Source: Desemzia incerta (GTDB taxonomy: Bacteria > Bacillota > Bacilli > Lactobacillales > Carnobacteriaceae). Taken from it: a stretch of 64,000 nucleotides of DNA. The position numbers and the translations under genes were made by a program. The DNA lies in the NCBI RefSeq assembly GCF_900115825.1, contig NZ_FOXW01000004.1, positions 62,001 to 126,000 of the forward strand, in the 5' to 3' direction. The notes beneath the pieces were generated by a model. It saw only the letters and a list, made by a program, of their open reading frames with translations. It ran no database searches and was not told the origin of the DNA. Of this stretch, positions 1-64,000 are shown piece by piece (position 1 is the stretch's first letter; each line of letters begins with the position of its first letter).

Positions 1-218
1 TCAATTCACTATTCAAAACATGTCCGGATGCAACTAAATTATTAATAGTATTTTGTCGATTATTTAAAGCTAATATTTGAACTCTCTTAGTTAAATTGAT
101 GATTTTTCTAAGAGAGTTATATAGTGAAACATTATTAACTATATAACGTACAAAAATTTTATAAATCAAAACAAAAGATAGTTTACAAACATATTTGTTT
201 TGAGCCAACTATTTTTTT
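1..218. other. AT-rich non-coding edge with an 11-bp inverted repeat
   Basis: No convincing gene is visible downstream of the first glycosyltransferase. The only structure is a perfect inverted repeat, AACTCTCTTAG at 80-90 and CTAAGAGAGTT at 108-118, separated by 17 bases. It lacks a clean T-run on either side, so it is only a weak terminator candidate for the minus-strand cluster. All frames contain several stops. Confidence 0.4.
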
Positions 219-1409
219 CTATTGAAATAGGTTAGAATACAAATTTTCGTACATTTTTGACACATTCTTTGTTGAAAAGTTTTTTTCGGCAACTTTTAAA
301 CATTTGGTAGCCATACCGGAATTACCTTTAAGCTGTTTTTCGATAAAGTTGAATACGTTTAAATCAATTTCATCATTAAAACTTACCCCCACACCGTGCT
401 CGTCTACTACTTCTTTACCACCTATCGCATTCTTATTGCATATAATCGGGACACCAGAGGATAAGTAATCTACTGTTTTAATACCCATTCTAACGTCTGG
501 TCTTGCCATTATTTGCAATCCACATAAGCATCCAGCAATTTTTTTATGCAGTTTTTCTGGCGATTCATTCTTAACCATGTATCTATCTTTTGGAATTCCA
601 ATTTTGTTAAACTCTTTTTTTACAGTATTAATATTCTGTGCCATAACATAATATTCGAAATTAATGTCTGGAAATTTTTCTATAATTTTTTTAGTAAACG
701 CTGCATATACTCTAATGTCATTCCATCCATAACCAATGCTTCCTACATAACATATAGATTTTCTAGATTGAGCGTTGCACAATTTTGTCATTTGACTTTC
801 ACTTTTCACTTCTGCATTATTTGGTATCACTATAGTATTATTAGAGTTTTTTGCTAAGTAATCTTGAAAGTTGTGTGTGGTAGCAATTGAAACATCAGAT
901 TTTTTTAGAATGATTTTTTCGATTTCCTCCCATGTTTTATATTTTTTAGAATGTTTTTTTACCTTATAAGTACTATTTATCTCAGTTAGATAAGGCGATC
1001 TTGCATCAAATACAGATTTAACGGAATTCTCTGTTTCACAAATTTTAGCTGCAATATATCCAGCATTATACCCTCTAGCATGTATAATATTAATATTATT
1101 GATTCTTATTATCTTTTTCAATCTATAGATGAGTTGCATTTTAAGGAAATGTATTTGTGTTTTTGATAGTGGGAATTTCAAGACTAAAACAGGTATTCTT
1201 ATTACTTTAATATTATAACTTTCAAGATAGGCAGCAACTTTATTAAATTCTTCTTTCTTTTTAAACATGTAATCTAATCTACATGCCCACAATAGTACTA
1301 TTTCATACTTCTCTCTATTTACAGATTTAAGTATATCTATAACTTGTGTTTTTACAATTGGAGAAAAAATTTCTTCTCGAACAATTAAGTAACCTACTTT
1401 AAGTTTCAT
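219..1409 (-). CDS. glycosyltransferase (GT4-like), capsule cluster
   Basis: This 396-residue protein is probably a cytoplasmic glycosyltransferase adding a sugar to the lipid-linked capsule repeat unit. The C-terminal half has the shape of a GT-B nucleotide-sugar domain: an IPNN stretch near residue 195, CYVGSIGYGW near 220, then GIKTVDYLSSGVPIICNK and EVVDEHGVGV, which match the donor-binding region of family 4 enzymes. The N-terminal half carries an acceptor-side motif, IIHARGYNAGYIAAK. The start overlaps the 3' end of the polymerase gene by 11 bases, so the two are translationally coupled. Base composition is very AT-rich, like its two upstream neighbours. Donor and acceptor sugars cannot be predicted. 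It is the last recognisable gene of the cluster in the window. Confidence 0.75.
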   Translation of the reverse strand: MKLKVGYLIVREEIFSPIVKTQVIDILKSVNREKYEIVLLWACRLDYMFKKKEEFNKVAAYLESYNIKVIRIPVLVLKFPLSKTQIHFLKMQLIYRLKKIIRINNINIIHARGYNAGYIAAKICETENSVKSVFDARSPYLTEINSTYKVKKHSKKYKTWEEIEKIILKKSDVSIATTHNFQDYLAKNSNNTIVIPNNAEVKSESQMTKLCNAQSRKSICYVGSIGYGWNDIRVYAAFTKKIIEKFPDINFEYYVMAQNINTVKKEFNKIGIPKDRYMVKNESPEKLHKKIAGCLCGLQIMARPDVRMGIKTVDYLSSGVPIICNKNAIGGKEVVDEHGVGVSFNDEIDLNVFNFIEKQLKGNSGMATKCLKVAEKNFSTKNVSKMYENLYSNLFQ

Positions 1410-2706
1410 TGGAGCACCTCTCTTTCGTAATTTTTCTATATAATAATGAGATGAAAATTACAAGTATTTCAAAATATGTTCCTGTAAAAAAATAATTGTT
1501 TTTTATGGACAATCCGAATGTAATTAAAATCATTATGACAATAATTTGATTAATATAATTAATTTCTCTAAAATTATATTTTTGCTTTATGAGCTGATTC
1601 TTAACTCTAAATGTATCTACAAAAACCTTTAAATACCAAATCATACTCAAAGTTAAGCCAATAATTCCAATTGAATAAATAGTTGTTGTGTATCCTGGAT
1701 CTTGGTTAACATTTGCCGCAATTCCAAATATAATATTAGTTAAACTAAGTCCGTCAAAGTTAAAGTGATTTAAAAATGTACTTTCAATATTAGTATCAGC
1801 ATAAGAATCCATAAAACCATTTACAACACTATTAAAATGTGGAAAGTAATTACTTAACGTATTTTGTAGATTCCCCCCAATACTTGTAGTAGCAAGGAAA
1901 AGCAAAAGAACTGGCACTGCTATAATACTTATAAAGATTATACCTAACCTCACTTCAAATTTTTTGTTTTTGTTTTTCCTGTTTTTTATAATAAACAAAA
2001 ATAGGATTACTAACAAAATGAGAATTGAAAATCTTGATGTTACTAATGTACCACCCATAAAAAGAATCATCATAATTCTTAAATTAATTTTTTTTGTTGT
2101 TTTATAAGGAAATGCAGATGATAGGATATATCCCAGGACACAAAGTAACCCTGCCATATCAAAACCAATCATCAATCCTGTAGAACGTAAAGGCCTAATT
2201 TTTTTGTCGAATCCAGTAAACAATGATAACATATGTTGTAATTCTAAATTAAAAGCTGTAACAATTACTAAAAAAGCATGAATTGCTAGAACCTTTATTA
2301 ATGAATATATTATTGCTTCATTTGATTTTTTTGAGGCCGCAAAAATAGTCCAAATAGAAATAAGTGATATTATACTTCTTAAATATCTTCCAACTAGAAC
2401 AACTAAAATATTGTCATTTAACAGCATCATAAAAAACGAATACATTAATATTATTAAAATGCCTACTACGTACGAAAAGTAATTCTTATAAAAAACTATA
2501 TTTTTTTTCTGTGATAATACAATTATCACAGTAAATAAGCTTGCAATTATACTAGTATCAAAATATAGGCCGATTTTAGGTCCAAAGAGCAAAAAAAATA
2601 GATATGGAGTTATCAAATAATTAAATAGATTCACCCTTGATTTGTTTTGTAATTTAGAATAATAACCACTTTTATCCATTTCAGTATTTCTCACTAATTC
2701 TTCCAC
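1399..2706 (-). CDS. Wzy-type polysaccharide polymerase / O-antigen ligase-like membrane protein
   Basis: A 435-residue polytopic membrane protein with roughly ten or more hydrophobic segments and a larger extracytoplasmic stretch around residues 275-325 (from GGNLQNTLSNYFPHF onward). This is the layout of Wzy polymerases, which join lipid-linked repeat units on the outer face of the membrane. Sequence conservation in this family is low, so the call rests on topology and position between glycosyltransferases. Start MEELVRNTEMDK lies 15 bases downstream of the preceding gene's stop. Codon use is strongly AT-biased (many AAT, ATA, TTA), unlike the housekeeping genes further on, consistent with a horizontally acquired cassette. 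No separate Wzx flippase is visible within the window part of the cluster. Confidence 0.7.
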   Translation of the reverse strand: MEELVRNTEMDKSGYYSKLQNKSRVNLFNYLITPYLFFLLFGPKIGLYFDTSIIASLFTVIIVLSQKKNIVFYKNYFSYVVGILIILMYSFFMMLLNDNILVVLVGRYLRSIISLISIWTIFAASKKSNEAIIYSLIKVLAIHAFLVIVTAFNLELQHMLSLFTGFDKKIRPLRSTGLMIGFDMAGLLCVLGYILSSAFPYKTTKKINLRIMMILFMGGTLVTSRFSILILLVILFLFIIKNRKNKNKKFEVRLGIIFISIIAVPVLLLFLATTSIGGNLQNTLSNYFPHFNSVVNGFMDSYADTNIESTFLNHFNFDGLSLTNIIFGIAANVNQDPGYTTTIYSIGIIGLTLSMIWYLKVFVDTFRVKNQLIKQKYNFREINYINQIIVIMILITFGLSIKNNYFFTGTYFEILVIFISLLYRKITKERCSNET

Positions 2707-2721
2707 ACTCCACCCACTCTT

Positions 2722-3840
2722 CTATTTTATACCGAGAACTTTGAGCCAATAGTTTAAATTATGATTATAGGAGAAGTTTTCTGTCCAATTGACATATGAA
2801 CCTCTACTATAATTCAGCCATACTTCGAATGAACTACCTAATTTAAGTACAGCTTCGATCCAATCTCTTTTATTATTTTCGTCATTTATTAAAAAGCCCG
2901 TTTCATTATTTATCACTTGTGAATTATAACCAACATTTGAACCAATTACAGGTAAACAAGTAGAAATATATTGTACTAACTTAAAACCACCTTTACCTAA
3001 AGTGTAGTCGTTTTTATTTAAAGGCATAACTCCAATATGAGCATTATATATTTGTTCTTTTGCTAAACTTCTTGTCCATTTCATATTAATTAATTTTAAA
3101 TGCTTGGTTTTATACTCTACAGATTTGTTACACACACATATAAGAACTAGCTGTTTTTTTTGTTTTTCATGAAGTATTATTGAGGCTTCATCTAAAGCTT
3201 CAATAATGCTAACTAAATGAGGGATATTTCCTGAAGTTGCTACCCAGACTAATCTAATTTCATTATCAAAAGTTTCTTTTCTTTTCTTTTCTAATTTTTT
3301 TTGAGAAAAACCTTGTAAATCTCCGTCAGTTGTCGGTAGTAAATCTACTTTTTTTTCATACTTTGTGCCTAGTTTTGACTTCAAAAAATCATTAGTAACA
3401 ACAATTTTGGAACTGTTTCTCATTAATATTTCTGCCTGCAAATTTGATATTTCACCACTATTAAATATATAATCATCAAAATCCCAAATAAAAAATGTGT
3501 TTTTAGTTACTTTATCAATAAGGACTCTCAATAAGAACGGAGTATATCTAGGACAAAAAGACTTCGATAAGATTATATACTCAGGTTTATTCACTAAATC
3601 AATTAATAAAAATGTTGTTACTCTAATTAACATAATAATATAATATATTATTCCTAAAAAAGCATGTAATATTTTTTTGTTTTTAGGAACTTGGAGATAT
3701 AATTCGTATAGTTTATCTGGTGCAATATTTCTAATAAGTACGTCCGTTTCGAATTTTTCAACATATTGAATAATTCGATAATAGCTAGATGGAGTTATAT
3801 TCGCGTTTCTAACATATACTGTAATTTTTCGGTTATTCAT
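2722..3840 (-). CDS. glycosyltransferase (GT-B fold), capsule cluster
   Basis: About 372 residues. The C-terminal part has glycosyltransferase features: LVWVATSGNIPHL around residue 200, then IGVMPLNKNDYTLGKGGFKL and LVQYISTCLPVIGSNVGYNS, which resemble the donor-binding helix of family 4 enzymes. The N-terminal part has a hydrophobic segment at about 65-85 (LGIIYYIIMLIRVTTFLLI) that could anchor it to the membrane. An upstream ATG exists at 3852, but GAGGT sits only 5 bases before the ATG at 3840, so the later start (MNNRKITVYV) is preferred. It is the first gene of what looks like a separate transcript: a terminator precedes it at 4053-4095 and a -10 box lies at 3889. Sugar specificity is unknown. 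Confidence 0.7.
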   Translation of the reverse strand: MNNRKITVYVRNANITPSSYYRIIQYVEKFETDVLIRNIAPDKLYELYLQVPKNKKILHAFLGIIYYIIMLIRVTTFLLIDLVNKPEYIILSKSFCPRYTPFLLRVLIDKVTKNTFFIWDFDDYIFNSGEISNLQAEILMRNSSKIVVTNDFLKSKLGTKYEKKVDLLPTTDGDLQGFSQKKLEKKRKETFDNEIRLVWVATSGNIPHLVSIIEALDEASIILHEKQKKQLVLICVCNKSVEYKTKHLKLINMKWTRSLAKEQIYNAHIGVMPLNKNDYTLGKGGFKLVQYISTCLPVIGSNVGYNSQVINNETGFLINDENNKRDWIEAVLKLGSSFEVWLNYSRGSYVNWTENFSYNHNLNYWLKVLGIK

Positions 3841-3888
3841 TAAGGACCTCATTCTCTGATGATTTTTAACATAATGATTTAGTTTTTT

Positions 3889-3917
3889 ATTATATATAGC
3901 TTTTTCGAAACATCTAA
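3889..3917 (-). promoter_or_regulatory. putative internal promoter of the distal capsule genes
   Basis: On the minus strand a consensus -10 TATAAT (3889-3894) is preceded by a 17-base spacer and TTAGAT (3912-3917), a weak -35. It lies about 50 bases upstream of the glycosyltransferase start and downstream of a strong terminator, so the three AT-rich genes below it probably have their own transcript. Confidence 0.4.
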
Positions 3918-4052
3918 AACATTATTTTGACTTATTTTTTTAATTATTATCAAATTATTTGTAGAGACAAATAACAACTTAAGTTTACTTTCTAAGATTA
4001 AAGGGTCTTAATTAAGATGTTTTCTCAAAATGATTATATCGCATGAAAGAAA

Positions 4053-4095
4053 AAGCACAAAGGAACATTAATAGCTGTAATATTAAATGTTCCTT
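4053..4095 (-). terminator. rho-independent terminator after the GT4 gene
   Basis: Directly after the stop codon (4097-4099), the minus strand forms a stem from AAGGAACATT / AATGTTCCTT with extra A-T pairs, followed by a T-rich run. It separates the promoter-proximal capsule genes from the distal ones. Confidence 0.7.
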
Positions 4096-4096
4096 A

Positions 4097-5191
4097 CTAA
4101 GTAATTTTAGATAGTTCATTAGTATAAGCTTCTATTACAATTTTTCGGTCAAACTCTCTTTCAACTTTTTCTCTACCAGCTAATCCCATCTTTTTTTTCT
4201 CTTCGTAATTCAATTTAATAAATGCTTCGACTTGCTTAATTAAATCCTTAGTATTTTTTTGTTTAACGATATACCCAGTAATCTTATGATCAACAACTTC
4301 TCTACAACCACTTCTATCTGTTGTTATTATCGGCCTGCCACTAGCAGAACTTTCTAAGAGTACGTTTGATAAACCTTCGGGATAATAAGTAGGATGTATC
4401 GTGCAATGAGTTTTCTTCAGTATTTTACGAACGTCTCTTACCATACCATGATAAGTTAAAACACCTTCATTATGTAATTCATTTAGTTGTTCTTCATACT
4501 TTTCTTCACAAAAACCACACACATGAAATTTAGTGTTTGGGTATTTTGCAGTAATGTATTTTGCAGTTTCTATATATTGATCTATTCCTTTTTCTTTCAT
4601 AATTCTTGATATAAAAACAAACTCTATCGTATCTTCAGAAGGATATTCTAATACTTGAAAATGATTTAAGTTAACTCCCGATCCAGGAAGTAGTTCATGT
4701 TTATCCACTACAATATTGTTCTTTTGGAAAAAATTCATGTTTTCTGTATTTTGAAAAAAAACTCTTTGAATCTTTGAAAAGGCTAATTTGTATAATGCGA
4801 CAGTTATTTGTTGCATTATACCATTTTTTTCAACGGCAGTTCCTAAACCTGTAATGTTTGCTACATATGGGACGCCATATTTCTTTGCAGCAATTCCCCC
4901 GTATATATTGGGTTTTATCGTATACGTCAATACAACATCTGGTTTTATATCTTTCATTATCTTTTTATAGTAATCTAAAAGTTTTATTTCTCTTAAGGGA
5001 TTAATACCATGACGTTCAATGGTTGCCTCAATATACTCACATCCCATTGCTACTAAATCATCTATTCTCTCCCCATAGGGTGAAGAAATAACGACTTCAT
5101 GACCATCCAATAATAATCTCTCAACCAATTCTTTTCTAAAATTATAAATTACTACATCATGATTCACTAAAATCAATACTTTTTTAGACAC
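4097..5191 (-). CDS. GT4 family glycosyltransferase (CapM/EpsD-like)
   Basis: A 364-residue GT-B enzyme with both halves clear. The N-terminal acceptor domain begins KKVLILVNHDVVIYNFR, with the family motifs TYTIKPNIYGGIAAK (about 88-103) and NITGLGTAVEK (about 112-122). The C-terminal donor domain has FISRIMKEKGIDQYIE (near 193) and HPTYYPEGLSNVLLESSASG (near 265), the EX7E-type signature of retaining family 4 enzymes. Homologues transfer a hexose or N-acetylhexosamine onto an undecaprenyl-diphosphate-linked first sugar. The gene starts at the stop of the epimerase gene (one base shared) and belongs to the same operon. It probably adds the second residue of the repeat unit, since it follows the priming transferase and sugar-modifying genes. 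Confidence 0.85.
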   Translation of the reverse strand: MSKKVLILVNHDVVIYNFRKELVERLLLDGHEVVISSPYGERIDDLVAMGCEYIEATIERHGINPLREIKLLDYYKKIMKDIKPDVVLTYTIKPNIYGGIAAKKYGVPYVANITGLGTAVEKNGIMQQITVALYKLAFSKIQRVFFQNTENMNFFQKNNIVVDKHELLPGSGVNLNHFQVLEYPSEDTIEFVFISRIMKEKGIDQYIETAKYITAKYPNTKFHVCGFCEEKYEEQLNELHNEGVLTYHGMVRDVRKILKKTHCTIHPTYYPEGLSNVLLESSASGRPIITTDRSGCREVVDHKITGYIVKQKNTKDLIKQVEAFIKLNYEEKKKMGLAGREKVEREFDRKIVIEAYTNELSKIT

Positions 5192-6057
5192 TAATAACCA
5201 CTACTCTCTGTCATCTCAATAGATTCTCTCAAGCTTCTTATTTGGTAGTTCCCTTTAGTATAATTGCTTAAACATTTATCATATATTAGGTTGCCAAATA
5301 CTTTGTTTATAATCTCAATTCTACTACAAAATCTAATTATCCTATTAAATTTTTTTGTCATAAAAATACGTTTCCCACTAATTTCTGAGATTATCTTCAC
5401 TAATTCACTTGTCTTCACATATGCTGCATTTTGCGGAAAGAATAACCCTGTTTCTTTATTATCGACCATTAGTTTTAAAAATTCGCATAAATTGTCGATA
5501 TATAACATACTACGTTCATTAACATAATCTGGGAATATTGGTGTTGCTTTTGCTAACTTTACTAGTCTAGGGTAATTTCCCTTTGAGTCTTTCCCATAAA
5601 TCATTGGTGGTCTCACGATCACAACTTTAAAGTTATCTGACTCCAAATGCTTAATTCCTTCTTCTGCTTGGAGTTTGCTATCACCATAAAAGTTACTCGG
5701 TGTCGGGATTGTTTCTTTGTCAATTAGTCGCTTATTGCTGCTACTATCACCATATACAATTATACTACTCATAAATATGAACTGTTTGACTCCTTCAAAT
5801 TTTGCTTTATTTGCAACTTCAATCGTCAGATCTCTATTCACTTGATAATAAAGTTCTTCCATTTTCGGGTCAGAAGAAACGTGAGCTATTCCAGCCACAT
5901 GGAGAATTGAATCATATTGATAAAAATCTTCATATTTCCAATCATCGTTTCTTAAACTAATTTTATCAACTTTGTAATCGTCTGGTTCTTTCAACAACCA
6001 TTTCTCGACTGAATTGCCTACATAGCTATTTTTACCAGTAATTAAGATTTTTTTCAT
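5191..6057 (-). CDS. NAD-dependent epimerase/dehydratase (short-chain), nucleotide-sugar 4-ketoreductase or epimerase
   Basis: A 288-residue extended short-chain dehydrogenase. The N-terminal Rossmann motif is TGKNSYVG (residues 7-14); the catalytic pair is Y-x3-K in FYGDSKLQAEEG (about 128-139), preceded by the active-site serine region FIFMSSIIVYGD. The substrate loop VRPPMIYGKDSKG follows. The family includes UDP-sugar 4-epimerases and 4-ketoreductases such as WbpV-type enzymes. The next gene upstream but one is a UDP-GlcNAc 4,6-dehydratase-like protein, so this enzyme may reduce its 4-keto product to UDP-QuiNAc or UDP-FucNAc for the adjacent priming transferase. That is inference from context. 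The start overlaps the transferase stop by four bases. Confidence 0.75.
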   Translation of the reverse strand: MKKILITGKNSYVGNSVEKWLLKEPDDYKVDKISLRNDDWKYEDFYQYDSILHVAGIAHVSSDPKMEELYYQVNRDLTIEVANKAKFEGVKQFIFMSSIIVYGDSSSNKRLIDKETIPTPSNFYGDSKLQAEEGIKHLESDNFKVVIVRPPMIYGKDSKGNYPRLVKLAKATPIFPDYVNERSMLYIDNLCEFLKLMVDNKETGLFFPQNAAYVKTSELVKIISEISGKRIFMTKKFNRIIRFCSRIEIINKVFGNLIYDKCLSNYTKGNYQIRSLRESIEMTESSGY

Positions 6058-6722
6058 TTACTCACTGACTCCTCAACTTTGCTTTTAGAAGATGTCTTGC
6101 TTTGTTTTTTCTTCGCAGTGTCTCCTGTTCCGCCTTCTAGAACTCCATCTGACTTAACGACACTTATAATAGTTTCTACAAAACACTTCACATCCATTGT
6201 AAATCCAATTTTTTGTACGTATTCTCCGTCCAATTTCGCTTTTTCCTCGATTGGAAGCTCATCTCTTCCGTTTATCTGAGCCCACCCAGTCAATCCAGCT
6301 GGCACATCATTTGCGTTGTATTTATCTCGTTCTTCAATCAAATCGTATTGGTTCCACAATGCTGGACGAGGTCCGATGATGCTCATATCGTTTTTTAAGA
6401 TATTGAGGATTTGAGGAAGTTCATCCAACGACGTTTTCCTCAAAAACTTTCCTACACGGGTGATCCATTGGTCTGGATTCTCCAATAAGTGAGTCGGCAT
6501 ATCTTTCGGTGTATCGATTCGCATTGTCCGAAACTTTAAAATATAGAAGTATTTCTTATTTAAACCGACTCGTTTTTGTTTGAAGAGAATTGGACCTTTA
6601 GAGTCCAGTTTGATGGCCATAATTAAGATGAGAAAAAGAGGAAACAAGACAATCAACCCTAAAAATGAAAGGATGATATCCATTACTCTTTTGATGATTT
6701 TATAATCCACTGATCCACTCAC
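6054..6722 (-). CDS. undecaprenyl-phosphate sugar-1-phosphate transferase (priming transferase)
   Basis: A 222-residue bacterial sugar transferase. One N-terminal membrane helix (residues about 13-35, IILSFLGLIVLFPLFLILI) is followed by the catalytic domain: GPILFKQKRVGLNKKYF, FRTMRIDTP, TSLDELPQILNILKNDMSIIGPRP and GLTGWAQINGRDELP, all diagnostic. The enzyme moves a sugar-1-phosphate from a UDP-sugar to undecaprenyl phosphate at the inner membrane face and so starts each repeat unit. Length fits the small PglC/WbaP-C class rather than the long WbaP type. The C-terminus ends in a low-complexity Lys/Ser tail (KKKQSKTSSKSK). It shares four bases with the next gene. Donor is probably an N-acetylated 6-deoxyhexose, judged from neighbours only. 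Confidence 0.9.
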   Translation of the reverse strand: MSGSVDYKIIKRVMDIILSFLGLIVLFPLFLILIMAIKLDSKGPILFKQKRVGLNKKYFYILKFRTMRIDTPKDMPTHLLENPDQWITRVGKFLRKTSLDELPQILNILKNDMSIIGPRPALWNQYDLIEERDKYNANDVPAGLTGWAQINGRDELPIEEKAKLDGEYVQKIGFTMDVKCFVETIISVVKSDGVLEGGTGDTAKKKQSKTSSKSKVEESVSK

Positions 6723-6789
6723 TCCTCAATCAAGTATGTAAGAGAAATAGCTTCGGTTCTTTTACCGCTCAACCAAGGCTTCCCTCCTT

Positions 6790-8661
6790 TTATTGTGCAA
6801 AGATGACGCTTGGATTTTCCATATCTTCTTCTACGTCTTCCGTTTGTTTGTGCTTGTTGTTGGCAAAATCCACCAACTTCACTTTCAGCTCATCATCGCT
6901 ATACATTTCCAATCCATGAACAAAATGCATGACTTCTTCAATCGGTAGGTTGTTGACTTTTCCTACGAATATTTTCTCATACACTTGCCGATCGGTATGT
7001 TCACCGGTTGCCAAGAGTTCTTCGTAAAGCTTTTCTCCTGGGCGGATACCGGCTTCAGTGATGTTGATTTCGTCTTCTGTGTAGCCAGACAGCTTGATCA
7101 TTTTTTTCGCTAAATCAACAATTCTAACGGGTTCCGCCATGTCTAAGACAAAGATTTCTCCGCCTTGCGCCAACGCTCCTGCTTGAAGTACTAACCGGCT
7201 AGCTTCTGGAATAGTCATAAAATAACGCGTCATTCGAAAATCGGTCACAGTGACAGGACCGCCGTTTTTAATTTGTTCTTTAAATAATGGAATGACACTT
7301 CCTCTACTGCCTAGCACGTTGCCAAAACGTACGGCAACAAAATTCGTTTTTCCTTCTTCATTCAATCCTGTGACAATCATTTCAGCAATTCGTTTAGTAG
7401 ACCCCATCACATTCGGTGGGTTAACGGCTTTATCCGTCGAAACCATAACAAAGCTTTGCACATCTGCCGCTTTAGCAGCTTCTGCCATATTTTTCGTTCC
7501 GTAAACGTTATTCTTTACTGATTCTGTTGGATTGTATTCCATTAATGGGACATGTTTGTGAGCAGCTGCATGGTAAACGCGATCTGGTTTATATTGTTCC
7601 ATGATTTTAAAAATACGTTCTCGGTCTTGTATATCCGCTATGATAGGGACAATTTCTGTATTGGTATGTAAATTCATTAATTCCTTATTGATTAAATAAA
7701 TGGAGTTTTCTCCATGTCCTAACAATAAAATACGTTTTGGTGAAAAGCGGATAATTTGCCGACAAATCTCTGACCCAATCGAACCACCTGCTCCACTCAC
7801 CAGAACGGTTTGACCAGATAAGTTTTCAGCTATGGTTTCCATATCTAACTTTACTTCTTCTCGTCCTAATAAATCGACCACGTCAATTTCTTTAAACTTG
7901 TTGACTTCATACTTGCCTAAAACGACTTCTTCTACCGAAGGCATTTGATTCACTTTAGCATTTGTTTGAGCACATATCTCTACAACTTCATTCAACTCTT
8001 GAGGTGATAAAGAAGGTATCGCTACAGTAATTTGTTCGATTTCATGAAGTTTAACCAATTCTGGAATATTTTCTACTTTGCCAATAACCGGCACACCATA
8101 AAGAGTCATACGCTCTTTGGCTGAATCATCATCTATTATTCCAATCAGTTCCACTTCAAAGTCATGTCGTTGAAGACTTTTGATAAACAAACTACCACCT
8201 TGTCCTGCTCCTACAATCAAAGTCCGTACTTTTTGAGTAATTTCGCCATGAACAGATAGTTCTTTTAATTTTTGTTGATGTTCGTTATAAATCCGCCAAA
8301 TAATCCGACTTCCTGGAATAAGGGCTACAGAAAATAGGTATGTCAATAACATGAAGCGAAGACTGATGGATTCTACGAACGGTACGGATATCAATGAAGC
8401 TGCAAAAAAAGCTAACGTAACTGCTGCCATATGGTTAAATGTTTCTCGAATACTCGTGTAGCGATTGATTTTGAAAAAAAGGTGGAAACGCAAGGCAAAG
8501 AACAAGTAAAACACCCAGCTTAGACCGAGGGCAATCCAAAAATCTCTTGTTAATAACGAAATGTAAGGTTCTAAAAATATGTAAGAAAGAATACTAGAAG
8601 CCAGGATAGCAAATGTATCAAACGCTAGCAGTACTCTCCGCTTCATTTTGCGATTTATCAC
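6790..8661 (-). CDS. membrane nucleoside-diphosphate sugar epimerase/dehydratase (CapD/FlaA1/PglF type)
   Basis: A 623-residue protein with about four N-terminal membrane helices (residues 10-125). A first Rossmann-like domain carries GAGQGGSLFIKSL (about 150-165). The catalytic domain begins VSGAGGSIGSEICRQI (about 288). Family members convert UDP-GlcNAc to a 4-keto-6-deoxy sugar at the inner membrane face. The usual Tyr of the catalytic Y-x3-K is replaced by Met: the segment reads VNPPNVMGSTKRIAEM, as is normal for this dehydratase class. The C-terminus has the lengthy ADLAKKMIKLSGY / GIRPGEKLYEELL region typical of the class. The product would feed the epimerase/reductase downstream. A terminator-like hairpin (8698-8760) precedes the gene and may reduce expression relative to the kinase gene. 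Confidence 0.88.
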   Translation of the reverse strand: MINRKMKRRVLLAFDTFAILASSILSYIFLEPYISLLTRDFWIALGLSWVFYLFFALRFHLFFKINRYTSIRETFNHMAAVTLAFFAASLISVPFVESISLRFMLLTYLFSVALIPGSRIIWRIYNEHQQKLKELSVHGEITQKVRTLIVGAGQGGSLFIKSLQRHDFEVELIGIIDDDSAKERMTLYGVPVIGKVENIPELVKLHEIEQITVAIPSLSPQELNEVVEICAQTNAKVNQMPSVEEVVLGKYEVNKFKEIDVVDLLGREEVKLDMETIAENLSGQTVLVSGAGGSIGSEICRQIIRFSPKRILLLGHGENSIYLINKELMNLHTNTEIVPIIADIQDRERIFKIMEQYKPDRVYHAAAHKHVPLMEYNPTESVKNNVYGTKNMAEAAKAADVQSFVMVSTDKAVNPPNVMGSTKRIAEMIVTGLNEEGKTNFVAVRFGNVLGSRGSVIPLFKEQIKNGGPVTVTDFRMTRYFMTIPEASRLVLQAGALAQGGEIFVLDMAEPVRIVDLAKKMIKLSGYTEDEINITEAGIRPGEKLYEELLATGEHTDRQVYEKIFVGKVNNLPIEEVMHFVHGLEMYSDDELKVKLVDFANNKHKQTEDVEEDMENPSVIFAQ

Positions 8662-8697
8662 TTAATCTCTCCTCCTCCGTATTTTATACTGAATATA

Positions 8698-8760
8698 AAA
8701 CAAAAAATGAATCTGCAATTTTTAATCACCTGCTAAAGAGGTAACGTGGATTCATTTTTT
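8698..8760 (-). terminator. intra-operon terminator/attenuator hairpin
   Basis: Between the kinase and dehydratase genes, AAAAAATGAATC and GATTCATTTTTT (8749-8760 and 8702-8713) form a perfect 12-bp stem on the minus strand with a 35-base loop. The loop holds a smaller ACCT/AGGT helix, and the 3' arm ends in a T-run. It looks like partial termination or an mRNA-end stabiliser inside the capsule operon. Confidence 0.5.
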
Positions 8761-8783
8761 GCCTCCTGTATGATAGTTGCTAT

Positions 8784-9488
8784 CTATTCTTCTCCGTAAT
8801 AGTAATAATAGCTATCACTTGCTTTGTCTACTCTGTTGAAAATAGCTCCTAAAACATTGGCATTCACCATTTCTAATAACTCTTTTGATTTAAGCACTTC
8901 GTCTTTGGTGGCTTGTCCTTTTGGTAATACAAAAATGGTGCCGTCTGCTTTACTCGCCATCACTTGTGCATCTGTTACTGCAAGAACCGGAGGCATATCA
9001 TAAACAATAAAGTCAAATTCTTCTTCCAATTCCTTCATTAACTCGTCCATTCGCTTAGAGCCTAAGAGTTCAGCCGGATTTGGCGGTATAGCTCCACTTG
9101 TTAAGGTATATAAACCTTCAATGTTAGTGCGATAAACCATATCTTCAATTCTTGTCCCACGGTCTGTTAATAAAGTAGTTAGTCCATCATTGTTGCGGAC
9201 ACGGAATGTTTTATGTACAGTCGGCTTACGCAAGTCAGCGTCTACTAAGAGAACTCTTTTGTCTTCTGAAGCAAATGTTGCGGCTAAATTAGCAGATATA
9301 ATTGATTTCCCGGATCCCGGACCTGCTGAAGTAATGACTAAGCTTTTCAAGTTTTCATCTACCATTGAAAACTGGATATTTGTCCTAATAGTACGGAATT
9401 GTTCAGAGACAACTGAATTAGGTTTACTCGAAACAACTAAACCTGGACGTTCTTTTGTTGCTTGTGGTTTCTTTTTCATTCCAAACAT
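8784..9488 (-). CDS. cpsD: bacterial tyrosine kinase CpsD/CapB family
   Basis: A 234-residue cytoplasmic BY-kinase. The Walker A is SAGPGSGKSIISANLAATF (about 53-71), Walker A' is VLLVDADLRKPTVHKTF (about 79-95) and Walker B is FDFIVYDMPPVLAVTDAQ (about 158-175). The C-terminus ends in a tyrosine cluster, SYYYYYGEE, the autophosphorylation site that in streptococci tunes capsule assembly. The enzyme needs the membrane adaptor encoded just upstream (9503-10243). No CpsB/Wzb phosphatase gene is visible in this cluster. RBS: AGGAGG about 6 bases before ATG. Confidence 0.93.
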   Translation of the reverse strand: MFGMKKKPQATKERPGLVVSSKPNSVVSEQFRTIRTNIQFSMVDENLKSLVITSAGPGSGKSIISANLAATFASEDKRVLLVDADLRKPTVHKTFRVRNNDGLTTLLTDRGTRIEDMVYRTNIEGLYTLTSGAIPPNPAELLGSKRMDELMKELEEEFDFIVYDMPPVLAVTDAQVMASKADGTIFVLPKGQATKDEVLKSKELLEMVNANVLGAIFNRVDKASDSYYYYYGEE

Positions 9489-9502
9489 TTCATTTCCTCC
9501 TT

Positions 9503-10243
9503 CTATACACGGCTTCTTGCACTGCGCGTTTCTGTATTACGCTGTGGTATTTGTTGTTCTGATTTCAACTCGTCTTCAGACATTTCAGAAACTTTCCCAA
9601 GATTTGTCCATCCCAGTTGTTCCGAGATGAATTTTTCATCTTTAACAGTTTTGTCTAAAAATTCAAAGACAAATGCTAAGCCGACTCCAACCATTGATCC
9701 CAATAAGAGTCCAATGACCAAGTTTAAAGGAGTGTTTGGTGAAACAGGACTTGTATTAGCAATTGCTTCAGAAATAATAGTTACATTATCTACGTTCATA
9801 ATATTTCCAATTTCGTTTTGGAAAGTACTCGCCACAGAATTGGCAATTTCAGCCGCATCATAAGGACTTTCATCTGTTACTGTTAATGAAAAAACTTGTG
9901 AATTATCTTGTGTTATAATTTGGATTTTCTCTGCTAGTTCACCTGTAGTTAAGTTAGTCTTTAAATTTTGACTAACTTCGTCTAAGATAACCGGTCCTTT
10001 GATAATATCTTTATATGTATTAATCATTTGAACATTAGTATTAATGTCGTTTAACTGAATGCCTTCTGCAGATTCAGTGGTACGATTAACCAATATTTGC
10101 GTAGTCGCACTGTACTGTGGTGTGACAATAAAAAAAGTGAATACTGAAGCAATGATCAACCCGATTAGACCTAAGCTCACAATCATGCTCATTCGTTTTT
10201 TTATAACATCAAACAGCTCAACTAAACTAATTTCTTCTTCCAT
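9503..10243 (-). CDS. cpsC: chain-length determinant / Wzz-type capsule adaptor protein
   Basis: A 246-residue membrane protein with two helices, residues about 18-38 (MIVSLGLIGLIIASVFTFF) and about 172-195 (PLNLVIGLLLGSMVGVGLAF), enclosing an extracytoplasmic domain. This is the CpsC/YwqC layout. The proline-containing TM2 region SPVSPNTPLNLVIG fits the Wzz family. It controls polymer length and activates the CpsD kinase encoded 14 bases downstream. AGGAGG (10249-10254 in complement) lies 5 bases before the ATG. It is the first gene of the capsule operon, with a probable extended -10 promoter at 10326-10334. Confidence 0.9.
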   Translation of the reverse strand: MEEEISLVELFDVIKKRMSMIVSLGLIGLIIASVFTFFIVTPQYSATTQILVNRTTESAEGIQLNDINTNVQMINTYKDIIKGPVILDEVSQNLKTNLTTGELAEKIQIITQDNSQVFSLTVTDESPYDAAEIANSVASTFQNEIGNIMNVDNVTIISEAIANTSPVSPNTPLNLVIGLLLGSMVGVGLAFVFEFLDKTVKDEKFISEQLGWTNLGKVSEMSEDELKSEQQIPQRNTETRSARSRV

Positions 10244-10325
10244 GATTTCCTCCTGAACGGCGTTTTGCCAAAATATAATGAAACATTACCATTTGGATAG
10301 ACCAATTTTGACAATGTTCTTTACT

Positions 10326-10334
10326 ACTATAACA
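10326..10334 (-). promoter_or_regulatory. probable capsule operon promoter (extended -10)
   Basis: On the minus strand TGTTATAGT gives an extended -10 element about 80 bases before the cpsC start. The -35 region is poor. The rest of 10255-10500 is AT-rich and holds no gene. Confidence 0.4.
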
Positions 10335-10501
10335 CATTATTTCCTTGATACTATGGACAAAATGTTAAGAAAACACATTTTGTATAGACAAATTATGCCA
10401 AACATTTCTTTCCATCACAACTAGAATATGTGTTATTTAAAAAAGCGTTCTTAGTATATCTAATTTTCAGATATAAATCTACATAAATAAGCAAAATAAT
10501 A

Positions 10502-10546
10502 CATAAAAACCTCACACTGCACACTTGTAAGTGTAAGCATGAGGTT
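10502..10546 (-). terminator. terminator after glpF
   Basis: On the minus strand AACCTCA (10540-10546) pairs with TGAGGTT (10508-10514), with an inner ACACTT/AAGTGT helix, followed by a short T-run. It lies about 30 bases downstream of the glpF stop. Confidence 0.75.
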
Positions 10547-10577
10547 CTTAATTTATTCCATATTTAATTGATTAATT

Positions 10578-11294
10578 CTATAAAATAACCATATACAACA
10601 ATGCTGCAAGCACAGCACCTAAGATAGGTCCTACTACAGGAATCCAAGAGTAATCCCATTCAGAGTTCCCTTTGTTTGCAATTGGCAATATTTGGTGAGC
10701 AATACGCGGACCTAAGTCACGTGCAGGGTTGATTGCATATCCAGTTGATCCACCTAAAGATAGACCGATTGAAAGAATCAATACTCCTACTACCAATGGG
10801 TTTAATCCATCAGTAAAAGTGTTTTGTCCAAACATCATAAGAGCAAATACCAATACGAAAGTACCGATAGTTTCTGTCATAACGTTGCTGATGTTGTTAC
10901 GAATTGCAGGTCCTGTTGCAAAAGTACCTAAAATAAATCCTTGGTCTTCTGTTTCTTTGAAATGTGGCAAGTACGTCAACCATACTAATACAGCTCCTAC
11001 GATACCTCCAGCAACTTGAGCTATGATAAATGGAAGTACTAAACTCCATTCAACATTACCAATCATCGCCATACCAACTGTTACAGCTGGGTTTAAGTGA
11101 GCTGGTCCCATAAATCCTGAAACATAAACAGCGATTGTTACTGCTGCTCCCCATCCAAGAGCAATTGCAACCCAACCAGCTGCTTCTGCTTTACTTTTCT
11201 TCAAGTTAACGGCAGCACATACGCCGTCTCCCAATAACACCAAAATCATTGTTCCTAAGAACTCACTAAAAATCGTTAGTGTATCTCCACTCAT
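10578..11294 (-). CDS. glpF: glycerol uptake facilitator (aquaglyceroporin)
   Basis: A 238-residue, six-helix MIP channel. The two pore signatures are both present: NPA at 68-70 (HLNPAVTVG) and NPA at 189-191 (INPARDLG). The Asp after the second NPA-Arg is characteristic of glycerol-conducting rather than water-only channels. It passes glycerol into the cell, where GlpK phosphorylates it. It sits 4 bases downstream of glpO and is the last gene of the glp group. It is followed by a terminator at 10502-10546. Confidence 0.95.
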   Translation of the reverse strand: MSGDTLTIFSEFLGTMILVLLGDGVCAAVNLKKSKAEAAGWVAIALGWGAAVTIAVYVSGFMGPAHLNPAVTVGMAMIGNVEWSLVLPFIIAQVAGGIVGAVLVWLTYLPHFKETEDQGFILGTFATGPAIRNNISNVMTETIGTFVLVFALMMFGQNTFTDGLNPLVVGVLILSIGLSLGGSTGYAINPARDLGPRIAHQILPIANKGNSEWDYSWIPVVGPILGAVLAALLYMVIL

Positions 11295-11298
11295 TTGT

Positions 11299-13128
11299 CT
11301 ACTCCCCTTTTAATTCTTTTAGATCAGATTCTGCAATCGCAGTTTCTAATTGTTTAGTATAGTTTGCTTTTGCTTCATCTGTCCAATCATAGTAACGAGC
11401 CATTTCTGCGATTACTGGTTCAATAATACCATCCAGTGTGTCACGCATGAATAACATATGGTTCGTACGGCGAATTAAAAAGTCGTTTGGCGTCAACGCC
11501 ATTTCTTCTTCCATCGCATAATGTAAGCTCAATGAGTCAGCTAGCGTTAATCCTTCAATTTGTTCTACTTCATCTAGTAAAGCGAACACTTTAGGAGCAT
11601 TTGAACCGTAAAGATTTGCCAAGTATAAAGCTTCAGATTGGCTCAATCCTTTTTCAACACCCATTTGGGATAGTTTTTCAGTTTCTTCTTCTACTTCTTG
11701 CGCGTTAATGTCTCCACCTGATACAGGGTATTTAGAAGAGTCAATCAACTCGTAAGTTTTGTTAAAGTCATTTTTCAAGATTTCAACAACAGTTCTCATT
11801 GCTCCAAGAGCCATTTTACGGTAATCCGTAATCTTACCACCAGCTATAGTGATCAATCCATCTTCATCAATGTCTAATGCACTTCCACGAGAAATCGCTG
11901 AAGGGTTAGCTTCTGATTCAGAGTTGCTAGTTTGAATGTCTTTTAATGCATCTTCTACAGTAATACGATCTACTTCACCTTGTTGGTATTTTTCGATTGT
12001 AGAGATGACATTGTCAAAGCTTTCATCTGTGATTGGTTGGCTGTTTCCACCATTGTAGTCAGATCCGCCATTTGTAGAAATCAATGGACGTAATCCTGCC
12101 CAGCTAGATTCGATATCGTTGATCGTGATACCAGCTGATGGGTAACGGTTGTTTACAACTTCCAATAAGTAGTCTACATCTTCTTGTTCTACTTTTGGAT
12201 GTGAGAAATCGCCTTTGTAGTCTGTATCCGTTGTTCCAAAGTACGTTTTTTCTTCACGAGGAATCACGAATACCATGCGGCCGTCGTTTTTGCCTGTGTC
12301 GAAGTAAGTTGGTTGTGGAACTTGTAATTTTTCACGGTCTACTACCAAGTGAACCCCTTTTGTTGGGCGCATTTGAGGAGCAGCATCTGATTTAGCATCC
12401 ATTTGACGGATCGTGTCAGACCAAGGTCCTGTTGTATTTAATACAATACGAGCTTTGATATCATATGTTTCGCCTGTTAATAAGTCTTCAACAGTGGCTC
12501 CACATACTTTATCATTTTCGTCGTGTAAGATACCGACAACTTTCGTACGGCTGACCATATGTCCGCCATCTTCTGCAGCGCGTTTGATGTTTTCGATTAC
12601 TAAACGAGCATCGTTGTTACGGTAGTCCAAGTATACTCCAGCACCTTGTAAGCCTTCGCTTTTCAGTTGCGGTTCGCGTTCTAGAACTTCGTCTTTTGAC
12701 AACGTGTAGTTTTCGTATTTTGTTCCTGTAACATTAGCTAGTCGGTCATACAAATCCATAGCTACTTTTAATGAGAACATTGAGAAAGTAGAACCTGGTT
12801 CGTCATAAACTGGCAAGATCATTGGATCTGCTTTAGGGATGTGAGGCGCGATACCTTGAACAACAGCACGTTCTTGAACTGTGTCAGCAACTACTTCTAC
12901 GTCGAAGTTCTTCAAGTAGCGTAAACCACCGTGAACTAATTTTGTTGAACGAGAAGAAGTTCCTTCTGCAAAGTCCTGCATTTCCACAAGACCAGTCTTC
13001 AAACTTGAAGCAGCGGCTTGCAATGCTGTACCGGCTCCTGTGATTCCACCACCGATAATTAAGACGTCTAGCGTTTCTTCTTTTAATGCTTTGATGTCTT
13101 GTTGTCTTCTTTTAATTGAAAAAACCAT
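11299..13128 (-). CDS. glpO: alpha-glycerophosphate oxidase
   Basis: A 609-residue FAD enzyme that oxidises sn-glycerol-3-phosphate to dihydroxyacetone phosphate. The FAD-binding motif is VLIIGGGITGAG (22-33), and the family motif RSTKLVHGGLRYLKNF follows (about 60-75). Length near 609 and an insert around residues 380-415 rich in Ser/Glu/Asp fit the streptococcal and enterococcal oxidases, which use oxygen and release hydrogen peroxide; the respiratory dehydrogenase GlpD is shorter. The oxidase call is therefore favoured but not proven. The RBS AAGGGGG precedes the ATG. A long hairpin element (13235-13393) separates it from glpK. Confidence 0.9.
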   Translation of the reverse strand: MVFSIKRRQQDIKALKEETLDVLIIGGGITGAGTALQAAASSLKTGLVEMQDFAEGTSSRSTKLVHGGLRYLKNFDVEVVADTVQERAVVQGIAPHIPKADPMILPVYDEPGSTFSMFSLKVAMDLYDRLANVTGTKYENYTLSKDEVLEREPQLKSEGLQGAGVYLDYRNNDARLVIENIKRAAEDGGHMVSRTKVVGILHDENDKVCGATVEDLLTGETYDIKARIVLNTTGPWSDTIRQMDAKSDAAPQMRPTKGVHLVVDREKLQVPQPTYFDTGKNDGRMVFVIPREEKTYFGTTDTDYKGDFSHPKVEQEDVDYLLEVVNNRYPSAGITINDIESSWAGLRPLISTNGGSDYNGGNSQPITDESFDNVISTIEKYQQGEVDRITVEDALKDIQTSNSESEANPSAISRGSALDIDEDGLITIAGGKITDYRKMALGAMRTVVEILKNDFNKTYELIDSSKYPVSGGDINAQEVEEETEKLSQMGVEKGLSQSEALYLANLYGSNAPKVFALLDEVEQIEGLTLADSLSLHYAMEEEMALTPNDFLIRRTNHMLFMRDTLDGIIEPVIAEMARYYDWTDEAKANYTKQLETAIAESDLKELKGE

Positions 13129-13234
13129 GACTCTTTTCCCCCTTTTAGGATTTTGTGTTTTATTTTGTAACTTTTCTTAAATAAGCAGCTTGTTGATAGG
13201 TTTTTGTAGCCGAGAGGCTACGGATTTTGATTTG

Positions 13235-13393
13235 GTTTCTGCTTTTAAAACGAGTTGCGCGTTGTAGGCTACTCTAAAACGAGCTGCACGAATCAGACTC
13301 CCTACGATTTCGTTTTGGCTTTTTGGTGGTAAAGAGCACCACCTAAAAGCCAAAATCGAACTCTACGGGAGTCTAAACGGTTCGCTCCGCTCT
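13235..13393 (-). repeat. conserved-end, variable-stem hairpin element at the 3' end of glpK
   Basis: The element starts at the base after the glpK stop codon. On the minus strand its left end reads AGAGCGGAGCGAACCGTTTAG and its right end GCAACTCGTTTTAAAAGC. The core (13297-13372) is a long imperfect hairpin. ACTCCC pairs with GGGAGT, and a roughly 18-bp block starting ATTTTGGCTTTT pairs with its partner around a 7-base loop. The end sequences recur at purR, metG and pyrG; the stem sequence does not. A shorter GTAGCC/GGCTAC hairpin lies at 13207-13222. The gap to glpO holds no gene. Confidence 0.7.
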
Positions 13394-14956
<1,563 letters not shown>

Positions 14957-14959
14957 TCA

Positions 14960-15435
14960 CACCAAAAAAATGTCATGTTTTTGGCAGATAAGCAAAATAA
15001 ATGGCATTTTTGGATACCCTTACAAACAAAAACTAATTTGGTATAGATAGAATTCATTTTATTAACCTTAATATAACAGTGATTGCGATATTTATTCAAA
15101 TGATTGGTATTGAATAATTTTGGCGTTTTGTGGTGGTTTTTATTAAAATTGATTTATTGAACTCTAAGTATTTTTGAATGTTTAAGTACGATCATAGACC
15201 AATAGACATAGAAACTTTCAGTGCTTAGTTTAGTTCTTGATTCAAACCTTAACACAAGTATTGACTTATAAATTTTTATTAACCTTTTAGATACTCATCT
15301 GTATTACTGCGCTATAAAATAAAAAGCCCTCATTGATGAGCGCTTCTCTTTTCGATATTCTTCTATCATTTTTTCTCTTTCGATAAAATTCATCGTACAC
15401 TTGCGGATCATCTGTGATATTTATTCTTTTGGAAA
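14960..15435. other. intergenic region, no clear gene
   Basis: Upstream of glpK I see the likely promoter zone and AT-rich sequence. On the minus strand about 50 codons are open between roughly 15290 and 15435 (for example ITDDPQVYDEFYRKRK), with no start codon or RBS. This may be another fragment of the adjacent phage remnant. No RNA gene is recognisable. Confidence 0.3.
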
Positions 15436-15440
15436 CCTAT

Positions 15441-15463
15441 AAAACCGCCTCCGATTGAGGTAG
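15441..15463 (-). terminator. terminator-like hairpin in phage remnant
   Basis: On the minus strand CTACCTC pairs with GAGGCGG around AATCG, followed by TTTTA. It is short and imperfect. Confidence 0.35.
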
Positions 15464-15532
15464 CTTTATTGTCTCTTAATGATTAATATCAATACACGTT
15501 GACGCGCAGTTTGGTTCAACTGTTGTATAGAA

Positions 15533-15565
15533 AATGAGAGTAGCGTTTGCCACTCTCATTCACTT
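15533..15565 (-). terminator. hairpin after the small phage-like gene
   Basis: A perfect 9-bp inverted repeat AATGAGAGT (15533-15541) / ACTCTCATT (15552-15560) follows the stop at 15572. On the minus strand it is followed by a short TTTTC run. Confidence 0.6.
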
Positions 15566-15571
15566 ATTAAC

Positions 15572-15769
15572 TCATTGAGTCAGTTTTATTTCTGGGAAGT
15601 GTTTCATCGTCTCCCCTTCAATAATTGGAATTGATTCTTTTTCTTTTCTCAGTTTGTACGTTGGACCAGTGGTGTACCCCACTAATTCAACTTTTCTAAC
15701 AATGTGAATCCCTTGAATATAAAGCGTCTCTTCCAAATAATACTTGTTCCCGTTTCTTTCAATAAACAT
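15572..15769 (-). CDS. small hypothetical protein, likely phage-derived
   Basis: A 65-residue protein, FIERNGNKYYLEETLYIQG at its N-terminus, not recognised as any named family. AAAGGA lies 9 bases before the ATG at 15769, which is preferred over the in-frame ATG at 15787 that overlaps this RBS. It is followed by a good hairpin terminator. It sits just downstream of the broken phage tail gene and could be the short ORF that often follows tail genes in siphophages, left behind after prophage decay. It may or may not still be expressed. Confidence 0.45.
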   Translation of the reverse strand: MFIERNGNKYYLEETLYIQGIHIVRKVELVGYTTGPTYKLRKEKESIPIIEGETMKHFPEIKLTQ

Positions 15770-15871
15770 ATGACATATTCCTTTCATAGTTGGGATAGGT
15801 TACACTTCATTCCAACCATAAAAGCGGACAAAGTCAAGGACAATTTTATTTTTTTGCACAGTAGGGGTCAA

Positions 15872-16920
15872 TTATGCATATGGGACAGCCATAAACTCCT
15901 TGTAATACTCATACAGATAGTTATTAATCGCTTTTTCAATCATAACACTTTCATAATTATAAGCCAGTGCTATCAAATGCCCGTTGTTACTGCCTGCCAA
16001 TAGACCAGTTCGATAATCATCACAATACAATCCATACAGATCTATCAAATGGACATTTGCGTATAATGCAGCTACATGTCTTATCACTGCATTATAATCA
16101 GTAACCGCACTGCTTTCATTTGATGGTAACGTGAATACAAAGACTTTTGCTTTTGGATTGTAAGCCATGACCTGGCGTACTACGAAATCATAGTTACCAT
16201 AAAAGGAATCTGCATTATTTTGACGGTCTGCTTAAATGTCCGTTAGTGATCCAATAGATAAACCTTGTCTTACATTGTTCACACCTAATCGGATAAGGTA
16301 ACAGTCTATTTGTATATCTGCAGTCGGAATGTGAGTGTTGCGACAATCTCTTGATGTAGAACCACCAATCTCAATATTATTAAACGTTCGACCTGCACGC
16401 AGACTCAAGTGCCGTGCCAGTTATTCTTGGTTTGAACGGCTGCGGCTGAATTGATGAGTGTTCCACCTATATCCGTAAACCCTGCTGTCAGACTATCGCC
16501 AATAGTTGCCTATTCTTCAAATGCTTGCATAAGATTGGCTTTATAGCCTGTTGATAATAACTCCGCTTGCTCACTCTTTTTAAGATAAACATCCGACGCA
16601 TTTTGATTGACTTTGATACTAACACTCTTGGACAAATCTCCAAAGTCTGGACGTTTTACAATCATCTGCATAAACCGGTAGTTTCCAGACACTATAAAAC
16701 TAAACGTATTAGAAGCGCTGTTAACTTTATAGTCCATTAGTCTGAATACTGTTGTGCTGGTTTCTAAATCATAGAGAAAGATGGTGAGTAATCCGAACTC
16801 AATCAATTTTCCAGTTGATTCGGAAATTGTAACTTCTCTTCCATTTACGCCCTTTGATACTCGGGACGCTGTTTGTGCCAACTGCGTGGTAGAGACTCTA
16901 AGACACAAAAAAGACGCCAT
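15872..16920 (-). pseudogene. broken phage tail protein with SGNH/GDSL hydrolase domain
   Basis: Read on the minus strand, one protein is spread over three open stretches. The first (16920-16513) has tail-like sequence such as TASRVSKGVNGREVTISES and ends QAFEE before a TAG (16510-16512). Reading continues in frame with ATIGDSLTAGFTDIGG, the GDSL block, to a TGA at 16405-16407. A frameshift near there continues as LRAGRTFNNIEIGGSTSRD and CYLIRLGVNNVRQG to a TAA at 16232-16234. It then resumes in frame through FYGNYDFVVRQVMAYNPKAK to a final stop at 15872. Two stops and one frameshift make it inactive. The true 5' end is missing: the first residues (MASFLC) come from the neighbouring terminator. 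The original was probably a baseplate or tail-fibre protein with an esterase domain. Confidence 0.75.
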
Positions 16921-16942
16921 CCCTTTTGGAGAAGCGTCTTTT
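16905..16942 (-). terminator. terminator of the Mga-like regulator
   Basis: AAAAGACGC (16934-16942) and GCGTCTTTT (16909-16917), read on the minus strand, form a perfect 9-bp stem followed by further Ts. The stem begins inside the regulator's stop codon. Confidence 0.8.
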
Positions 16943-18410
16943 AAAGCGTCAGGTTTTGAATGATGTTTTGAATGTTTTTCATGTCAAAAGGCGACAAAAT
17001 TTCAGAAAGCACATAGACTTCGGCTTTCCCGTACGCTGAATTGTCTTTTATGGCCGCGTTGGTCAATACCAAGTCGTAGTCCTTTTTCGGTTGGTACTTC
17101 TCTACATGAATCCCGTTGATGTGTCGCATGTTCAAGATCAGCAGATGGTTCAACGCTTCTGTGTAGATGGTTTCCATTTTCAGATCAATACCGACTTTTT
17201 TGATTTTTGTCATACTGAACGTCACAATGGCTAATAAGCTGATGTATTTCAGCAGCTCCATTTTCAACAAGCTGTCCTCTGTTGATTCTTCGATCTCGAA
17301 TTTGCCAATACTGATCATGCGCAATTGTTCCGCGAATGAAACCAAGTCTTTTCCGGTAAACTGCTTTTCTTTCGATAGAATCGTGTCGTATTCATAGACT
17401 TCCATTGCGCCTTTTAAGAAATACATTTTCGCGTGGATCTGAGACAAGTAGTAAAACATTTCTCTTTCCAGCATATACGGCAGTCTGCGGAAGTTGTAAT
17501 GGATGATGATCGTCTCGACGACATACGTATCGATCGTAGCGATCGGTGCTCGTCTAGCCCGCAGCAACGTATATTCATGAAAATCGTGTTCGGTCAATAC
17601 GGGAAAAGCCAGCATAAAGACGAAATGCAGCATCGCTTCTTCTTCATCTACTTCAATCGAATAGCGGCTGAAGTAGCGCAAAACCATCGAGCGCATTTTT
17701 TGGTAAAAGTGGTCTTCCATATAGGGTTCCATCAACCGGCGCAACTCTTTGTAGATTTTCTTTTTACTGTTGACGCGATTTTTGCTGATGTGAAGCCACA
17801 CCTTCAACCGTTCCTTGCCGTCTGGTTCCAAGTTGATGCCCATGAAGTTCGTGGTCGCTTGCAGCAATTTGGCAACTTGATCGTCATTTTTCTTCGCCGC
17901 ACTGGTTGGTTTGTCCGAGACATACCAGTAAAACTGATAATAAAAGTAGCGGATCTGCAGCTCTTCCCCTTGCAGTCGACCATTTCGAATCTTGATTTGG
18001 AACTCTTTCAAGTAATCGTTCAATTCTTTGATTTTTCGAAACAATGAAGACTCGCTGATCATCAGTTTTTGCGTCAGCTGCACGATTGAAAATTCTTGGT
18101 GGCGATACAAGTAGCTGATGATTTTCACTTTGACCGATTCTTTTAAGTAGACTTGATAAATTTGAGCAAGGGAAAATTCATTGCTCATGAACAACGTGAT
18201 CATCGGTCCATCAAAATCCACTCGGACGCTTTCCTTGAAAGGCTCCAAGCGGTAAGCCAGCGATGCCAAGTCTTTATCTAATGAAGCTCGAGAGACGTCT
18301 AGATAGTCGACCATGTCGTTGTGGCTGACTTCTCCTCCGTTCAACACGAGTTTTTTCACCAAATTCACTTCTCTGATTTCATGCTTCTCAAGAAAATTTT
18401 CAACTTTCAT
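16941..18410 (-). CDS. Mga/AtxA-family transcriptional regulator
   Basis: A 489-residue DNA-binding regulator. Two N-terminal helix-turn-helix domains are visible: VSHNDMVDYLDVSRASLDKDL (about 28-48) and FSIVQLTQKLMISESSLFRKIKELN (about 107-131). These match the two-HTH layout of Mga/AtxA proteins. The long central region would be the PRD-like part and the C-terminus a PTS EIIB-like domain, but I see no obvious phosphorylation motif. Its start overlaps the end of the flavoprotein gene by 11 bases, so the two are co-transcribed and the regulator may respond to redox or carbon state. The target genes are unknown. Confidence 0.75.
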   Translation of the reverse strand: MKVENFLEKHEIREVNLVKKLVLNGGEVSHNDMVDYLDVSRASLDKDLASLAYRLEPFKESVRVDFDGPMITLFMSNEFSLAQIYQVYLKESVKVKIISYLYRHQEFSIVQLTQKLMISESSLFRKIKELNDYLKEFQIKIRNGRLQGEELQIRYFYYQFYWYVSDKPTSAAKKNDDQVAKLLQATTNFMGINLEPDGKERLKVWLHISKNRVNSKKKIYKELRRLMEPYMEDHFYQKMRSMVLRYFSRYSIEVDEEEAMLHFVFMLAFPVLTEHDFHEYTLLRARRAPIATIDTYVVETIIIHYNFRRLPYMLEREMFYYLSQIHAKMYFLKGAMEVYEYDTILSKEKQFTGKDLVSFAEQLRMISIGKFEIEESTEDSLLKMELLKYISLLAIVTFSMTKIKKVGIDLKMETIYTEALNHLLILNMRHINGIHVEKYQPKKDYDLVLTNAAIKDNSAYGKAEVYVLSEILSPFDMKNIQNIIQNLTL

Positions 18411-19734
18411 CCGTATCCCGCCTTATGTGTGGCCAAGCAACTAAGTTTGTCGTTTCAATAGTATTGGTAAAGGTTGGATGGAAAAAGAATTCCTTTTGAC
18501 TCAGATCCTCCAACGTTTGATTTGTCTGGATAGCAAGAGCAAGTGTGTTGATTTTCTCCAGCACATCAGCTTTTGAGACCAGCTGAGCGCCTAACAGCTC
18601 GCGCGTTTCTTCATTATATACGTATTTGATTAGGACTTCTTCTGCAAATGGCAGACTGTTGGCTGGAACGATTTGCCGTTTGACACCTATAGGGTAGTCT
18701 GAAAACAAACTGTCCGATTCGGTCATTCCAGTACTTGCGATATGGTAGCCGAATGCTGACGTACCAATCGTCCGCAGCGATCCGTTGAATGTCTGTGCTG
18801 GTTTAACTAGGTTAGCTGCTGCGACGATACCGGTCCGTACGGCATTGTTCACTAGCGGAATGTACATCGCTTCTTCTCCCATACAAGAAGGCAATTGGAT
18901 ACAGTCTCCTACTGCTAGTACATCAGGATGTGAGGTCCGCAAGTATTCGTCTACCGCAATCGTGTGGTCCATGTGCAAGTCGATCTGTCCGTCTAAAAAG
19001 CTCAAGTCCGGTCTGACGTTGACCGCTAAAATGGCTGTATCGCTTTCAATGCTTCCGCTGCCCAATTGAATTTCTAGTTTGTCTCCTGCTTCTTTAATAG
19101 AAGAAACTGTTTGATTCATGTACAGCGCCACACCGGCTTCTTGCATTTCTTCTTGGATCGGTTGGATCATGTCTTTGTCGAAGTATTTGAACAAGACATA
19201 GTCCATATTTTCAACCAACGCCACTTGCTTGCCGTTTTTTGTCAGCAAGTCAGCTGCTTCTACGCCAATCTGACCGCCGCCGATGATGGTGACGTGTTGG
19301 CTGGCTTGTAATGTCTCCAGAGCATCTTCTGCCCCTTTTAGTCGTTTGTATTTTAGTACACGGTCTGAGTCGCTTCCTTCGATTTTGTGCGACAGCTGAC
19401 TCGAACCGGTCGCAATGATCAATTTGTCATATTCTAAGGTGATGGCTTCGTTGTCATGTCGGTATGTCAGTTGATGGTTCGCGGTATCAACTTTTTCGAC
19501 TGTTGATTCCAGCAAAATTTTGATGCGTCGTTGTTCCAGGTCCGCTTCTTTAATGAAGTAAGCTTGTGACAGCGAGTCGATTTTTTTATCTAAATACAAA
19601 TGCAGTCCATTAGGGATGTAGCCTAATTGAGGCTGCTTCTCCAATAAGCTGATTTCAGCGTTCGGGTGGTGTTTGCGCACTTCTAAAGCTGCCGTTACGC
19701 CAGCAAATGAAGCACCAATAATGGCTACTTTCAT
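18400..19734 (-). CDS. FAD/NAD-dependent pyridine nucleotide-disulfide oxidoreductase, NADH oxidase/CoA-disulfide reductase-like, no redox Cys
   Basis: A 444-residue flavoprotein. The FAD motif is VAIIGASFAGVTAALE (residues 3-18), the central NAD motif is VTIIGGGQIGVEAADLL and a C-terminal FAD contact is VLAVGDCIQLPS. This is the architecture of H2O-forming NADH oxidase, NADH peroxidase and CoA-disulfide reductase. Those enzymes have a catalytic Cys near residue 42 in an S-C-G context. Here the aligned segment reads LGYIPNGLHLYL, with Asn, so the usual Cys chemistry is not possible. The start is set by AAAGGAG 7 bases before the ATG at 19734, not by upstream in-frame ATGs. It is coupled to the Mga-like regulator. 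Confidence 0.8.
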   Translation of the reverse strand: MKVAIIGASFAGVTAALEVRKHHPNAEISLLEKQPQLGYIPNGLHLYLDKKIDSLSQAYFIKEADLEQRRIKILLESTVEKVDTANHQLTYRHDNEAITLEYDKLIIATGSSQLSHKIEGSDSDRVLKYKRLKGAEDALETLQASQHVTIIGGGQIGVEAADLLTKNGKQVALVENMDYVLFKYFDKDMIQPIQEEMQEAGVALYMNQTVSSIKEAGDKLEIQLGSGSIESDTAILAVNVRPDLSFLDGQIDLHMDHTIAVDEYLRTSHPDVLAVGDCIQLPSCMGEEAMYIPLVNNAVRTGIVAAANLVKPAQTFNGSLRTIGTSAFGYHIASTGMTESDSLFSDYPIGVKRQIVPANSLPFAEEVLIKYVYNEETRELLGAQLVSKADVLEKINTLALAIQTNQTLEDLSQKEFFFHPTFTNTIETTNLVAWPHIRRDTDES

Positions 19735-19823
19735 ATAGATACTCCTTTGAATTCGTTTGACTTCAGTATACCATGTTCTTTTATTTAAAAAAGGACTGGC
19801 CATTGCAACTTTATGGCAGTACG

Positions 19824-19856
19824 CAAAAAAGACTCCCATTTATTAGAGGAAGCCTT
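19824..19856 (-). terminator. terminator downstream of the 95-residue gene
   Basis: On the minus strand AAGGCTTCC and GGGAGTCTT pair over 9 positions, with two G-T pairs, followed by six Ts. Confidence 0.65.
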
Positions 19857-19962
19857 CTTGGTTATTGTATAAAGTCTGCTCTCGCAGTGCTTCAGCGCTT
19901 ATTTTTTCATCCATAAGCTATTCATTTCCAACTAGTTTCGTGCTACAATAACTTGAACTTAT

Positions 19963-20247
19963 TTAGAGATTCATATCTAAGGGTATGGACTGTAAAATTT
20001 CCTCTTTGTCCCCAGTCACCTCAATAAACTGGATTTCTCTAGCTAAGAAAGTGTTCAAGTCTTCAAAAGTATACTGATTTTTTCGTAAGACCGTATCAAA
20101 AGGGCAGTCCAGTATCCCGTCCGCATTGACGATGACATCTCTGTTGTCTACGTTTAAGCGAACGGTTTCATGTTGACCGATAATGACGTAAAAATAATGC
20201 TTCTGCTGCGAGTTATCTGAAGTATATTGCTGCTCTTCACTGATCAC
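19963..20247 (-). CDS. small hypothetical protein divergent from an Rgg regulator
   Basis: About 94 residues (VISEEQQYTSDNSQQ at the N-terminus), soluble, with no membrane segment, signal peptide or motif I recognise. There is no ATG; two adjacent GTG codons (20250, 20247) can start it, and a weak AAGGCAGG is upstream. It has its own terminator at 19824-19856. Its divergent position relative to the Rgg regulator (20403) suggests it may be a target of that regulator. This is inference only. Confidence 0.5.
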   Translation of the reverse strand: MISEEQQYTSDNSQQKHYFYVIIGQHETVRLNVDNRDVIVNADGILDCPFDTVLRKNQYTFEDLNTFLAREIQFIEVTGDKEEILQSIPLDMNL

Positions 20248-20402
20248 CACTGTTCGCCTGCCTTTTTATGGGCCTCATATACACAAAGCCTTTTTATTTT
20301 TAGAGTCTATAAACGAGCACTTCAACAATAGTATACCTATTAAAAACAGTATTAGAGCAAAAAGTGACAATAGTAACTAGACTATAGTAAGGAGTAATTC
20401 AC

Positions 20403-21317
20403 ATGGCTTATCAACCGATACCTATTGGTTCAACATTAAAAAAAATCCGCGAAAACAAAGGATATACACAAAAACAAATTTCAGATGAAAAAATGGCTCG
20501 ATCGACTTACACCAAATTCGAAAATGATACGATCAGTCCTACTCTGCCTAAATACCTTGCTGTCATAGACCATATGGATATTTCGCACGAGGAATTCATG
20601 TATATTTTGCATGATTATCATTTAGGAGAAAAAGAATACTTCTTGCATTTATTTAAAAAATTGGAAAAACGCCCTACTCTTGCATTATTGGATGAAATTA
20701 TTGAAAAAGGGGAAGCGTTAGTCCAAGACCATTACGACCAATTAGTGTTGGATATCTTGAATGCTTGCCGAGGATATAAAGCGTTGTTGGAAGAACACGA
20801 TTTAGAAAAAGCAAAAGGCTATGCTGAAAAAGTGTGGGAACGAATGGCAACGTTGGACAACTGGTACTTAGCAGAATTGCATGTCATCAATAGCATCTTA
20901 TATTTGTTTAACAGTGAGACTGCAGTCGCATTCACTGATCGCGCCGTGAAGATCCTCTCAAAATACAAAGATTTTGACGAAGCCGTCACTTTACAGCACA
21001 GCTTTTTGCTGCATGTGACCAACTTGTTGATGATGGATAAAAAATACGAGCAGGCTTTGATTTACCTTCGTCTATTGGAAACACCGAATATTATGCTGGA
21101 ATGTCCTATCCTTTGGGGAGTCACACTGATTCGTAAAGAAGTGTGTATGACTAAAATTGGAGATCTTTCTGAACCGGGGCTGATCAATAAAGCGATTCAG
21201 CTGTTTGAATGTTTGAACCAACCGGATCTTGCAAGGTATGCAAAAGAAAATCCAGAGACTGTGTATAATCTCTATGCTCGTTTCCCGATTGCGCATATTA
21301 AAGCATTAGCGGTTTAA
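20403..21317 (+). CDS. Rgg/GadR/MutR-family transcriptional regulator
   Basis: A 304-residue cytoplasmic regulator. The N-terminal Xre-type helix-turn-helix is GSTLKKIRENKGYTQKQISD followed by RSTYTKFENDTISPTLPKYL (residues about 9-55). The remaining 230 residues are helical TPR-like repeats, as in peptide-binding Rgg proteins. AAGGAG precedes the ATG. I looked for a short hydrophobic pheromone ORF beside it and saw none; the divergent neighbour is a 94-residue soluble protein. It interrupts the usual order, since yabR and divIC would normally be followed by tilS and hpt. It ends in a strong bidirectional terminator. Confidence 0.8.
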   Translation: MAYQPIPIGSTLKKIRENKGYTQKQISDEKMARSTYTKFENDTISPTLPKYLAVIDHMDISHEEFMYILHDYHLGEKEYFLHLFKKLEKRPTLALLDEIIEKGEALVQDHYDQLVLDILNACRGYKALLEEHDLEKAKGYAEKVWERMATLDNWYLAELHVINSILYLFNSETAVAFTDRAVKILSKYKDFDEAVTLQHSFLLHVTNLLMMDKKYEQALIYLRLLETPNIMLECPILWGVTLIRKEVCMTKIGDLSEPGLINKAIQLFECLNQPDLARYAKENPETVYNLYARFPIAHIKALAV

Positions 21318-21352
21318 AAAAAGAGGTTGGAAAATTTTCCAGCCTCTTTTTG
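21317..21352. terminator. bidirectional terminator between Rgg gene and yabR
   Basis: AAAGAGG(T)TGGAAAATTTTCCA(G)CCTCTTT forms a long stem with A-runs before and T-runs after, serving both convergent genes. Confidence 0.85.
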
Positions 21353-21387
21353 TTTATAGCTTTATTTATGAATGCATGACGCAATAA

Positions 21388-21912
21388 TTAGTTACGACGT
21401 CCGCCGCGTCCGCCGCGTTTGCCTTCAGTGTTGCGTTTCAATGACGTCAAACGATCATCACTATCTTTTAAGAATGAACTCATCAATGTATCAAAGTCTT
21501 CTCTTTTATCTTTTTGTGCGTAAGAAGAACGATTTGTTTTTTGGTAACCTTGTCCTCTTGAAGAAGAACTTCCTCTATCGTTGCTTCGTTGATAATTACT
21601 GCTTGGTCTTGAACTTGAACTTGGTCTAGAGCTTGTAGCTGCGCTCGGTGCGCTTGTTGGCGCTGCTGCTTCTGGTTGATCAACTGCTTTACGAATAGAT
21701 AGACCGATTTTACCATCAGTACCGATTGTTAATACTTTAACCGTTACTTCGTCTCCAACACTTAATACGTCGTGAATATCTTTTACAAAACTGTCAGATA
21801 TTTCACTAATATGAACCAATCCTGTTTTTCCATTACCCAAATCAATAAACGCACCAAAATTTGTAATTCCTGTTACTTTTCCAGGAACTTTACTACCGAC
21901 TTCAATTGACAT
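21388..21912 (-). CDS. yabR: S1-domain RNA-binding protein (YabR/CvfD family)
   Basis: A 174-residue protein. The S1 domain occupies residues 1-75: VGSKVPGKVTGITNFGAFIDL, then GKTGLVHISEISDSFV and VKVLTIGTDGKIGLSIRKA. The C-terminal half is a low-complexity Ser/Arg/Pro/Gln-rich tail ending in RGGRGGRRN, which probably binds RNA non-specifically. Streptococcal homologues (CvfD) act as post-transcriptional regulators. AGGAGG lies 13 bases before the ATG, an unusually long spacing, but the next in-frame upstream ATG is worse placed. It follows divIC in the same order as in Bacillus and enterococci. Confidence 0.9.
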   Translation of the reverse strand: MSIEVGSKVPGKVTGITNFGAFIDLGNGKTGLVHISEISDSFVKDIHDVLSVGDEVTVKVLTIGTDGKIGLSIRKAVDQPEAAAPTSAPSAATSSRPSSSSRPSSNYQRSNDRGSSSSRGQGYQKTNRSSYAQKDKREDFDTLMSSFLKDSDDRLTSLKRNTEGKRGGRGGRRN

Positions 21913-22043
21913 ATAAAATTCATTTCCTCCTTGAATACTAGTACTGTCATTATAGCATGACTTCGTTTGCACATAAAGCTTTTTTATTCTCTCTCATTGC
22001 CGCTTTTGTTGATATTAGCCCTTTTTTCAGCAAATGGACACTC

Positions 22044-22502
22044 TTAATTTTGATCAGCAGTTTTTGTTTCTTCATCACTTTTAGCGGAGTCGGACTCTTC
22101 TAGTGTTTCCTCTTTTTGCGTTTTAGCCGCATTATCTTCCGGGAAACTAAAAACAATCTCTCCTTCTTTCGATAAGTAATATTGGCTTCTAGCTAGCTTA
22201 GCTATGTATTCATCATCTTGAAGCTTTTTAACTTCGTTGTGAAGGTTTTCTTGAGTCGCCTCTACATGCTCCAACTCTTCAGCTGACGCTGCTTTTTGCG
22301 CATCCAAATCAGATATCAGCTGCGTATTTTTCACTAAATTCACAGATAATCCCGCGATAAACAATCCACTAATAACAGCGATACTGGCTACTCGTCGTTT
22401 CCGCTGTTTTCTAAACTTGCTTTCGCGATGAGCTTGAACCGTTTTGGTTTGAGTATATTCATTTCTCAACTGAGTTACCTTGCTTCTGTTTCTTTCTTTC
22501 AT
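22044..22502 (-). CDS. divIC: cell division protein DivIC (septum formation initiator)
   Basis: A 152-residue bitopic membrane protein. It has a basic cytoplasmic N-terminus (FRKQRKRRVAS), one membrane helix (about 39-56, IAVISGLFIAGLSVNLV) and an extracellular coiled coil (about 62-95). The conserved DEEYIAKLAR-like segment (DDEYIAKLARSQYYLSKEGE) follows. The tail is acidic. It forms the DivIB-FtsL-DivIC division complex. GAGGTG lies 6 bases before the ATG, and an extended -10 promoter is at 22706-22714. Confidence 0.95.
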   Translation of the reverse strand: MKERNRSKVTQLRNEYTQTKTVQAHRESKFRKQRKRRVASIAVISGLFIAGLSVNLVKNTQLISDLDAQKAASAEELEHVEATQENLHNEVKKLQDDEYIAKLARSQYYLSKEGEIVFSFPEDNAAKTQKEETLEESDSAKSDEETKTADQN

Positions 22503-22705
22503 CCCTTACACCTCAATCCACAGTTATTTTTTCGGCTGACTGACCATACTTTTTAAGTGTAACAATTTTTCAAATTTTTATCGCGTTAAACGATTTCTAA
22601 ACAATATTGTATTTTTCTCTCGCAAATAAGCTCCCTTGCCGGTCCTTTTAGAAGCTGACAAGAGGTTAAAAACCCCTGAAACTCTAAATGCTTGATCTTG
22701 CAAAC

Positions 22706-22714
22706 ATTATACCA
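22706..22714 (-). promoter_or_regulatory. extended -10 promoter for divIC
   Basis: On the minus strand TGGTATAAT, a consensus extended -10, lies about 205 bases upstream of divIC. The -35 is weak. The leader in between (22503-22700) shows no gene. Confidence 0.55.
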
Positions 22715-22854
22715 AGTATGCCTTTACATTTCTATCACGTTTTCAAAAAGATTCAGCATTATTTTGTCTATAGATAGTCAATTTTAGTCCTTGATAATGC
22801 TCAAAGTTTATTTGTGTGATAATTTGGATGATTTCTGCTTAAAAAATGGATGGT

Positions 22855-23925
22855 GAAATACTCATTGGCCAAAAGCATGCTCATTAAAACCTTGAAGCTT
22901 TCTTTTACCTAATAAGGGTTTTGGCTTTTCGGCTACGAAAAGTGTCCTTTCTGCCTTGAGGGGTGGGTTTTAGATGCTCATGGCCGAGTTGGAAGTGTTT
23001 TCGGTCCATAAGCTCAACTGTTTTCTTGCTCATGGCTGTTTACTCAAGTATTCTCGGCCATGAAGAGGGGTGAAGTCGAGCTCATGGACTTTTTAGCAGC
23101 TTTTCTGCTTACCAGCAGATACCTAGACACTTATTACCCAACTGCACACTTATCAAAACCTTAAAACCTTCTTTTACCTAATAAGGTTTCAGCTTTTCGG
23201 TCACGAAAAGTGTCCTTTCTGCCTTTAGGTGTTGATTTTGATTCCTCATGGCCGAGTTGAGAGTGTTTTTGGTCCATGAGCTCAGTTGTTTTCTCGCTCA
23301 TGGCTGTTTACTCTAGTCTTCTCGGTCATGAAGAGGGTTGAAGTCGAGCTCATGGACTTTTTAGCAGCTTTTCTGCTTAACAGCAGATACCAAGACACTC
23401 ATTACCCAACTGCATATCCATTAAAACCTCGGAGCTTTTTTTTCCTCATCAGGTTTGGGCTTTTCGGTCACGAAAAGGGTCCTTTCTGACTTGAGGGGTT
23501 GGTTTTGGTTGCTCATGGCCGAGTTGCGAGTGTTTTTAGTCCATGGACTCAGTTATTTTCTCGCTCATGGCTGTTTACTCGAGTATTCTCGGCCATGAAG
23601 AGGGTTGAAGTTGAGCTCATGGACTTTTCAGCGGCTTTTCTGCTTACCAGCAGACACCGAGACACTTATTACCCAACTGCACACTCATTAAAACCTCAGA
23701 GCCTTCTTTTACCTAATAAGATTTCAGCTTTTCGGTCACGAAAAGGGTCCTTTCTGCCTTGAGGTGTTGGTTTTGGTTGCTCATGGCCGAGTTGAGAGTG
23801 TTTTTGGTCCATGAGCTCCGTTATTTTCCGCTCATGGCTGTTTACTTGAGCATTCTCGGCCATGAAGAGGGTTGAAGTCGAGCTCATGGACTTTTCAGCA
23901 GCTTTTCTACTAGAAAAGGAAATGT
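22855..23925. repeat. array 1: tandem GGCCATGAGC repeats, about four units of ~268 bp
   Basis: Four units follow each other between divIC and rqcP. Anchors recur with the same period: CTCATGGCCGAG near 22976, 23246, 23511 and 23780, and TTTTACCTAATAAG near 22903, 23172 and 23708 (degenerate near 23441). Each unit has several inverted CGGCCATGA/TCATGGCCG half-sites, a TTTTCGG(TC)ACGAAAAG hairpin and an ATTACCCAACTGCACAC module. Units differ by scattered substitutions. Short open frames here are not credible genes: they repeat with the units and lack good starts. Confidence 0.85.
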
Positions 23926-23930
23926 AAACA

Positions 23931-23966
23931 GAAAAAAGGAACGCACTTTTTTTGTGCGCTCCTTTA
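23931..23966 (-). terminator. terminator of the yabM-mazG-rqcP operon
   Basis: On the minus strand AAAGGAGCGCAC and GTGCGTTCCTTT form a stem with one G-T pair around a seven-A loop, then a T-run. Its GGAACGCAC arm resembles the GGAACGCAAA repeats at 39.7 and 43.8 kb. Confidence 0.85.
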
Positions 23967-23975
23967 AGTAGTCAA

Positions 23976-24230
23976 TTATTTTTCAGTATTGCTCAAAATA
24001 GTGTACATATCTGCTGCTTCATCTTTTTTAGTCGTTTCAACCAGCTTGTCGATGCGGATGACAAGTGTGCGGTTACCAAAAGCGATCGTTAACTCGTCGC
24101 CCTCTTTGACGGTAGAAGATGATTTTGCCACCGTTCCGTTGATTTGAATGCGGCCTTTGTCGGCGACTTCTTTAGCAACAGTCCGGCGTTTGATGATACG
24201 GGAAACTTTTAGGAATTTATCTAATCTCAT
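23976..24230 (-). CDS. rqcP: S4-domain RNA-binding protein RqcP (YabO/Hsp15-like)
   Basis: An 84-residue S4 protein: [22 protein letters not shown] then [24 protein letters not shown]. The family member in Bacillus acts in ribosome-associated quality control, binding stalled 50S subunits with RqcH to allow alanine tailing of nascent chains. The synteny mazG-rqcP-divIC supports orthology. It shares four bases with mazG and ends in the terminator at 23931-23966. Confidence 0.9.
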
Positions 24231-24940
24231 AAACCTAGCTCCTTTTCTTTTGCTTTAATTTTTTGCCAGATGGCATCTACTTCTTCAACTGTGTTGGCTT
24301 CGACCCCGTCAAATACATGCGGGTGCCGACGTCTTAATTTGGTATTGATGGCTTCTAGAACGTCTTCCAACGTAAAAGCACCTGTTGATTCTGCGTAACT
24401 CGTTTGATATAAGATGTGGCACAACAAGTCGCCCAATTCTTCCGCCATATTGCGCGGATCCTTTTTGTAGATGGCTTCTACGAATTCGTCCACTTCTTCA
24501 TGCAAGAACGGGATCAGCGTTTCATGCGTTTGCTGCTTGATCCAAATATCTCCGCCTTCTCCAGTGATCTCATCCAAATAAAACTGCAAGGTTTGGAACG
24601 ACTTGGTGCGTTCGTCTTGCTTTAAAGCGGGAACGAACAGCGCGCCTGATTTGGATTCCATTTGGAAAGAGGGTTCTTCATTCAAGGCGAACCATTCTAC
24701 GTGTTCTTGTTGGGTCCCAGGGTTCTCAACGAAAGCTACTCGATGAGTTAAAGGATATTTTTTATCTAGAATAGACGCCACTAAGCTCAGCGCCGGAACC
24801 TCGTGGATGCCATCAATGATCACAGCTTGACCCATGACGACTTGGTCGCCGTCCAGCTTGTTCACCGGAATCCATTGAAATCCAGCCGAGGCATCTTGTT
24901 CGACTGCTTTAAAAACAGCTTCTAGTACAGATAACTCCAT
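24227..24940 (-). CDS. mazG: MazG-family nucleoside triphosphate pyrophosphohydrolase with an extra N-terminal domain
   Basis: About 237 residues. The C-terminal MazG domain (about 140-220) has the metal-binding acidic pattern [11 protein letters not shown] followed by [15 protein letters not shown], and ends near [10 protein letters not shown]. It hydrolyses non-canonical or damaged NTPs. Bacillus YabN instead carries a methyltransferase-like domain at the N-terminus of a much longer protein. Here the first 120 residues are different and not recognised. Upstream in-frame ATG at 24991 lies inside the flippase gene; the start MELSVLEAV at 24940 is chosen from family alignment and gene spacing (8 bases after the flippase stop). 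Confidence 0.85.
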
Positions 24941-24948
24941 ATGCTTCC

Positions 24949-26529
24949 CTACTTTCTCAGTACTCTTTTGCCAAACGGGAGTGACAACCATTCCCGAAGC
25001 GTCAAGAGTTTGAATGAAATAATGATTTTCACGAAAACGGCAGCGCCCACTGCTACTCCAGCCAGAGCCAAGACAAACGCCCCTAGACGACCAGCATCTA
25101 AACTAGTCAAGCTCAAAAGACTCACAGTCGCTAGAACAGCTGCCCCCATAATGAAGGAACTGGCAGCTAACTTCCAGCCGAATCCTTTTGCAAAAACCGC
25201 TATTTTGATTGGATCTGTCAGTTTCCACCAGCTGAAAGCCACCGTAGACAACAGCGCCAAAACCGTTCCCAGACTAGAACCTGCTGTTCCTAACAACACT
25301 ACTAATGGAGTGTTGAGGACACTTTTGACCACTAGACCCAGCAGCAGACCTACAAAAGCTAAGCGGTGCTGATTGCGGCTTTGGAAAATAGCATTCACTG
25401 CTCCGATCAATGAGGCTGCAAATACAGACACCACATAAATGGCGATCGTTACATTGCCTTCCTTGTCGCCGAACAACGTGTGGTTCAAATAAGGCGTCAA
25501 CACGATCATCCCTATCGTTGCAGCTGCAGCGATCGTTGTCGTGATGCGTAAGAACGACTTCGCGATATGGTTAAAGTCGTTCGTTTTTCGTTCAATCACA
25601 CTTGTCGTCAATGTCGGCAGCAAACTAGAAGAAAAGGCTGTGGCTACGACCATCCCTAATTGAACAAGCGGCTGGCCTCTGTCATAGACCCCTTTGATGC
25701 TTCGGGCGACAGCAGGAGTGACTCCCGATTGAACCAATCCGTTATACAACGTGAATGAGTCAATCAATTGCAGCAAGATCAGCATGGCACTCAGTAAGCA
25801 CAACACCAATCCTTCTGTTCCTAACCGTTTCAACAGCGTTTGATAGGTCGGTAAAGGCACTGATTCTGGATACATGACACCAGAAAATGGGCTCTTTTTG
25901 TGATGAGATACCATAAACACCACCATCGTAACCGTGGCAGCCATTCCTGCAATCCATGCGCTGCTCATCGCATCCGCACCCATTTGATAAACGGAATCTT
26001 TGCTGGTTGTATAAGTATACGCCACCAACAAAATCACGGCTACTCGCACCACTTGTTCAACGACTTGAGAGACTGCGGTAGGAATCATTTGGAAAGTGCC
26101 TTGGAAATAACCGCGCGATACCGATAAGAAAGGCACCAGCAGAAATTGCCAGGACACGGCTTGAATGATGCCGCTGAGTTGACGGTCTCCCATCCCGTCT
26201 GCGATCCTATTTGCGCCAAGATACAAGGTTAAAAAGATCGCAGGGGAAAATCCTGCTAACAGGATAAACAGGCGTTGCTGGACTTTTCGCTGCAGACCAG
26301 CTGGAGTTTCTGCAATGATTTTGGACAAGAAGACCGGCAACCCGTTCAGCGCCAGCGTCATCCCTAACCCATATAACGGATAAATCTGTTGGTAGACGTA
26401 AAATCCAGTATTGCCGACCATATTTTGGAAGGGGACGCGATAGACAGCGCTAAGGACTTTCGCTATAAAAGCAGCAATCGTTAAAATGACCGCGCCGTTC
26501 ATTGTTTTTTTCAGCTGCTGGTTTCCCAT
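24949..26529 (-). CDS. yabM: polysaccharide flippase of the MVF/YabM-SpoVB family
   Basis: A 526-residue membrane protein with about 13-14 helices, MOP superfamily. The N-terminus GAVILTIAAFIAKVLSAVYRVPFQNMVG is typical of YabM/SpoVB/MurJ-like flippases, which translocate lipid-linked precursors such as lipid II across the membrane. It sits between mfd and mazG exactly as yabM does in Bacillus. Whether it is the MurJ of this organism or acts on another lipid carrier substrate cannot be decided from sequence alone. Confidence 0.88.
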   Translation of the reverse strand: MGNQQLKKTMNGAVILTIAAFIAKVLSAVYRVPFQNMVGNTGFYVYQQIYPLYGLGMTLALNGLPVFLSKIIAETPAGLQRKVQQRLFILLAGFSPAIFLTLYLGANRIADGMGDRQLSGIIQAVSWQFLLVPFLSVSRGYFQGTFQMIPTAVSQVVEQVVRVAVILLVAYTYTTSKDSVYQMGADAMSSAWIAGMAATVTMVVFMVSHHKKSPFSGVMYPESVPLPTYQTLLKRLGTEGLVLCLLSAMLILLQLIDSFTLYNGLVQSGVTPAVARSIKGVYDRGQPLVQLGMVVATAFSSSLLPTLTTSVIERKTNDFNHIAKSFLRITTTIAAAATIGMIVLTPYLNHTLFGDKEGNVTIAIYVVSVFAASLIGAVNAIFQSRNQHRLAFVGLLLGLVVKSVLNTPLVVLLGTAGSSLGTVLALLSTVAFSWWKLTDPIKIAVFAKGFGWKLAASSFIMGAAVLATVSLLSLTSLDAGRLGAFVLALAGVAVGAAVFVKIIISFKLLTLREWLSLPFGKRVLRK

Positions 26530-26553
26530 ACATTCCCCGTCCTTCTTCTGCGT

Positions 26554-29500
26554 TTAGTTGTCTTGCTCTTTTTCTTTGATGCGGTATTCCGCAATGTGCT
26601 GCACAAATTTTTCGATGTGCCCCAACCACTTGTAAATGGATTTGAGGTAATCTTTTTCTAAGCGCAAGGTTACTTTCAGCTGATCTTTTGCAGCGGCTAC
26701 ATTGGCTTTCAACGGTACTTCGCTTAACGCACGGAACGTTTCTTCTCCAGGTAGAGTCTTCGTGCCTTCTTTTGAGAAGGTGATCTCTACTTCATCGTCT
26801 TTGCGGCGGATATTTTCGACCAATGCATATTCCCCGTAGTATTTGATGAGACCGATCGTCAACAGATCCGCTACTTCATCTGGGAAGTTTCCGAAGCGGT
26901 CGATCAAATCATCTTGCAGCTGGACGTATTCCTCGTGGCTGTTCAACTCGCGAATGCGCTTGTAGATCTCGATTTTTTGGCGTTGATCTGAGATGTATTC
27001 GTTCGGCAAGTAAGCATTGATGCCCAAGTCGATTTCCACTTTGGTTTTCTTCTCTTTTTCTTCCATACCGCGCTTGCGTACAACGGCTTCGCTCAGCATT
27101 TCAGAGTACAAATCAAATCCGACTGAATCGATGAATCCGTGCTGTTGTTTTCCAAGCAAATTACCGGCTCCACGAATCGACAAATCGCGCATCGCGATCT
27201 TGAATCCTGAACCTAATTCTGTAAAGTCTTTGATCGCTTGCAGACGTTTTTCGCTGACTTCGTTCAAGACTTTATTTTGCTGGTACATCAAGTAAGCGTA
27301 AGCCACGCGGTTGCTTCGACCCACTCGTCCTCTCAATTGGTACAACTGAGACAATCCCATGTGGTCGGCATTTTCGACAAACAACGTGTTCACGTTCGGC
27401 ATGTCGACTCCCGTTTCAATGATCGTCGTCGTGACCAGTACGTCATATTGACCATCCACAAATTCATACAACACATTTTCCAATTGCGATTCCGTCATTT
27501 GCCCATGCGCATACGTGATTCGGGCATCTGGAATCAAAGCTTCTAGTTCACTGACTCGCTTTTCAATCGTTTCGACACGGTTGTACAGATAGAATGCTTG
27601 CCCGCCACGAGCCATTTCGCGCTCGACAGCTTCTCTAATAGCACCTGGATTTTGTTCCATGACATACGTTTGGACAGGGTAACGACTGGACGGCGGTGTC
27701 TCAATAACCGACAAGTCCCGCACTCCTAACATCGACATGTGCAAGGTTCTTGGGATAGGCGTAGCCGTCAGTGTCAGTACATCCACTTGTTTTTTCAAAG
27801 CTTTCAGTTTTTCTTTGTGCTTCACACCGAATCGCTGCTCTTCATCAATGATCAATAATCCTAAATCACTGAATTCCAAGTCATTCGACAGCAAACGATG
27901 GGTTCCTACAACGACATCTATCTGTCCGTTCTTGATGCCTTTCATCGTCTCCGTTTGTTGTTTTTTAGTTCGGAAACGACTCATGATCGAAACGTTCACA
28001 GGGAAATCAGCAAATCGTTCCACCATCGTTTCGTAATGTTGCTGCGCCAAGATTGTTGTCGGCACTAAAAACGCAGCTTGCTTGCCTTCTTGAACGGCTT
28101 TGAAAACAGCTCTTAAAGCAACTTCCGTTTTCCCGTACCCAACATCTCCAACCAATAATCGGTCCATTGGTTTTTTCCGTTCCATGTCGCGTTTGATTTC
28201 TTCCGTACTTCTCAACTGGTCTTCCGTTTCTGAATAAGGGAAGGCGTCTTCGAATTCTTTTTGGTATTCCGTATCCCGACCGAATGCATACCCTACTTCT
28301 TGATCACGCGCTGCATACAGCTGGATCAATTCGTCGGCGATGTCTTCTACTTTGCTGGCTACTTTGTTTTTCGTTTTAGCCCATTCTGTTCCGCCTAGTT
28401 TGTTGACTTTAGGTTTCTTGGATTCAGAAGATACGTATTTTTGCAGCAAATTCAACTGCGTGACTGGGATGAACAATTTCGCATCGTCTTTATAGATGAT
28501 GGACATGTAATCTTGATGGACCCCATTGATCTCCAGGGTTTCCATTCCGACATATTTCCCGATCCCGTGGTTTACGTGAACGACAAAATCGCCAGGATTC
28601 AATTCGCTGTAGCTCTTGATCCGTTCGGCGTTGGTCATCGTTTGACGGCGAGTCGGTTTTTTCTTCGCTACTTTATTGAACAATTCGCGCTCTGTCAGCA
28701 ACACAAACTTCTCAGTCGGCAGCTCAAATCCATTACGGAAATTCCCGATCACGATTTGGACTTGTCCGGTTTCTACCGAATCTGCGTCAACGATCTTGCT
28801 TTGGATCTCAAAGTCTTCAAATGTCTGATGTACTTTTTGCGCTCGTTCATTGGTTGGAACGGTCACTAAAACCGTATGGTGTTGTTTTTCCCAACGAGTC
28901 ATCTCTGTTTTCAATAATGGCATTTGCCCGAAGAATTGCTGCATGTTGCGGTATTGGAAAGCATGGATAGCGTCAAAACGCACATTTCCCATTCCTTTTT
29001 GGAACAAGACAAAATACAAACGATCCGCTTCTGTTTCTTTGATGACCGATTTAAAATCATGCGAAAACTTTTGATTCTGTAATATTTGACGCGCTCCTAA
29101 TTTGTTGACGACCCATTCGGATTCTTCCGTTTCTGCATGGCGTTCCGCTTCCAAAATGCGCGGGTAATCGTCCAGTATCATCACACTGTCGTTCGACATG
29201 TAGTCTAAGATACTGTTTTTTTCGTTGTAAATATAATCGGTGTACATCACCAACTCATTGATCGACTCGCCATAATTGAAAGCATCCACTATCGGCGCCA
29301 GATTTTTAGCAAATAATTGCTTATCGGCATCGTCAGTGATCAAACTCTTATTGTGTTCTACCGCATCATTGAAGGCCCCAGAGTTTTGCTGCAACAGCTC
29401 TTTTGTATAGATCGTGTCGCTCGCCGGCAAGATTTTGATGGATTCGATCGTGTTCACAGAACGCTGCGAACCGACTTCAAAAAAGCGCATCGAATCGACT

Positions 29501-30096
29501 TCCGTATCAAATAAGTCAATACGAACCGGGTTTTCTTCCGTTAGAGGATAAATATCGATAATCCCCCCGCGAATACTAAACTCCCCGTGATTTCCGACTA
29601 ATTGTTGGCGCACATACCCCATATCGACCAGCTTTTGCGCCAGTTCGCTGGGATCCAATTCGCCGCCCATCTCCACTTCAAATGAATTCTCTTTCCATAG
29701 TTCCACAGACGGTAATAATTTGCGCACACCAGCCACCGGAACCAGTACGATCCCCGGCTTACCGGACAATAAGAAATCCATCGCCGCAATCCGCTCACTG
29801 CGGGCTTCTGGCGAGGCAATGGCCATTTCGGCATACACCATTTCATCTACCGGAAAAATGTGCAGCTGGTCTTCATCGACCATTCCGCTGAAATCTTCCA
29901 TCAATTGATTGGCATGGAATAAATTGTGCGCGATCACAACGATCGGCTTTTGCTTTTGCTCTAAGATGGCAGCTATAACTAAAGTTCTAGCTGAACCAGA
30001 CAAACCGGTAATCAGTTGCGATTGCTTCTTACCGATAGGATCGATCACTGCTTTTACATTATCCATACCAGCCAGTAACTGTACTACATCTCCCAT
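26554..30096 (-). CDS. mfd: transcription-repair coupling factor
   Basis: A 1180-residue ATPase that removes stalled RNA polymerase from DNA lesions and recruits UvrA. In order: an N-terminal UvrB-like region, the polymerase-interacting domain (ELNPGDFVVHVNHGIGKYVG), a RecG-like motor with Walker A (LLVGDVGYGKTEVALRA) and DEEQ box (LLIIDEEQRFGVKHK), motif VI (QLRGRVGRSNRVAYAYL), then the TRCF domain. Full length for the family; no defects seen. It lies 24 bases from the flippase gene and 30 bases after pth. Confidence 0.97.
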   Translation of the reverse strand: MGDVVQLLAGMDNVKAVIDPIGKKQSQLITGLSGSARTLVIAAILEQKQKPIVVIAHNLFHANQLMEDFSGMVDEDQLHIFPVDEMVYAEMAIASPEARSERIAAMDFLLSGKPGIVLVPVAGVRKLLPSVELWKENSFEVEMGGELDPSELAQKLVDMGYVRQQLVGNHGEFSIRGGIIDIYPLTEENPVRIDLFDTEVDSMRFFEVGSQRSVNTIESIKILPASDTIYTKELLQQNSGAFNDAVEHNKSLITDDADKQLFAKNLAPIVDAFNYGESINELVMYTDYIYNEKNSILDYMSNDSVMILDDYPRILEAERHAETEESEWVVNKLGARQILQNQKFSHDFKSVIKETEADRLYFVLFQKGMGNVRFDAIHAFQYRNMQQFFGQMPLLKTEMTRWEKQHHTVLVTVPTNERAQKVHQTFEDFEIQSKIVDADSVETGQVQIVIGNFRNGFELPTEKFVLLTERELFNKVAKKKPTRRQTMTNAERIKSYSELNPGDFVVHVNHGIGKYVGMETLEINGVHQDYMSIIYKDDAKLFIPVTQLNLLQKYVSSESKKPKVNKLGGTEWAKTKNKVASKVEDIADELIQLYAARDQEVGYAFGRDTEYQKEFEDAFPYSETEDQLRSTEEIKRDMERKKPMDRLLVGDVGYGKTEVALRAVFKAVQEGKQAAFLVPTTILAQQHYETMVERFADFPVNVSIMSRFRTKKQQTETMKGIKNGQIDVVVGTHRLLSNDLEFSDLGLLIIDEEQRFGVKHKEKLKALKKQVDVLTLTATPIPRTLHMSMLGVRDLSVIETPPSSRYPVQTYVMEQNPGAIREAVEREMARGGQAFYLYNRVETIEKRVSELEALIPDARITYAHGQMTESQLENVLYEFVDGQYDVLVTTTIIETGVDMPNVNTLFVENADHMGLSQLYQLRGRVGRSNRVAYAYLMYQQNKVLNEVSEKRLQAIKDFTELGSGFKIAMRDLSIRGAGNLLGKQQHGFIDSVGFDLYSEMLSEAVVRKRGMEEKEKKTKVEIDLGINAYLPNEYISDQRQKIEIYKRIRELNSHEEYVQLQDDLIDRFGNFPDEVADLLTIGLIKYYGEYALVENIRRKDDEVEITFSKEGTKTLPGEETFRALSEVPLKANVAAAKDQLKVTLRLEKDYLKSIYKWLGHIEKFVQHIAEYRIKEKEQDN

Positions 30097-30126
30097 ATCA
30101 AATTTCCTCCGTTTGCATCTTCTGCA

Positions 30127-30687
30127 TTAGTTAAAATGGTTCATTGTATCAATAAATTCATGACCTTCCAGCCAATAGTTCGTTGCTTCAGCACTTTTTT
30201 TGACAGCATTCAACATGTCTTCATGCACTTCTTTCGGAAAACCGCTCAACACATGTTGAACTACGGTTTGTTTAGGATACGGGCGATCGATTCCGATTCG
30301 GATACGGTTGAAATCTTGCGTTCCAATGTGTTGGATGATGCTCTTGATTCCGTTATGTCCGCCAGCACTTCCTTTTTGACGCAAGCGAACTTTTCCGACC
30401 GGCAAATCTAAATCATCATAAATCACTAATAAATCTTTTGCGTCTATATTGTAATAATCCATCAATGGTCGAACAGCTCTTCCTGACTCATTCATGAAAG
30501 TTTGTGGTTTAACGAACAATGTCTTTTCTCTGCCCACCCAACCTTCTGCTACGTCTGCTTCAAATTTTGATTTGTTGAAAGTAAATTTGTGTTGATAAGC
30601 TAATTCATCTAATGTAATAAAACCAATATTGTGTTTTGTGTCTTGATATTTTTTCCCAGGGTTTCCCAGGCCTACAATCATCTTCAT
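30127..30687 (-). CDS. pth: peptidyl-tRNA hydrolase
   Basis: A 186-residue enzyme that releases peptides from drop-off peptidyl-tRNA. Signature MIVGLGNPGKKYQDTKHNIGF (3-23) includes the catalytic His of the HNIG box. Further conserved parts are KPQTFMNESGRAV, IYDDLDLPVGKVRLRQKGSAGGHNG and RIRIGIDRP. A longer in-frame extension exists upstream, but GGAGAG six bases before 30687 fixes the start. An extended -10 promoter (TGCTATACT) lies at 30779-30787. It is co-oriented with mfd and divergent from ldh. Confidence 0.96.
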   Translation of the reverse strand: MKMIVGLGNPGKKYQDTKHNIGFITLDELAYQHKFTFNKSKFEADVAEGWVGREKTLFVKPQTFMNESGRAVRPLMDYYNIDAKDLLVIYDDLDLPVGKVRLRQKGSAGGHNGIKSIIQHIGTQDFNRIRIGIDRPYPKQTVVQHVLSGFPKEVHEDMLNAVKKSAEATNYWLEGHEFIDTMNHFN

Positions 30688-30778
30688 AGTGCACTCTCCA
30701 ATTTGATAGTTAATGGACGCAAAAAAGCGCTGCACGAAACAACTTTCGCCCAGTACCACTCTTTTTTTACTTTTTACT

Positions 30779-30787
30779 AGTATAGCA
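30779..30787 (-). promoter_or_regulatory. extended -10 promoter for pth-mfd
   Basis: On the minus strand TGCTATACT about 92 bases before the pth start is an extended -10. There is no good -35. Confidence 0.5.
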
Positions 30788-30959
30788 CAATTCAAATCAC
30801 AAAAGGAATAGGATGCTTGATTTAAAAAGTTTATGAAACTTTTCACATGATAGCGTTTTAATTAATCGCTAACTCTGTAAAAATGATTTGTTTTCCAGTA
30901 TACTGAAAGTAGTTCAAAAAGGATCTAACATACTTACAAAGATTATGGGGGAATTGAAC

Positions 30960-31931
30960 ATGGAGACTAAAAAAAATAACGACAATCAAAAAATTATTTT
31001 GGTGGGGGACGGAGCAGTAGGTTCTAGTTACGCATTTTCTCTGGTCACACAAAATATTGCTCAAGAATTAGGGATAATCGATATTGATAAAGCAAAAACA
31101 GAAGGCGACGCATTGGACTTATCTCATGCTTTAGCTTTTACTTCTCCAAAAAAAATCTATTCAGCTAGTTACAGCGACTGCCACGATGCAGATATCGTCG
31201 TCATCACTGCAGGAGCCGCACAAAAACCTGGCGAAACTCGTCTGGATTTAGTGAAGAAAAATATGCGCATTTTTAAAGACATCATCGGCCAAATTATGGA
31301 CAGCGGATTTGACGGCATCTTCTTAGTGGCGACAAACCCAGTGGACATCTTGACTTACGCAACATGGAAATTCTCAGGACTTCCAAAACACCGCGTTATC
31401 GGATCAGGTACATCTCTAGACAGCGCTCGTTTCCGTCAAGAGATCTCTACTTTATTAGACGTAGACGCGCGTAACGTGCATGGTTACATCTTAGGCGAAC
31501 ACGGAGACACTGAGTTTCCTGTTTGGTCACATGCCAACGTTGCCGGCTTACAAATCTACGAATGGATCAAAGAAAACCCTGGCGTAGACGAACAAGCTTT
31601 AGTAGATGTCTTCTTCAAAGTTCGTGACGCAGCTTACGACATCATCGAGAAAAAAGGTGCCACATTCTACGGAATCGCCGTAGCATTAACGCGTATCACT
31701 AAAGCGATCTTGGACAACGAAAACGCCGTATTGCCGATCTCCGCTTATTTAGACGGCGAATATGGTCAATCAGATGTTTACATCGGTGTTCCAGCAATCA
31801 TCAACCGCCAAGGAATCCGTAAAGTCGTAGAGATTCCACTAAACGGCTCTGAACGAAACAAAATGACTCACTCTGCTGAAACCTTAAGAAAAATTGGTTT
31901 AGAAGCATTGGAAGAAGTTATGAACGATTAA
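30960..31931 (+). CDS. ldh: L-lactate dehydrogenase
   Basis: A 323-residue NAD enzyme that reduces pyruvate to L-lactate, the main fermentation step of lactic acid bacteria. The NAD motif is [14 protein letters not shown], the substrate-binding part is [17 protein letters not shown], and the catalytic His is in [23 protein letters not shown] precedes the ATG at 30960; the 24 upstream codons in frame lack an RBS. A TATACT box at 30898 is a possible -10. Strong codon bias (many CGT, AAC, ATC) suggests high expression. Confidence 0.96.
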
Positions 31932-31950
31932 TAAACACGAATATTTTGCG

Positions 31951-31976
31951 AGCCTCTCTTTTTGAGAGGCTTTTTT
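31951..31976 (+). terminator. ldh terminator
   Basis: GCCTCTC and GAGAGGC around TTTTT, followed by six Ts. Confidence 0.92.
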
Positions 31977-31983
31977 GTTGGTG

Positions 31984-32152
31984 TTGTCTTGATTTTCGGC
32001 CATGAGCACGGTAATTAGTTCGCTCATGGCCGGAAACTAAAATTAATGTGCCATGAGCCGTTTGTTTTGTCGTCTGACGGCTGAAAGGCTGCTTCATTTC
32101 GGCCATGAGCACTTTCTTTACTCTCTTCATGGCCGAAAAAGGCCTGCTCTAC
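31984..32152. repeat. small GGCCATGAGC repeat patch
   Basis: At least five CGGCCATGAGC or reverse half-sites occur in 170 bases, arranged as inverted pairs (TTCGGCCATGAGC...GCTCATGGCCGGAA, then TTCGGCCATGAGC...TTCATGGCCGAA). It is a non-tandem relative of the four arrays. No gene is seen. Confidence 0.75.
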
Positions 32153-32166
32153 AATTTACCCCACCT

Positions 32167-32224
32167 AAAAAGACCATTGCTTAAAGCAGGTAATTTATAA
32201 GCCTGCTTTAAGCAATGGTCTTTT
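32167..32224. terminator. 23-bp perfect hairpin, probable terminator of the NERD gene
   Basis: The arms 32168-32190 and 32202-32224 are perfectly complementary over 23 bp, with an 11-base loop. A-runs and T-runs at the ends allow termination in either direction. It lies 36 bases downstream of the NERD gene. Confidence 0.75.
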
Positions 32225-32259
32225 CCCGATATTCTTTCAAAAGTCGTCAATCTTTTAAG

Positions 32260-33132
32260 TCATTTCTTTTTTGAGACTTGTCGTATTCTCTTTTCTGGAA
32301 CCATCCCACCGCACCACTCTTTTATAGCAGAAACACCCACTTTACGATCAGGAAACAAAAGTTGGTACTCTTTCACATGACGGACGATTGCTTCTTGAAC
32401 CTTCTCTCTGCTCCCACACTGCTCACAACAGATCGATTGATGTTTGGGTGCCAACGACTCAATAAACGAGTTACAATTTAAACAAATCATTCCTTTTTTC
32501 AACATTTCGTATTCATACTGCGGCAAGTTGTTTCCGTACTTTTTAGGTTGGTTTAAACTACATAATTTATCTGCGAGTATTGTATGGGCATGAGTCAACG
32601 GTTCTAAATTTTTTTCTACTTGTTCGAAGTAGCTGTTTATATTTGTCGGTAAAACAAGATGAGAAAAGTAAGGAGCTTCATACAAAGAAAAATTCGGATT
32701 TACATATACAAGAACAGCTTCAACCGGCATATGACCATAATTGAGTTCTTTGAGCACCTGCTTTAGTAATAGTTTACTACGGGGAAGCCTCAGCAGTGGA
32801 TTATAAATTTCTATTTTAGAATCTAGTTTGTATAAACTCTCTTCTCTATACACAAACTCCCCTTCATAATTCTTCACCTCACATAAAATAACTTCCTTAC
32901 TAGTAATGATTACCGTATCTAATTGAACATCAACGCCTCCAATGGTGAAGGACAAATCTTTAAGTACTATGCAATGTTTTATTTTATCTATTCTGTCATC
33001 TAAACAGCACTCACCACCATACCCTTTTGACAAATTCACATAACGGACGTGGTATTTATGTTCTAAAGTCATTCGATTCCTGAGCGCCTCCAACACTAGT
33101 AAATCATACGGCTTTCCCCTCTTTTGAATCAT
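32260..33132 (-). CDS. NERD-domain protein with C-terminal zinc ribbon
   Basis: A 290-residue protein. Residues about 55-160 form a nuclease-related (NERD) domain: IGGVDVQLDTVIITSKEVILCEVKNYEGEF contains the D...E-x-K core of this nuclease-like fold. Residues about 218-245 have four cysteines (CLNCNSF and CCEQCGS) of a zinc ribbon, followed by a basic helical tail. The biological role of NERD proteins is not settled; DNA or RNA processing is a reasonable guess. A GTG immediately precedes the chosen ATG. It is a single-gene unit bordered on both sides by GGCCATGAGC repeats. Confidence 0.75.
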   Translation of the reverse strand: MIQKRGKPYDLLVLEALRNRMTLEHKYHVRYVNLSKGYGGECCLDDRIDKIKHCIVLKDLSFTIGGVDVQLDTVIITSKEVILCEVKNYEGEFVYREESLYKLDSKIEIYNPLLRLPRSKLLLKQVLKELNYGHMPVEAVLVYVNPNFSLYEAPYFSHLVLPTNINSYFEQVEKNLEPLTHAHTILADKLCSLNQPKKYGNNLPQYEYEMLKKGMICLNCNSFIESLAPKHQSICCEQCGSREKVQEAIVRHVKEYQLLFPDRKVGVSAIKEWCGGMVPEKRIRQVSKKK

Positions 33133-33214
33133 CACCCTTACATCCCTTCGCCAAATTCAATAGTCTCTATCTATTAAGATACGCAAATAAAATGAGTTTC
33201 GGTGTGTAAAGAAT

Positions 33215-33888
33215 CTCTCGTGAGTATGCTCTTTTAGGTAATCAGCTTTTTTTGTTGTTAATGAAGCAAAGAATGACTACTTTTCGGCCATCAGATAGTC
33301 TTGATTCCCCCTTCATGGACGGAGATGGCCGAGATGTCGGCCATGGTAATCTAAATTTTCTGGCTCATGGCCGGATTCGCTTGCCCAAACGGCCATGAGC
33401 ACTCAACTTTCTTTGCTTATGGCCGAAAAACACTAAACCAAAAAGATTTAGTGAAGATGCTTTTAGGTAGTTGTCTTTTCCACCTCTAAGCCAAGCAAAG
33501 ATTGATTACTTTTCGGCCATCAGCTAGTCTTGTTGCCCCTTCATGGACGCATATGGCCGAGATGTCGGCCATGGTGAACTGAATTTCCTGCCTCATGGCC
33601 GGATTAACTTGCCAAAACGGCCATGAGCACTCAACTTTCTTTGCTCATGGCCGAAAAACACTAAAACAAAAAGCTTTAGTGAGTATGCTTTTAGGTAATT
33701 GTCTTTTCCTCCTCTAGATCGAGCAAAGATTGATTACTTTTCGGCCATCAGCTGGTCTTGATGTCCCTTCATGGACGAATATGGCCGAGATGTCGGCCAT
33801 GGTGAACTGAGTTTTCTGGCTCATGGCTGGATTCGCTTGCCCAAACGGCCATGAGCACTCAACTTTCTTTGCTCATGGCCGAAAAAGA
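33215..33888. repeat. array 2: tandem GGCCATGAGC repeats, three units of ~229 bp
   Basis: Three units lie between the NERD gene and pepV. ACTTTTCGGCCATC anchors occur near 33279, 33509 and 33736. Each unit holds GGCCGAGATGTCGGCCATGG, CTCATGGCCGGATT and AACGGCCATGAGCACTCAACTTTCTTTGCTCATGGCC (a hairpin), plus a GCTTTTAGGTAATTG module, the reverse complement of the module in arrays 3 and 4. An inverted ACTAAA / TTTAGT pair links units. Identity between units is high; no gene is present. Confidence 0.85.
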
Positions 33889-33901
33889 GCAACCTAACCC
33901 C

Positions 33902-33942
33902 CAAAAAAAACTCCACCTCTCCGAAAACCGGGGAGATGGAGC
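33902..33942 (-). terminator. pepV terminator
   Basis: On the minus strand GCTCCATCTCCCCGG and CCGGAGAGGTGGAGT-type arms pair around TTTT, followed by eight Ts, just after the pepV stop. Confidence 0.85.
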
Positions 33943-33957
33943 CTAAGTTTAATAATA

Positions 33958-35295
33958 TTACTTACCAGCCAATTGATAAATCGCTTCTGCATAGATTTCC
34001 ATTGCTTTGTATAATTCATCTAGAGGCAATGCTTCGTTTTCTTGGTGAGCCAAGCTTTTAGAGCCTGGGAAGTGTGCGCCGAACGCTACCATGTTTGGCA
34101 TTTGGCGAGCGTATGTTGCTCCACCAGATACGAATGGTTCTGTTTGGTCACCAGTTTTTTCTTGGTAGACACTCATCAAGGTTTTTACTAATTCGCTGTC
34201 TTTTTTCACGTATAGTGAAGGAATTGAGTCGTACTCCTCGTACATCAAGCCGTAATCTTCCGCTGCTTTAGTAATGCCTGTAACCAATTCTTCTTTGTCA
34301 TACGTTACTGGGTAGCGGATGTCCAATGTAATCACTGATTTATATTCGTCGATCACCAATTTACCTGTGTTCAGCGTCATTTCTCCGGATACTTCATCTT
34401 TGACTTCGCCTAAAAGACTGTATCCGTTTGTTTCATTGCCGATCTTTTCAGCGATGAAACGTAACGCTGGGTGAGATTCTACTTTGTTCAATCCTTGAAC
34501 CAATTTGTTGATCGCATTGATTCCTTCGCCTGAAACGCTTGAATGAACGGATTTACCTTTGACGATAACTTTTCCGTCTTCTTCAACAAACTCAACATCC
34601 AATTGTTTCAATTCGTCTGCCAAAGCTGCTGCTTTGTCGCCATCATAGATTGCTTCTCCTGGAACCACGTTAGAAGCTTCTCCTAATGCCAAATTCAATG
34701 AGTCGCTGCCTGGACCGATCAAGTTGATTTCCCATAATCCTTTTTCAGCATATGTCAGAGGGAATACACCATCCGGAACGAAGCCTAATGATGGAATCTC
34801 TTCTTTTTTCGTATAGTGTTCCATACAACGCCATAGACTTTCTTCGTCTGTTCCGAAAATGAATCGAATGCGTTTATTGAAGGTTACGCCCGCGTCTAAA
34901 ACTGCTTTAAATGCATATAATGCAGCTATCGTTGGTCCTTTGTCATCTTGAGTCCCGCGACCGTAGATTACGCCGTCACGAACATCGGGTTCAAATGGAG
35001 GTGTGATCCATTTAGCTAAGTTTCCGCCTGGAACAACGTCTAAATGACAGAGAATACCCAGCATTTCTTCCCCTTCGCCGTACTCTGCATATCCGTAATA
35101 ACCTTCCGGATCAATGAACGTTTTCATGCCTAATCGTTCAGAGATTTCCAATGCTTTTTCTAAACATTCTTGGATTTTTTCTCCAAATGGCGGGAAACTC
35201 GAACCGTCTCCAGCATTTACTGAACCGATAGCAATCAGCTCTTTCAGTGCTTCAATACTTTCTTGTTGGTGATTTTCTTTTACCCATGTTGTCAT
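33958..35295 (-). CDS. pepV: dipeptidase PepV (M20 family)
   Basis: A 445-residue zinc dipeptidase of broad specificity. Metal-binding motifs are in order: GILCHLDVVPGG (His, then catalytic Asp), GRGTQDDKGPTIAALYAFK (bridging Asp), GTDEESLWRCMEHY (catalytic Glu-Glu) and, near the C-terminus, FVSGGATYARQMPNMVAFGAHFPG and SLAHQENEALPLDEL (last His). AGGAGG 7 bases before the ATG at 35295 sets the start; the 45 upstream in-frame codons are not translated. It has its own terminator. Confidence 0.93.
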   Translation of the reverse strand: MTTWVKENHQQESIEALKELIAIGSVNAGDGSSFPPFGEKIQECLEKALEISERLGMKTFIDPEGYYGYAEYGEGEEMLGILCHLDVVPGGNLAKWITPPFEPDVRDGVIYGRGTQDDKGPTIAALYAFKAVLDAGVTFNKRIRFIFGTDEESLWRCMEHYTKKEEIPSLGFVPDGVFPLTYAEKGLWEINLIGPGSDSLNLALGEASNVVPGEAIYDGDKAAALADELKQLDVEFVEEDGKVIVKGKSVHSSVSGEGINAINKLVQGLNKVESHPALRFIAEKIGNETNGYSLLGEVKDEVSGEMTLNTGKLVIDEYKSVITLDIRYPVTYDKEELVTGITKAAEDYGLMYEEYDSIPSLYVKKDSELVKTLMSVYQEKTGDQTEPFVSGGATYARQMPNMVAFGAHFPGSKSLAHQENEALPLDELYKAMEIYAEAIYQLAGK

Positions 35296-35392
35296 TCCTT
35301 GACCTCCTAGCTGAATTTTAATCTTAAATAAATAGTACCATAAAAAAACAGCGAACATACACCCTAATAGGCTAAATATTGAATGAATATAC

Positions 35393-35428
35393 AAAAAAAC
35401 CGGATCTGCAGCTGCGCAAATCCAGTTC
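35393..35428 (-). terminator. prs terminator
   Basis: On the minus strand AACTGGATTTGC pairs with GCAGATCCGGTT, then seven Ts. Confidence 0.8.
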
Positions 35429-35435
35429 ATCGTAC

Positions 35436-36419
35436 TTATTTATTATTTGATGGGAATTTCTTTTCAAATAGTGGGCTGACAGATTTATTTTCATGAATCC
35501 GTTTAATGGCATCTCCCATTAATTCACTTACACTGATTTGAACGATTTTGTCGCTCATTTTGTCCTCAGTCAGTTGAATCGAGTCCGTAACAATAACTTT
35601 CTTCAACACTGAATTTTCAATCCGTTCGATCGCAGGACCGGATAAAACTGGGTGTGTACAACATGCATAAACTTCTGTTGCACCAGCATCTTCTAAAGCT
35701 TGAGCAGCTAAAGTGATTGTTCCAGCAGTATCAATCATGTCATCGATCAAAATACATTTCTTGCCTTCAACATTACCGATAATATTCATTACTTCTGCTA
35801 CGTTTGCTTTAGGACGACGTTTGTCGATAATCGCAATCGGAGCTTTCAGGAATTCAGCTAATTTACGAGCACGAGTAACTCCACCATGATCTGGTGAAAC
35901 AACTACTGTGTCTTCATTAGCAATATCATTGTCTAAGAAATAGGTAGCTAATAGTGGAGCGCCTAATAAATGATCCACTGGCATATCAAAGAATCCTTGA
36001 ATTTGAGCAGCATGTAAATCCAGTGTTAAGATACGATCTGCACCAGCTCTAGTAATCATGTTTGCAACTAGTTTAGATGTGATCGGTTCTCTCGAACGGG
36101 CTTTACGATCTTGGCGAGCATATCCATAGTAAGGAATGACAACGTTAACCGTTTTAACACTTGCACGTTTTAAAGCATCAATCATGATCAACAATTCCAT
36201 TATATTATCGTTTACTGGACTTGAAGTTGATTGAATAATGTAAACATGGTCCCCACGGATACTTTCTTCAATATTGATTCTAATTTCTCCGTCACTAAAC
36301 TGATTTACTGAAATTTTCCCCAGTTCAACACCAACAACTTTAGCGATTTTTTCAGCTAAAGGCTTGTTTGAGTTTAAGGCAAAGATTTTTAACTTCGGAT
36401 CGAAATATTGTTCGGACAT
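35436..36419 (-). CDS. prs: ribose-phosphate pyrophosphokinase
   Basis: A 327-residue class I PRPP synthase (ribose-5-phosphate + ATP to PRPP), supplying purines, pyrimidines, His, Trp and NAD. Conserved parts: [41 protein letters not shown], the flexible loop [14 protein letters not shown] and the PRPP loop [19 protein letters not shown] lies 5 bases before the ATG at 36419. It is downstream of glmU, as is usual in Firmicutes. Confidence 0.97.
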
Positions 36420-36429
36420 AATGACCTCC

Positions 36430-36476
36430 ACTTTCTTTTTTAGACGAGCTGCGCAAGGCTGCTTCACTCTCTCATA
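36430..36476 (-). repeat. short degenerate copy of the conserved-end hairpin element
   Basis: Between glmU and prs the minus strand reads GAGAGTGAAGCAGCC and GCGCAGCTCGTCTAAAA. These resemble the two ends of the elements at glpK and purR with the variable stem missing. It could be a deletion remnant. Confidence 0.4.
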
Positions 36477-36545
36477 ACGTATCTTATCATCAAACTAATG
36501 TTAGTCATTTTCGTTCAAGAAATCAAGCCTTATTCCAAATTTTGC

Positions 36546-37916
36546 TTATTTACGAGGCATTTTTTTATAGTAATCTAATTTATTCACTTGTTTTGCTCTT
36601 GCAATAGCTAAAGATTCGCTAGGAACGTCATCTGTAATTGTAGAACCGGCAGCCACATAAACATTTTCTTCTACTGTTACAGGTGCGATCAAGTTGGCAT
36701 TACATCCGATAAAGGAGTTGTCGCCGATCGTTACACGGTGTTTTTTCGCGCCATCGTAATTTACGAATACTGTACCGCATCCGATATTGATGTTTTTGCC
36801 CAAATCAGCATCTCCAACATAAGTTAAATGTCCAACTTTCGTATCTTCACCAATGTTCGCGTTTTTCACTTCGACAAAGTTTCCGATATGAACAGATTTC
36901 CCAATATTGCTGTTAGGACGCAAGTGGCTATAAGGTCCGACATTGCTGTCTTCTTCCATAACTGAATCTTCGATGTTGCTGCTGACAACACGTACACGGT
37001 CGCCGATTTTGCTGTTTGAGATTTCAGAATTTGCTCCGATAAAGCAGTCTTCGCCGATCACTGTTTTCCCTTTTAATACTACACCGGCTTCTACTACTGT
37101 ATCCGAACCGATCACTACTTCACTGTCGATGTAAGTCGATTGAGGATCCATGAAAGTCACACCATTGCGCATGTGCTTTTCATTGATTCTTGCACGCATC
37201 AAACGAGTCGCTTCAGCTAAAGCAACACGGTCGTTTACACCTAGAGATTCTGCTTCGTGTTCCATTTGGTAAGCTCCGACGATCTCGCCTTTGTTTTTCA
37301 AGATCTCAATTACGTCCGGCAAATAGTATTCGCCTTGAGCGTTGTCATTACCTACTTCATTCAATGCTTCAAACAACAATTTGTTGTCAAAGCAGTATGT
37401 TCCAGTGTTGATTTCTTGAACGGCTGCTTCTACAGGAGAAGCATCTTTTTGCTCAACGATTTTTTCAACCGCTCCAGATTCGCTGCGGATCACACGTCCG
37501 TACCCAGTTGGGTCTTCTGCATGAGCTGTCAGGATTGTTGCTTTTGCTCCTTGATTTTGATGATAATCAAATAGACCAGTCAGCGTTTCAGCTGTCAATA
37601 AAGGCGTATCTCCACAAATGACCAATACCGTTCCTTCTTTACCGCTCAATAGCGATTCTGCTTGCAATACGGCATGTCCAGTTCCTAATTGCTTTTCTTG
37701 TAAAGCATATTCTGAACGGTCTCCTAAGTATTCTTGAACTTTTTCAGCTCCAACGCCTACGATTGAGACGATTTTATCTGCTCCGGCTGCTTCCACTTGG
37801 TCTACCACGTGACCTACCATCGGTTTACCTGCTACAGGATGCAATACTTTGTATAATTTAGACTTCATACGTGTTCCTTGACCAGCTGCTAATACCACTG
37901 CGAATCTTTGTGTCAT
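36546..37916 (-). CDS. glmU: bifunctional UDP-GlcNAc pyrophosphorylase / GlcN-1-P acetyltransferase
   Basis: A 456-residue enzyme that makes UDP-GlcNAc, precursor of peptidoglycan and probably of the capsule sugar here. The N-terminal uridyltransferase starts [26 protein letters not shown]. The C-terminal left-handed beta-helix (from about 250) is built of hexapeptide repeats such as [25 protein letters not shown] 7 bases before the ATG at 37916 selects the start rather than the upstream ATG at 37931. Confidence 0.97.
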
Positions 37917-38084
37917 TTTCAAACTCCTCATAAGTGTAATTTTTTATACCGTTTAATATCATAATTTACTTTCTTACGCTGTTTTTATAATAGCTTAATA
38001 AAGGCTTGTTTTCAAGGAATGCTCATATATTAATCATTTGCCCACTTAGACCGTGTCAAAACTTTGCCACCTTTAAAATAGGTT

Positions 38085-38113
38085 TTGCATTCTCTCTTTA
38101 ACTCGCTTAGACT
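38085..38113 (+). promoter_or_regulatory. promoter of the cupin gene
   Basis: TTGCAT, 17-base spacer, TAGACT; 27 bases upstream of the ATG with AGGAG in between. Confidence 0.55.
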
Positions 38114-38139
38114 AAAAAGAAAATGATAGGAGCGCATTT

Positions 38140-38655
38140 ATGACCACACACTCAGAACAATTTTGGATAGACCAATTGCAATTGGACCCGCATACTGAAG
38201 GCGGTTTTTACAAACAAGTTTACAGCAGCGATCATTCTACGACCACTTGGGACAAACGTGAGCGTCCTTATTACACGAGCATTTATTTCTTGTTGAATCT
38301 TTCTAGTCCATCCCACTTCCACCGTTTGAAATCAGATGAAATTTGGTATTACCATACAGGCGAATCGCTGACTGTCCACATGATCCACCCGAACGGCAAG
38401 TATGAAGCTGTCAAATTAGGTTTGGCGGCTGACAAGGGAGAAGTTCTGCAGTATGTGGTTCCTAAAGGGACGATTTTTGGTTCCAGTGTAGAATCCGATG
38501 AGCCAGACGCTTTCTCTCTGGTCAGCTGCATGGTTTCACCAGGATTTGACTACCACGACTTTGAATTGTTCACTCAATCTGAATTGCTGAAAGAATACCC
38601 AAATCATCAAGAAATTATCGAGAAATTGGCTTATAAAACTTTACCTGAAAAATGA
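38140..38655 (+). CDS. cupin-fold DUF985 protein
   Basis: A 171-residue protein whose sequence follows the DUF985/cupin_5 pattern: LDPHTEGGFYKQVY near residue 15, SIYFLLNLSSPSHFHRLKSDEIWYYHTGESL near 47-77 and VPKGTIFGSS near 107. The cupin His residues (HFHRL...DEIWYYH) suggest a small-molecule or metal site. Biochemical function is unknown in this family. AGGAG precedes the ATG and a promoter is at 38085. Confidence 0.8.
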   Translation: MTTHSEQFWIDQLQLDPHTEGGFYKQVYSSDHSTTTWDKRERPYYTSIYFLLNLSSPSHFHRLKSDEIWYYHTGESLTVHMIHPNGKYEAVKLGLAADKGEVLQYVVPKGTIFGSSVESDEPDAFSLVSCMVSPGFDYHDFELFTQSELLKEYPNHQEIIEKLAYKTLPEK

Positions 38656-38772
38656 TTCACGTGAAACATTTTGTGAAACTAGCGAAAGTTTTCGCCCGAT
38701 AAAACTTGTGTAAGAATGTCGAGTTTGAATGGTACTGCTTTGATAATATGAATAGCGAAAGGGAGGGACAGT

Positions 38773-39639
38773 ATGCTGAAAGAATTGAATGAAGTCATTG
38801 AATTTATTGAAGACCATTTGACGGAAGAACTTTCTTTAGAAAGTATAGCTGAGTATGCCGGTGTATCAGATTACCATTTGCGGACAGTTTTTTTCCATCT
38901 ATCCGGGATGACGCTTAGCGAGTACATCAAAAATAGAAAGTTCTCCGAAGCCAATAAGGACTTGCTGCAAGGTGAAAGAGTTACCGATGTTGCGTTCAAA
39001 TACGGGTACCAATCTTTAGACGGTTTCACTCGTGCCTTCAAAAGTTGGAGCGGCTTCTTGCCGTCAGAAGTCCAAAAAACCGGTATCAGCAAATCATTCC
39101 CCAAACTTTCATTTGTCATATCAGTCAAAGGAGGAAATGCAATGGAATACAAAATCGTAGAACAACCAGCGTTTAATCTAGTCGGTGCCAGTAAAAGAGT
39201 GCCCATGCAGTTCGAAGGAGTAAACAACGCCATTTTAGAGCTCGCTCAAAGTATTACGGAAGATCAGCGCAAAGAAATGCATGCTCTAAAAAATATGGAG
39301 CCTCGTCAAATCGTTAACGCTTCTTATGATTCAGACACGAATTTCATGAAGGAAGAAGGCAGCCTAACGCATCTAATAGGCGTTTTAACTACGCACGAAG
39401 ATGTCAGCGACCTGTTGACCAAGGTCCCGGTAGAAGCTTCTACTTGGGCAGTTTTCCCAGTTGAAGGACCTTTTCCAACTGCACTTCAAGATACCACTGC
39501 TCGAACCTATTCCGAATGGTTGCCGGCCTCTGATTATGAAGTCGTGAATCTGCCAAGTTTCTCGTTCACCAAAATGGATCCAGATAAAGAAGGCTATGCC
39601 TATAGTGAGATATGGATGCCAGTTCGAAAAAGGGTTTAA
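38773..39639 (+). CDS. AraC-family regulator with GyrI-like effector domain
   Basis: A 288-residue regulator. Residues 1-105 hold two AraC helix-turn-helix motifs: LSLESIAEYAGVSDYHLRTVF and VTDVAFKYGYQSLDGFTRAFK. Residues about 125-288 are a GyrI-like small-molecule-binding domain (MEYKIVEQPAFNLVGASKRV ... WMPVRKRV). This fusion resembles regulators of multidrug or antibiotic response (Rob-like), so ligand sensing is likely. GGAGGG precedes the ATG. Confidence 0.88.
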   Translation: MLKELNEVIEFIEDHLTEELSLESIAEYAGVSDYHLRTVFFHLSGMTLSEYIKNRKFSEANKDLLQGERVTDVAFKYGYQSLDGFTRAFKSWSGFLPSEVQKTGISKSFPKLSFVISVKGGNAMEYKIVEQPAFNLVGASKRVPMQFEGVNNAILELAQSITEDQRKEMHALKNMEPRQIVNASYDSDTNFMKEEGSLTHLIGVLTTHEDVSDLLTKVPVEASTWAVFPVEGPFPTALQDTTARTYSEWLPASDYEVVNLPSFSFTKMDPDKEGYAYSEIWMPVRKRV

Positions 39640-39655
39640 CCATTTTAAAATGATC

Positions 39656-39683
39656 AGCCCTCCGCATGCTGGAGGGCTTTTTT
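39656..39683 (+). terminator. terminator of the AraC regulator gene
   Basis: GCCCTCC and GGAGGGC with a 7-base loop, followed by six Ts. Confidence 0.92.
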
Positions 39684-39852
39684 GATGATGCTCTTAGGTA
39701 ATTAAGGTTTGCGTTCCTTTTTTTGTCTTTTTTTGACTCAAAAGGGAACGTATTTTTTGTTTACGTTCCCTTTTGTTTAATTTTTGCCGCTAAAAGGAAC
39801 GCAAAGGACATTTGCGTGACGAAAATTCTCTTTTCTCATCATTTAGGAAACG
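39684..39852. repeat. GGAACGCAAA inverted-repeat patch with a solitary array module
   Basis: It begins with GATGCTCTTAGGTAATT, a single copy of the module found in the GGCCATGAGC arrays. TTTGCGTTCCTTTT (39708-39721) and AAAAGGAACGCAAA (39792-39805) are perfect complements over 14 bases. They enclose a second stem of AAAAGGGAACGTA (39740) and TTACGTTCCCTTTT (39761). Another AAACGCAAAT follows at 39849. No gene. Confidence 0.7.
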
Positions 39853-39875
39853 CAAATCTATCACAACACGACGAA

Positions 39876-39907
39876 AAAAAAGAGCGGGCATTTGCCTCGC
39901 TCTTTTT
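39876..39907. terminator. bidirectional terminator, probably used by purR
   Basis: AAAGAGCGGGC and GCCTCGCTCTTT-type arms pair with T-runs on both strands. It lies about 145 bases beyond the purR stop. Confidence 0.7.
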
Positions 39908-39937
39908 GAAATCTACAAAAGTCAAAACGCCTTACTT

Positions 39938-40071
39938 CACGCTCTGGTTTTAAACGAGTTGCGAAAACCAGGCTTCCTATGTTTTCATTTCTATTTTTCG
40001 TCGGGTAAAACCGCCCAACTAAAAATAGAAAGTGAAACCTACGGAATCCTAATCGGTTTTCTTCACGCTCT
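39938..40071 (-). repeat. conserved-end, variable-stem hairpin element at the 3' end of purR
   Basis: On the minus strand the left end AGAGCGTGAAG overlaps the last codons of purR, so the stop codon lies inside the conserved end. The stem pairs GGATTCC with GGAAGCC-type sequence and TTTCTATTTTT with AAAAATAGAAA. The right end is GCAACTCGTTTAAAACC followed by AGAGCGTG. Confidence 0.7.
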
Positions 40072-40885
40072 TCTCAAAGTAATTACCTGGTTTTACGTGG
40101 ATCGATTTGTTGCGGACGTCTACTTCGTCTACACATAACAATGAAGTATAGTCGTCTACCATTCGATTTCCTTGGAAAGTGGATTCTGCAAATACAGTGA
40201 TACCCACCAATTCAGCTTCAAACTCTTCGATTAAGCTCTTCATTCCGTTGACGGTTCCGCCGCCTTTCATGAAGTCATCTACCACTAAAACGCGGGAACC
40301 TCTCTTCAGGCTGCGTTTGGACAATTCCATTTTTTCTACTCGGTTGGATGATCCAGAAACATAATTGATGCTTACTGTTGATCCTTCTGTAATTTTTGAA
40401 TCTCGTCTCACCATTACAAATGGGACATCTAAGTAAGTTGAAACAGCTTGTGCAATAGGTACACCTTTAGTAGCTACGGTCATAACTGCATCTACTCGTT
40501 GATTCAAATACTGAGTAGCAATAATTTTTCCAATTGTTTTTAAAACGGCTGGTTCTCCAAGCATATCGGACAAGTACACATATCCTCCAGGAAGAAGACG
40601 GTCTACTTCTGATAATCGTTCACACATTTGCGTGATGAATTCTTCAGTTTCTTCTTCGGTGATGCTTGGGATATAACGGACACCGCCTGCTGCTCCGGCG
40701 ATGGTTTCTAAAATACCTGTTCCTCTATCTTTGAATGTTTTTTTGATGATAGTCAAGTCTTCACTAATCGATGATTTTGCTGAATCATATCGATCCGCGA
40801 AAAAGGTCAATGAGACCAATGCATGCGGGTTCTCCAGCAAATAACGAGTCATGTCGATCAATCGTTCACTTCTTTTTACTTTCAT
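40049..40885 (-). CDS. purR: purine operon repressor
   Basis: A 278-residue repressor of purine synthesis genes. N-terminal winged helix (residues 1-75), then a phosphoribosyltransferase-like domain with the PRPP-binding loop VLVVDDFMKGGGTVNGMKSL (about 205-224), as in Bacillus PurR, which releases DNA when PRPP rises. AGAGAGGTG precedes the ATG at 40885; upstream in-frame ATGs lack an RBS. prs, which makes its ligand, lies 3.6 kb away. The C-terminal codons are part of a 3' hairpin element. Confidence 0.95.
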   Translation of the reverse strand: MKVKRSERLIDMTRYLLENPHALVSLTFFADRYDSAKSSISEDLTIIKKTFKDRGTGILETIAGAAGGVRYIPSITEEETEEFITQMCERLSEVDRLLPGGYVYLSDMLGEPAVLKTIGKIIATQYLNQRVDAVMTVATKGVPIAQAVSTYLDVPFVMVRRDSKITEGSTVSINYVSGSSNRVEKMELSKRSLKRGSRVLVVDDFMKGGGTVNGMKSLIEEFEAELVGITVFAESTFQGNRMVDDYTSLLCVDEVDVRNKSIHVKPGNYFEKSVKKTD

Positions 40886-40936
40886 TATGACACCTCTCTT
40901 TCTTAAGTCATTTTCTGGCCAAAGGGCTCTCTTCCT

Positions 40937-40942
40937 ATTATA
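40937..40942 (-). promoter_or_regulatory. purR -10 box
   Basis: A consensus TATAAT on the minus strand lies 51 bases before the purR start; the -35 is not clear. Confidence 0.4.
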
Positions 40943-41075
40943 CGCATTTATATGAATAAAAGGTAGTAAATCGGTGTGAAAAAGATAAAAATGTTCGTTT
41001 TTCCTCCTCATTTAACCTTTTTCTGACTTCAACTTTCGTATACGCGGAAAAATGATGGTTCGTTTTTTGCCAAAT

Positions 41076-41111
41076 GAAAAATCACTCGATACTAAAAAGC
41101 ATCAAGTGATT
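41076..41111 (-). terminator. terminator of the adc operon
   Basis: On the minus strand AATCACTTGATGC pairs with GTATCGAGTGATT around TTTTTA, then TTTC. It lies 18 bases past the permease stop. Confidence 0.75.
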
Positions 41112-41128
41112 CCATTTGCAAAAGAATG

Positions 41129-41950
41129 TTATTTGCTTGTTCGAGCCAAGGACATCAACTTTTTGCCGGCTGATGTCAGGATAAATAAAGCGATAAAGAC
41201 TAATGCGATCGTAGCTCCTGCTGGTGTTCCAGCATAATAAGAGACCGATAATCCAGACAACATACCGATCACACCAATCACCATACCGACTAAGATTACT
41301 GTATTGAAATGTTTACTCAATCGCATGGCAATAGCTGCCGGCAAGATCAAAATCGCTGATACTAATAATGACCCGGCAATCGGCATGATCACTGAGATTG
41401 CTACTCCGACCAGCACGTTGAAGCAAACTGACATCAAGCGGACAGGCAACCCTGTTGTGTAAGCTGTGTCTTCATCAAATGTCAAAACGTACATCGGCTT
41501 GCGGAAAACCAGATACATCACAACTGTCAGCACACATAATACCGCTAAAATCAGTACTTGCTGCGAGCTGATGGTAACGATCGATCCAAATAAGAATTGG
41601 TCGATACTGATATTGGTTCCGCCGTCTACTAGGCTCATCAGTACTAAAGCCAATGCCAAGCCTCCAGACATCAAGATAGCTAAAGACACTTCAGAGTACG
41701 ACTTAAACTCCAACCGCAAATATTCTAAAATAACCGCGACTACGATAACCACTAATAATGTCATGATGGTAGGGTTGAAATTTAATAAAAATCCGAGCGC
41801 GATTCCGACTAAAGAAACGTGAGACAGCGTATCTGCCATCAGAGACTGTCTGCGCAAAATCAAAAACAGCCCTAATATCGGTGCAATGACGGCGATTAAG
41901 AGTGAAGCTTGGAAGGCTCTTTGCATGAATCCATAGAAAAACATCTCCAA
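41129..41950 (-). CDS. adcB: zinc/manganese ABC transporter permease
   Basis: A 273-residue membrane protein with about eight helices, ABC-3 family (ZnuB/AdcB). The N-terminal [42 protein letters not shown] is the family hallmark. It forms the channel of the metal importer with the ATPase encoded upstream; the two genes overlap by 55 bases, so the ATPase C-terminus is encoded within the permease start. It is terminated by the hairpin at 41076-41111. Confidence 0.93.
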
Positions 41951-42603
41951 GGGGAATCCTCCTTCCGTACCAAGTGAATGTGGCGGTCTGCGTATTGCTT
42001 GATGTCTTCATGGTCATGCGTAACCATCAAGATGCCTTTGCCGTGAAATTCACTGTTGTGTTTTAATAATTCATAAAATTGCGTCCGCGACTCGATATCC
42101 ATTCCAGTCGTCGGTTCATCAAGGATAAACAAATCAGGATCTGTCGCAAATATACGTGCTAACGAGATCCGTTGTTTTTGCCCGCCGGATAGGTCACCGA
42201 CTTTTTTATTGCGCTGATCCCACATGCCGACAGAGTCTAGTGCTTGTTTAACATGGACATGGTCTTCTTCATCTAAACGCTTGAACCATTTGCCGCGCTG
42301 ATAACGCCCAGATTGCACCAGCTCCAGCACGGTGCTGGGAAAACCGGCATTATAAGAAGCCACTTGTTGAGGGATGTAGCCTATTGCCAATTTTTCATTT
42401 CGTGTATTAATGGGAGAAATTTTTGCAGATCCGTGAGACGGCTTCAATAAGCCTAAAATATTGCGCAACAACGTCGATTTCGCCGCTCCGTTTTCGCCGG
42501 TCAAGATCACAAACTCGCCTGGATCTACTGTGAAATGAATATTTTGCAAGACCGGTTCGTCTTCATAACGAAACGATAGATCGTCCACTTCAATATAGTG
42601 CAT
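41896..42603 (-). CDS. adcC: zinc/manganese ABC transporter ATP-binding protein
   Basis: A 235-residue ATPase. The Walker A is [18 protein letters not shown]; note Ala where most ABC proteins have Gly before the Lys (GxGKS), read directly from the codon GCG. I recall the same AAKS/T form in streptococcal AdcC proteins, so it may be a family trait. The signature is [17 protein letters not shown] and Walker B is [14 protein letters not shown]. The ATG at 42603 with GAAGGG upstream is preferred over 42627. It overlaps adcB by 55 bases. Confidence 0.93.
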
Positions 42604-42635
42604 AGTATTCCCTTCTTTCTGTTCCATTCCTGTTT

Positions 42636-43616
42636 TTATCGGATGCTTAATTTCAAAGCTTCCAAATTATTGCGCATGGCTGTTACGTAGTCAATGCCTG
42701 CTTCTTGGTCTTCTTTAGTAATGCCTTCGATCGGGTCTAAAACAGCTAACTCAGTGTCTGTTTCATTTGCCAAGGTTTCTGAGATGTTAGAAGATGTTGT
42801 TTTTCCAAAGTAAATGTAATCCACGTTTTGATTTTGGATGAATTCTGTCATCTCTGCCAACTCAGACGGACTTGGTTCTGCGTCTGTTGATAAGCCGGCA
42901 ATCGAAATTTGTTCCAAATCGTAACGCTCTGCTAAGTAAGCAAACGCTGCATGCTGTGTTACAAACAGACGATTCTCAGCATTTTCAAAAGCAGCCGCAT
43001 ATTCTGCATCCAATTCTTGCAATTCAACTTGGTAAGCTTCAGCATTTTTTGTGTAATCCGCTTCGTTTTCAGGATCTGCTTCCACTAATCCTTCTTTGAT
43101 GTTCATCACTTCGTCTTGCGCCAAAACGGGATCCAACCAAATGTGCGGATCCACTTCATGCGAGTGTCCCTCTTCTTCGTGATCGTGGTCATGGTCATCT
43201 TCGTGTGCATGCTCTTCCTCTTCATGCGCGTGGTCGCCGTCCAGCAATTCAATGCCTTCGCTGGCATCAACGATCACGATGTCTGTTGAATCAATCGTTT
43301 CTAAAATACTTGGCACCCAAGTTTCCATTTCGACGCTGTTATACACGAATACATCAGCTTCTTGAATCTTCGCAACGTCTTTCGCACTTGGTTCAAATCC
43401 ATGTGTGTCTGTCCCTGATGGAACCAGGACACTAACGTCTGCCAAGTCTTGGGCTACGTGTTTTGTAAAGTCGTACATTGGATAAAATGTCGTAACGACT
43501 TGCAGCTTTTCTTCTCCAGCTTGTTGCTCCGTCTCTTGTGCTGAACCGCAAGCCGCCAAGAATAATATTAAACTGGAAACAGCTGCGACTAAGGCTCCTT
43601 TATGTAATTTTTTCAT
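42636..43616 (-). CDS. adcA: zinc-binding lipoprotein of the metal ABC importer
   Basis: A 326-residue solute-binding lipoprotein. The signal peptide ends in a lipobox LFLAACG (Cys 23), so it is lipid-anchored outside the membrane. A His/Asp/Glu-rich loop (residues about 131-158, with [18 protein letters not shown]) is typical of zinc rather than manganese receptors. The metal-site histidines include HGFEPSAKD near 72 and VDPHIWLDP near 160. The first gene of adcA-adcC-adcB, with promoter and a possible zinc operator upstream. Confidence 0.93.
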
Positions 43617-43660
43617 TGTTACCTCCAGATAAATGCTTTTTTTAGGTTCTTTTTTCTAAA

Positions 43661-43682
43661 TCGTAATTGTTCCTATTTACGA
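43661..43682. promoter_or_regulatory. possible metal-responsive operator upstream of adcA
   Basis: TCGTAA and TTACGA form an inverted repeat separated by 10 bases. The half-sites equal those of the Bacillus Zur box, but the normal spacing is three bases. No AdcR-type TTAACNNGTTAA box is seen. It lies just downstream of the adcA promoter. Confidence 0.35.
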
Positions 43683-43692
43683 ATCCTTAAGT

Positions 43693-43721
43693 AGCTTATC
43701 ACTATCTCTCGTTTACGTCAA
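43693..43721 (-). promoter_or_regulatory. adcA promoter
   Basis: On the minus strand TTGACG (43716-43721), a 17-base spacer and an extended -10 TGATAAGCT. Confidence 0.5.
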
Positions 43722-43804
43722 TAAAAAATTATGGAAGATTGCTGGCTCCTTTATTTTCTTCTCAAATTAACTTCTGACGAGGTTTTACGTACCATTTTGG
43801 CTCT

Positions 43805-43956
43805 ATATTTTATAAAAATGGAACACAAATTTTATTTGCGTCCTATTTTTTAAGTCAAATCGTCTAAATCGGAACGCAAGTCTATTTTGCGTTCCGATTT
43901 TCTGATAAATGGCTCTAAAATGAAACGCAAATCCTCACTCGGTTTCCATTTGCGCA
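43805..43956. repeat. second GGAACGCAAA inverted-repeat patch
   Basis: AAATCGGAACGCAA (43866-43879) and TTGCGTTCCGATTT (43887-43900) are perfect 14-base complements. They are flanked by looser pairs (AAAATGGAACACAAA with TTTGCGTCCTATTTT; TGAAACGCAAAT with CCATTTGCG). No gene is present between adcA and the ThrE pair. Confidence 0.65.
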
Positions 43957-43993
43957 TAAAAAAGGCAGGACCTGTTATATGACAAGTCCTGCC
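43957..43993 (-). terminator. terminator of the ThrE pair
   Basis: GGCAGGACTTGT and ACAGGTCCTGCC on the minus strand (one G-T pair), followed by six Ts. Confidence 0.88.
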
Positions 43994-44012
43994 TGTTCAA
44001 ATCTAATCTCTA

Positions 44013-44483
44013 TTAAGCTGTACGTTTTTTACGTTTGTTGAAACGCTCGATCCCTCGAACGATTCGGTAAATCGCAGCTGCGGCCATGATTCCTGCAGCA
44101 ATACTGACAGCAATCGTCACCGTCTCGATGCCCATCTCAGAAAACAGGGTCATCTCTCCGTTTAATGCATAGCTCATGGTGTAGTACAGCCCTCTTCCGG
44201 GAACAAACGGAATGATTCCTGGAGACAAGAAAACTACAGCGGGCATTTTTAATTTGCGCGCCATGAACTCTGAATACCACGTTACCAATGCTGCTGCGAA
44301 GAAATATTGGACGATTTCATTCGGATAAAAATACCCGATCCCTAAGTAAAGTGCCCAAGAGACCATCCCGCCGATCCCAGCCAAGTTGACCGCATTTCCT
44401 CGAATGTTGTACAACAAAGCAAATGATACGGAAGTAAAATAAGCGGCTATAATCTGTATCACGTCATGCATATCCATCATCAT
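44013..44483 (-). CDS. threonine/serine exporter-like protein, small subunit (ThrE C-terminal type)
   Basis: A 156-residue membrane protein with about four or five helices, matching the C-terminal half of ThrE (DUF3815): VIQIIAAYFTSVSFALLYNIRG, VVFLSPGIIPFVPGRGLYYTM with the conserved PGIIPFVPG. It pairs with the following gene, which encodes the N-terminal half; in other bacteria both are fused. The likely substrate is a small amino acid, but physiological roles in lactic acid bacteria are not established. Genes share one base. Confidence 0.82.
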   Translation of the reverse strand: MMMDMHDVIQIIAAYFTSVSFALLYNIRGNAVNLAGIGGMVSWALYLGIGYFYPNEIVQYFFAAALVTWYSEFMARKLKMPAVVFLSPGIIPFVPGRGLYYTMSYALNGEMTLFSEMGIETVTIAVSIAAGIMAAAAIYRIVRGIERFNKRKKRTA

Positions 44484-45241
44484 TAGACCAGACCTCCCAT
44501 CAGCAATGTTGCCAAACTGAACCCGGAGGCAATCGAAACGGCGATCACAAAGGCTTCATTCAACCGTAATAATCCGGAAATTGTATCGCCGCTGATGATG
44601 TCTTTGATCGCATTTGTCAACGCTAATCCAGGAATCAGCAGCATGATGTTTCCGATAATGATGTGGTCAACATTGGTCCCGAACCCCAAACTAACGGAGA
44701 GGATCGTGACCAAGCCTACGATAAAGGAACAAAATACGTTTGTGATCACGGTGTTCTTGTCGATTTTTCGTATGAATCCCATCATTAATTTCAACAGCAT
44801 CCCAATCAATGCAGATACTATTGCATCACTGACGTCTCCTCCGAAGAAGACAGTAAACGATGAAGCTACCAAGGCATAGATCCCGTATTGTTGTTTAGGA
44901 GAATAAGTGCCTACTTCATCGACGATTTCGATTCTTCGTTCGATCTCTTCCAAATCTGGTTTATGGTCGCAAATATACCGCGACAGATCATTTAATTTGT
45001 CTAATTTATTCAAGTTCGTCAGATAAGATCTGATGCGTCTCGTTTGAGTATACATCTCGCCATCATCCATCTTTACCGTCACTAAAATACTTGACGTGAT
45101 CGTCAACACATTTACGCGCTTCGCTCCGTATGCGCTGCACATTCTCGTAATCGAATCTTCCACTCGATTGACTTCCGCTCCACTGATAAGCATTTGTTCA
45201 CCAATATCTAAAACAAATGTAATCAATTCCTTCGTCCTCAT
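44483..45241 (-). CDS. threonine/serine exporter-like protein, large subunit (ThrE N-terminal type)
   Basis: A 252-residue protein. The first half is a cytoplasmic DUF1212 domain (MLISGAEVNRVEDSITRMCSAYGA near residues 17-40, then SILVTVKMDDGEMYTQTRRI). The second half has about five membrane helices, including NIMLLIPGLALTNAIKDIISGDTISGLLRL. It forms the two-part exporter with the gene beginning at its stop codon. Both are single-copy and co-transcribed, upstream of a good terminator. Confidence 0.82.
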   Translation of the reverse strand: MRTKELITFVLDIGEQMLISGAEVNRVEDSITRMCSAYGAKRVNVLTITSSILVTVKMDDGEMYTQTRRIRSYLTNLNKLDKLNDLSRYICDHKPDLEEIERRIEIVDEVGTYSPKQQYGIYALVASSFTVFFGGDVSDAIVSALIGMLLKLMMGFIRKIDKNTVITNVFCSFIVGLVTILSVSLGFGTNVDHIIIGNIMLLIPGLALTNAIKDIISGDTISGLLRLNEAFVIAVSIASGFSLATLLMGGLV

Positions 45242-45337
45242 GTCTAAAACTCCAATCTACCCAATCTTGATGACGCAACTGCTTATTCAGTTTAATTATA
45301 TCTTTCATTTAAAAGAATGTAAGCATTACGGGTTATC

Positions 45338-46189
45338 TTACTTCAACGTGCGGACTAGATAGACCTCGTTGCAAAAACCTTTCAGCCCATTGAATACGCG
45401 TTTTGCTCGTGAATATTTCTGACACAATCCATAAATCGTTGGTCCTGTCCCGCTCATTAAAGCAGTGTCTGCCCCAAACTGCAGCATCTTGTCTTTGATC
45501 TGCTCAATTTTCGGCTGTTTTACAATCGAGACGTTTTCCAATGCATTTCCTAAGCAATTGGTCATTTCTTCATAATTAACCTCTTCTATGGCTCTTAAAA
45601 TGTCTTCTGTGTTGGGGTGAGTCAGTGTATCGACTTCCAATCCTTCAAATACAGTCCATGAAGAAATTCCTCTACGTGGTTTTACCAATACGACCCAACA
45701 TTGAGGAATTTCAGTAATCGGTTCAATTTTTTCGCCGCGACCATACGCATACGCTGATCCGCCATATACACAAAATGGTACATCTGAACCGATTCTAGCA
45801 CCCAATTCAGCCAATTCATCCATACTCAATCCCAAGTTCCACAAACGATTCAATCCGCGCAATGTTGCTGCCGCATCACTGCTGCCGCCGCCAAGACCAG
45901 CTGCTATTGGAATATTTTTTTCGATATACACATGAACGCCTTGTTGCACATCAAATTCTTTCTGCAGCATTAGTGCAGATCGGTAAACAATATTTCGTTC
46001 ATCTAACGGCAAAAAGCCATTATTGCTCTCAATGACGATGCGATTTTCATCCAGTAAGTTCAGCGTTAAGCGATCCGCCAAATCAATCGAAGTCATCACC
46101 ATTTCCATTTCATGGTAGCCGTCATCTCGTTTATGAAGGACATCCAGACTCAAATTGATCTTAGCGGGCGCTTTTTCTATAATTTCCAT
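45338..46189 (-). CDS. ispE: 4-diphosphocytidyl-2-C-methyl-D-erythritol kinase
   Basis: A 283-residue GHMP kinase. The N-terminus EKAPAKINLSLDVLHKRDDGYHEMEMVMTSI and ATP loop IPIAAGLGGGSSDAAATLRGL (about 92-112) are classical IspE; the C-terminal ALMSGTGPTIYGLC completes the fold. It would phosphorylate CDP-methylerythritol in the MEP isoprenoid pathway. Most Lactobacillales make isoprenoids from mevalonate, and some keep ispE next to purR/veg without the rest of the pathway. No other MEP gene is in the window. GGAGGAAC precedes the ATG. Confidence 0.92.
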   Translation of the reverse strand: MEIIEKAPAKINLSLDVLHKRDDGYHEMEMVMTSIDLADRLTLNLLDENRIVIESNNGFLPLDERNIVYRSALMLQKEFDVQQGVHVYIEKNIPIAAGLGGGSSDAAATLRGLNRLWNLGLSMDELAELGARIGSDVPFCVYGGSAYAYGRGEKIEPITEIPQCWVVLVKPRRGISSWTVFEGLEVDTLTHPNTEDILRAIEEVNYEEMTNCLGNALENVSIVKQPKIEQIKDKMLQFGADTALMSGTGPTIYGLCQKYSRAKRVFNGLKGFCNEVYLVRTLK

Positions 46190-46337
46190 GATCGTTCCTC
46201 CTTTCTGCTTTTCTTTTGCTTCTCTGTAAAATATAGTAGCTGAAAAAAGCCGCTTTGAAAAGGACGAGTTGTCAATCTCATGAAAAGTTCATGAAACTAT
46301 TAAGATATTGCGTCTTTTGAATGATGAGAATAGATAA

Positions 46338-47141
46338 TTTTACTATAGTCGGCCATGAGTGAAATGTAATGGGTGCTGTCGATTGTTTTTGATGTGAGTA
46401 ATTCGGTTTTAGGCTAGTTAGTCAAAGATTCAAAACCGTTTACTACTCAAGGGCATATTTTAAAGACTTAAAGAAAGGTGTGTCATGGTTTAAACGGCCA
46501 TGAGCTAACAGAAAAAGAGTCTCATGGCCGTTTTGAGCGGTGGATTGGGCCATGAGAACTTTCATTCAGGTGCTTATGGCTATTTTAGGAATGTGGTCGG
46601 CCATGAGCAGCAAATTTTCTCAGCTCATGGCTTTTTTAATAGGAGTAATCAGGTTTTAAGGTGATTAGTTAAAGATTCAAAATCGTTTATTACCCAAGAG
46701 CACATTTTAAAGACTTAAAGAAAGGTGTGTCATGGTTTAAACGGCCATGAGCTAACAGAAAAAGAGTCTCATGGCCGTTTTGAGCGGTGGATTGGGCCAT
46801 GAGAACTTTCATTCAGGTGCTATGGCTATTTTAGGAATGTGGTCGGCCATGAGCAGCAAATTGTCTTAGCTCATGGCTTTTTTAATAGGAGTAATCAGGT
46901 TTCAAGGTGATTAGTTAAAGATTCAAAATCGTTTTATTACCCAAGGGCATATTTTAAAGACTTAAAGAAAGGTCTCTGATGGTTTAAACGGCCATGAGCT
47001 AACAGAAAAAGAGTCTCATGGCCGTTTTGAGCGGTGGATTAGGCCATGAGAACTTTCATTCAGATGCTTATGGCTGTTTTAGGAATGTGGTCGGCCATGA
47101 GCAGCAAATTGTCTTAGCTCATGGCTTTTTTAATAGGAGTA
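46338..47141. repeat. array 3: tandem GGCCATGAGC repeats, three units of ~247 bp
   Basis: Between ispE and veg, GTGTCATGGTTTAAACGGCC-type anchors occur near 46479, 46726 and 46972 (the third reads GTCTCTGATGG). Units are nearly identical. Each has the hairpin ACGGCCATGAGC...GTCTCATGGCCGT, ATTGGGCCATGAGAAC, TGGTCGGCCATGAGCAGC and GCTCATGGCTTTTTTAATAGG. The linking module is TTATTACCCAAGAGCACATTTT. The first copy begins with more diverged sequence (46338-46440). Confidence 0.88.
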
Positions 47142-47152
47142 TTTCTGAGCAC

Positions 47153-47182
47153 AAAAAAAGCCAAACCTATCAGGTTCAGCCT
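47153..47182 (-). terminator. veg terminator
   Basis: On the minus strand AGGCTGAACC pairs with GGTTTGGCTT with three G-T pairs, followed by a T-run. Confidence 0.65.
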
Positions 47183-47205
47183 ACTTTGGTTTTACTATTT
47201 CTGTT

Positions 47206-47463
47206 TTAAGCGTATTGCATAACTTCTTCGTCTAAAAATTCGACTTCAACAGCGTGAGTCAATACGTCCGTGTAACTATAAGAAACACGTTCAAATGCAT
47301 TTTCTTCTTGGTCTAATTCTACTACAAATACGGAATGATAAGTATCTCGTAAAATACCTTTTCTTTCTGTCTTTCTCTTACGACCAGTTTGCGCGGTCAC
47401 CATAATCTTCTTACCTAATCGACAATCTAAGCTTTCTTTAATGCTTCCCAATGTTATTGGCAT
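47206..47463 (-). CDS. veg: Veg protein
   Basis: An 85-residue protein: MPITLGSIKESLDCRLGKKIMVTAQTGRKRKTERKGIL is close to Bacillus Veg. That protein is strongly transcribed and stimulates biofilm matrix genes by an unknown route; the fold is Sm/SH3-like. GAGGTG lies 7 bases upstream of the ATG. It sits between rsmA and ispE as in Bacillus (ksgA-veg-ispE), here with array 3 inserted before ispE. Confidence 0.92.
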   Translation of the reverse strand: MPITLGSIKESLDCRLGKKIMVTAQTGRKRKTERKGILRDTYHSVFVVELDQEENAFERVSYSYTDVLTHAVEVEFLDEEVMQYA

Positions 47464-47574
47464 TCAGATTCACCTCACCTAATATGTTCTATTATAACAC
47501 ATTTAGGCAAAGATTTAAAGTGTATCATAAGAAATAATTTTGCACAAATAATATTTCTCTAATAATAAAGCGCT

Positions 47575-47608
47575 GCTAAAACCTATAAATAAAGGTTTTA
47601 GCTTTTTT
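47575..47608 (+). terminator. plus-oriented terminator-like hairpin between rsmA and veg
   Basis: GCTAAAACC and GGTTTTAGC around an 10-base AT loop, followed by six Ts on the plus strand. Both neighbours are on the minus strand, where no T-run follows. It may end antisense transcripts. Confidence 0.5.
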
Positions 47609-47626
47609 ACTCGCTTAGTTTTAATC

Positions 47627-49063
<1,437 letters not shown>

Positions 49064-49067
<4 letters not shown>

Positions 49068-49834
49068 GCATCTAACCCAAATAATCTGTTGGCATTGATC
49101 ATCGTTTGGTGTCCAACTTCTTCATACGAAATGCCGCGTTGTTTCGCGACTTCTTCCGCTACATATTTAACATAAGCTGGTTCGTTGCGTTTGCCGCGGA
49201 AAGGAACTGGAGCCAAGTAAGGCGCATCCGTCTCGATCAATAATTTATCAAATGGAACAGCTTTTGCTACTTCGCGTACTTCAGGAGCATTCTTAAAAGT
49301 GACCACTCCGCTCAATGAAATATGCATGCCTAAATCCAAGAAACGCTCCATCCAGTCTATGCTTTCGCCAAAACTGTGCATGATTCCGCCGATATCTTCA
49401 ATGTGTTCTTCTTTTAGAATCTTGTAAACATCTTCAGTCGCTTCACGGTTATGGATCGATACTGGAAGTTTCAATTCTTTAGCGATCCTGATTTGGCGGC
49501 GGAAAGCTTCGAATTGTTCTTCTTTCGTCGAATCCGGCCAGTGATAATCCAAGCCCATTTCGCCCATAGCAACGATTTTCGGCAATTGCAATTGGTGGTA
49601 CAGCTTTTCTTCGACAGCGTCCGTATAGGAATGACTTTCCGTTGGGTGCCAGCCGACAATGCTGTAAATGTGATCGTATTGTTGACTTAAGGCAAGTGAT
49701 TTGTCGATCGTTTCTGTATCAAATCCAACAACTGCCATTCTGGTTACATCGTGTTCAGCAGCTTTTTGAACTGTCTCAGGAACATCTTCATCAAATTGCA
49801 CAGCATTCAAATGTGTGTGTGTATCAAATAACAT
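49064..49834 (-). CDS. tatD: TatD-family metal-dependent hydrolase/DNase
   Basis: A 256-residue TIM-barrel hydrolase. Metal ligands: FDTHTHLNA (HxH), AMGEMGLDYHW (Glu), PVSIHNREA (His), IMHSFG (His) and IETDAPYLAP (Asp). The family includes DNases of repair and apoptosis-like turnover; the exact in vivo substrate is unknown. The start at 49834 follows AAAGGA; the upstream ATG at 49870 is in frame but lacks an RBS and is not in homologues. Confidence 0.93.
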
Positions 49835-49868
49835 AACTACATTATCCTTTCTCTCAAACTGTAAACCC

Positions 49869-49901
49869 AAAGAAGGGCTGGGACAATTGATCCCATCCCT
49901 T
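49869..49901 (-). terminator. terminator downstream of metG
   Basis: On the minus strand AAGGGATGGGA pairs with TCCCAGCCCTT around CAATTGA-type loop, then CTTT. It separates metG from tatD. Confidence 0.6.
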
Positions 49902-49953
49902 ACTTTTAGAGTTTCTTATTGGCTGACTTTTATAATTTTTTCCGTTGGGTTAT

Positions 49954-50083
49954 ACGCTCTGCTCTTAAACGCGTTGCGTTCGACAGCTCACACTACCATT
50001 TCACATCAGCGACTGTTTGGAAAGAACCCAAACTGTCGTTGATGTGAGATGTACGGTGAGCTAAACGCCTCACTCCACGCTCT
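49954..50083 (-). repeat. conserved-end, variable-stem hairpin element at the 3' end of metG
   Basis: It starts 7 bases past the metG stop. On the minus strand: AGAGCGTGGAGTGAGGCGTT at the left, then a stem with AGCTCAC/GTGAGCT, CTCACATCA/TGATGTGA and CAGTTTGG/CCAAAC (core 49984-50062). The right end is AACGCAACGCGTTTAAGAGC and AGAGCGT. Confidence 0.72.
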
Positions 50084-50089
50084 GAATCT

Positions 50090-52120
<2,031 letters not shown>

Positions 52121-52215
52121 TTATAAGTAATCAAATCAATCATTTGTCTTCTTTTATACATTCATTATGGGATTTAAGTTATATCAATAGTTACTTTCTT
52201 ATAACTGCGTATTTT

Positions 52216-52252
52216 ATGATTTTTTCAAAAATCATTCCTGAATAGTATACCA
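52216..52252 (-). promoter_or_regulatory. metG promoter and leader hairpin
   Basis: TGGTATACT (52244-52252, minus strand) is an extended -10. Immediately downstream the leader contains a 9-bp palindrome, ATGATTTTT / AAAAATCAT (52216-52235), with a 2-base loop, just after the expected start point. A role is not evident. Confidence 0.4.
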
Positions 52253-52431
52253 CAGAACTGTAGTGTTATGCGACTTCTTCTTTGATTGTGGCTGCCAGCT
52301 TGAGATACTGATTAAGTGATTTTAAGAGACAATTTGATTTGTCGTTTTAATTGTTCTCTTCTATCGTCTACTTCTTCTCATTTATTCAGGCAAACCTTGT
52401 ACATTGTCATATATGACCCAATACAAAACGT

Positions 52432-52459
52432 TTGCACTTTTTGGTGCTATAGTTATCCT
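52432..52459 (+). promoter_or_regulatory. promoter of the small lipoprotein gene
   Basis: TTGCAC, 16-base spacer, TATCCT, 15 bases before the ATG with AAGGGGG in between. Confidence 0.4.
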
Positions 52460-52473
52460 AAGGGGGAATAAGA

Positions 52474-52884
52474 ATGAAGCGAAAAAGTTTATGGGTTTTT
52501 CTTAGTGTATTGATGATAGGACTATTTTTATCCGCTTGTTCAAATGAAGGAGCTTTCAACGACGAATGGCACAGTACAGCTGAAGGTGAAGGAATTTTAC
52601 TTCAGGCTACTGAACCAGTTACCTTGATGTTTTCTGAACAGGGAATCGAAACAGACTACAGCTATTGGGATCCGGCTAATATCATTGATTTTCCATTTGA
52701 AAACGGGAAAGTTTATGAAAATTACGAAGTGCGCCGAAAAGATGATACCATCACGATTGAAGTAGATGAAAAGATTCATTACGAATTGACTGTTTTAGGA
52801 AATCGATTGTTCAGGGACGAAGTGAATGCTCTTTTGTTTAAAACAGATGATGCTTTCTTAGATTTAGAACCTATTGAAGAGTAA
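52474..52884 (+). CDS. small lipoprotein of unknown function
   Basis: A 136-residue lipoprotein. The signal peptide (WVFLSVLMIGLFLSACS) ends in the lipobox LSAC, Cys at residue 22. The mature part is acidic and contains a beta-rich pattern (GILLQATEPVTLMFSEQG; IIDFPFENGKVYENYEVRRKDDTITIEV). No recognised domain. It is an isolated gene between metG and pyrG, convergent with pyrG; no good terminator is seen before the pyrG hairpin element. Confidence 0.7.
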   Translation: MKRKSLWVFLSVLMIGLFLSACSNEGAFNDEWHSTAEGEGILLQATEPVTLMFSEQGIETDYSYWDPANIIDFPFENGKVYENYEVRRKDDTITIEVDEKIHYELTVLGNRLFRDEVNALLFKTDDAFLDLEPIEE

Positions 52885-52923
52885 TCAAAAAAGCGAAAGG
52901 GGAATAGTTTACGAATATTGAAT

Positions 52924-53045
52924 TCGTAAACGTGCTCAAAAAGGCAGCCCCAACATCCATTTCACAAATAAAGCTCGGTGGTCATCGACCACTCGAGCTT
53001 TCTTCATGAATGGATATGGGGCTAAACGCCTTTTTTCACACTCTT
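52924..53045 (-). repeat. conserved-end, variable-stem hairpin element at the 3' end of pyrG
   Basis: It starts one base past the stop of pyrG. Minus-strand left end AAGAGTGTGAAAAAAGGCGT and TTTAG; stem AGCCCCA/TGGGGCT, ATCCATT/AATGGAT and AAAGCTCG..GTGGTC with GACCAC..GAGCTTT (core 52946-53023). Right end GAGCACGTTTACG. No T-run, so it is not a classical terminator. Confidence 0.72.
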
Positions 53046-53046
53046 G

Positions 53047-54642
53047 CTATTTTTTCATCGATGCTTCAATCAATCCTAAGAACAATGGGTGTGGTGCATT
53101 TGGTCTGGAAAGAAATTCTGGGTGGTATTGGCTGGCAATGAAGTATGGATGATCAGCCAACTCGATCACTTCTACTAAGCGTCCGTCTGGAGATAATCCG
53201 GAGAAGACCATCCCTTTATCTTCAAGCACTTGGCGGTAATCGTTTTTGAATTCATAACGATGGCGATGGCGTTCTTCAACCGATTCTTTTTGGTACAACG
53301 AACGCGCCAGTGACCCTTCTTTCAACTCACACGGGTACAAGCCTAGACGTTGTGTTCCACCTAAGTCGCCTTGCTCATCTTGATCCGCCATCAAGCTGAT
53401 GATCGGATGTTCAGCGCCTGGATGTGTTTCTGTAGAATGGGCATTTTTCAATCCAGCCACATTACGGGCAAATTCAATACTTGCCAACTGCATTCCTAAA
53501 CAGATCCCTAAGAATGGCACTTTGTTTTCACGGGCAAATTGGATCGCTGCGATTTTTCCTTCCAATCCTCTATGACCGAATCCGCCGGGAACTAAAATTC
53601 CGTCTGCATCTTTCAATCGTGAGGCCACGTTTTCTGTCGTTACTTCTTCAGAGTTCACCCAATCGATATCGATTTTGTGTTTGGTCTGGTAGCCTGCGTG
53701 TTTCAACGATTCAACTACAGATAGATAAGCATCCGGCAACTCTACGTATTTCCCAACGACCGCGATGCGGACTGTGTCTTCCAAATGAGTGATATTGTCT
53801 ACTAAATGTTCCCAGTGAGCCATATCAGCTTGAGGAGCTTCGATATTTAATTTGCGCAAAATGTTGTCGTCCATTTTTTGTTCTTTCAGCAATAACGGAA
53901 TTTCATAAATAGAGTTCACGTCTTGGTTTTCAATAATGTCTTCTTCTTCGACATCGCAGAAACTAGCCAGTTTGCTTTTAACAGATTGAGGCAGGTCTTC
54001 TTCTGTACGCACGACTAACAAGTTCGGCTGGATACCTAAACTGCGCAATTCTTTCACACTGTGTTGTGTCGGTTTGGTTTTCAATTCCCCTGAAGCTTTC
54101 AAATAAGGAACCAATGTCACATGGATATACAGCACGTTGTCACTTCCAGCGTCTTTCCTCATTTGACGTAAAGCTTCTAAGAATGGCAGCGACTCGATAT
54201 CTCCAACAGTTCCGCCGACTTCCGTGATGACAATATCAGAACCGGTCGACTCTCCGGCACGAACGATCTTATCTTTGATTTCATCGGTGATGTGGGGAAT
54301 GACTTGGACTGTTCCACCTAAATATTCGCCTTTACGTTCTTTTTGGATCACGGACGAGTAAATTTTACCGGTCGTCAAATTGGAATACTGATTCAAACGA
54401 ATGTCGATAAAACGCTCATAGTGACCTAAGTCTAGATCCGTTTCTGTACCATCATCCGTTACGAATACTTCTCCGTGTTGATAAGGACTCATTGTTCCTG
54501 GATCCACGTTGATGTATGGATCGAATTTTTGGATCGTGACGTTCAGTCCGCGCTCTTTCAATAATTTCCCTAAAGAAGCTGCTACGATACCTTTTCCAAT
54601 GGAAGAAACGACTCCTCCGGTTACGAATATATATTTTGTCAT
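53047..54642 (-). CDS. pyrG: CTP synthase
   Basis: A 531-residue enzyme that aminates UTP to CTP. The N-terminal amidoligase begins [39 protein letters not shown] and [14 protein letters not shown] follow. The C-terminal glutamine amidotransferase has the nucleophile in [11 protein letters not shown] and the His-Glu in [10 protein letters not shown]. The start at 54642 has GGGGG before it; the upstream ATGs lie in the leader. Expression should be controlled by the CTP-sensing leader (54683-54796). A 3' hairpin element follows. Confidence 0.96.
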
Positions 54643-54682
54643 GATAAATCCCCCTAGTTTGAATATAGAGGAGAAATAAAAC

Positions 54683-54760
54683 AAAAAAATCCCCATTCCA
54701 TACAATCGGAACAGGGAGTCAAGTTCATTTTATTTTGCTCTCACCAAATAGCGCGAGCCC
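54683..54760 (-). promoter_or_regulatory. pyrG CTP-sensing attenuator (reiterative G addition)
   Basis: The predicted transcript begins GGGCTC at 54760, 7 bases after the -10. A terminator follows at 54690-54720: GACTCCCTGTTCC pairs with GGAATGGGG-type sequence, then seven Ts (54683-54689). In Bacillus and relatives, low CTP stalls polymerase before the C and adds extra G residues; the poly-G then pairs with the CUCCCU of the terminator and prevents termination. Both parts (GGGCT start and ACTCCC in the 5' arm) are present in the right order. Leader length to the ATG is 119 bases. Confidence 0.8.
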
Positions 54761-54767
54761 ATTTAAA

Positions 54768-54796
54768 ATCATACTTATTTTCATAGTGAACGTCAA
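54768..54796 (-). promoter_or_regulatory. pyrG promoter
   Basis: On the minus strand TTGACG (54791-54796), a 17-base spacer and TATGAT (54768-54773). It overlaps the region just past the sugar permease stop (54820). Confidence 0.75.
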
Positions 54797-54819
54797 GATT
54801 TTTTTTCAAAAATGAGCCG

Positions 54820-55632
54820 TTACATTTTTAACGACCCTGTCATTCCTTTTACGAAGCCTTTTTGCATAAACAAGAACAATATCAAGGTTGGAATCGTCGC
54901 AATGATGATCGCGACCATTTGCGTACCATAATTGGCAACGTATGAAGCGGAAGAAAGACTTGAGATTAGCAACGTCATGGTATATTTGTTTTCCGTTTGC
55001 AAGAAAATCAACGGCAATAAGTAACTGTTCCATGAATTCATAAACGCGTAGATCGCTGCGGCTGCGTAAGTCGATTTCATCATCGGAAATACAACTCTGA
55101 AGAAGATCTCGTAGTTGCTGGCTCCCTCTATTTTACTGGCGTCAATAATCTCATTTGGAAAAGACTTGAAGTTCTGTCTGAAAAAGAAAATCAAAAACAA
55201 GTTATTGATCGCCGGCAAGATGATTGCTAAATGCTGGTTGACCAATTGTAATCCAGCCATCATTTTGAACAGCGGGATCACTAATGACGCCAATGGAATC
55301 ACCATAAATAAAAGGATGAGTCCATAAATCAACTCGCTGGTCTTGGTGGTGAATTTTTCAAATCCAAAAGCGGCTAATGAAGTGATGATTAGGCTTAAAA
55401 TGACTGTGACGCCTGATATTTTCAGCGAATTCCACATGATCAGCGGAATATCATAAGCTCCAAACAAATCTTGCAAGTTAACGAATAATTGATCGCCAAA
55501 AGTTAATTTCCCTTCCGCTATTTGGTTGGCGGTATTGGTCGCTCCTGCGATCATCCAGTAAAAAGGGAAAATGGAAATAAAGGAACTGATGATCAAAAAC
55601 GTATACTTTAATAGACTGGTTAATTTTTTCAT
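54820..55632 (-). CDS. sugar ABC transporter permease (MalG type), importer 1
   Basis: A 270-residue inner-membrane permease with six helices. The EAA loop that contacts the ATPase is seen as EIIDASKIEGASNYEIFFRVVFP (about 158-180). It is the second permease of importer 1, 27 bases downstream of the other permease. Six-helix length and the C-terminal LFLFMQKGFVKGMTGSLKM are typical of MalG-like subunits of the CUT1 family, which import oligosaccharides. The ATPase subunit is not encoded here. Confidence 0.9.
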   Translation of the reverse strand: MKKLTSLLKYTFLIISSFISIFPFYWMIAGATNTANQIAEGKLTFGDQLFVNLQDLFGAYDIPLIMWNSLKISGVTVILSLIITSLAAFGFEKFTTKTSELIYGLILLFMVIPLASLVIPLFKMMAGLQLVNQHLAIILPAINNLFLIFFFRQNFKSFPNEIIDASKIEGASNYEIFFRVVFPMMKSTYAAAAIYAFMNSWNSYLLPLIFLQTENKYTMTLLISSLSSASYVANYGTQMVAIIIATIPTLILFLFMQKGFVKGMTGSLKM

Positions 55633-55659
55633 GTTTCCTCCTCCCTTCGCCGTTATGGG

Positions 55660-56547
55660 TTATTCTCTATTGGAAATTTTCAGTTGAATAATCGACAAAA
55701 TAGCGATAATGATGACTAACGCCCAAGATAAAGTAGCTGAATAGCCAAAATTAGATGTGTAAATGAATGAATGATTGTAGATCAATTGGGCTGCTGTCAA
55801 CGTTTCATTTGAAGGCCCGCCGCCCGTCAAGTTGACGACTTCATCAAACAATTGAATCGTTCCGATCGTTGAAGTGATCGTTGTGAAGACGATGACCGGT
55901 TTCAGTTGCGGAATCACAACTTTGAAGAACTTTTGGAATCCGTTGGCTCCATCAATTTCGGCAGCTTCTAAAGTATCATCCGAAATATTTTGCAGACCTG
56001 CTAAATAGAAAATCATGTTGTACCCTGTCCAACGCCAGCATAGCGCTATGATGACGGTCACTTTTGCCCAGAAAGGACTGTTCAGCCAATCGATCGGGTT
56101 TTGAACAATTCCGATAGCCATTAAGGTATCGTTGACGATTCCGCCCATTTGAAACATCATTTTGAACAATACAGCGTAAGATACTAATGATGTCACACAG
56201 GGTAGGAACAGCGCGAGTTTAAAGAACGTCCGCCCTTTCAAATTCGGCGTGTTCAACAAGAACGCCATCAACAATCCTAAAACGACCATGATCGGCACTT
56301 GGAAAATCAAAAATGTAAAGTTGTTCATCAGCGCTTTCCAAAATATGTCGTCTTGGAACATGCGCAGATAATTCCCGAATCCAACGAATACGGATTGCAG
56401 TCCTTGCATATTATGTAAGGACAGATAAATAGAATACAAAATCGGGTAAAGCAGGAACACGCTGCTTAACACGACGGAAAAGATAATGAATTTCCAGACA
56501 TCCTGATTTTGCCGGCGTCCACGTTTGTCTTTTGACCGGATTTGCAT
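55660..56547 (-). CDS. sugar ABC transporter permease (MalF type), importer 1
   Basis: A 295-residue permease with about six helices. EAA loop: DDTLEAAEIDGANGFQKFFKVVIPQL. AGGAGG 6 bases before the ATG at 56547 sets the start; the longer in-frame version lacks an RBS at the right distance. It partners with the MalG-type permease downstream and the lipoprotein upstream. Substrate cannot be told from the permeases; see the lipoprotein. Confidence 0.9.
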   Translation of the reverse strand: MQIRSKDKRGRRQNQDVWKFIIFSVVLSSVFLLYPILYSIYLSLHNMQGLQSVFVGFGNYLRMFQDDIFWKALMNNFTFLIFQVPIMVVLGLLMAFLLNTPNLKGRTFFKLALFLPCVTSLVSYAVLFKMMFQMGGIVNDTLMAIGIVQNPIDWLNSPFWAKVTVIIALCWRWTGYNMIFYLAGLQNISDDTLEAAEIDGANGFQKFFKVVIPQLKPVIVFTTITSTIGTIQLFDEVVNLTGGGPSNETLTAAQLIYNHSFIYTSNFGYSATLSWALVIIIAILSIIQLKISNRE

Positions 56548-56656
56548 ATCCATCCTCCTTTTGCTGTACGAAATTAGTTTTAATGACACAACAATCAGTG
56601 AGGTAAAAGCCCCACTGATTGGCTGTCGACCTATTGATTGATGTTGATGCGTTCAG

Positions 56657-57973
56657 CTATTGTCCTACTTGCATCGTGTAAGTTTCTTCGGCTTTTTCCA
56701 ACATTTCGTCTAACGTCATGGAGCCGTCAAAATACCCTTGTAATACAGAGCGCAGTGCATCTACCGCAGCTTGCGTGTTGTTTCCGTAGTCTACACCTGG
56801 GATTTCTGCCATCCATTCAGAAAAGTCTTTGTAGATTGGCGCATCATTGAAGAACGGATCTTCAAATTGATAAGCTTCTCCCGTTTGTGAAGGCAAATAG
56901 GTTCCTACTGCCCCATTTTCCACTAAGATGTCTTGATAAAACTCGTCGTTTCCGGCAAATTCGGTTTTCATGAAGTCGATTGCCAAGTCTTTATTTGGCG
57001 ACTCTTCTAGGATGACCCAGCTCGCACCACCTAAGTTAGTGTATGGAGTAGCTGTCTCTACCGTTTCCAATTGAGGAACATTGGTGTAAGCCCATTTGCC
57101 CGCTTGATCTTCTGCCGAGCGAATGGTTGCTGAGAACCAGATCGCTGAATTGACTGCAGCAACTTCCCCGCTCGTCACTGCCCCGATTCCTTCTGGAGCA
57201 AAGTAGTCCACTGGTTTCGCTAATTCATTTTCTTCAATTTCTTTCAAGATCTCTGCCATTTCACGAACAGCTGGATTGTCTTTCAAATAAATGTCTCCAT
57301 TTTCATCAAAATACCACAAGCCTGCTGATTGCATCGCCATTTGAATGTAGTGAGTACCTCTGTTTGGAATGAACGCTACGAACCATTTGCCCGTTTTCTC
57401 TTTCACATCTTTTCCAATCTGCACAAATTCAGACCACGTTAAATCCTGCATATCTTCTTGTGAGTAGCCCGCTTCTTCTAGATAATCGGTGCGGTAATAC
57501 AAACCGGCCGAGCCTGAATCGAATGGAAGAGCATATACCCCATCGTCTTTTGTAGCATTATCAACTTTATATTCAGCAAACTGGCTGAAATCGATATCCT
57601 CTGACAATTCAGTAAATTTGCCCTCGTAATTCGTAATGTAGTTTTGCACATCGTAATCGTCCATCAAAACGATATCCGGCAGCCCCTCTGAAACGCCTGA
57701 TGTAAAGCCTGAAACCAATTTCTGTTTGGTATCTTCATTAGACATCTCAACAATATTTATTTTAAATTCTTCGTTTCCATCTTGAACGTAATATTCCCCT
57801 GCTTTTTCCATGATTGGAATGTTAAAGTTGGTATCCCAAGCCCAGACAGTCAATGTGTTGTCATCTGCGCTGGCAAAATCTTCTGAACTAGCTTCTTCTC
57901 CTCCTCCTGAACAAGCTGCTAGTAAAATTAAACTCAATGTACTCGAAAATAATAGCCCTAATTTCTTTTTCAT
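56657..57973 (-). CDS. sugar-binding lipoprotein of ABC importer 1
   Basis: A 438-residue extracellular solute-binding protein, family 1. The signal peptide ends LILLAACS (Cys 21), followed by the Gly/Glu-rich linker SGGGEEASSED. Family parts: LTVWAWDTNFNIPIMEKAGEYY, YALPFDSGSAGLYYRTDYLEEAGY and TNLGGASWVILEESPNKDLAIDFMK. Similar proteins bind malto-, xylo- or other oligosaccharides; specificity is unresolved. GGGGG precedes the ATG at 57973. A cre-like site lies upstream at 58100. Confidence 0.9.
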   Translation of the reverse strand: MKKKLGLLFSSTLSLILLAACSGGGEEASSEDFASADDNTLTVWAWDTNFNIPIMEKAGEYYVQDGNEEFKINIVEMSNEDTKQKLVSGFTSGVSEGLPDIVLMDDYDVQNYITNYEGKFTELSEDIDFSQFAEYKVDNATKDDGVYALPFDSGSAGLYYRTDYLEEAGYSQEDMQDLTWSEFVQIGKDVKEKTGKWFVAFIPNRGTHYIQMAMQSAGLWYFDENGDIYLKDNPAVREMAEILKEIEENELAKPVDYFAPEGIGAVTSGEVAAVNSAIWFSATIRSAEDQAGKWAYTNVPQLETVETATPYTNLGGASWVILEESPNKDLAIDFMKTEFAGNDEFYQDILVENGAVGTYLPSQTGEAYQFEDPFFNDAPIYKDFSEWMAEIPGVDYGNNTQAAVDALRSVLQGYFDGSMTLDEMLEKAEETYTMQVGQ

Positions 57974-58099
57974 TTTTTTACCCCCTAGGAAAGATTTTAT
58001 AGTTGAATGTATGTACTTGAACACATGAAAAATGGTGCGTAGTAATGATGTGAAAAAACGGAGTGCCTTTTACAGCTTTTTCTTAAAAACTAACTGGAC

Positions 58100-58113
58100 T
58101 GCAGGCGGTTTCA
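58100..58113 (-). promoter_or_regulatory. possible cre site of sugar importer 1
   Basis: TGCAGGCGGTTTCA matches the cre consensus except for one G in place of A. On the minus strand it overlaps a possible -35 (TTGAAA) about 140 bases before the lipoprotein start. The rest of 57974-58190 holds no gene. Confidence 0.4.
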
Positions 58114-58192
58114 ATGCCTAATTTTATTATAATTTCTTCTCAGAAAAATCCAAATGATTCGCCTCTCATTTCCTCTTCATCATTTGAAATGA

Positions 58193-58225
58193 AAAAAATA
58201 AGACCTCTACGTTAAGAGGCCTGAA
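58193..58225 (-). terminator. terminator of the HAD phosphatase gene
   Basis: On the minus strand GGCCTCT pairs with AGAGGTC around TAACGT, then TTATTTTTTT. Confidence 0.75.
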
Positions 58226-58296
58226 ACTTATCATTCTTTTATTCTTATTAGATTGACCGTCTATTTATTAGTCAAAAAATCCACGAAAAGCTGTTT

Positions 58297-59121
58297 CTAA
58301 AGCAATCCTAATTTGTCCAAACCTTTATAGATACCGTCGTTCCAAACCGTATCTGTGATCATATCAGCTTTATGCTTCAACTCGTCTCTTCCGTTCCCCA
58401 TCGCCACACCGATACCTGCTGTTTCAATCATTTCTAAATCATTTAATCCGTCTCCAAAAGCTACTGTTTCTTCAATGCCGATATTTAAGTGTTCAATGAT
58501 TTTTTGGATCCCGACAGCTTTCGAGCCTCCTCTGCTGATGACATCCATAGAGTAAGGATTAGAACGGGTAAACGTGTATTCCGGAAATTCCTCCTCGTAA
58601 AAAGCATCAAAAGATTCGTCTGCATTTAAAATACATTGATACACTTGATGACTTTCGTATTCACTAGGGTCAACCGGTTTGGTAGATAAACGATGATTTA
58701 CAAACTTCATCGCTTTTCTAGGAGCTAATTTTGACAAAAACGGACGAACGCGCTTAATCAGACCATTATTTGCTAATTTGATCGCTGAGTTGCCCGTGAT
58801 TTTATCGCTGCCGCAAAACGCAATGCCTTGTTTGTTGTTGTGAGCTTCTTTAGCCAATCGACTCATTGATTCATTGGATAAAGGGCGCTTATAAATGACT
58901 TCTCCTTCATAAACTACATGTTGTCCATTAAGAGTAATTATAGTATCAATAGCGAGTTCGTCTGCGATTTCTCGCATCAAAATAGGTGCTCTACCTGTTG
59001 AAATAGCAGGGACGATCCCATTATGTTTCAGCTTTTTTATCGCTTTTTTGGTGGAATCTGGAATCGAATTGTTATGCGTGACCAATGTACCATCAATATC
59101 AAAGAAAACTATTTTCGCCAT
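58297..59121 (-). CDS. Cof-type HAD-IIB sugar/nucleotide phosphatase
   Basis: A 274-residue haloacid dehalogenase hydrolase. Motif I is FFDIDGTL (D-x-D), motif II AISTGRAPI, and motifs III-IV are KAVGIQKIIEHL and AFGDGLNDLEMIETAG. The cap sits between motifs II and III (type IIB). Members dephosphorylate sugar phosphates or related metabolites, often with broad specificity. It lies between two sugar ABC importers, so a role in sugar-phosphate detoxification is plausible but unproven. It is alone in its transcript. Confidence 0.88.
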   Translation of the reverse strand: MAKIVFFDIDGTLVTHNNSIPDSTKKAIKKLKHNGIVPAISTGRAPILMREIADELAIDTIITLNGQHVVYEGEVIYKRPLSNESMSRLAKEAHNNKQGIAFCGSDKITGNSAIKLANNGLIKRVRPFLSKLAPRKAMKFVNHRLSTKPVDPSEYESHQVYQCILNADESFDAFYEEEFPEYTFTRSNPYSMDVISRGGSKAVGIQKIIEHLNIGIEETVAFGDGLNDLEMIETAGIGVAMGNGRDELKHKADMITDTVWNDGIYKGLDKLGLL

Positions 59122-59211
59122 TTTATTCTCCTATATGAAAAATTCTTATTGTTTATAGCTGCAATCATTGTAGCGCTACCACCTTTGCAAATCAATAAAT
59201 TATTTCTCAAA

Positions 59212-59397
59212 TCATATCGTTATGAATACGCCACCAATTTTGTTACTATTTAGGTGTTCATGATGCAACAAAACATCAACTTCGCTTTTCCCCTTCAGGA
59301 GTTTAGTTCCATCATTCATTCTACATTTCAACCGGAAGTTGACGTCTGATCCATTTTTTAATGGTTCTTTTGCTGTGTCTGTGAATAATTGTTTCAT
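59212..59397 (-). CDS. doubtful small ORF or gene remnant
   Basis: A 61-residue open frame (TDTAKEPLKNGSDVNFRLKC near its start). The amino acid composition looks protein-like, but there is no RBS and it occupies the space needed for the promoter of the importer 2 gene on the opposite strand. It matches no family I recognise. Kept only as a low-confidence entry; the whole gap 59122-59436 contains nothing else clear. Confidence 0.2.
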   Translation of the reverse strand: MKQLFTDTAKEPLKNGSDVNFRLKCRMNDGTKLLKGKSEVDVLLHHEHLNSNKIGGVFITI

Positions 59398-59436
59398 TTT
59401 ACTTATTACTTACTTATCACGAGGAGGTTAAACATA

Positions 59437-60714
59437 ATGACAAAGTTAAAAAAACTGGGAATGACTCTTTTATTCACCACAACACTTCTTGCTGCGTGCG
59501 GCGGAGGTTCAAATGAATCTGGCGGCGACAGTGAACAAGTAGTGGTAGAATTTTTCAGTCAAAAGCCTGAAATCACTACTCAGCTGCAAGATTTAGTGGA
59601 TACTTATACAGAACAAAATCCAGATGTTCGTGTGAACATCACTACGGTAGGGAGCGGGGAAGGTTCAGCAGCTCTTCAAGCTAAATTCTCCTCGGGAGAT
59701 GAACCGGCATTGATGATGCTTGGGGGATTGCCTGAAGTTGAGCGTTATAGCGATTCCTTATTAGATGTTACTGAATTGGAAATGACGGATACTGTTATTG
59801 ACGGCATGTTGGAAGGCGGTACAATTGATGGCGTTCCATTAGGAGTTCCGATGAATATTGAAGGTTTCGGCTGGATGTACAATAAAGAAATTTTTGAGAA
59901 AGCCGGTGTCAATCCAGACGACATCCAAAGCTATGACGATTTTGTAACCGCTGTAGAAACATTGGACAGCCAAAAAGAAGAGTTAGGAATTGATGCTGTT
60001 TTTGCTTTTAGCGGGGCAGAAAATTACATCGCTAACCAATTTTCTGCCAACTTTACTTCTCCTGAATACGACAACAGTATTTTAGAAAGTTACAGTGCAA
60101 CTGAATTGAATTGGGAATACGGCGACCAAATGAAGAAATATACAGACTTATTCAATCAGTATAACGTTCAACCTATTTTAACGATCGATTACAGTCGTTC
60201 TGTAGAAGAACTCTTCATCAATGACGCTGTAGCAATGGTCCACCAAGGGAACTGGATCGTTCCTACTTTAAACGGTATTGATCCTGAATTTGCCGCTAAT
60301 AAAATGGGTATCTTGCCTGTATTTGGTGAAAACGATGAAACAGGTAAAATCATTGCAGGAGCTCCATGGTACATCGGAATCAATAAAAATCTTGACGAAG
60401 CTGTTGTAGAAGAAGCTAAAGCATTTATAGACTGGATGTACACTTCTGAAGAAGGAAAAACAGCTATCGTTGAGGAGTTCAACTTCGTTCCAGCTCAAGA
60501 GGGATATGAAGTGGACAGCATCAGCGACCCTGTCTCTCAACAAATCTATCAAGCGTTATTAGATGGAGAAACGGGCGCTATGACGCACAAACAATATCCT
60601 GACGGCTGGTTCCAACAAGTTCTTTTCCCTGAATACCAAAAATATTTGAACGGCGACATCAGCTGGGAAGATTTTGAAGCCAACACTTCCAAAAGCTTCG
60701 CAGATATGCGCTAA
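59437..60714 (+). CDS. sugar-binding lipoprotein of ABC importer 2
   Basis: A 425-residue solute-binding protein, family 1. Signal peptide MTLLFTTTLLAACGG with the lipobox LLAAC (Cys about 20). Domain parts: FFSQKPEITTQLQDLVDTYTEQ, VPMNIEGFGWMYNKEIFEKAG and AMVHQGNWIVPTLNGIDPEF. GAGGAGG precedes the ATG. It differs clearly from the importer 1 receptor, so substrates should differ. It begins an operon of three genes on the plus strand. Confidence 0.92.
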   Translation: MTKLKKLGMTLLFTTTLLAACGGGSNESGGDSEQVVVEFFSQKPEITTQLQDLVDTYTEQNPDVRVNITTVGSGEGSAALQAKFSSGDEPALMMLGGLPEVERYSDSLLDVTELEMTDTVIDGMLEGGTIDGVPLGVPMNIEGFGWMYNKEIFEKAGVNPDDIQSYDDFVTAVETLDSQKEELGIDAVFAFSGAENYIANQFSANFTSPEYDNSILESYSATELNWEYGDQMKKYTDLFNQYNVQPILTIDYSRSVEELFINDAVAMVHQGNWIVPTLNGIDPEFAANKMGILPVFGENDETGKIIAGAPWYIGINKNLDEAVVEEAKAFIDWMYTSEEGKTAIVEEFNFVPAQEGYEVDSISDPVSQQIYQALLDGETGAMTHKQYPDGWFQQVLFPEYQKYLNGDISWEDFEANTSKSFADMR

Positions 60715-60808
60715 CTTTCTTCTAACAGATAACGGGAAATAGATCAGCCTTACCGTCTATTTCCTGTGTGTCTGTTTTTTTATCCTAAAGCGAAGGAGCA
60801 ACATCCAT

Positions 60809-61675
60809 ATGAAACGAAAAAACGAGAAATATTTCTATTGGGCCTTTTTATTCCCCAGCATATTAGCTGTATCATTAGTGATCTTCATTCCTTTACTTTA
60901 TGGAATTTATACTTCATTTACAGATTCCGACGGCTACAACATGGCCTTTACCGGTCTGGAAAATTATCGACGTTTACTTAGCGATGATCAGTTTTTGCAT
61001 AGCTTATGGTTCACGATTCGATTTGCAGTCGTTTCCGTTATTGGGGTCAACGTGATCGGTTTAGCTATGGCGCTTTTAGTCACACAAAAAACTGGTCGTT
61101 TAAGCAATCTTTTCCGTACGATCTTTTTCATGCCTAACTTAGTGGGCGGAATCATTCTAGGATTTATCTGGCAATTCATCTTTGTCAAAGCTTTTGAAGG
61201 GATTGCACAATTGACAGGACTGAGTGCTTTCAGCGGTTGGTTAGCAGATACCAGCACAGGTTTTTGGGGTCTGGTCATTGTCTTTTTATGGCAAATGAGC
61301 GGGTATATCATGATCATTTATATTTCATTCTTGAACGGTATCCCGGCAGATATCAATGAAGCCGCAGCTATTGATGGAGCAAACACTTGGCAGACTTTTT
61401 GGAGAGTCAAACTGCCGATGTTGGCGCCTGCTTTTACTATCAGCCTCTTCTTGACGCTGGCTAATGCTTTTAAAGTTTATGACCAAAACTTAGCGTTAAC
61501 AAATGGAGCTCCTTTTGGTTCTACTGAAATGGTGGCTATGAACATTTATAATACGGCCTTTTTCCAATACCAGCAAGGATACGCTCAAGCTAAAGGGATT
61601 CTTTATCTCTTACTAGTCGCAGCTATTTCATTGACGCAAGTTTACTACACACGAAAGAGAGAAGTTGACCTATGA
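60809..61675 (+). CDS. sugar ABC transporter permease (MalF type), importer 2
   Basis: A 288-residue permease with six helices. The EAA loop is DINEAAAIDGANTWQTFWRVKLPML. AAGGAG precedes the ATG. It shares four bases (ATGA) with the next gene, so translation is coupled. Confidence 0.92.
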   Translation: MKRKNEKYFYWAFLFPSILAVSLVIFIPLLYGIYTSFTDSDGYNMAFTGLENYRRLLSDDQFLHSLWFTIRFAVVSVIGVNVIGLAMALLVTQKTGRLSNLFRTIFFMPNLVGGIILGFIWQFIFVKAFEGIAQLTGLSAFSGWLADTSTGFWGLVIVFLWQMSGYIMIIYISFLNGIPADINEAAAIDGANTWQTFWRVKLPMLAPAFTISLFLTLANAFKVYDQNLALTNGAPFGSTEMVAMNIYNTAFFQYQQGYAQAKGILYLLLVAAISLTQVYYTRKREVDL

Positions 61676-62493
61676 AATCTGAAAAAATGCATAACTGGTT
61701 GATCATCATTTTAGGCGTAGTGGCTTCTCTGACTTGGATCTATCCATTTGTACTGATTTTTATCAACTCATTCAAAACGAGACGAGAAATCTTTACCAAC
61801 ACTCTTTTCTGGCCAAATGAAACCACTACGGAAAATTACCCAAGAGCCTATGAAGATTTAAATTATACTGAAAGTTTCATGAACTCATTAATGATCACAG
61901 TAGCCAGTATCATCGTGATCGTACTGTTCTCCTCTATGTCGGCCTATGCGTTGTCTCGCTATCCCGGCAAAATGAGTTCAGTCATCTACTTTATTTGTGC
62001 CATCACGATGCTGATCCCTTTTCAATCCTTGATGATTCCTTTAGTCAGCTTATTTGGTCGATTTGATATGCTGAACAGAGTGGGACTGACGTTCATGAAC
62101 TTAGGATTCGGGTCCAGTATGTCGATCTTTCTGTACTTCGGTGCGCTAAGATCGGTACCAAAATCACTAGACGAAGCAGCTATTTTAGACGGAGCCAATC
62201 CGTTCCAAATCTTCTGGCGCGTCGTCTTCCCATTATTGAAGCCGACAACCGTTACCGTCATTATTTTGAACTCTATTCGAATTTGGAATGACTACTTACT
62301 GCCTTCATTGGTGATCAATAAAGATGGCATGTATACTATCCCCTTGCAAATGTACTATTTCTTCGGACAATACACGATCCAATGGGAATTAGCGTTGGCC
62401 GGATTGGTTCTTGCAATCATCCCGATCATCCTGCTTTACATGTTCTTGCAAAAACACATCATTCAAGGAATTACAGAAGGAGCTACTAAATAA
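61672..62493 (+). CDS. sugar ABC transporter permease (MalG type), importer 2
   Basis: A 273-residue permease with six helices; EAA loop KSLDEAAILDGANPFQIFWRVVFPLL. It completes importer 2, which like importer 1 lacks an ATPase gene. In streptococci several CUT1 importers share one ATPase (MsmK); the same arrangement is likely here. A strong terminator follows. Confidence 0.92.
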   Translation: MKSEKMHNWLIIILGVVASLTWIYPFVLIFINSFKTRREIFTNTLFWPNETTTENYPRAYEDLNYTESFMNSLMITVASIIVIVLFSSMSAYALSRYPGKMSSVIYFICAITMLIPFQSLMIPLVSLFGRFDMLNRVGLTFMNLGFGSSMSIFLYFGALRSVPKSLDEAAILDGANPFQIFWRVVFPLLKPTTVTVIILNSIRIWNDYLLPSLVINKDGMYTIPLQMYYFFGQYTIQWELALAGLVLAIIPIILLYMFLQKHIIQGITEGATK

Positions 62494-62502
62494 TCGGTTT
62501 TT

Positions 62503-62546
62503 AAAAGCCTGCCAAATGCGTCATGATGCATTTGGCAGGCTTTTTT
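62503..62546 (+). terminator. terminator of sugar importer 2 operon
   Basis: GCCTGCCAAATGC pairs perfectly with GCATTTGGCAGGC (13 bp), followed by six Ts. Confidence 0.95.
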
Positions 62547-62577
62547 CATTGTTGGTTACTATTTCTTGTGTGACGAC

Positions 62578-63410
62578 AGATTTTTGTGTTGTGTTTTGGC
62601 CATGAGCGAGGAAATTTGAAGGCTTATGGCCGAGGAGACAATGCAAATCAGCCATGAGCAGGTAAATTCTGTTCCCCATGGCCGGCATCTCGGCTATTTC
62701 CGGCCATGAAGCGAAGGAAAATCCGCCTGATGGCCGAAAAGGTAATCAGCTTTGAATTAACTAGGATAGAAAAAGATAATTACCTAAGAGCGCATCTTTA
62801 TTAAAGACTTTTATTCAGTGTTTCCTTCTTGTTTAGATCTTGTTTCGGCCATGAGCGAGGCATTTTGAAGGCTCACGGCCGAGGAGTTGACTGAAATCAG
62901 CCATGAGCAGGTAAGTTTCCTTCACCATGGCCGACTTCTCGGCCATTTCCGGCCATGAAGCGAAGGAAAGACCTCCTGATGGCCGAAAAGGTAATCAGCT
63001 TTGCCTCTTTTATAACAGAAAAAGATAATTGCCTAAGAGCGCATCTTCATTAGAGACTTCTGTTCAGTGTTTGCTTCTTGTTTAGATCTTATTTCGGCCA
63101 TTTCCGGCCATGAAGTGAAAGAAAAACCGCCTGATGGCCGAAAAGGTAATCAGCTTTGACTCTCTTATAGCAGAAAAAAGATAATTACCTAAGAGCGCAT
63201 CTTTATTAAAGACTTTTATTCAGTGTTTCCTTCTTGTTTAGATCTTGTTTCGGCCATGAGCGAAGCATTTTGAAGGCTCATGGCCGAGGAGATAACAGAA
63301 AACAGCCATGAGCAGGTAAATTCAGTTCACCATGGCCGACACCTCGGCCATTTCCGGCCATGAAGCGAAAGAAAAACCGCCTGATGGCCGAAAAGGTAAT
63401 CAGCTTTGAA
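62578..63410. repeat. array 4: tandem GGCCATGAGC repeats, four units of ~250 bp, one deleted
   Basis: TGATGGCCGAAAAGGTAATC anchors near 62729, 62979, 63134 and 63383 give spacings of about 250, 155 and 249. The third unit lacks roughly 95 bases that begin with the leading CGGCCATGAGCGAGG block. Units contain CGGCCATGAGCGAGG, CAGCCATGAGCAGGTAA, CCATGGCCG, CTCGGCCATTTCCGGCCATGAAG and TTACCTAAGAGCGCATCTTT. Open frames here have no RBS and repeat with the units. Confidence 0.88.
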
Positions 63411-63425
63411 TCAGAATACCACCTC

Positions 63426-63474
63426 ATACTCAAAAAAAGCGAAAAGCACGCGGCTCTTCGCTTTTTTTGAGTAT
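63426..63474. terminator. 18-bp bidirectional hairpin terminator
   Basis: ATACTCAAAAAAAGCGAA and its exact complement at 63457-63474 form an 18-bp stem with a 13-base loop. The A/T tract lies inside the stem. It ends the LLM oxidoreductase gene just upstream. Confidence 0.8.
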
Positions 63475-63484
63475 TCATTTGCAA

Positions 63485-64000
63485 CTATAGCAATTCTTTC
63501 GCTAATAAGCGGTAAGTGTCTAGTCGTTTTTCTTGTGAATGCGGGATGCTGCAGATCATAGCTTCATCGAATCCGTAATGTTCTTGTTGACGTGTCAATT
63601 CCGCTGCAACTTCTTTAGCAGATCCTACGATATGTTGCGAACGGCTTTCTAGGATATTCATTCGGTCTACTTCTGTCAGCGGGAAATTTTGCGCTTCTTC
63701 CGGAGTCAATATCGGCCCCATTTTTCCTTGAGACATCCATAAGCGAACAATATCTTGCGGCAACGCTTCGTATTCAGCTTCTTCAGTCGTTTCTGCAGCT
63801 GTTACCATGTAAGCCACATTGATTTCAGATTTTTCCATGAATGCACTCGGCACAAATGAATTCCGGTATTGGTCTAGAACTCCTTTATCCATGTAGCCAG
63901 TAAAGAATTGCGCATATGAGTAGCCGATTCCTCTGCGACCAGCTTGAACAGCACTGCTTCCGCTAGAACCGAGTAGCCATGCCTCTGGTACAACGATTTG
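63485..64000 (-). CDS. LLM-class flavin-dependent oxidoreductase (luciferase-like), C-terminal part
   Basis: Partial: the frame is open from the window edge at 64000 to the stop at 63485 (171 codons). The first visible residues include VVPEAWLLGSSGSSAVQAGRRGIGYSYAQFF, a characteristic run of the bacterial luciferase/alkane monooxygenase family (FMN- and F420-type). The C-terminal part (LTEVDRMNILESRSQHIVGSAKEVAAELT, then QEHYGFDEAMICSIPHSQEKRLDTYRLL) is typical of the YceB/YdiV-like subgroup. An internal ATG at 63892 would give only 135 residues and is not the true start. Substrate unknown. Confidence 0.85.
   Translation of the reverse strand, partial: QIVVPEAWLLGSSGSSAVQAGRRGIGYSYAQFFTGYMDKGVLDQYRNSFVPSAFMEKSEINVAYMVTAAETTEEAEYEALPQDIVRLWMSQGKMGPILTPEEAQNFPLTEVDRMNILESRSQHIVGSAKEVAAELTRQQEHYGFDEAMICSIPHSQEKRLDTYRLLAKELL

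Follow-up and report, generated by a model that had tools for sequence, protein, structure and literature searches.

In Bacillus subtilis, pyrG is reportedly controlled by a CTP-sensitive reiterative transcription attenuation, described by Meng, Turnbough and Switzer in 2004. Both PMC4448216 and PMC6431027 cite this work for B. subtilis. They also report that reiterative G residues are found at the start of Streptococcus pyogenes pyrG (PMC6431027) and that pyrG is among the reiterating starts of S. agalactiae, with a terminator upstream of the gene (PMC6431027, PMC4448216).

The window, i.e. the whole stretch of 64,000 nucleotides of Desemzia incerta DNA analysed here, carries a pyrG gene preceded by the elements listed in Table 1. 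The original prediction had announced, with no strand given, a promoter TTGACG-17-TATGAT, a GGGCTC start at 54760 and a terminator with a C-tract followed by seven Ts; all of these are present, at the right coordinates, on the minus strand. Read on this strand, the leader consists of TTGACG, 17 nt, TATGAT, 7 nt, GGGCTCGCGCTATTTGGTGAGAGC, 16 nt, the GACTCCCTGTTCC...GGAATGGGGA terminator and its T7 tract, and the pyrG ATG lies 118 nt past the predicted start. The PyrG protein scores 857.9 bits against TIGR00337 (cut-off 462.75) and is likewise above the cut-off of NF003792, in a profile search whose query (53047-54645) included one extra codon 5' of the ATG.

Table 1. Elements of the pyrG leader and position of pyrG in the window
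Element	Position	Strand	Basis
-35 hexamer TTGACG	54791..54796	-	sequence; TTGAC shared by almost every one of the 105 leaders
-10 hexamer TATGAT, 17 nt from the -35 hexamer	54768..54773	-	sequence and leader comparison
GGGC initially transcribed sequence, with predicted start G 54760; predicted slippage site	54757..54760	-	7 nt after the -10 hexamer
5'-proximal hairpin, nt 3-24 (GCUC.CGCU / GGUG.GAGC)	54737..54758	-	predicted fold
C-tract ACTCCCTG in the 5' arm of the terminator, predicted to pair with the slipped G tract	54712..54719	-	sequence, alignment and fold
Intrinsic terminator stem-loop, 10-11 bp	54690..54717	-	terminator scan and fold
T7 tract of the terminator	54683..54689	-	sequence
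pyrG, CTP synthase, 531 aa, ATG at 54642	53047..54642	-	TIGR00337

The B. subtilis pyrG attenuator, as described, and the window leader have in common a promoter located before GGGC, a terminator located before pyrG and a predicted antiterminator formed by poly-G and the C-tract. The window leader differs from the former by its hairpin, which starts at nt 3 and hides G3, and by its terminator of 10-11 bp. It also shares the start sequence, the terminator and the predicted regulation with the streptococcal pyrG leaders (PMC4448216, PMC6431027); unlike in the window, the hairpin of streptococcal leaders of the GGGCACCUC type takes up much or nearly all of the spacer. Furthermore, the Rfam family RF02371 (PyrG_leader) has the same genetic position and general layout, but its consensus has no 5' hairpin, unlike the window and most Lactobacillales leaders. 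This model gives 24.9 bits on the window, below its threshold of 65 and with an alignment that is 6 nt off, and 34.8 bits, also below 65, on the congener; among the five pyrG-leader loci tried, only that of Bacillus safensis passes (83.6 bits). The present Rfam model misses the form of leader found in the window. A structured 'pyrG motif', tied to pyrG by its name, appears in PMC11109978; since the supplementary drawing of this motif may already contain the 5' hairpin, we do not claim the latter as novel.

From the anatomy, conservation, covariation and predicted folds, we infer slippage, CTP dependence and an effect on pyrG: the window leader is very probably a CTP-sensing attenuator of the B. 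subtilis type, acting by slippage at initiation. The match to this attenuator that had been put forward at the outset is supported by the parts present, by conservation across Bacilli and by predicted folds that fit the model. RNA polymerase would start at GGGC (54760). When CTP is plentiful, incorporation of the fourth base would be prompt and give a transcript beginning with GGGC; G3 would be locked in the 5' hairpin, the CUCCC tract would remain available for the terminator, and the majority of transcripts would end about 78 nt from the start. With low CTP, the polymerase would stall past GGG and add extra Gs; once about three or more have been added, the G tract would pair with CUCCC ahead of the synthesis of the terminator 3' arm, and this pairing would lead to read-through into pyrG. 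Induction of pyrG by CTP starvation is what this model predicts for this organism. Such an element would bring a textbook repressor-free control to another genus.

Taken alone, scans yield promoter-like sites (4 vs a shuffle mean of 7.3) and terminator-like sites (3 vs a shuffle mean of 2.6) in numbers that are not above chance; the weight of the case lies on conservation. The fold of the window leader itself beats its shuffles (z -3.19; 2 of 200 shuffles as good). Comparison was made over 110 pyrG loci, 30 of them from the window's genome and its relatives and 80 further ones (L032 and L011 probably represent a single organism). A -35/-10 pair is located 6-7 nt 5' of GGGC in 105 loci (97 at 7 nt and 8 at 6 nt), and CTCCC (77) or CCCC (23) is found downstream in 100 of these 105 leaders. 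Promoter and GGGC were not found in five pyrG loci (L030, L084, L106, L108 and L110), hence this arrangement is not essential to pyrG; five leaders (L025, L070, L076, L091 and L109) have no CTCCC or CCCC tract by this count. These data bear on the possibility that the window has only an ordinary promoter and a weak terminator with no response to CTP. Such a terminator could perhaps belong to the upstream sugar ABC-transporter operon, since a permease gene ends at 54820, just 5' of the pyrG promoter. However, this permease gene has a terminator-like hairpin of its own at its end (54837-54814, minus strand), ahead of the pyrG promoter, and the conservation of the arrangement before pyrG in the loci compared makes this explanation extremely unlikely. 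Two other variants were seen among these loci. Paenibacillaceae leaders such as L071, L080 and L092 keep promoter and GGGC and have GCCCC within an AAAGUG-type terminator. L030 (genus g8) and L084 (Streptococcus danieliae), devoid of a GGGC leader, show by eye an inverted repeat GGGGAGUGG.../...CUCCCUCCC 5' of pyrG.

The 51 leader-bearing loci taken as Lactobacillales were reduced to 45 before alignment by dropping six (near-identical ones and L028). Besides GGGC, whose invariance reflects the choice of rows, the columns that never vary are C6, two Cs within the C-tract and a single G on the 3' arm; beyond GGGC, the hairpin and the terminator, the leaders show little conservation. A covariance model (R2) built from 43 leaders, with neither genome of the window's genus included, matches the window at 54760-54679 with 30.7 bits (E 1.3e-5) and places the start exactly at 54760. 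The scarcity of conserved positions outside these elements argues against a protein-binding leader or a riboswitch unrelated to slippage, and no Rfam family reaches its threshold on the window leader. A leader peptide would find some support in a 24-codon reading frame (54728-54654, minus strand) whose ATG is at leader nt 33; this frame is missing from the congener L002 and the leader peptide was rejected for this reason. Taken together, these kinds of leader are the least likely of all the alternatives considered.

The hairpin adjoining GGGC is supported by the position of its stem relative to shuffles and by pair counts. In Lactobacillales, a stem of at least five pairs starting exactly at nt 5 occurs in 31 of 46 distinct leaders, whereas 200 shuffle runs give a mean of 8.9 and a maximum of 17. 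The nt-5 stem is also found in 19 of 38 leaders from other Bacilli (shuffle mean 6.5, maximum 14) and in 7 of 15 leaders from Paenibacillaceae and allies (mean 4.7, maximum 9), which as a group do not differ from shuffles. Pairing concerns 88.0% of the hairpin cells vs 70.3% in shuffles (unguided alignment), 47 cells are changed on both sides vs 19.9, and the covariation score reaches 0.436 vs 0.189 in shuffles and at most 0.155 in slid controls. Two of the five measures, pairs changed on both sides and number of pair types, are not above shuffles (equally high values in 342 and 350 of 500, respectively), and RNAalifold does not predict the 5' hairpin on alignment A1. Since single leaders often do no better than shuffles (p<=0.05 in 13 of 46 Lactobacillales leaders for the anchored stem and in 14 of 46 for energy), the significance of the hairpin belongs only to the set.

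Leaders were then folded up to the terminator loop, i.e. with the 3' arm not yet made, with extra Gs added at their 5' end. The share of the window C-tract predicted to pair with the 5' end is 0.00, 0.07, 0.50, 0.95, 0.98 and 0.83 at 0, 1, 2, 3, 4 and 6 extra Gs, respectively, and does not exceed 0.02 when As are added instead. The mean of the 45 leaders goes from 0.29 to 0.96 and 0.99 at 0, 2 and 4 extra Gs, with a rise in all 45. With no extra G, the window has the lowest predicted pairing of the 45 leaders, and that of Bacillus safensis is 0.35 by a slightly wider measure. At equilibrium, the full-length fold of the window leader still contains the terminator with as many as 8 extra Gs and loses it only at about 10; in the congener, the terminator holds up to about 4 extra Gs and the fold flips at about 5, and in Carnobacterium and Bacillus safensis there is no flip up to 10. 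As the window terminator is kept at full-length equilibrium, the switch must work during transcription by kinetic trapping, the antiterminator forming first and persisting.

In the window's genus, represented by two genomes (that of the window and L002), the stem starts at nt 3, two bases earlier, and takes in G3 and C4; the congener too pairs GCUC with GAGC from nt 3. According to the folds, the unextended GGG of the window would therefore already be partly hidden in the 5' hairpin. Blocking the nt-3 pairing in the window raises the predicted pairing of the C-tract from 0.07 to 0.46 at one extra G and from 0.50 to 0.96 at two; hence, the nt-3 hairpin may give this genus a tighter off state. 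The hairpin might also keep the G tract from pairing locally, but the predicted effect is weak: in the 35 leaders whose nt-5 stem has four or more pairs, blocking the hairpin 3' strand lowers the predicted antiterminator pairing only from 0.997 to 0.960 at 4 Gs and from 0.992 to 0.885 at 8 Gs.

The sequence of this hairpin is also relevant to CTP-dependent pausing inside the leader, a model reportedly proposed earlier for Lactococcus lactis pyrG. Here there would be no slippage: at low CTP, the polymerase would pause at a C-rich stretch and an alternative fold would block the terminator. Carnobacterium-type leaders (CUCCCUU...AAGGGA) lend themselves to this model, as pairing between their 3' strand and the terminator arm is conceivable. 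Elsewhere and in the window, however, the hairpin 3' strand is AAGAGU, GAGGU, GCGGU or GGUGAGAGC, which by eye pair poorly with the unchanged CUCCC, and the invariant partner of CUCCC is the 5' GGGC. Furthermore, the hairpin strands covary (AU, UA, CG and GC pairs) and GGGC and CUCCC are nearly fixed, indicating that CUCCC has its conserved partner in the 5' G tract rather than in the hairpin. We thus consider pausing very unlikely and prefer slippage at GGGC. A relay model, in which slipped Gs would open the 5' hairpin and release its 3' strand to block the terminator, was rejected as a general rule because this strand varies while CUCCC stays.

The main interest of the window leader probably lies in the genes controlled by its relatives: used as a search tool, the pyrG-leader model points to DUF1846/UPF0371, a widespread family of unknown function. 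A first model (R1), run with strict filters on 246 genomes of the order, gave a match at E<=0.01 in 168 of them. Among the 150 best matches listed, 139 are directly 5' of pyrG (including some of the training sequences), six are antisense at the same sites and five are elsewhere. All five non-pyrG sites among these 150 precede a DUF1846/UPF0371 gene (PF08903), either directly in G109, G158 and G179 (genus g8, probably Streptococcus) or in an operon containing it in G072 and G183 (genus g18). In another R1 search, a strong match in G298 corresponds to pyrG, and a weak one in G109 (34.5 bits), which sits at a gene end with no promoter, was dismissed.

In genus g8, DUF1846 is found in 70 of 88 genomes, eight of which have the leader directly upstream. 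The direct DUF1846 leaders amount to 10 loci with six distinct sequences (L111, L113, L116 and L137-L143), and each of these six has promoter, GGGC, hairpin, C-tract and terminator. Four extra Gs bring their predicted C-tract pairing to 0.94-1.00, and they score 45-53 bits with R2, whose training set included no DUF1846 leader but did include similar streptococcal pyrG leaders. RF02371 at E<=1 did not report the leader in the seven DUF1846 loci tried. The g8 DUF1846 leaders probably descend from a copy of a streptococcal pyrG leader.

Genus g18 (loci L146-L154) shows another organisation. In all 14 genomes, leader and DUF1846 share a strand and lie no more than about 8 kb apart; in 12 of them, pyrG is immediately 3' of the leader and DUF1846 comes after pyrG. 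In the seven of these 12 pyrG-DUF1846 stretches that were read, intergenic gaps are 22-276 nt, and the two stretches scanned have no gene-strand terminator. In the other five genomes, DUF1846 is about 2.5-6.5 kb from pyrG and the two genes would presumably be co-transcribed. Neither protein search nor PF06418 finds PyrG in the remaining two genomes, G072 (one contig) and G183. Both keep the leader, before an epimerase gene and then DUF1846 in G072, and before a long gene for a hydrophobic, membrane-protein-like product and then DUF1846 in G183; one terminator-like hairpin lies inside the epimerase gene of G072. Some weak further R1 matches (26-27.5 bits) were also observed in this genus (G031:C1:678392-678490, G051:C21:4254-4352 and G120:C23:136968-137036).

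The association of DUF1846 with the lack of PyrG extends beyond these two genomes. Taking PyrG as absent when the protein search gives none at E<=1e-50, it is not detected in 34 of the 246 genomes, and a profile re-test of three of them (G005, G072 and G183) was negative in each. DUF1846 is present in 33 of these 34 genomes, the exception being G231, vs 87 of the 212 PyrG-bearing genomes (Fisher p 8.8e-11, ancestry ignored). The 33 genomes span 16 genera and five families; counted by genus, with ancestry above genus uncorrected, the chance is 1.4e-7, or 1.8e-6 if G231 is taken as a further genus. Restricted to the four genera in which both PyrG and DUF1846 vary, p is 0.010.

Three of the 33 PyrG-less genomes with DUF1846 have the leader before this gene or its operon (G072, G183 and G159). 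In G159 (genus g37), which has no detectable PyrG, TTGACA-17-TATGAT-7-GGGCTCCC...CCCCCATTC...GAATGGGGG and a T tract directly precede DUF1846 (L188 173-235, minus strand); this leader, missed by the R1 scan, scores 32.8 bits with R2 (E 2.6e-6). It is the only one found by R2 upstream of DUF1846 in 31 PyrG-less genomes (up to 1.6 kb searched; 562 nt for L176). No leader was found by R2 upstream of DUF1846 in nine PyrG-positive genomes, nor any match in seven DUF1846 upstream stretches (L117-L120 and L132-L134, L117 being from the window's own genome), and none was seen by eye in the remaining stretches of 20 DUF1846 upstream regions. A weak R2 match in L192 lacks GGGC and was rejected on this ground.

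These data lead us to propose, tentatively, that DUF1846/UPF0371 is a second CTP source, non-homologous to PyrG (for example an unrelated UTP-aminating enzyme), which in some lineages is under a pyrG-type CTP-sensing slippage attenuator. This would explain the frequencies of DUF1846 in genomes with and without PyrG, the three leaders of PyrG-less genomes and the exclusive presence of DUF1846 at the non-pyrG sites among the 150 matches listed. In our view, the DUF1846 facts are best accounted for by a role in CTP supply, albeit with a confidence that stays below even. If this is true, there are two solutions to a step for which only one had been assumed. Several facts count against this role: the 30 other PyrG-less genomes with DUF1846 have no leader in the stretch searched, PyrG and DUF1846 coexist in 87 genomes and no leader of this kind precedes DUF1846 in the window's own genome. 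PyrG-less cells might also live by cytidine salvage. Moreover, there is no detectable similarity to PyrG, a profile comparison having found no homology between the two (probability 0.1 out of 100).

In the open-licence literature on DUF1846, UPF0371 and bacteria without pyrG, we found no link of this family to CTP. The structure model of a DUF1846 protein is poor (mean pLDDT 55.4) and, at E<=0.001, matches nothing in the PDB other than chains of the two solved DUF1846/UPF0371 structures (7f00 and 3bh1); therefore, no mechanism was read from it. PMC9238395 reports that the pneumococcal DUF1846 protein binds hemin and that its deletion is viable and slows growth, and PMC12548448 places DUF1846 on the list of essential genes of Clostridioides difficile.
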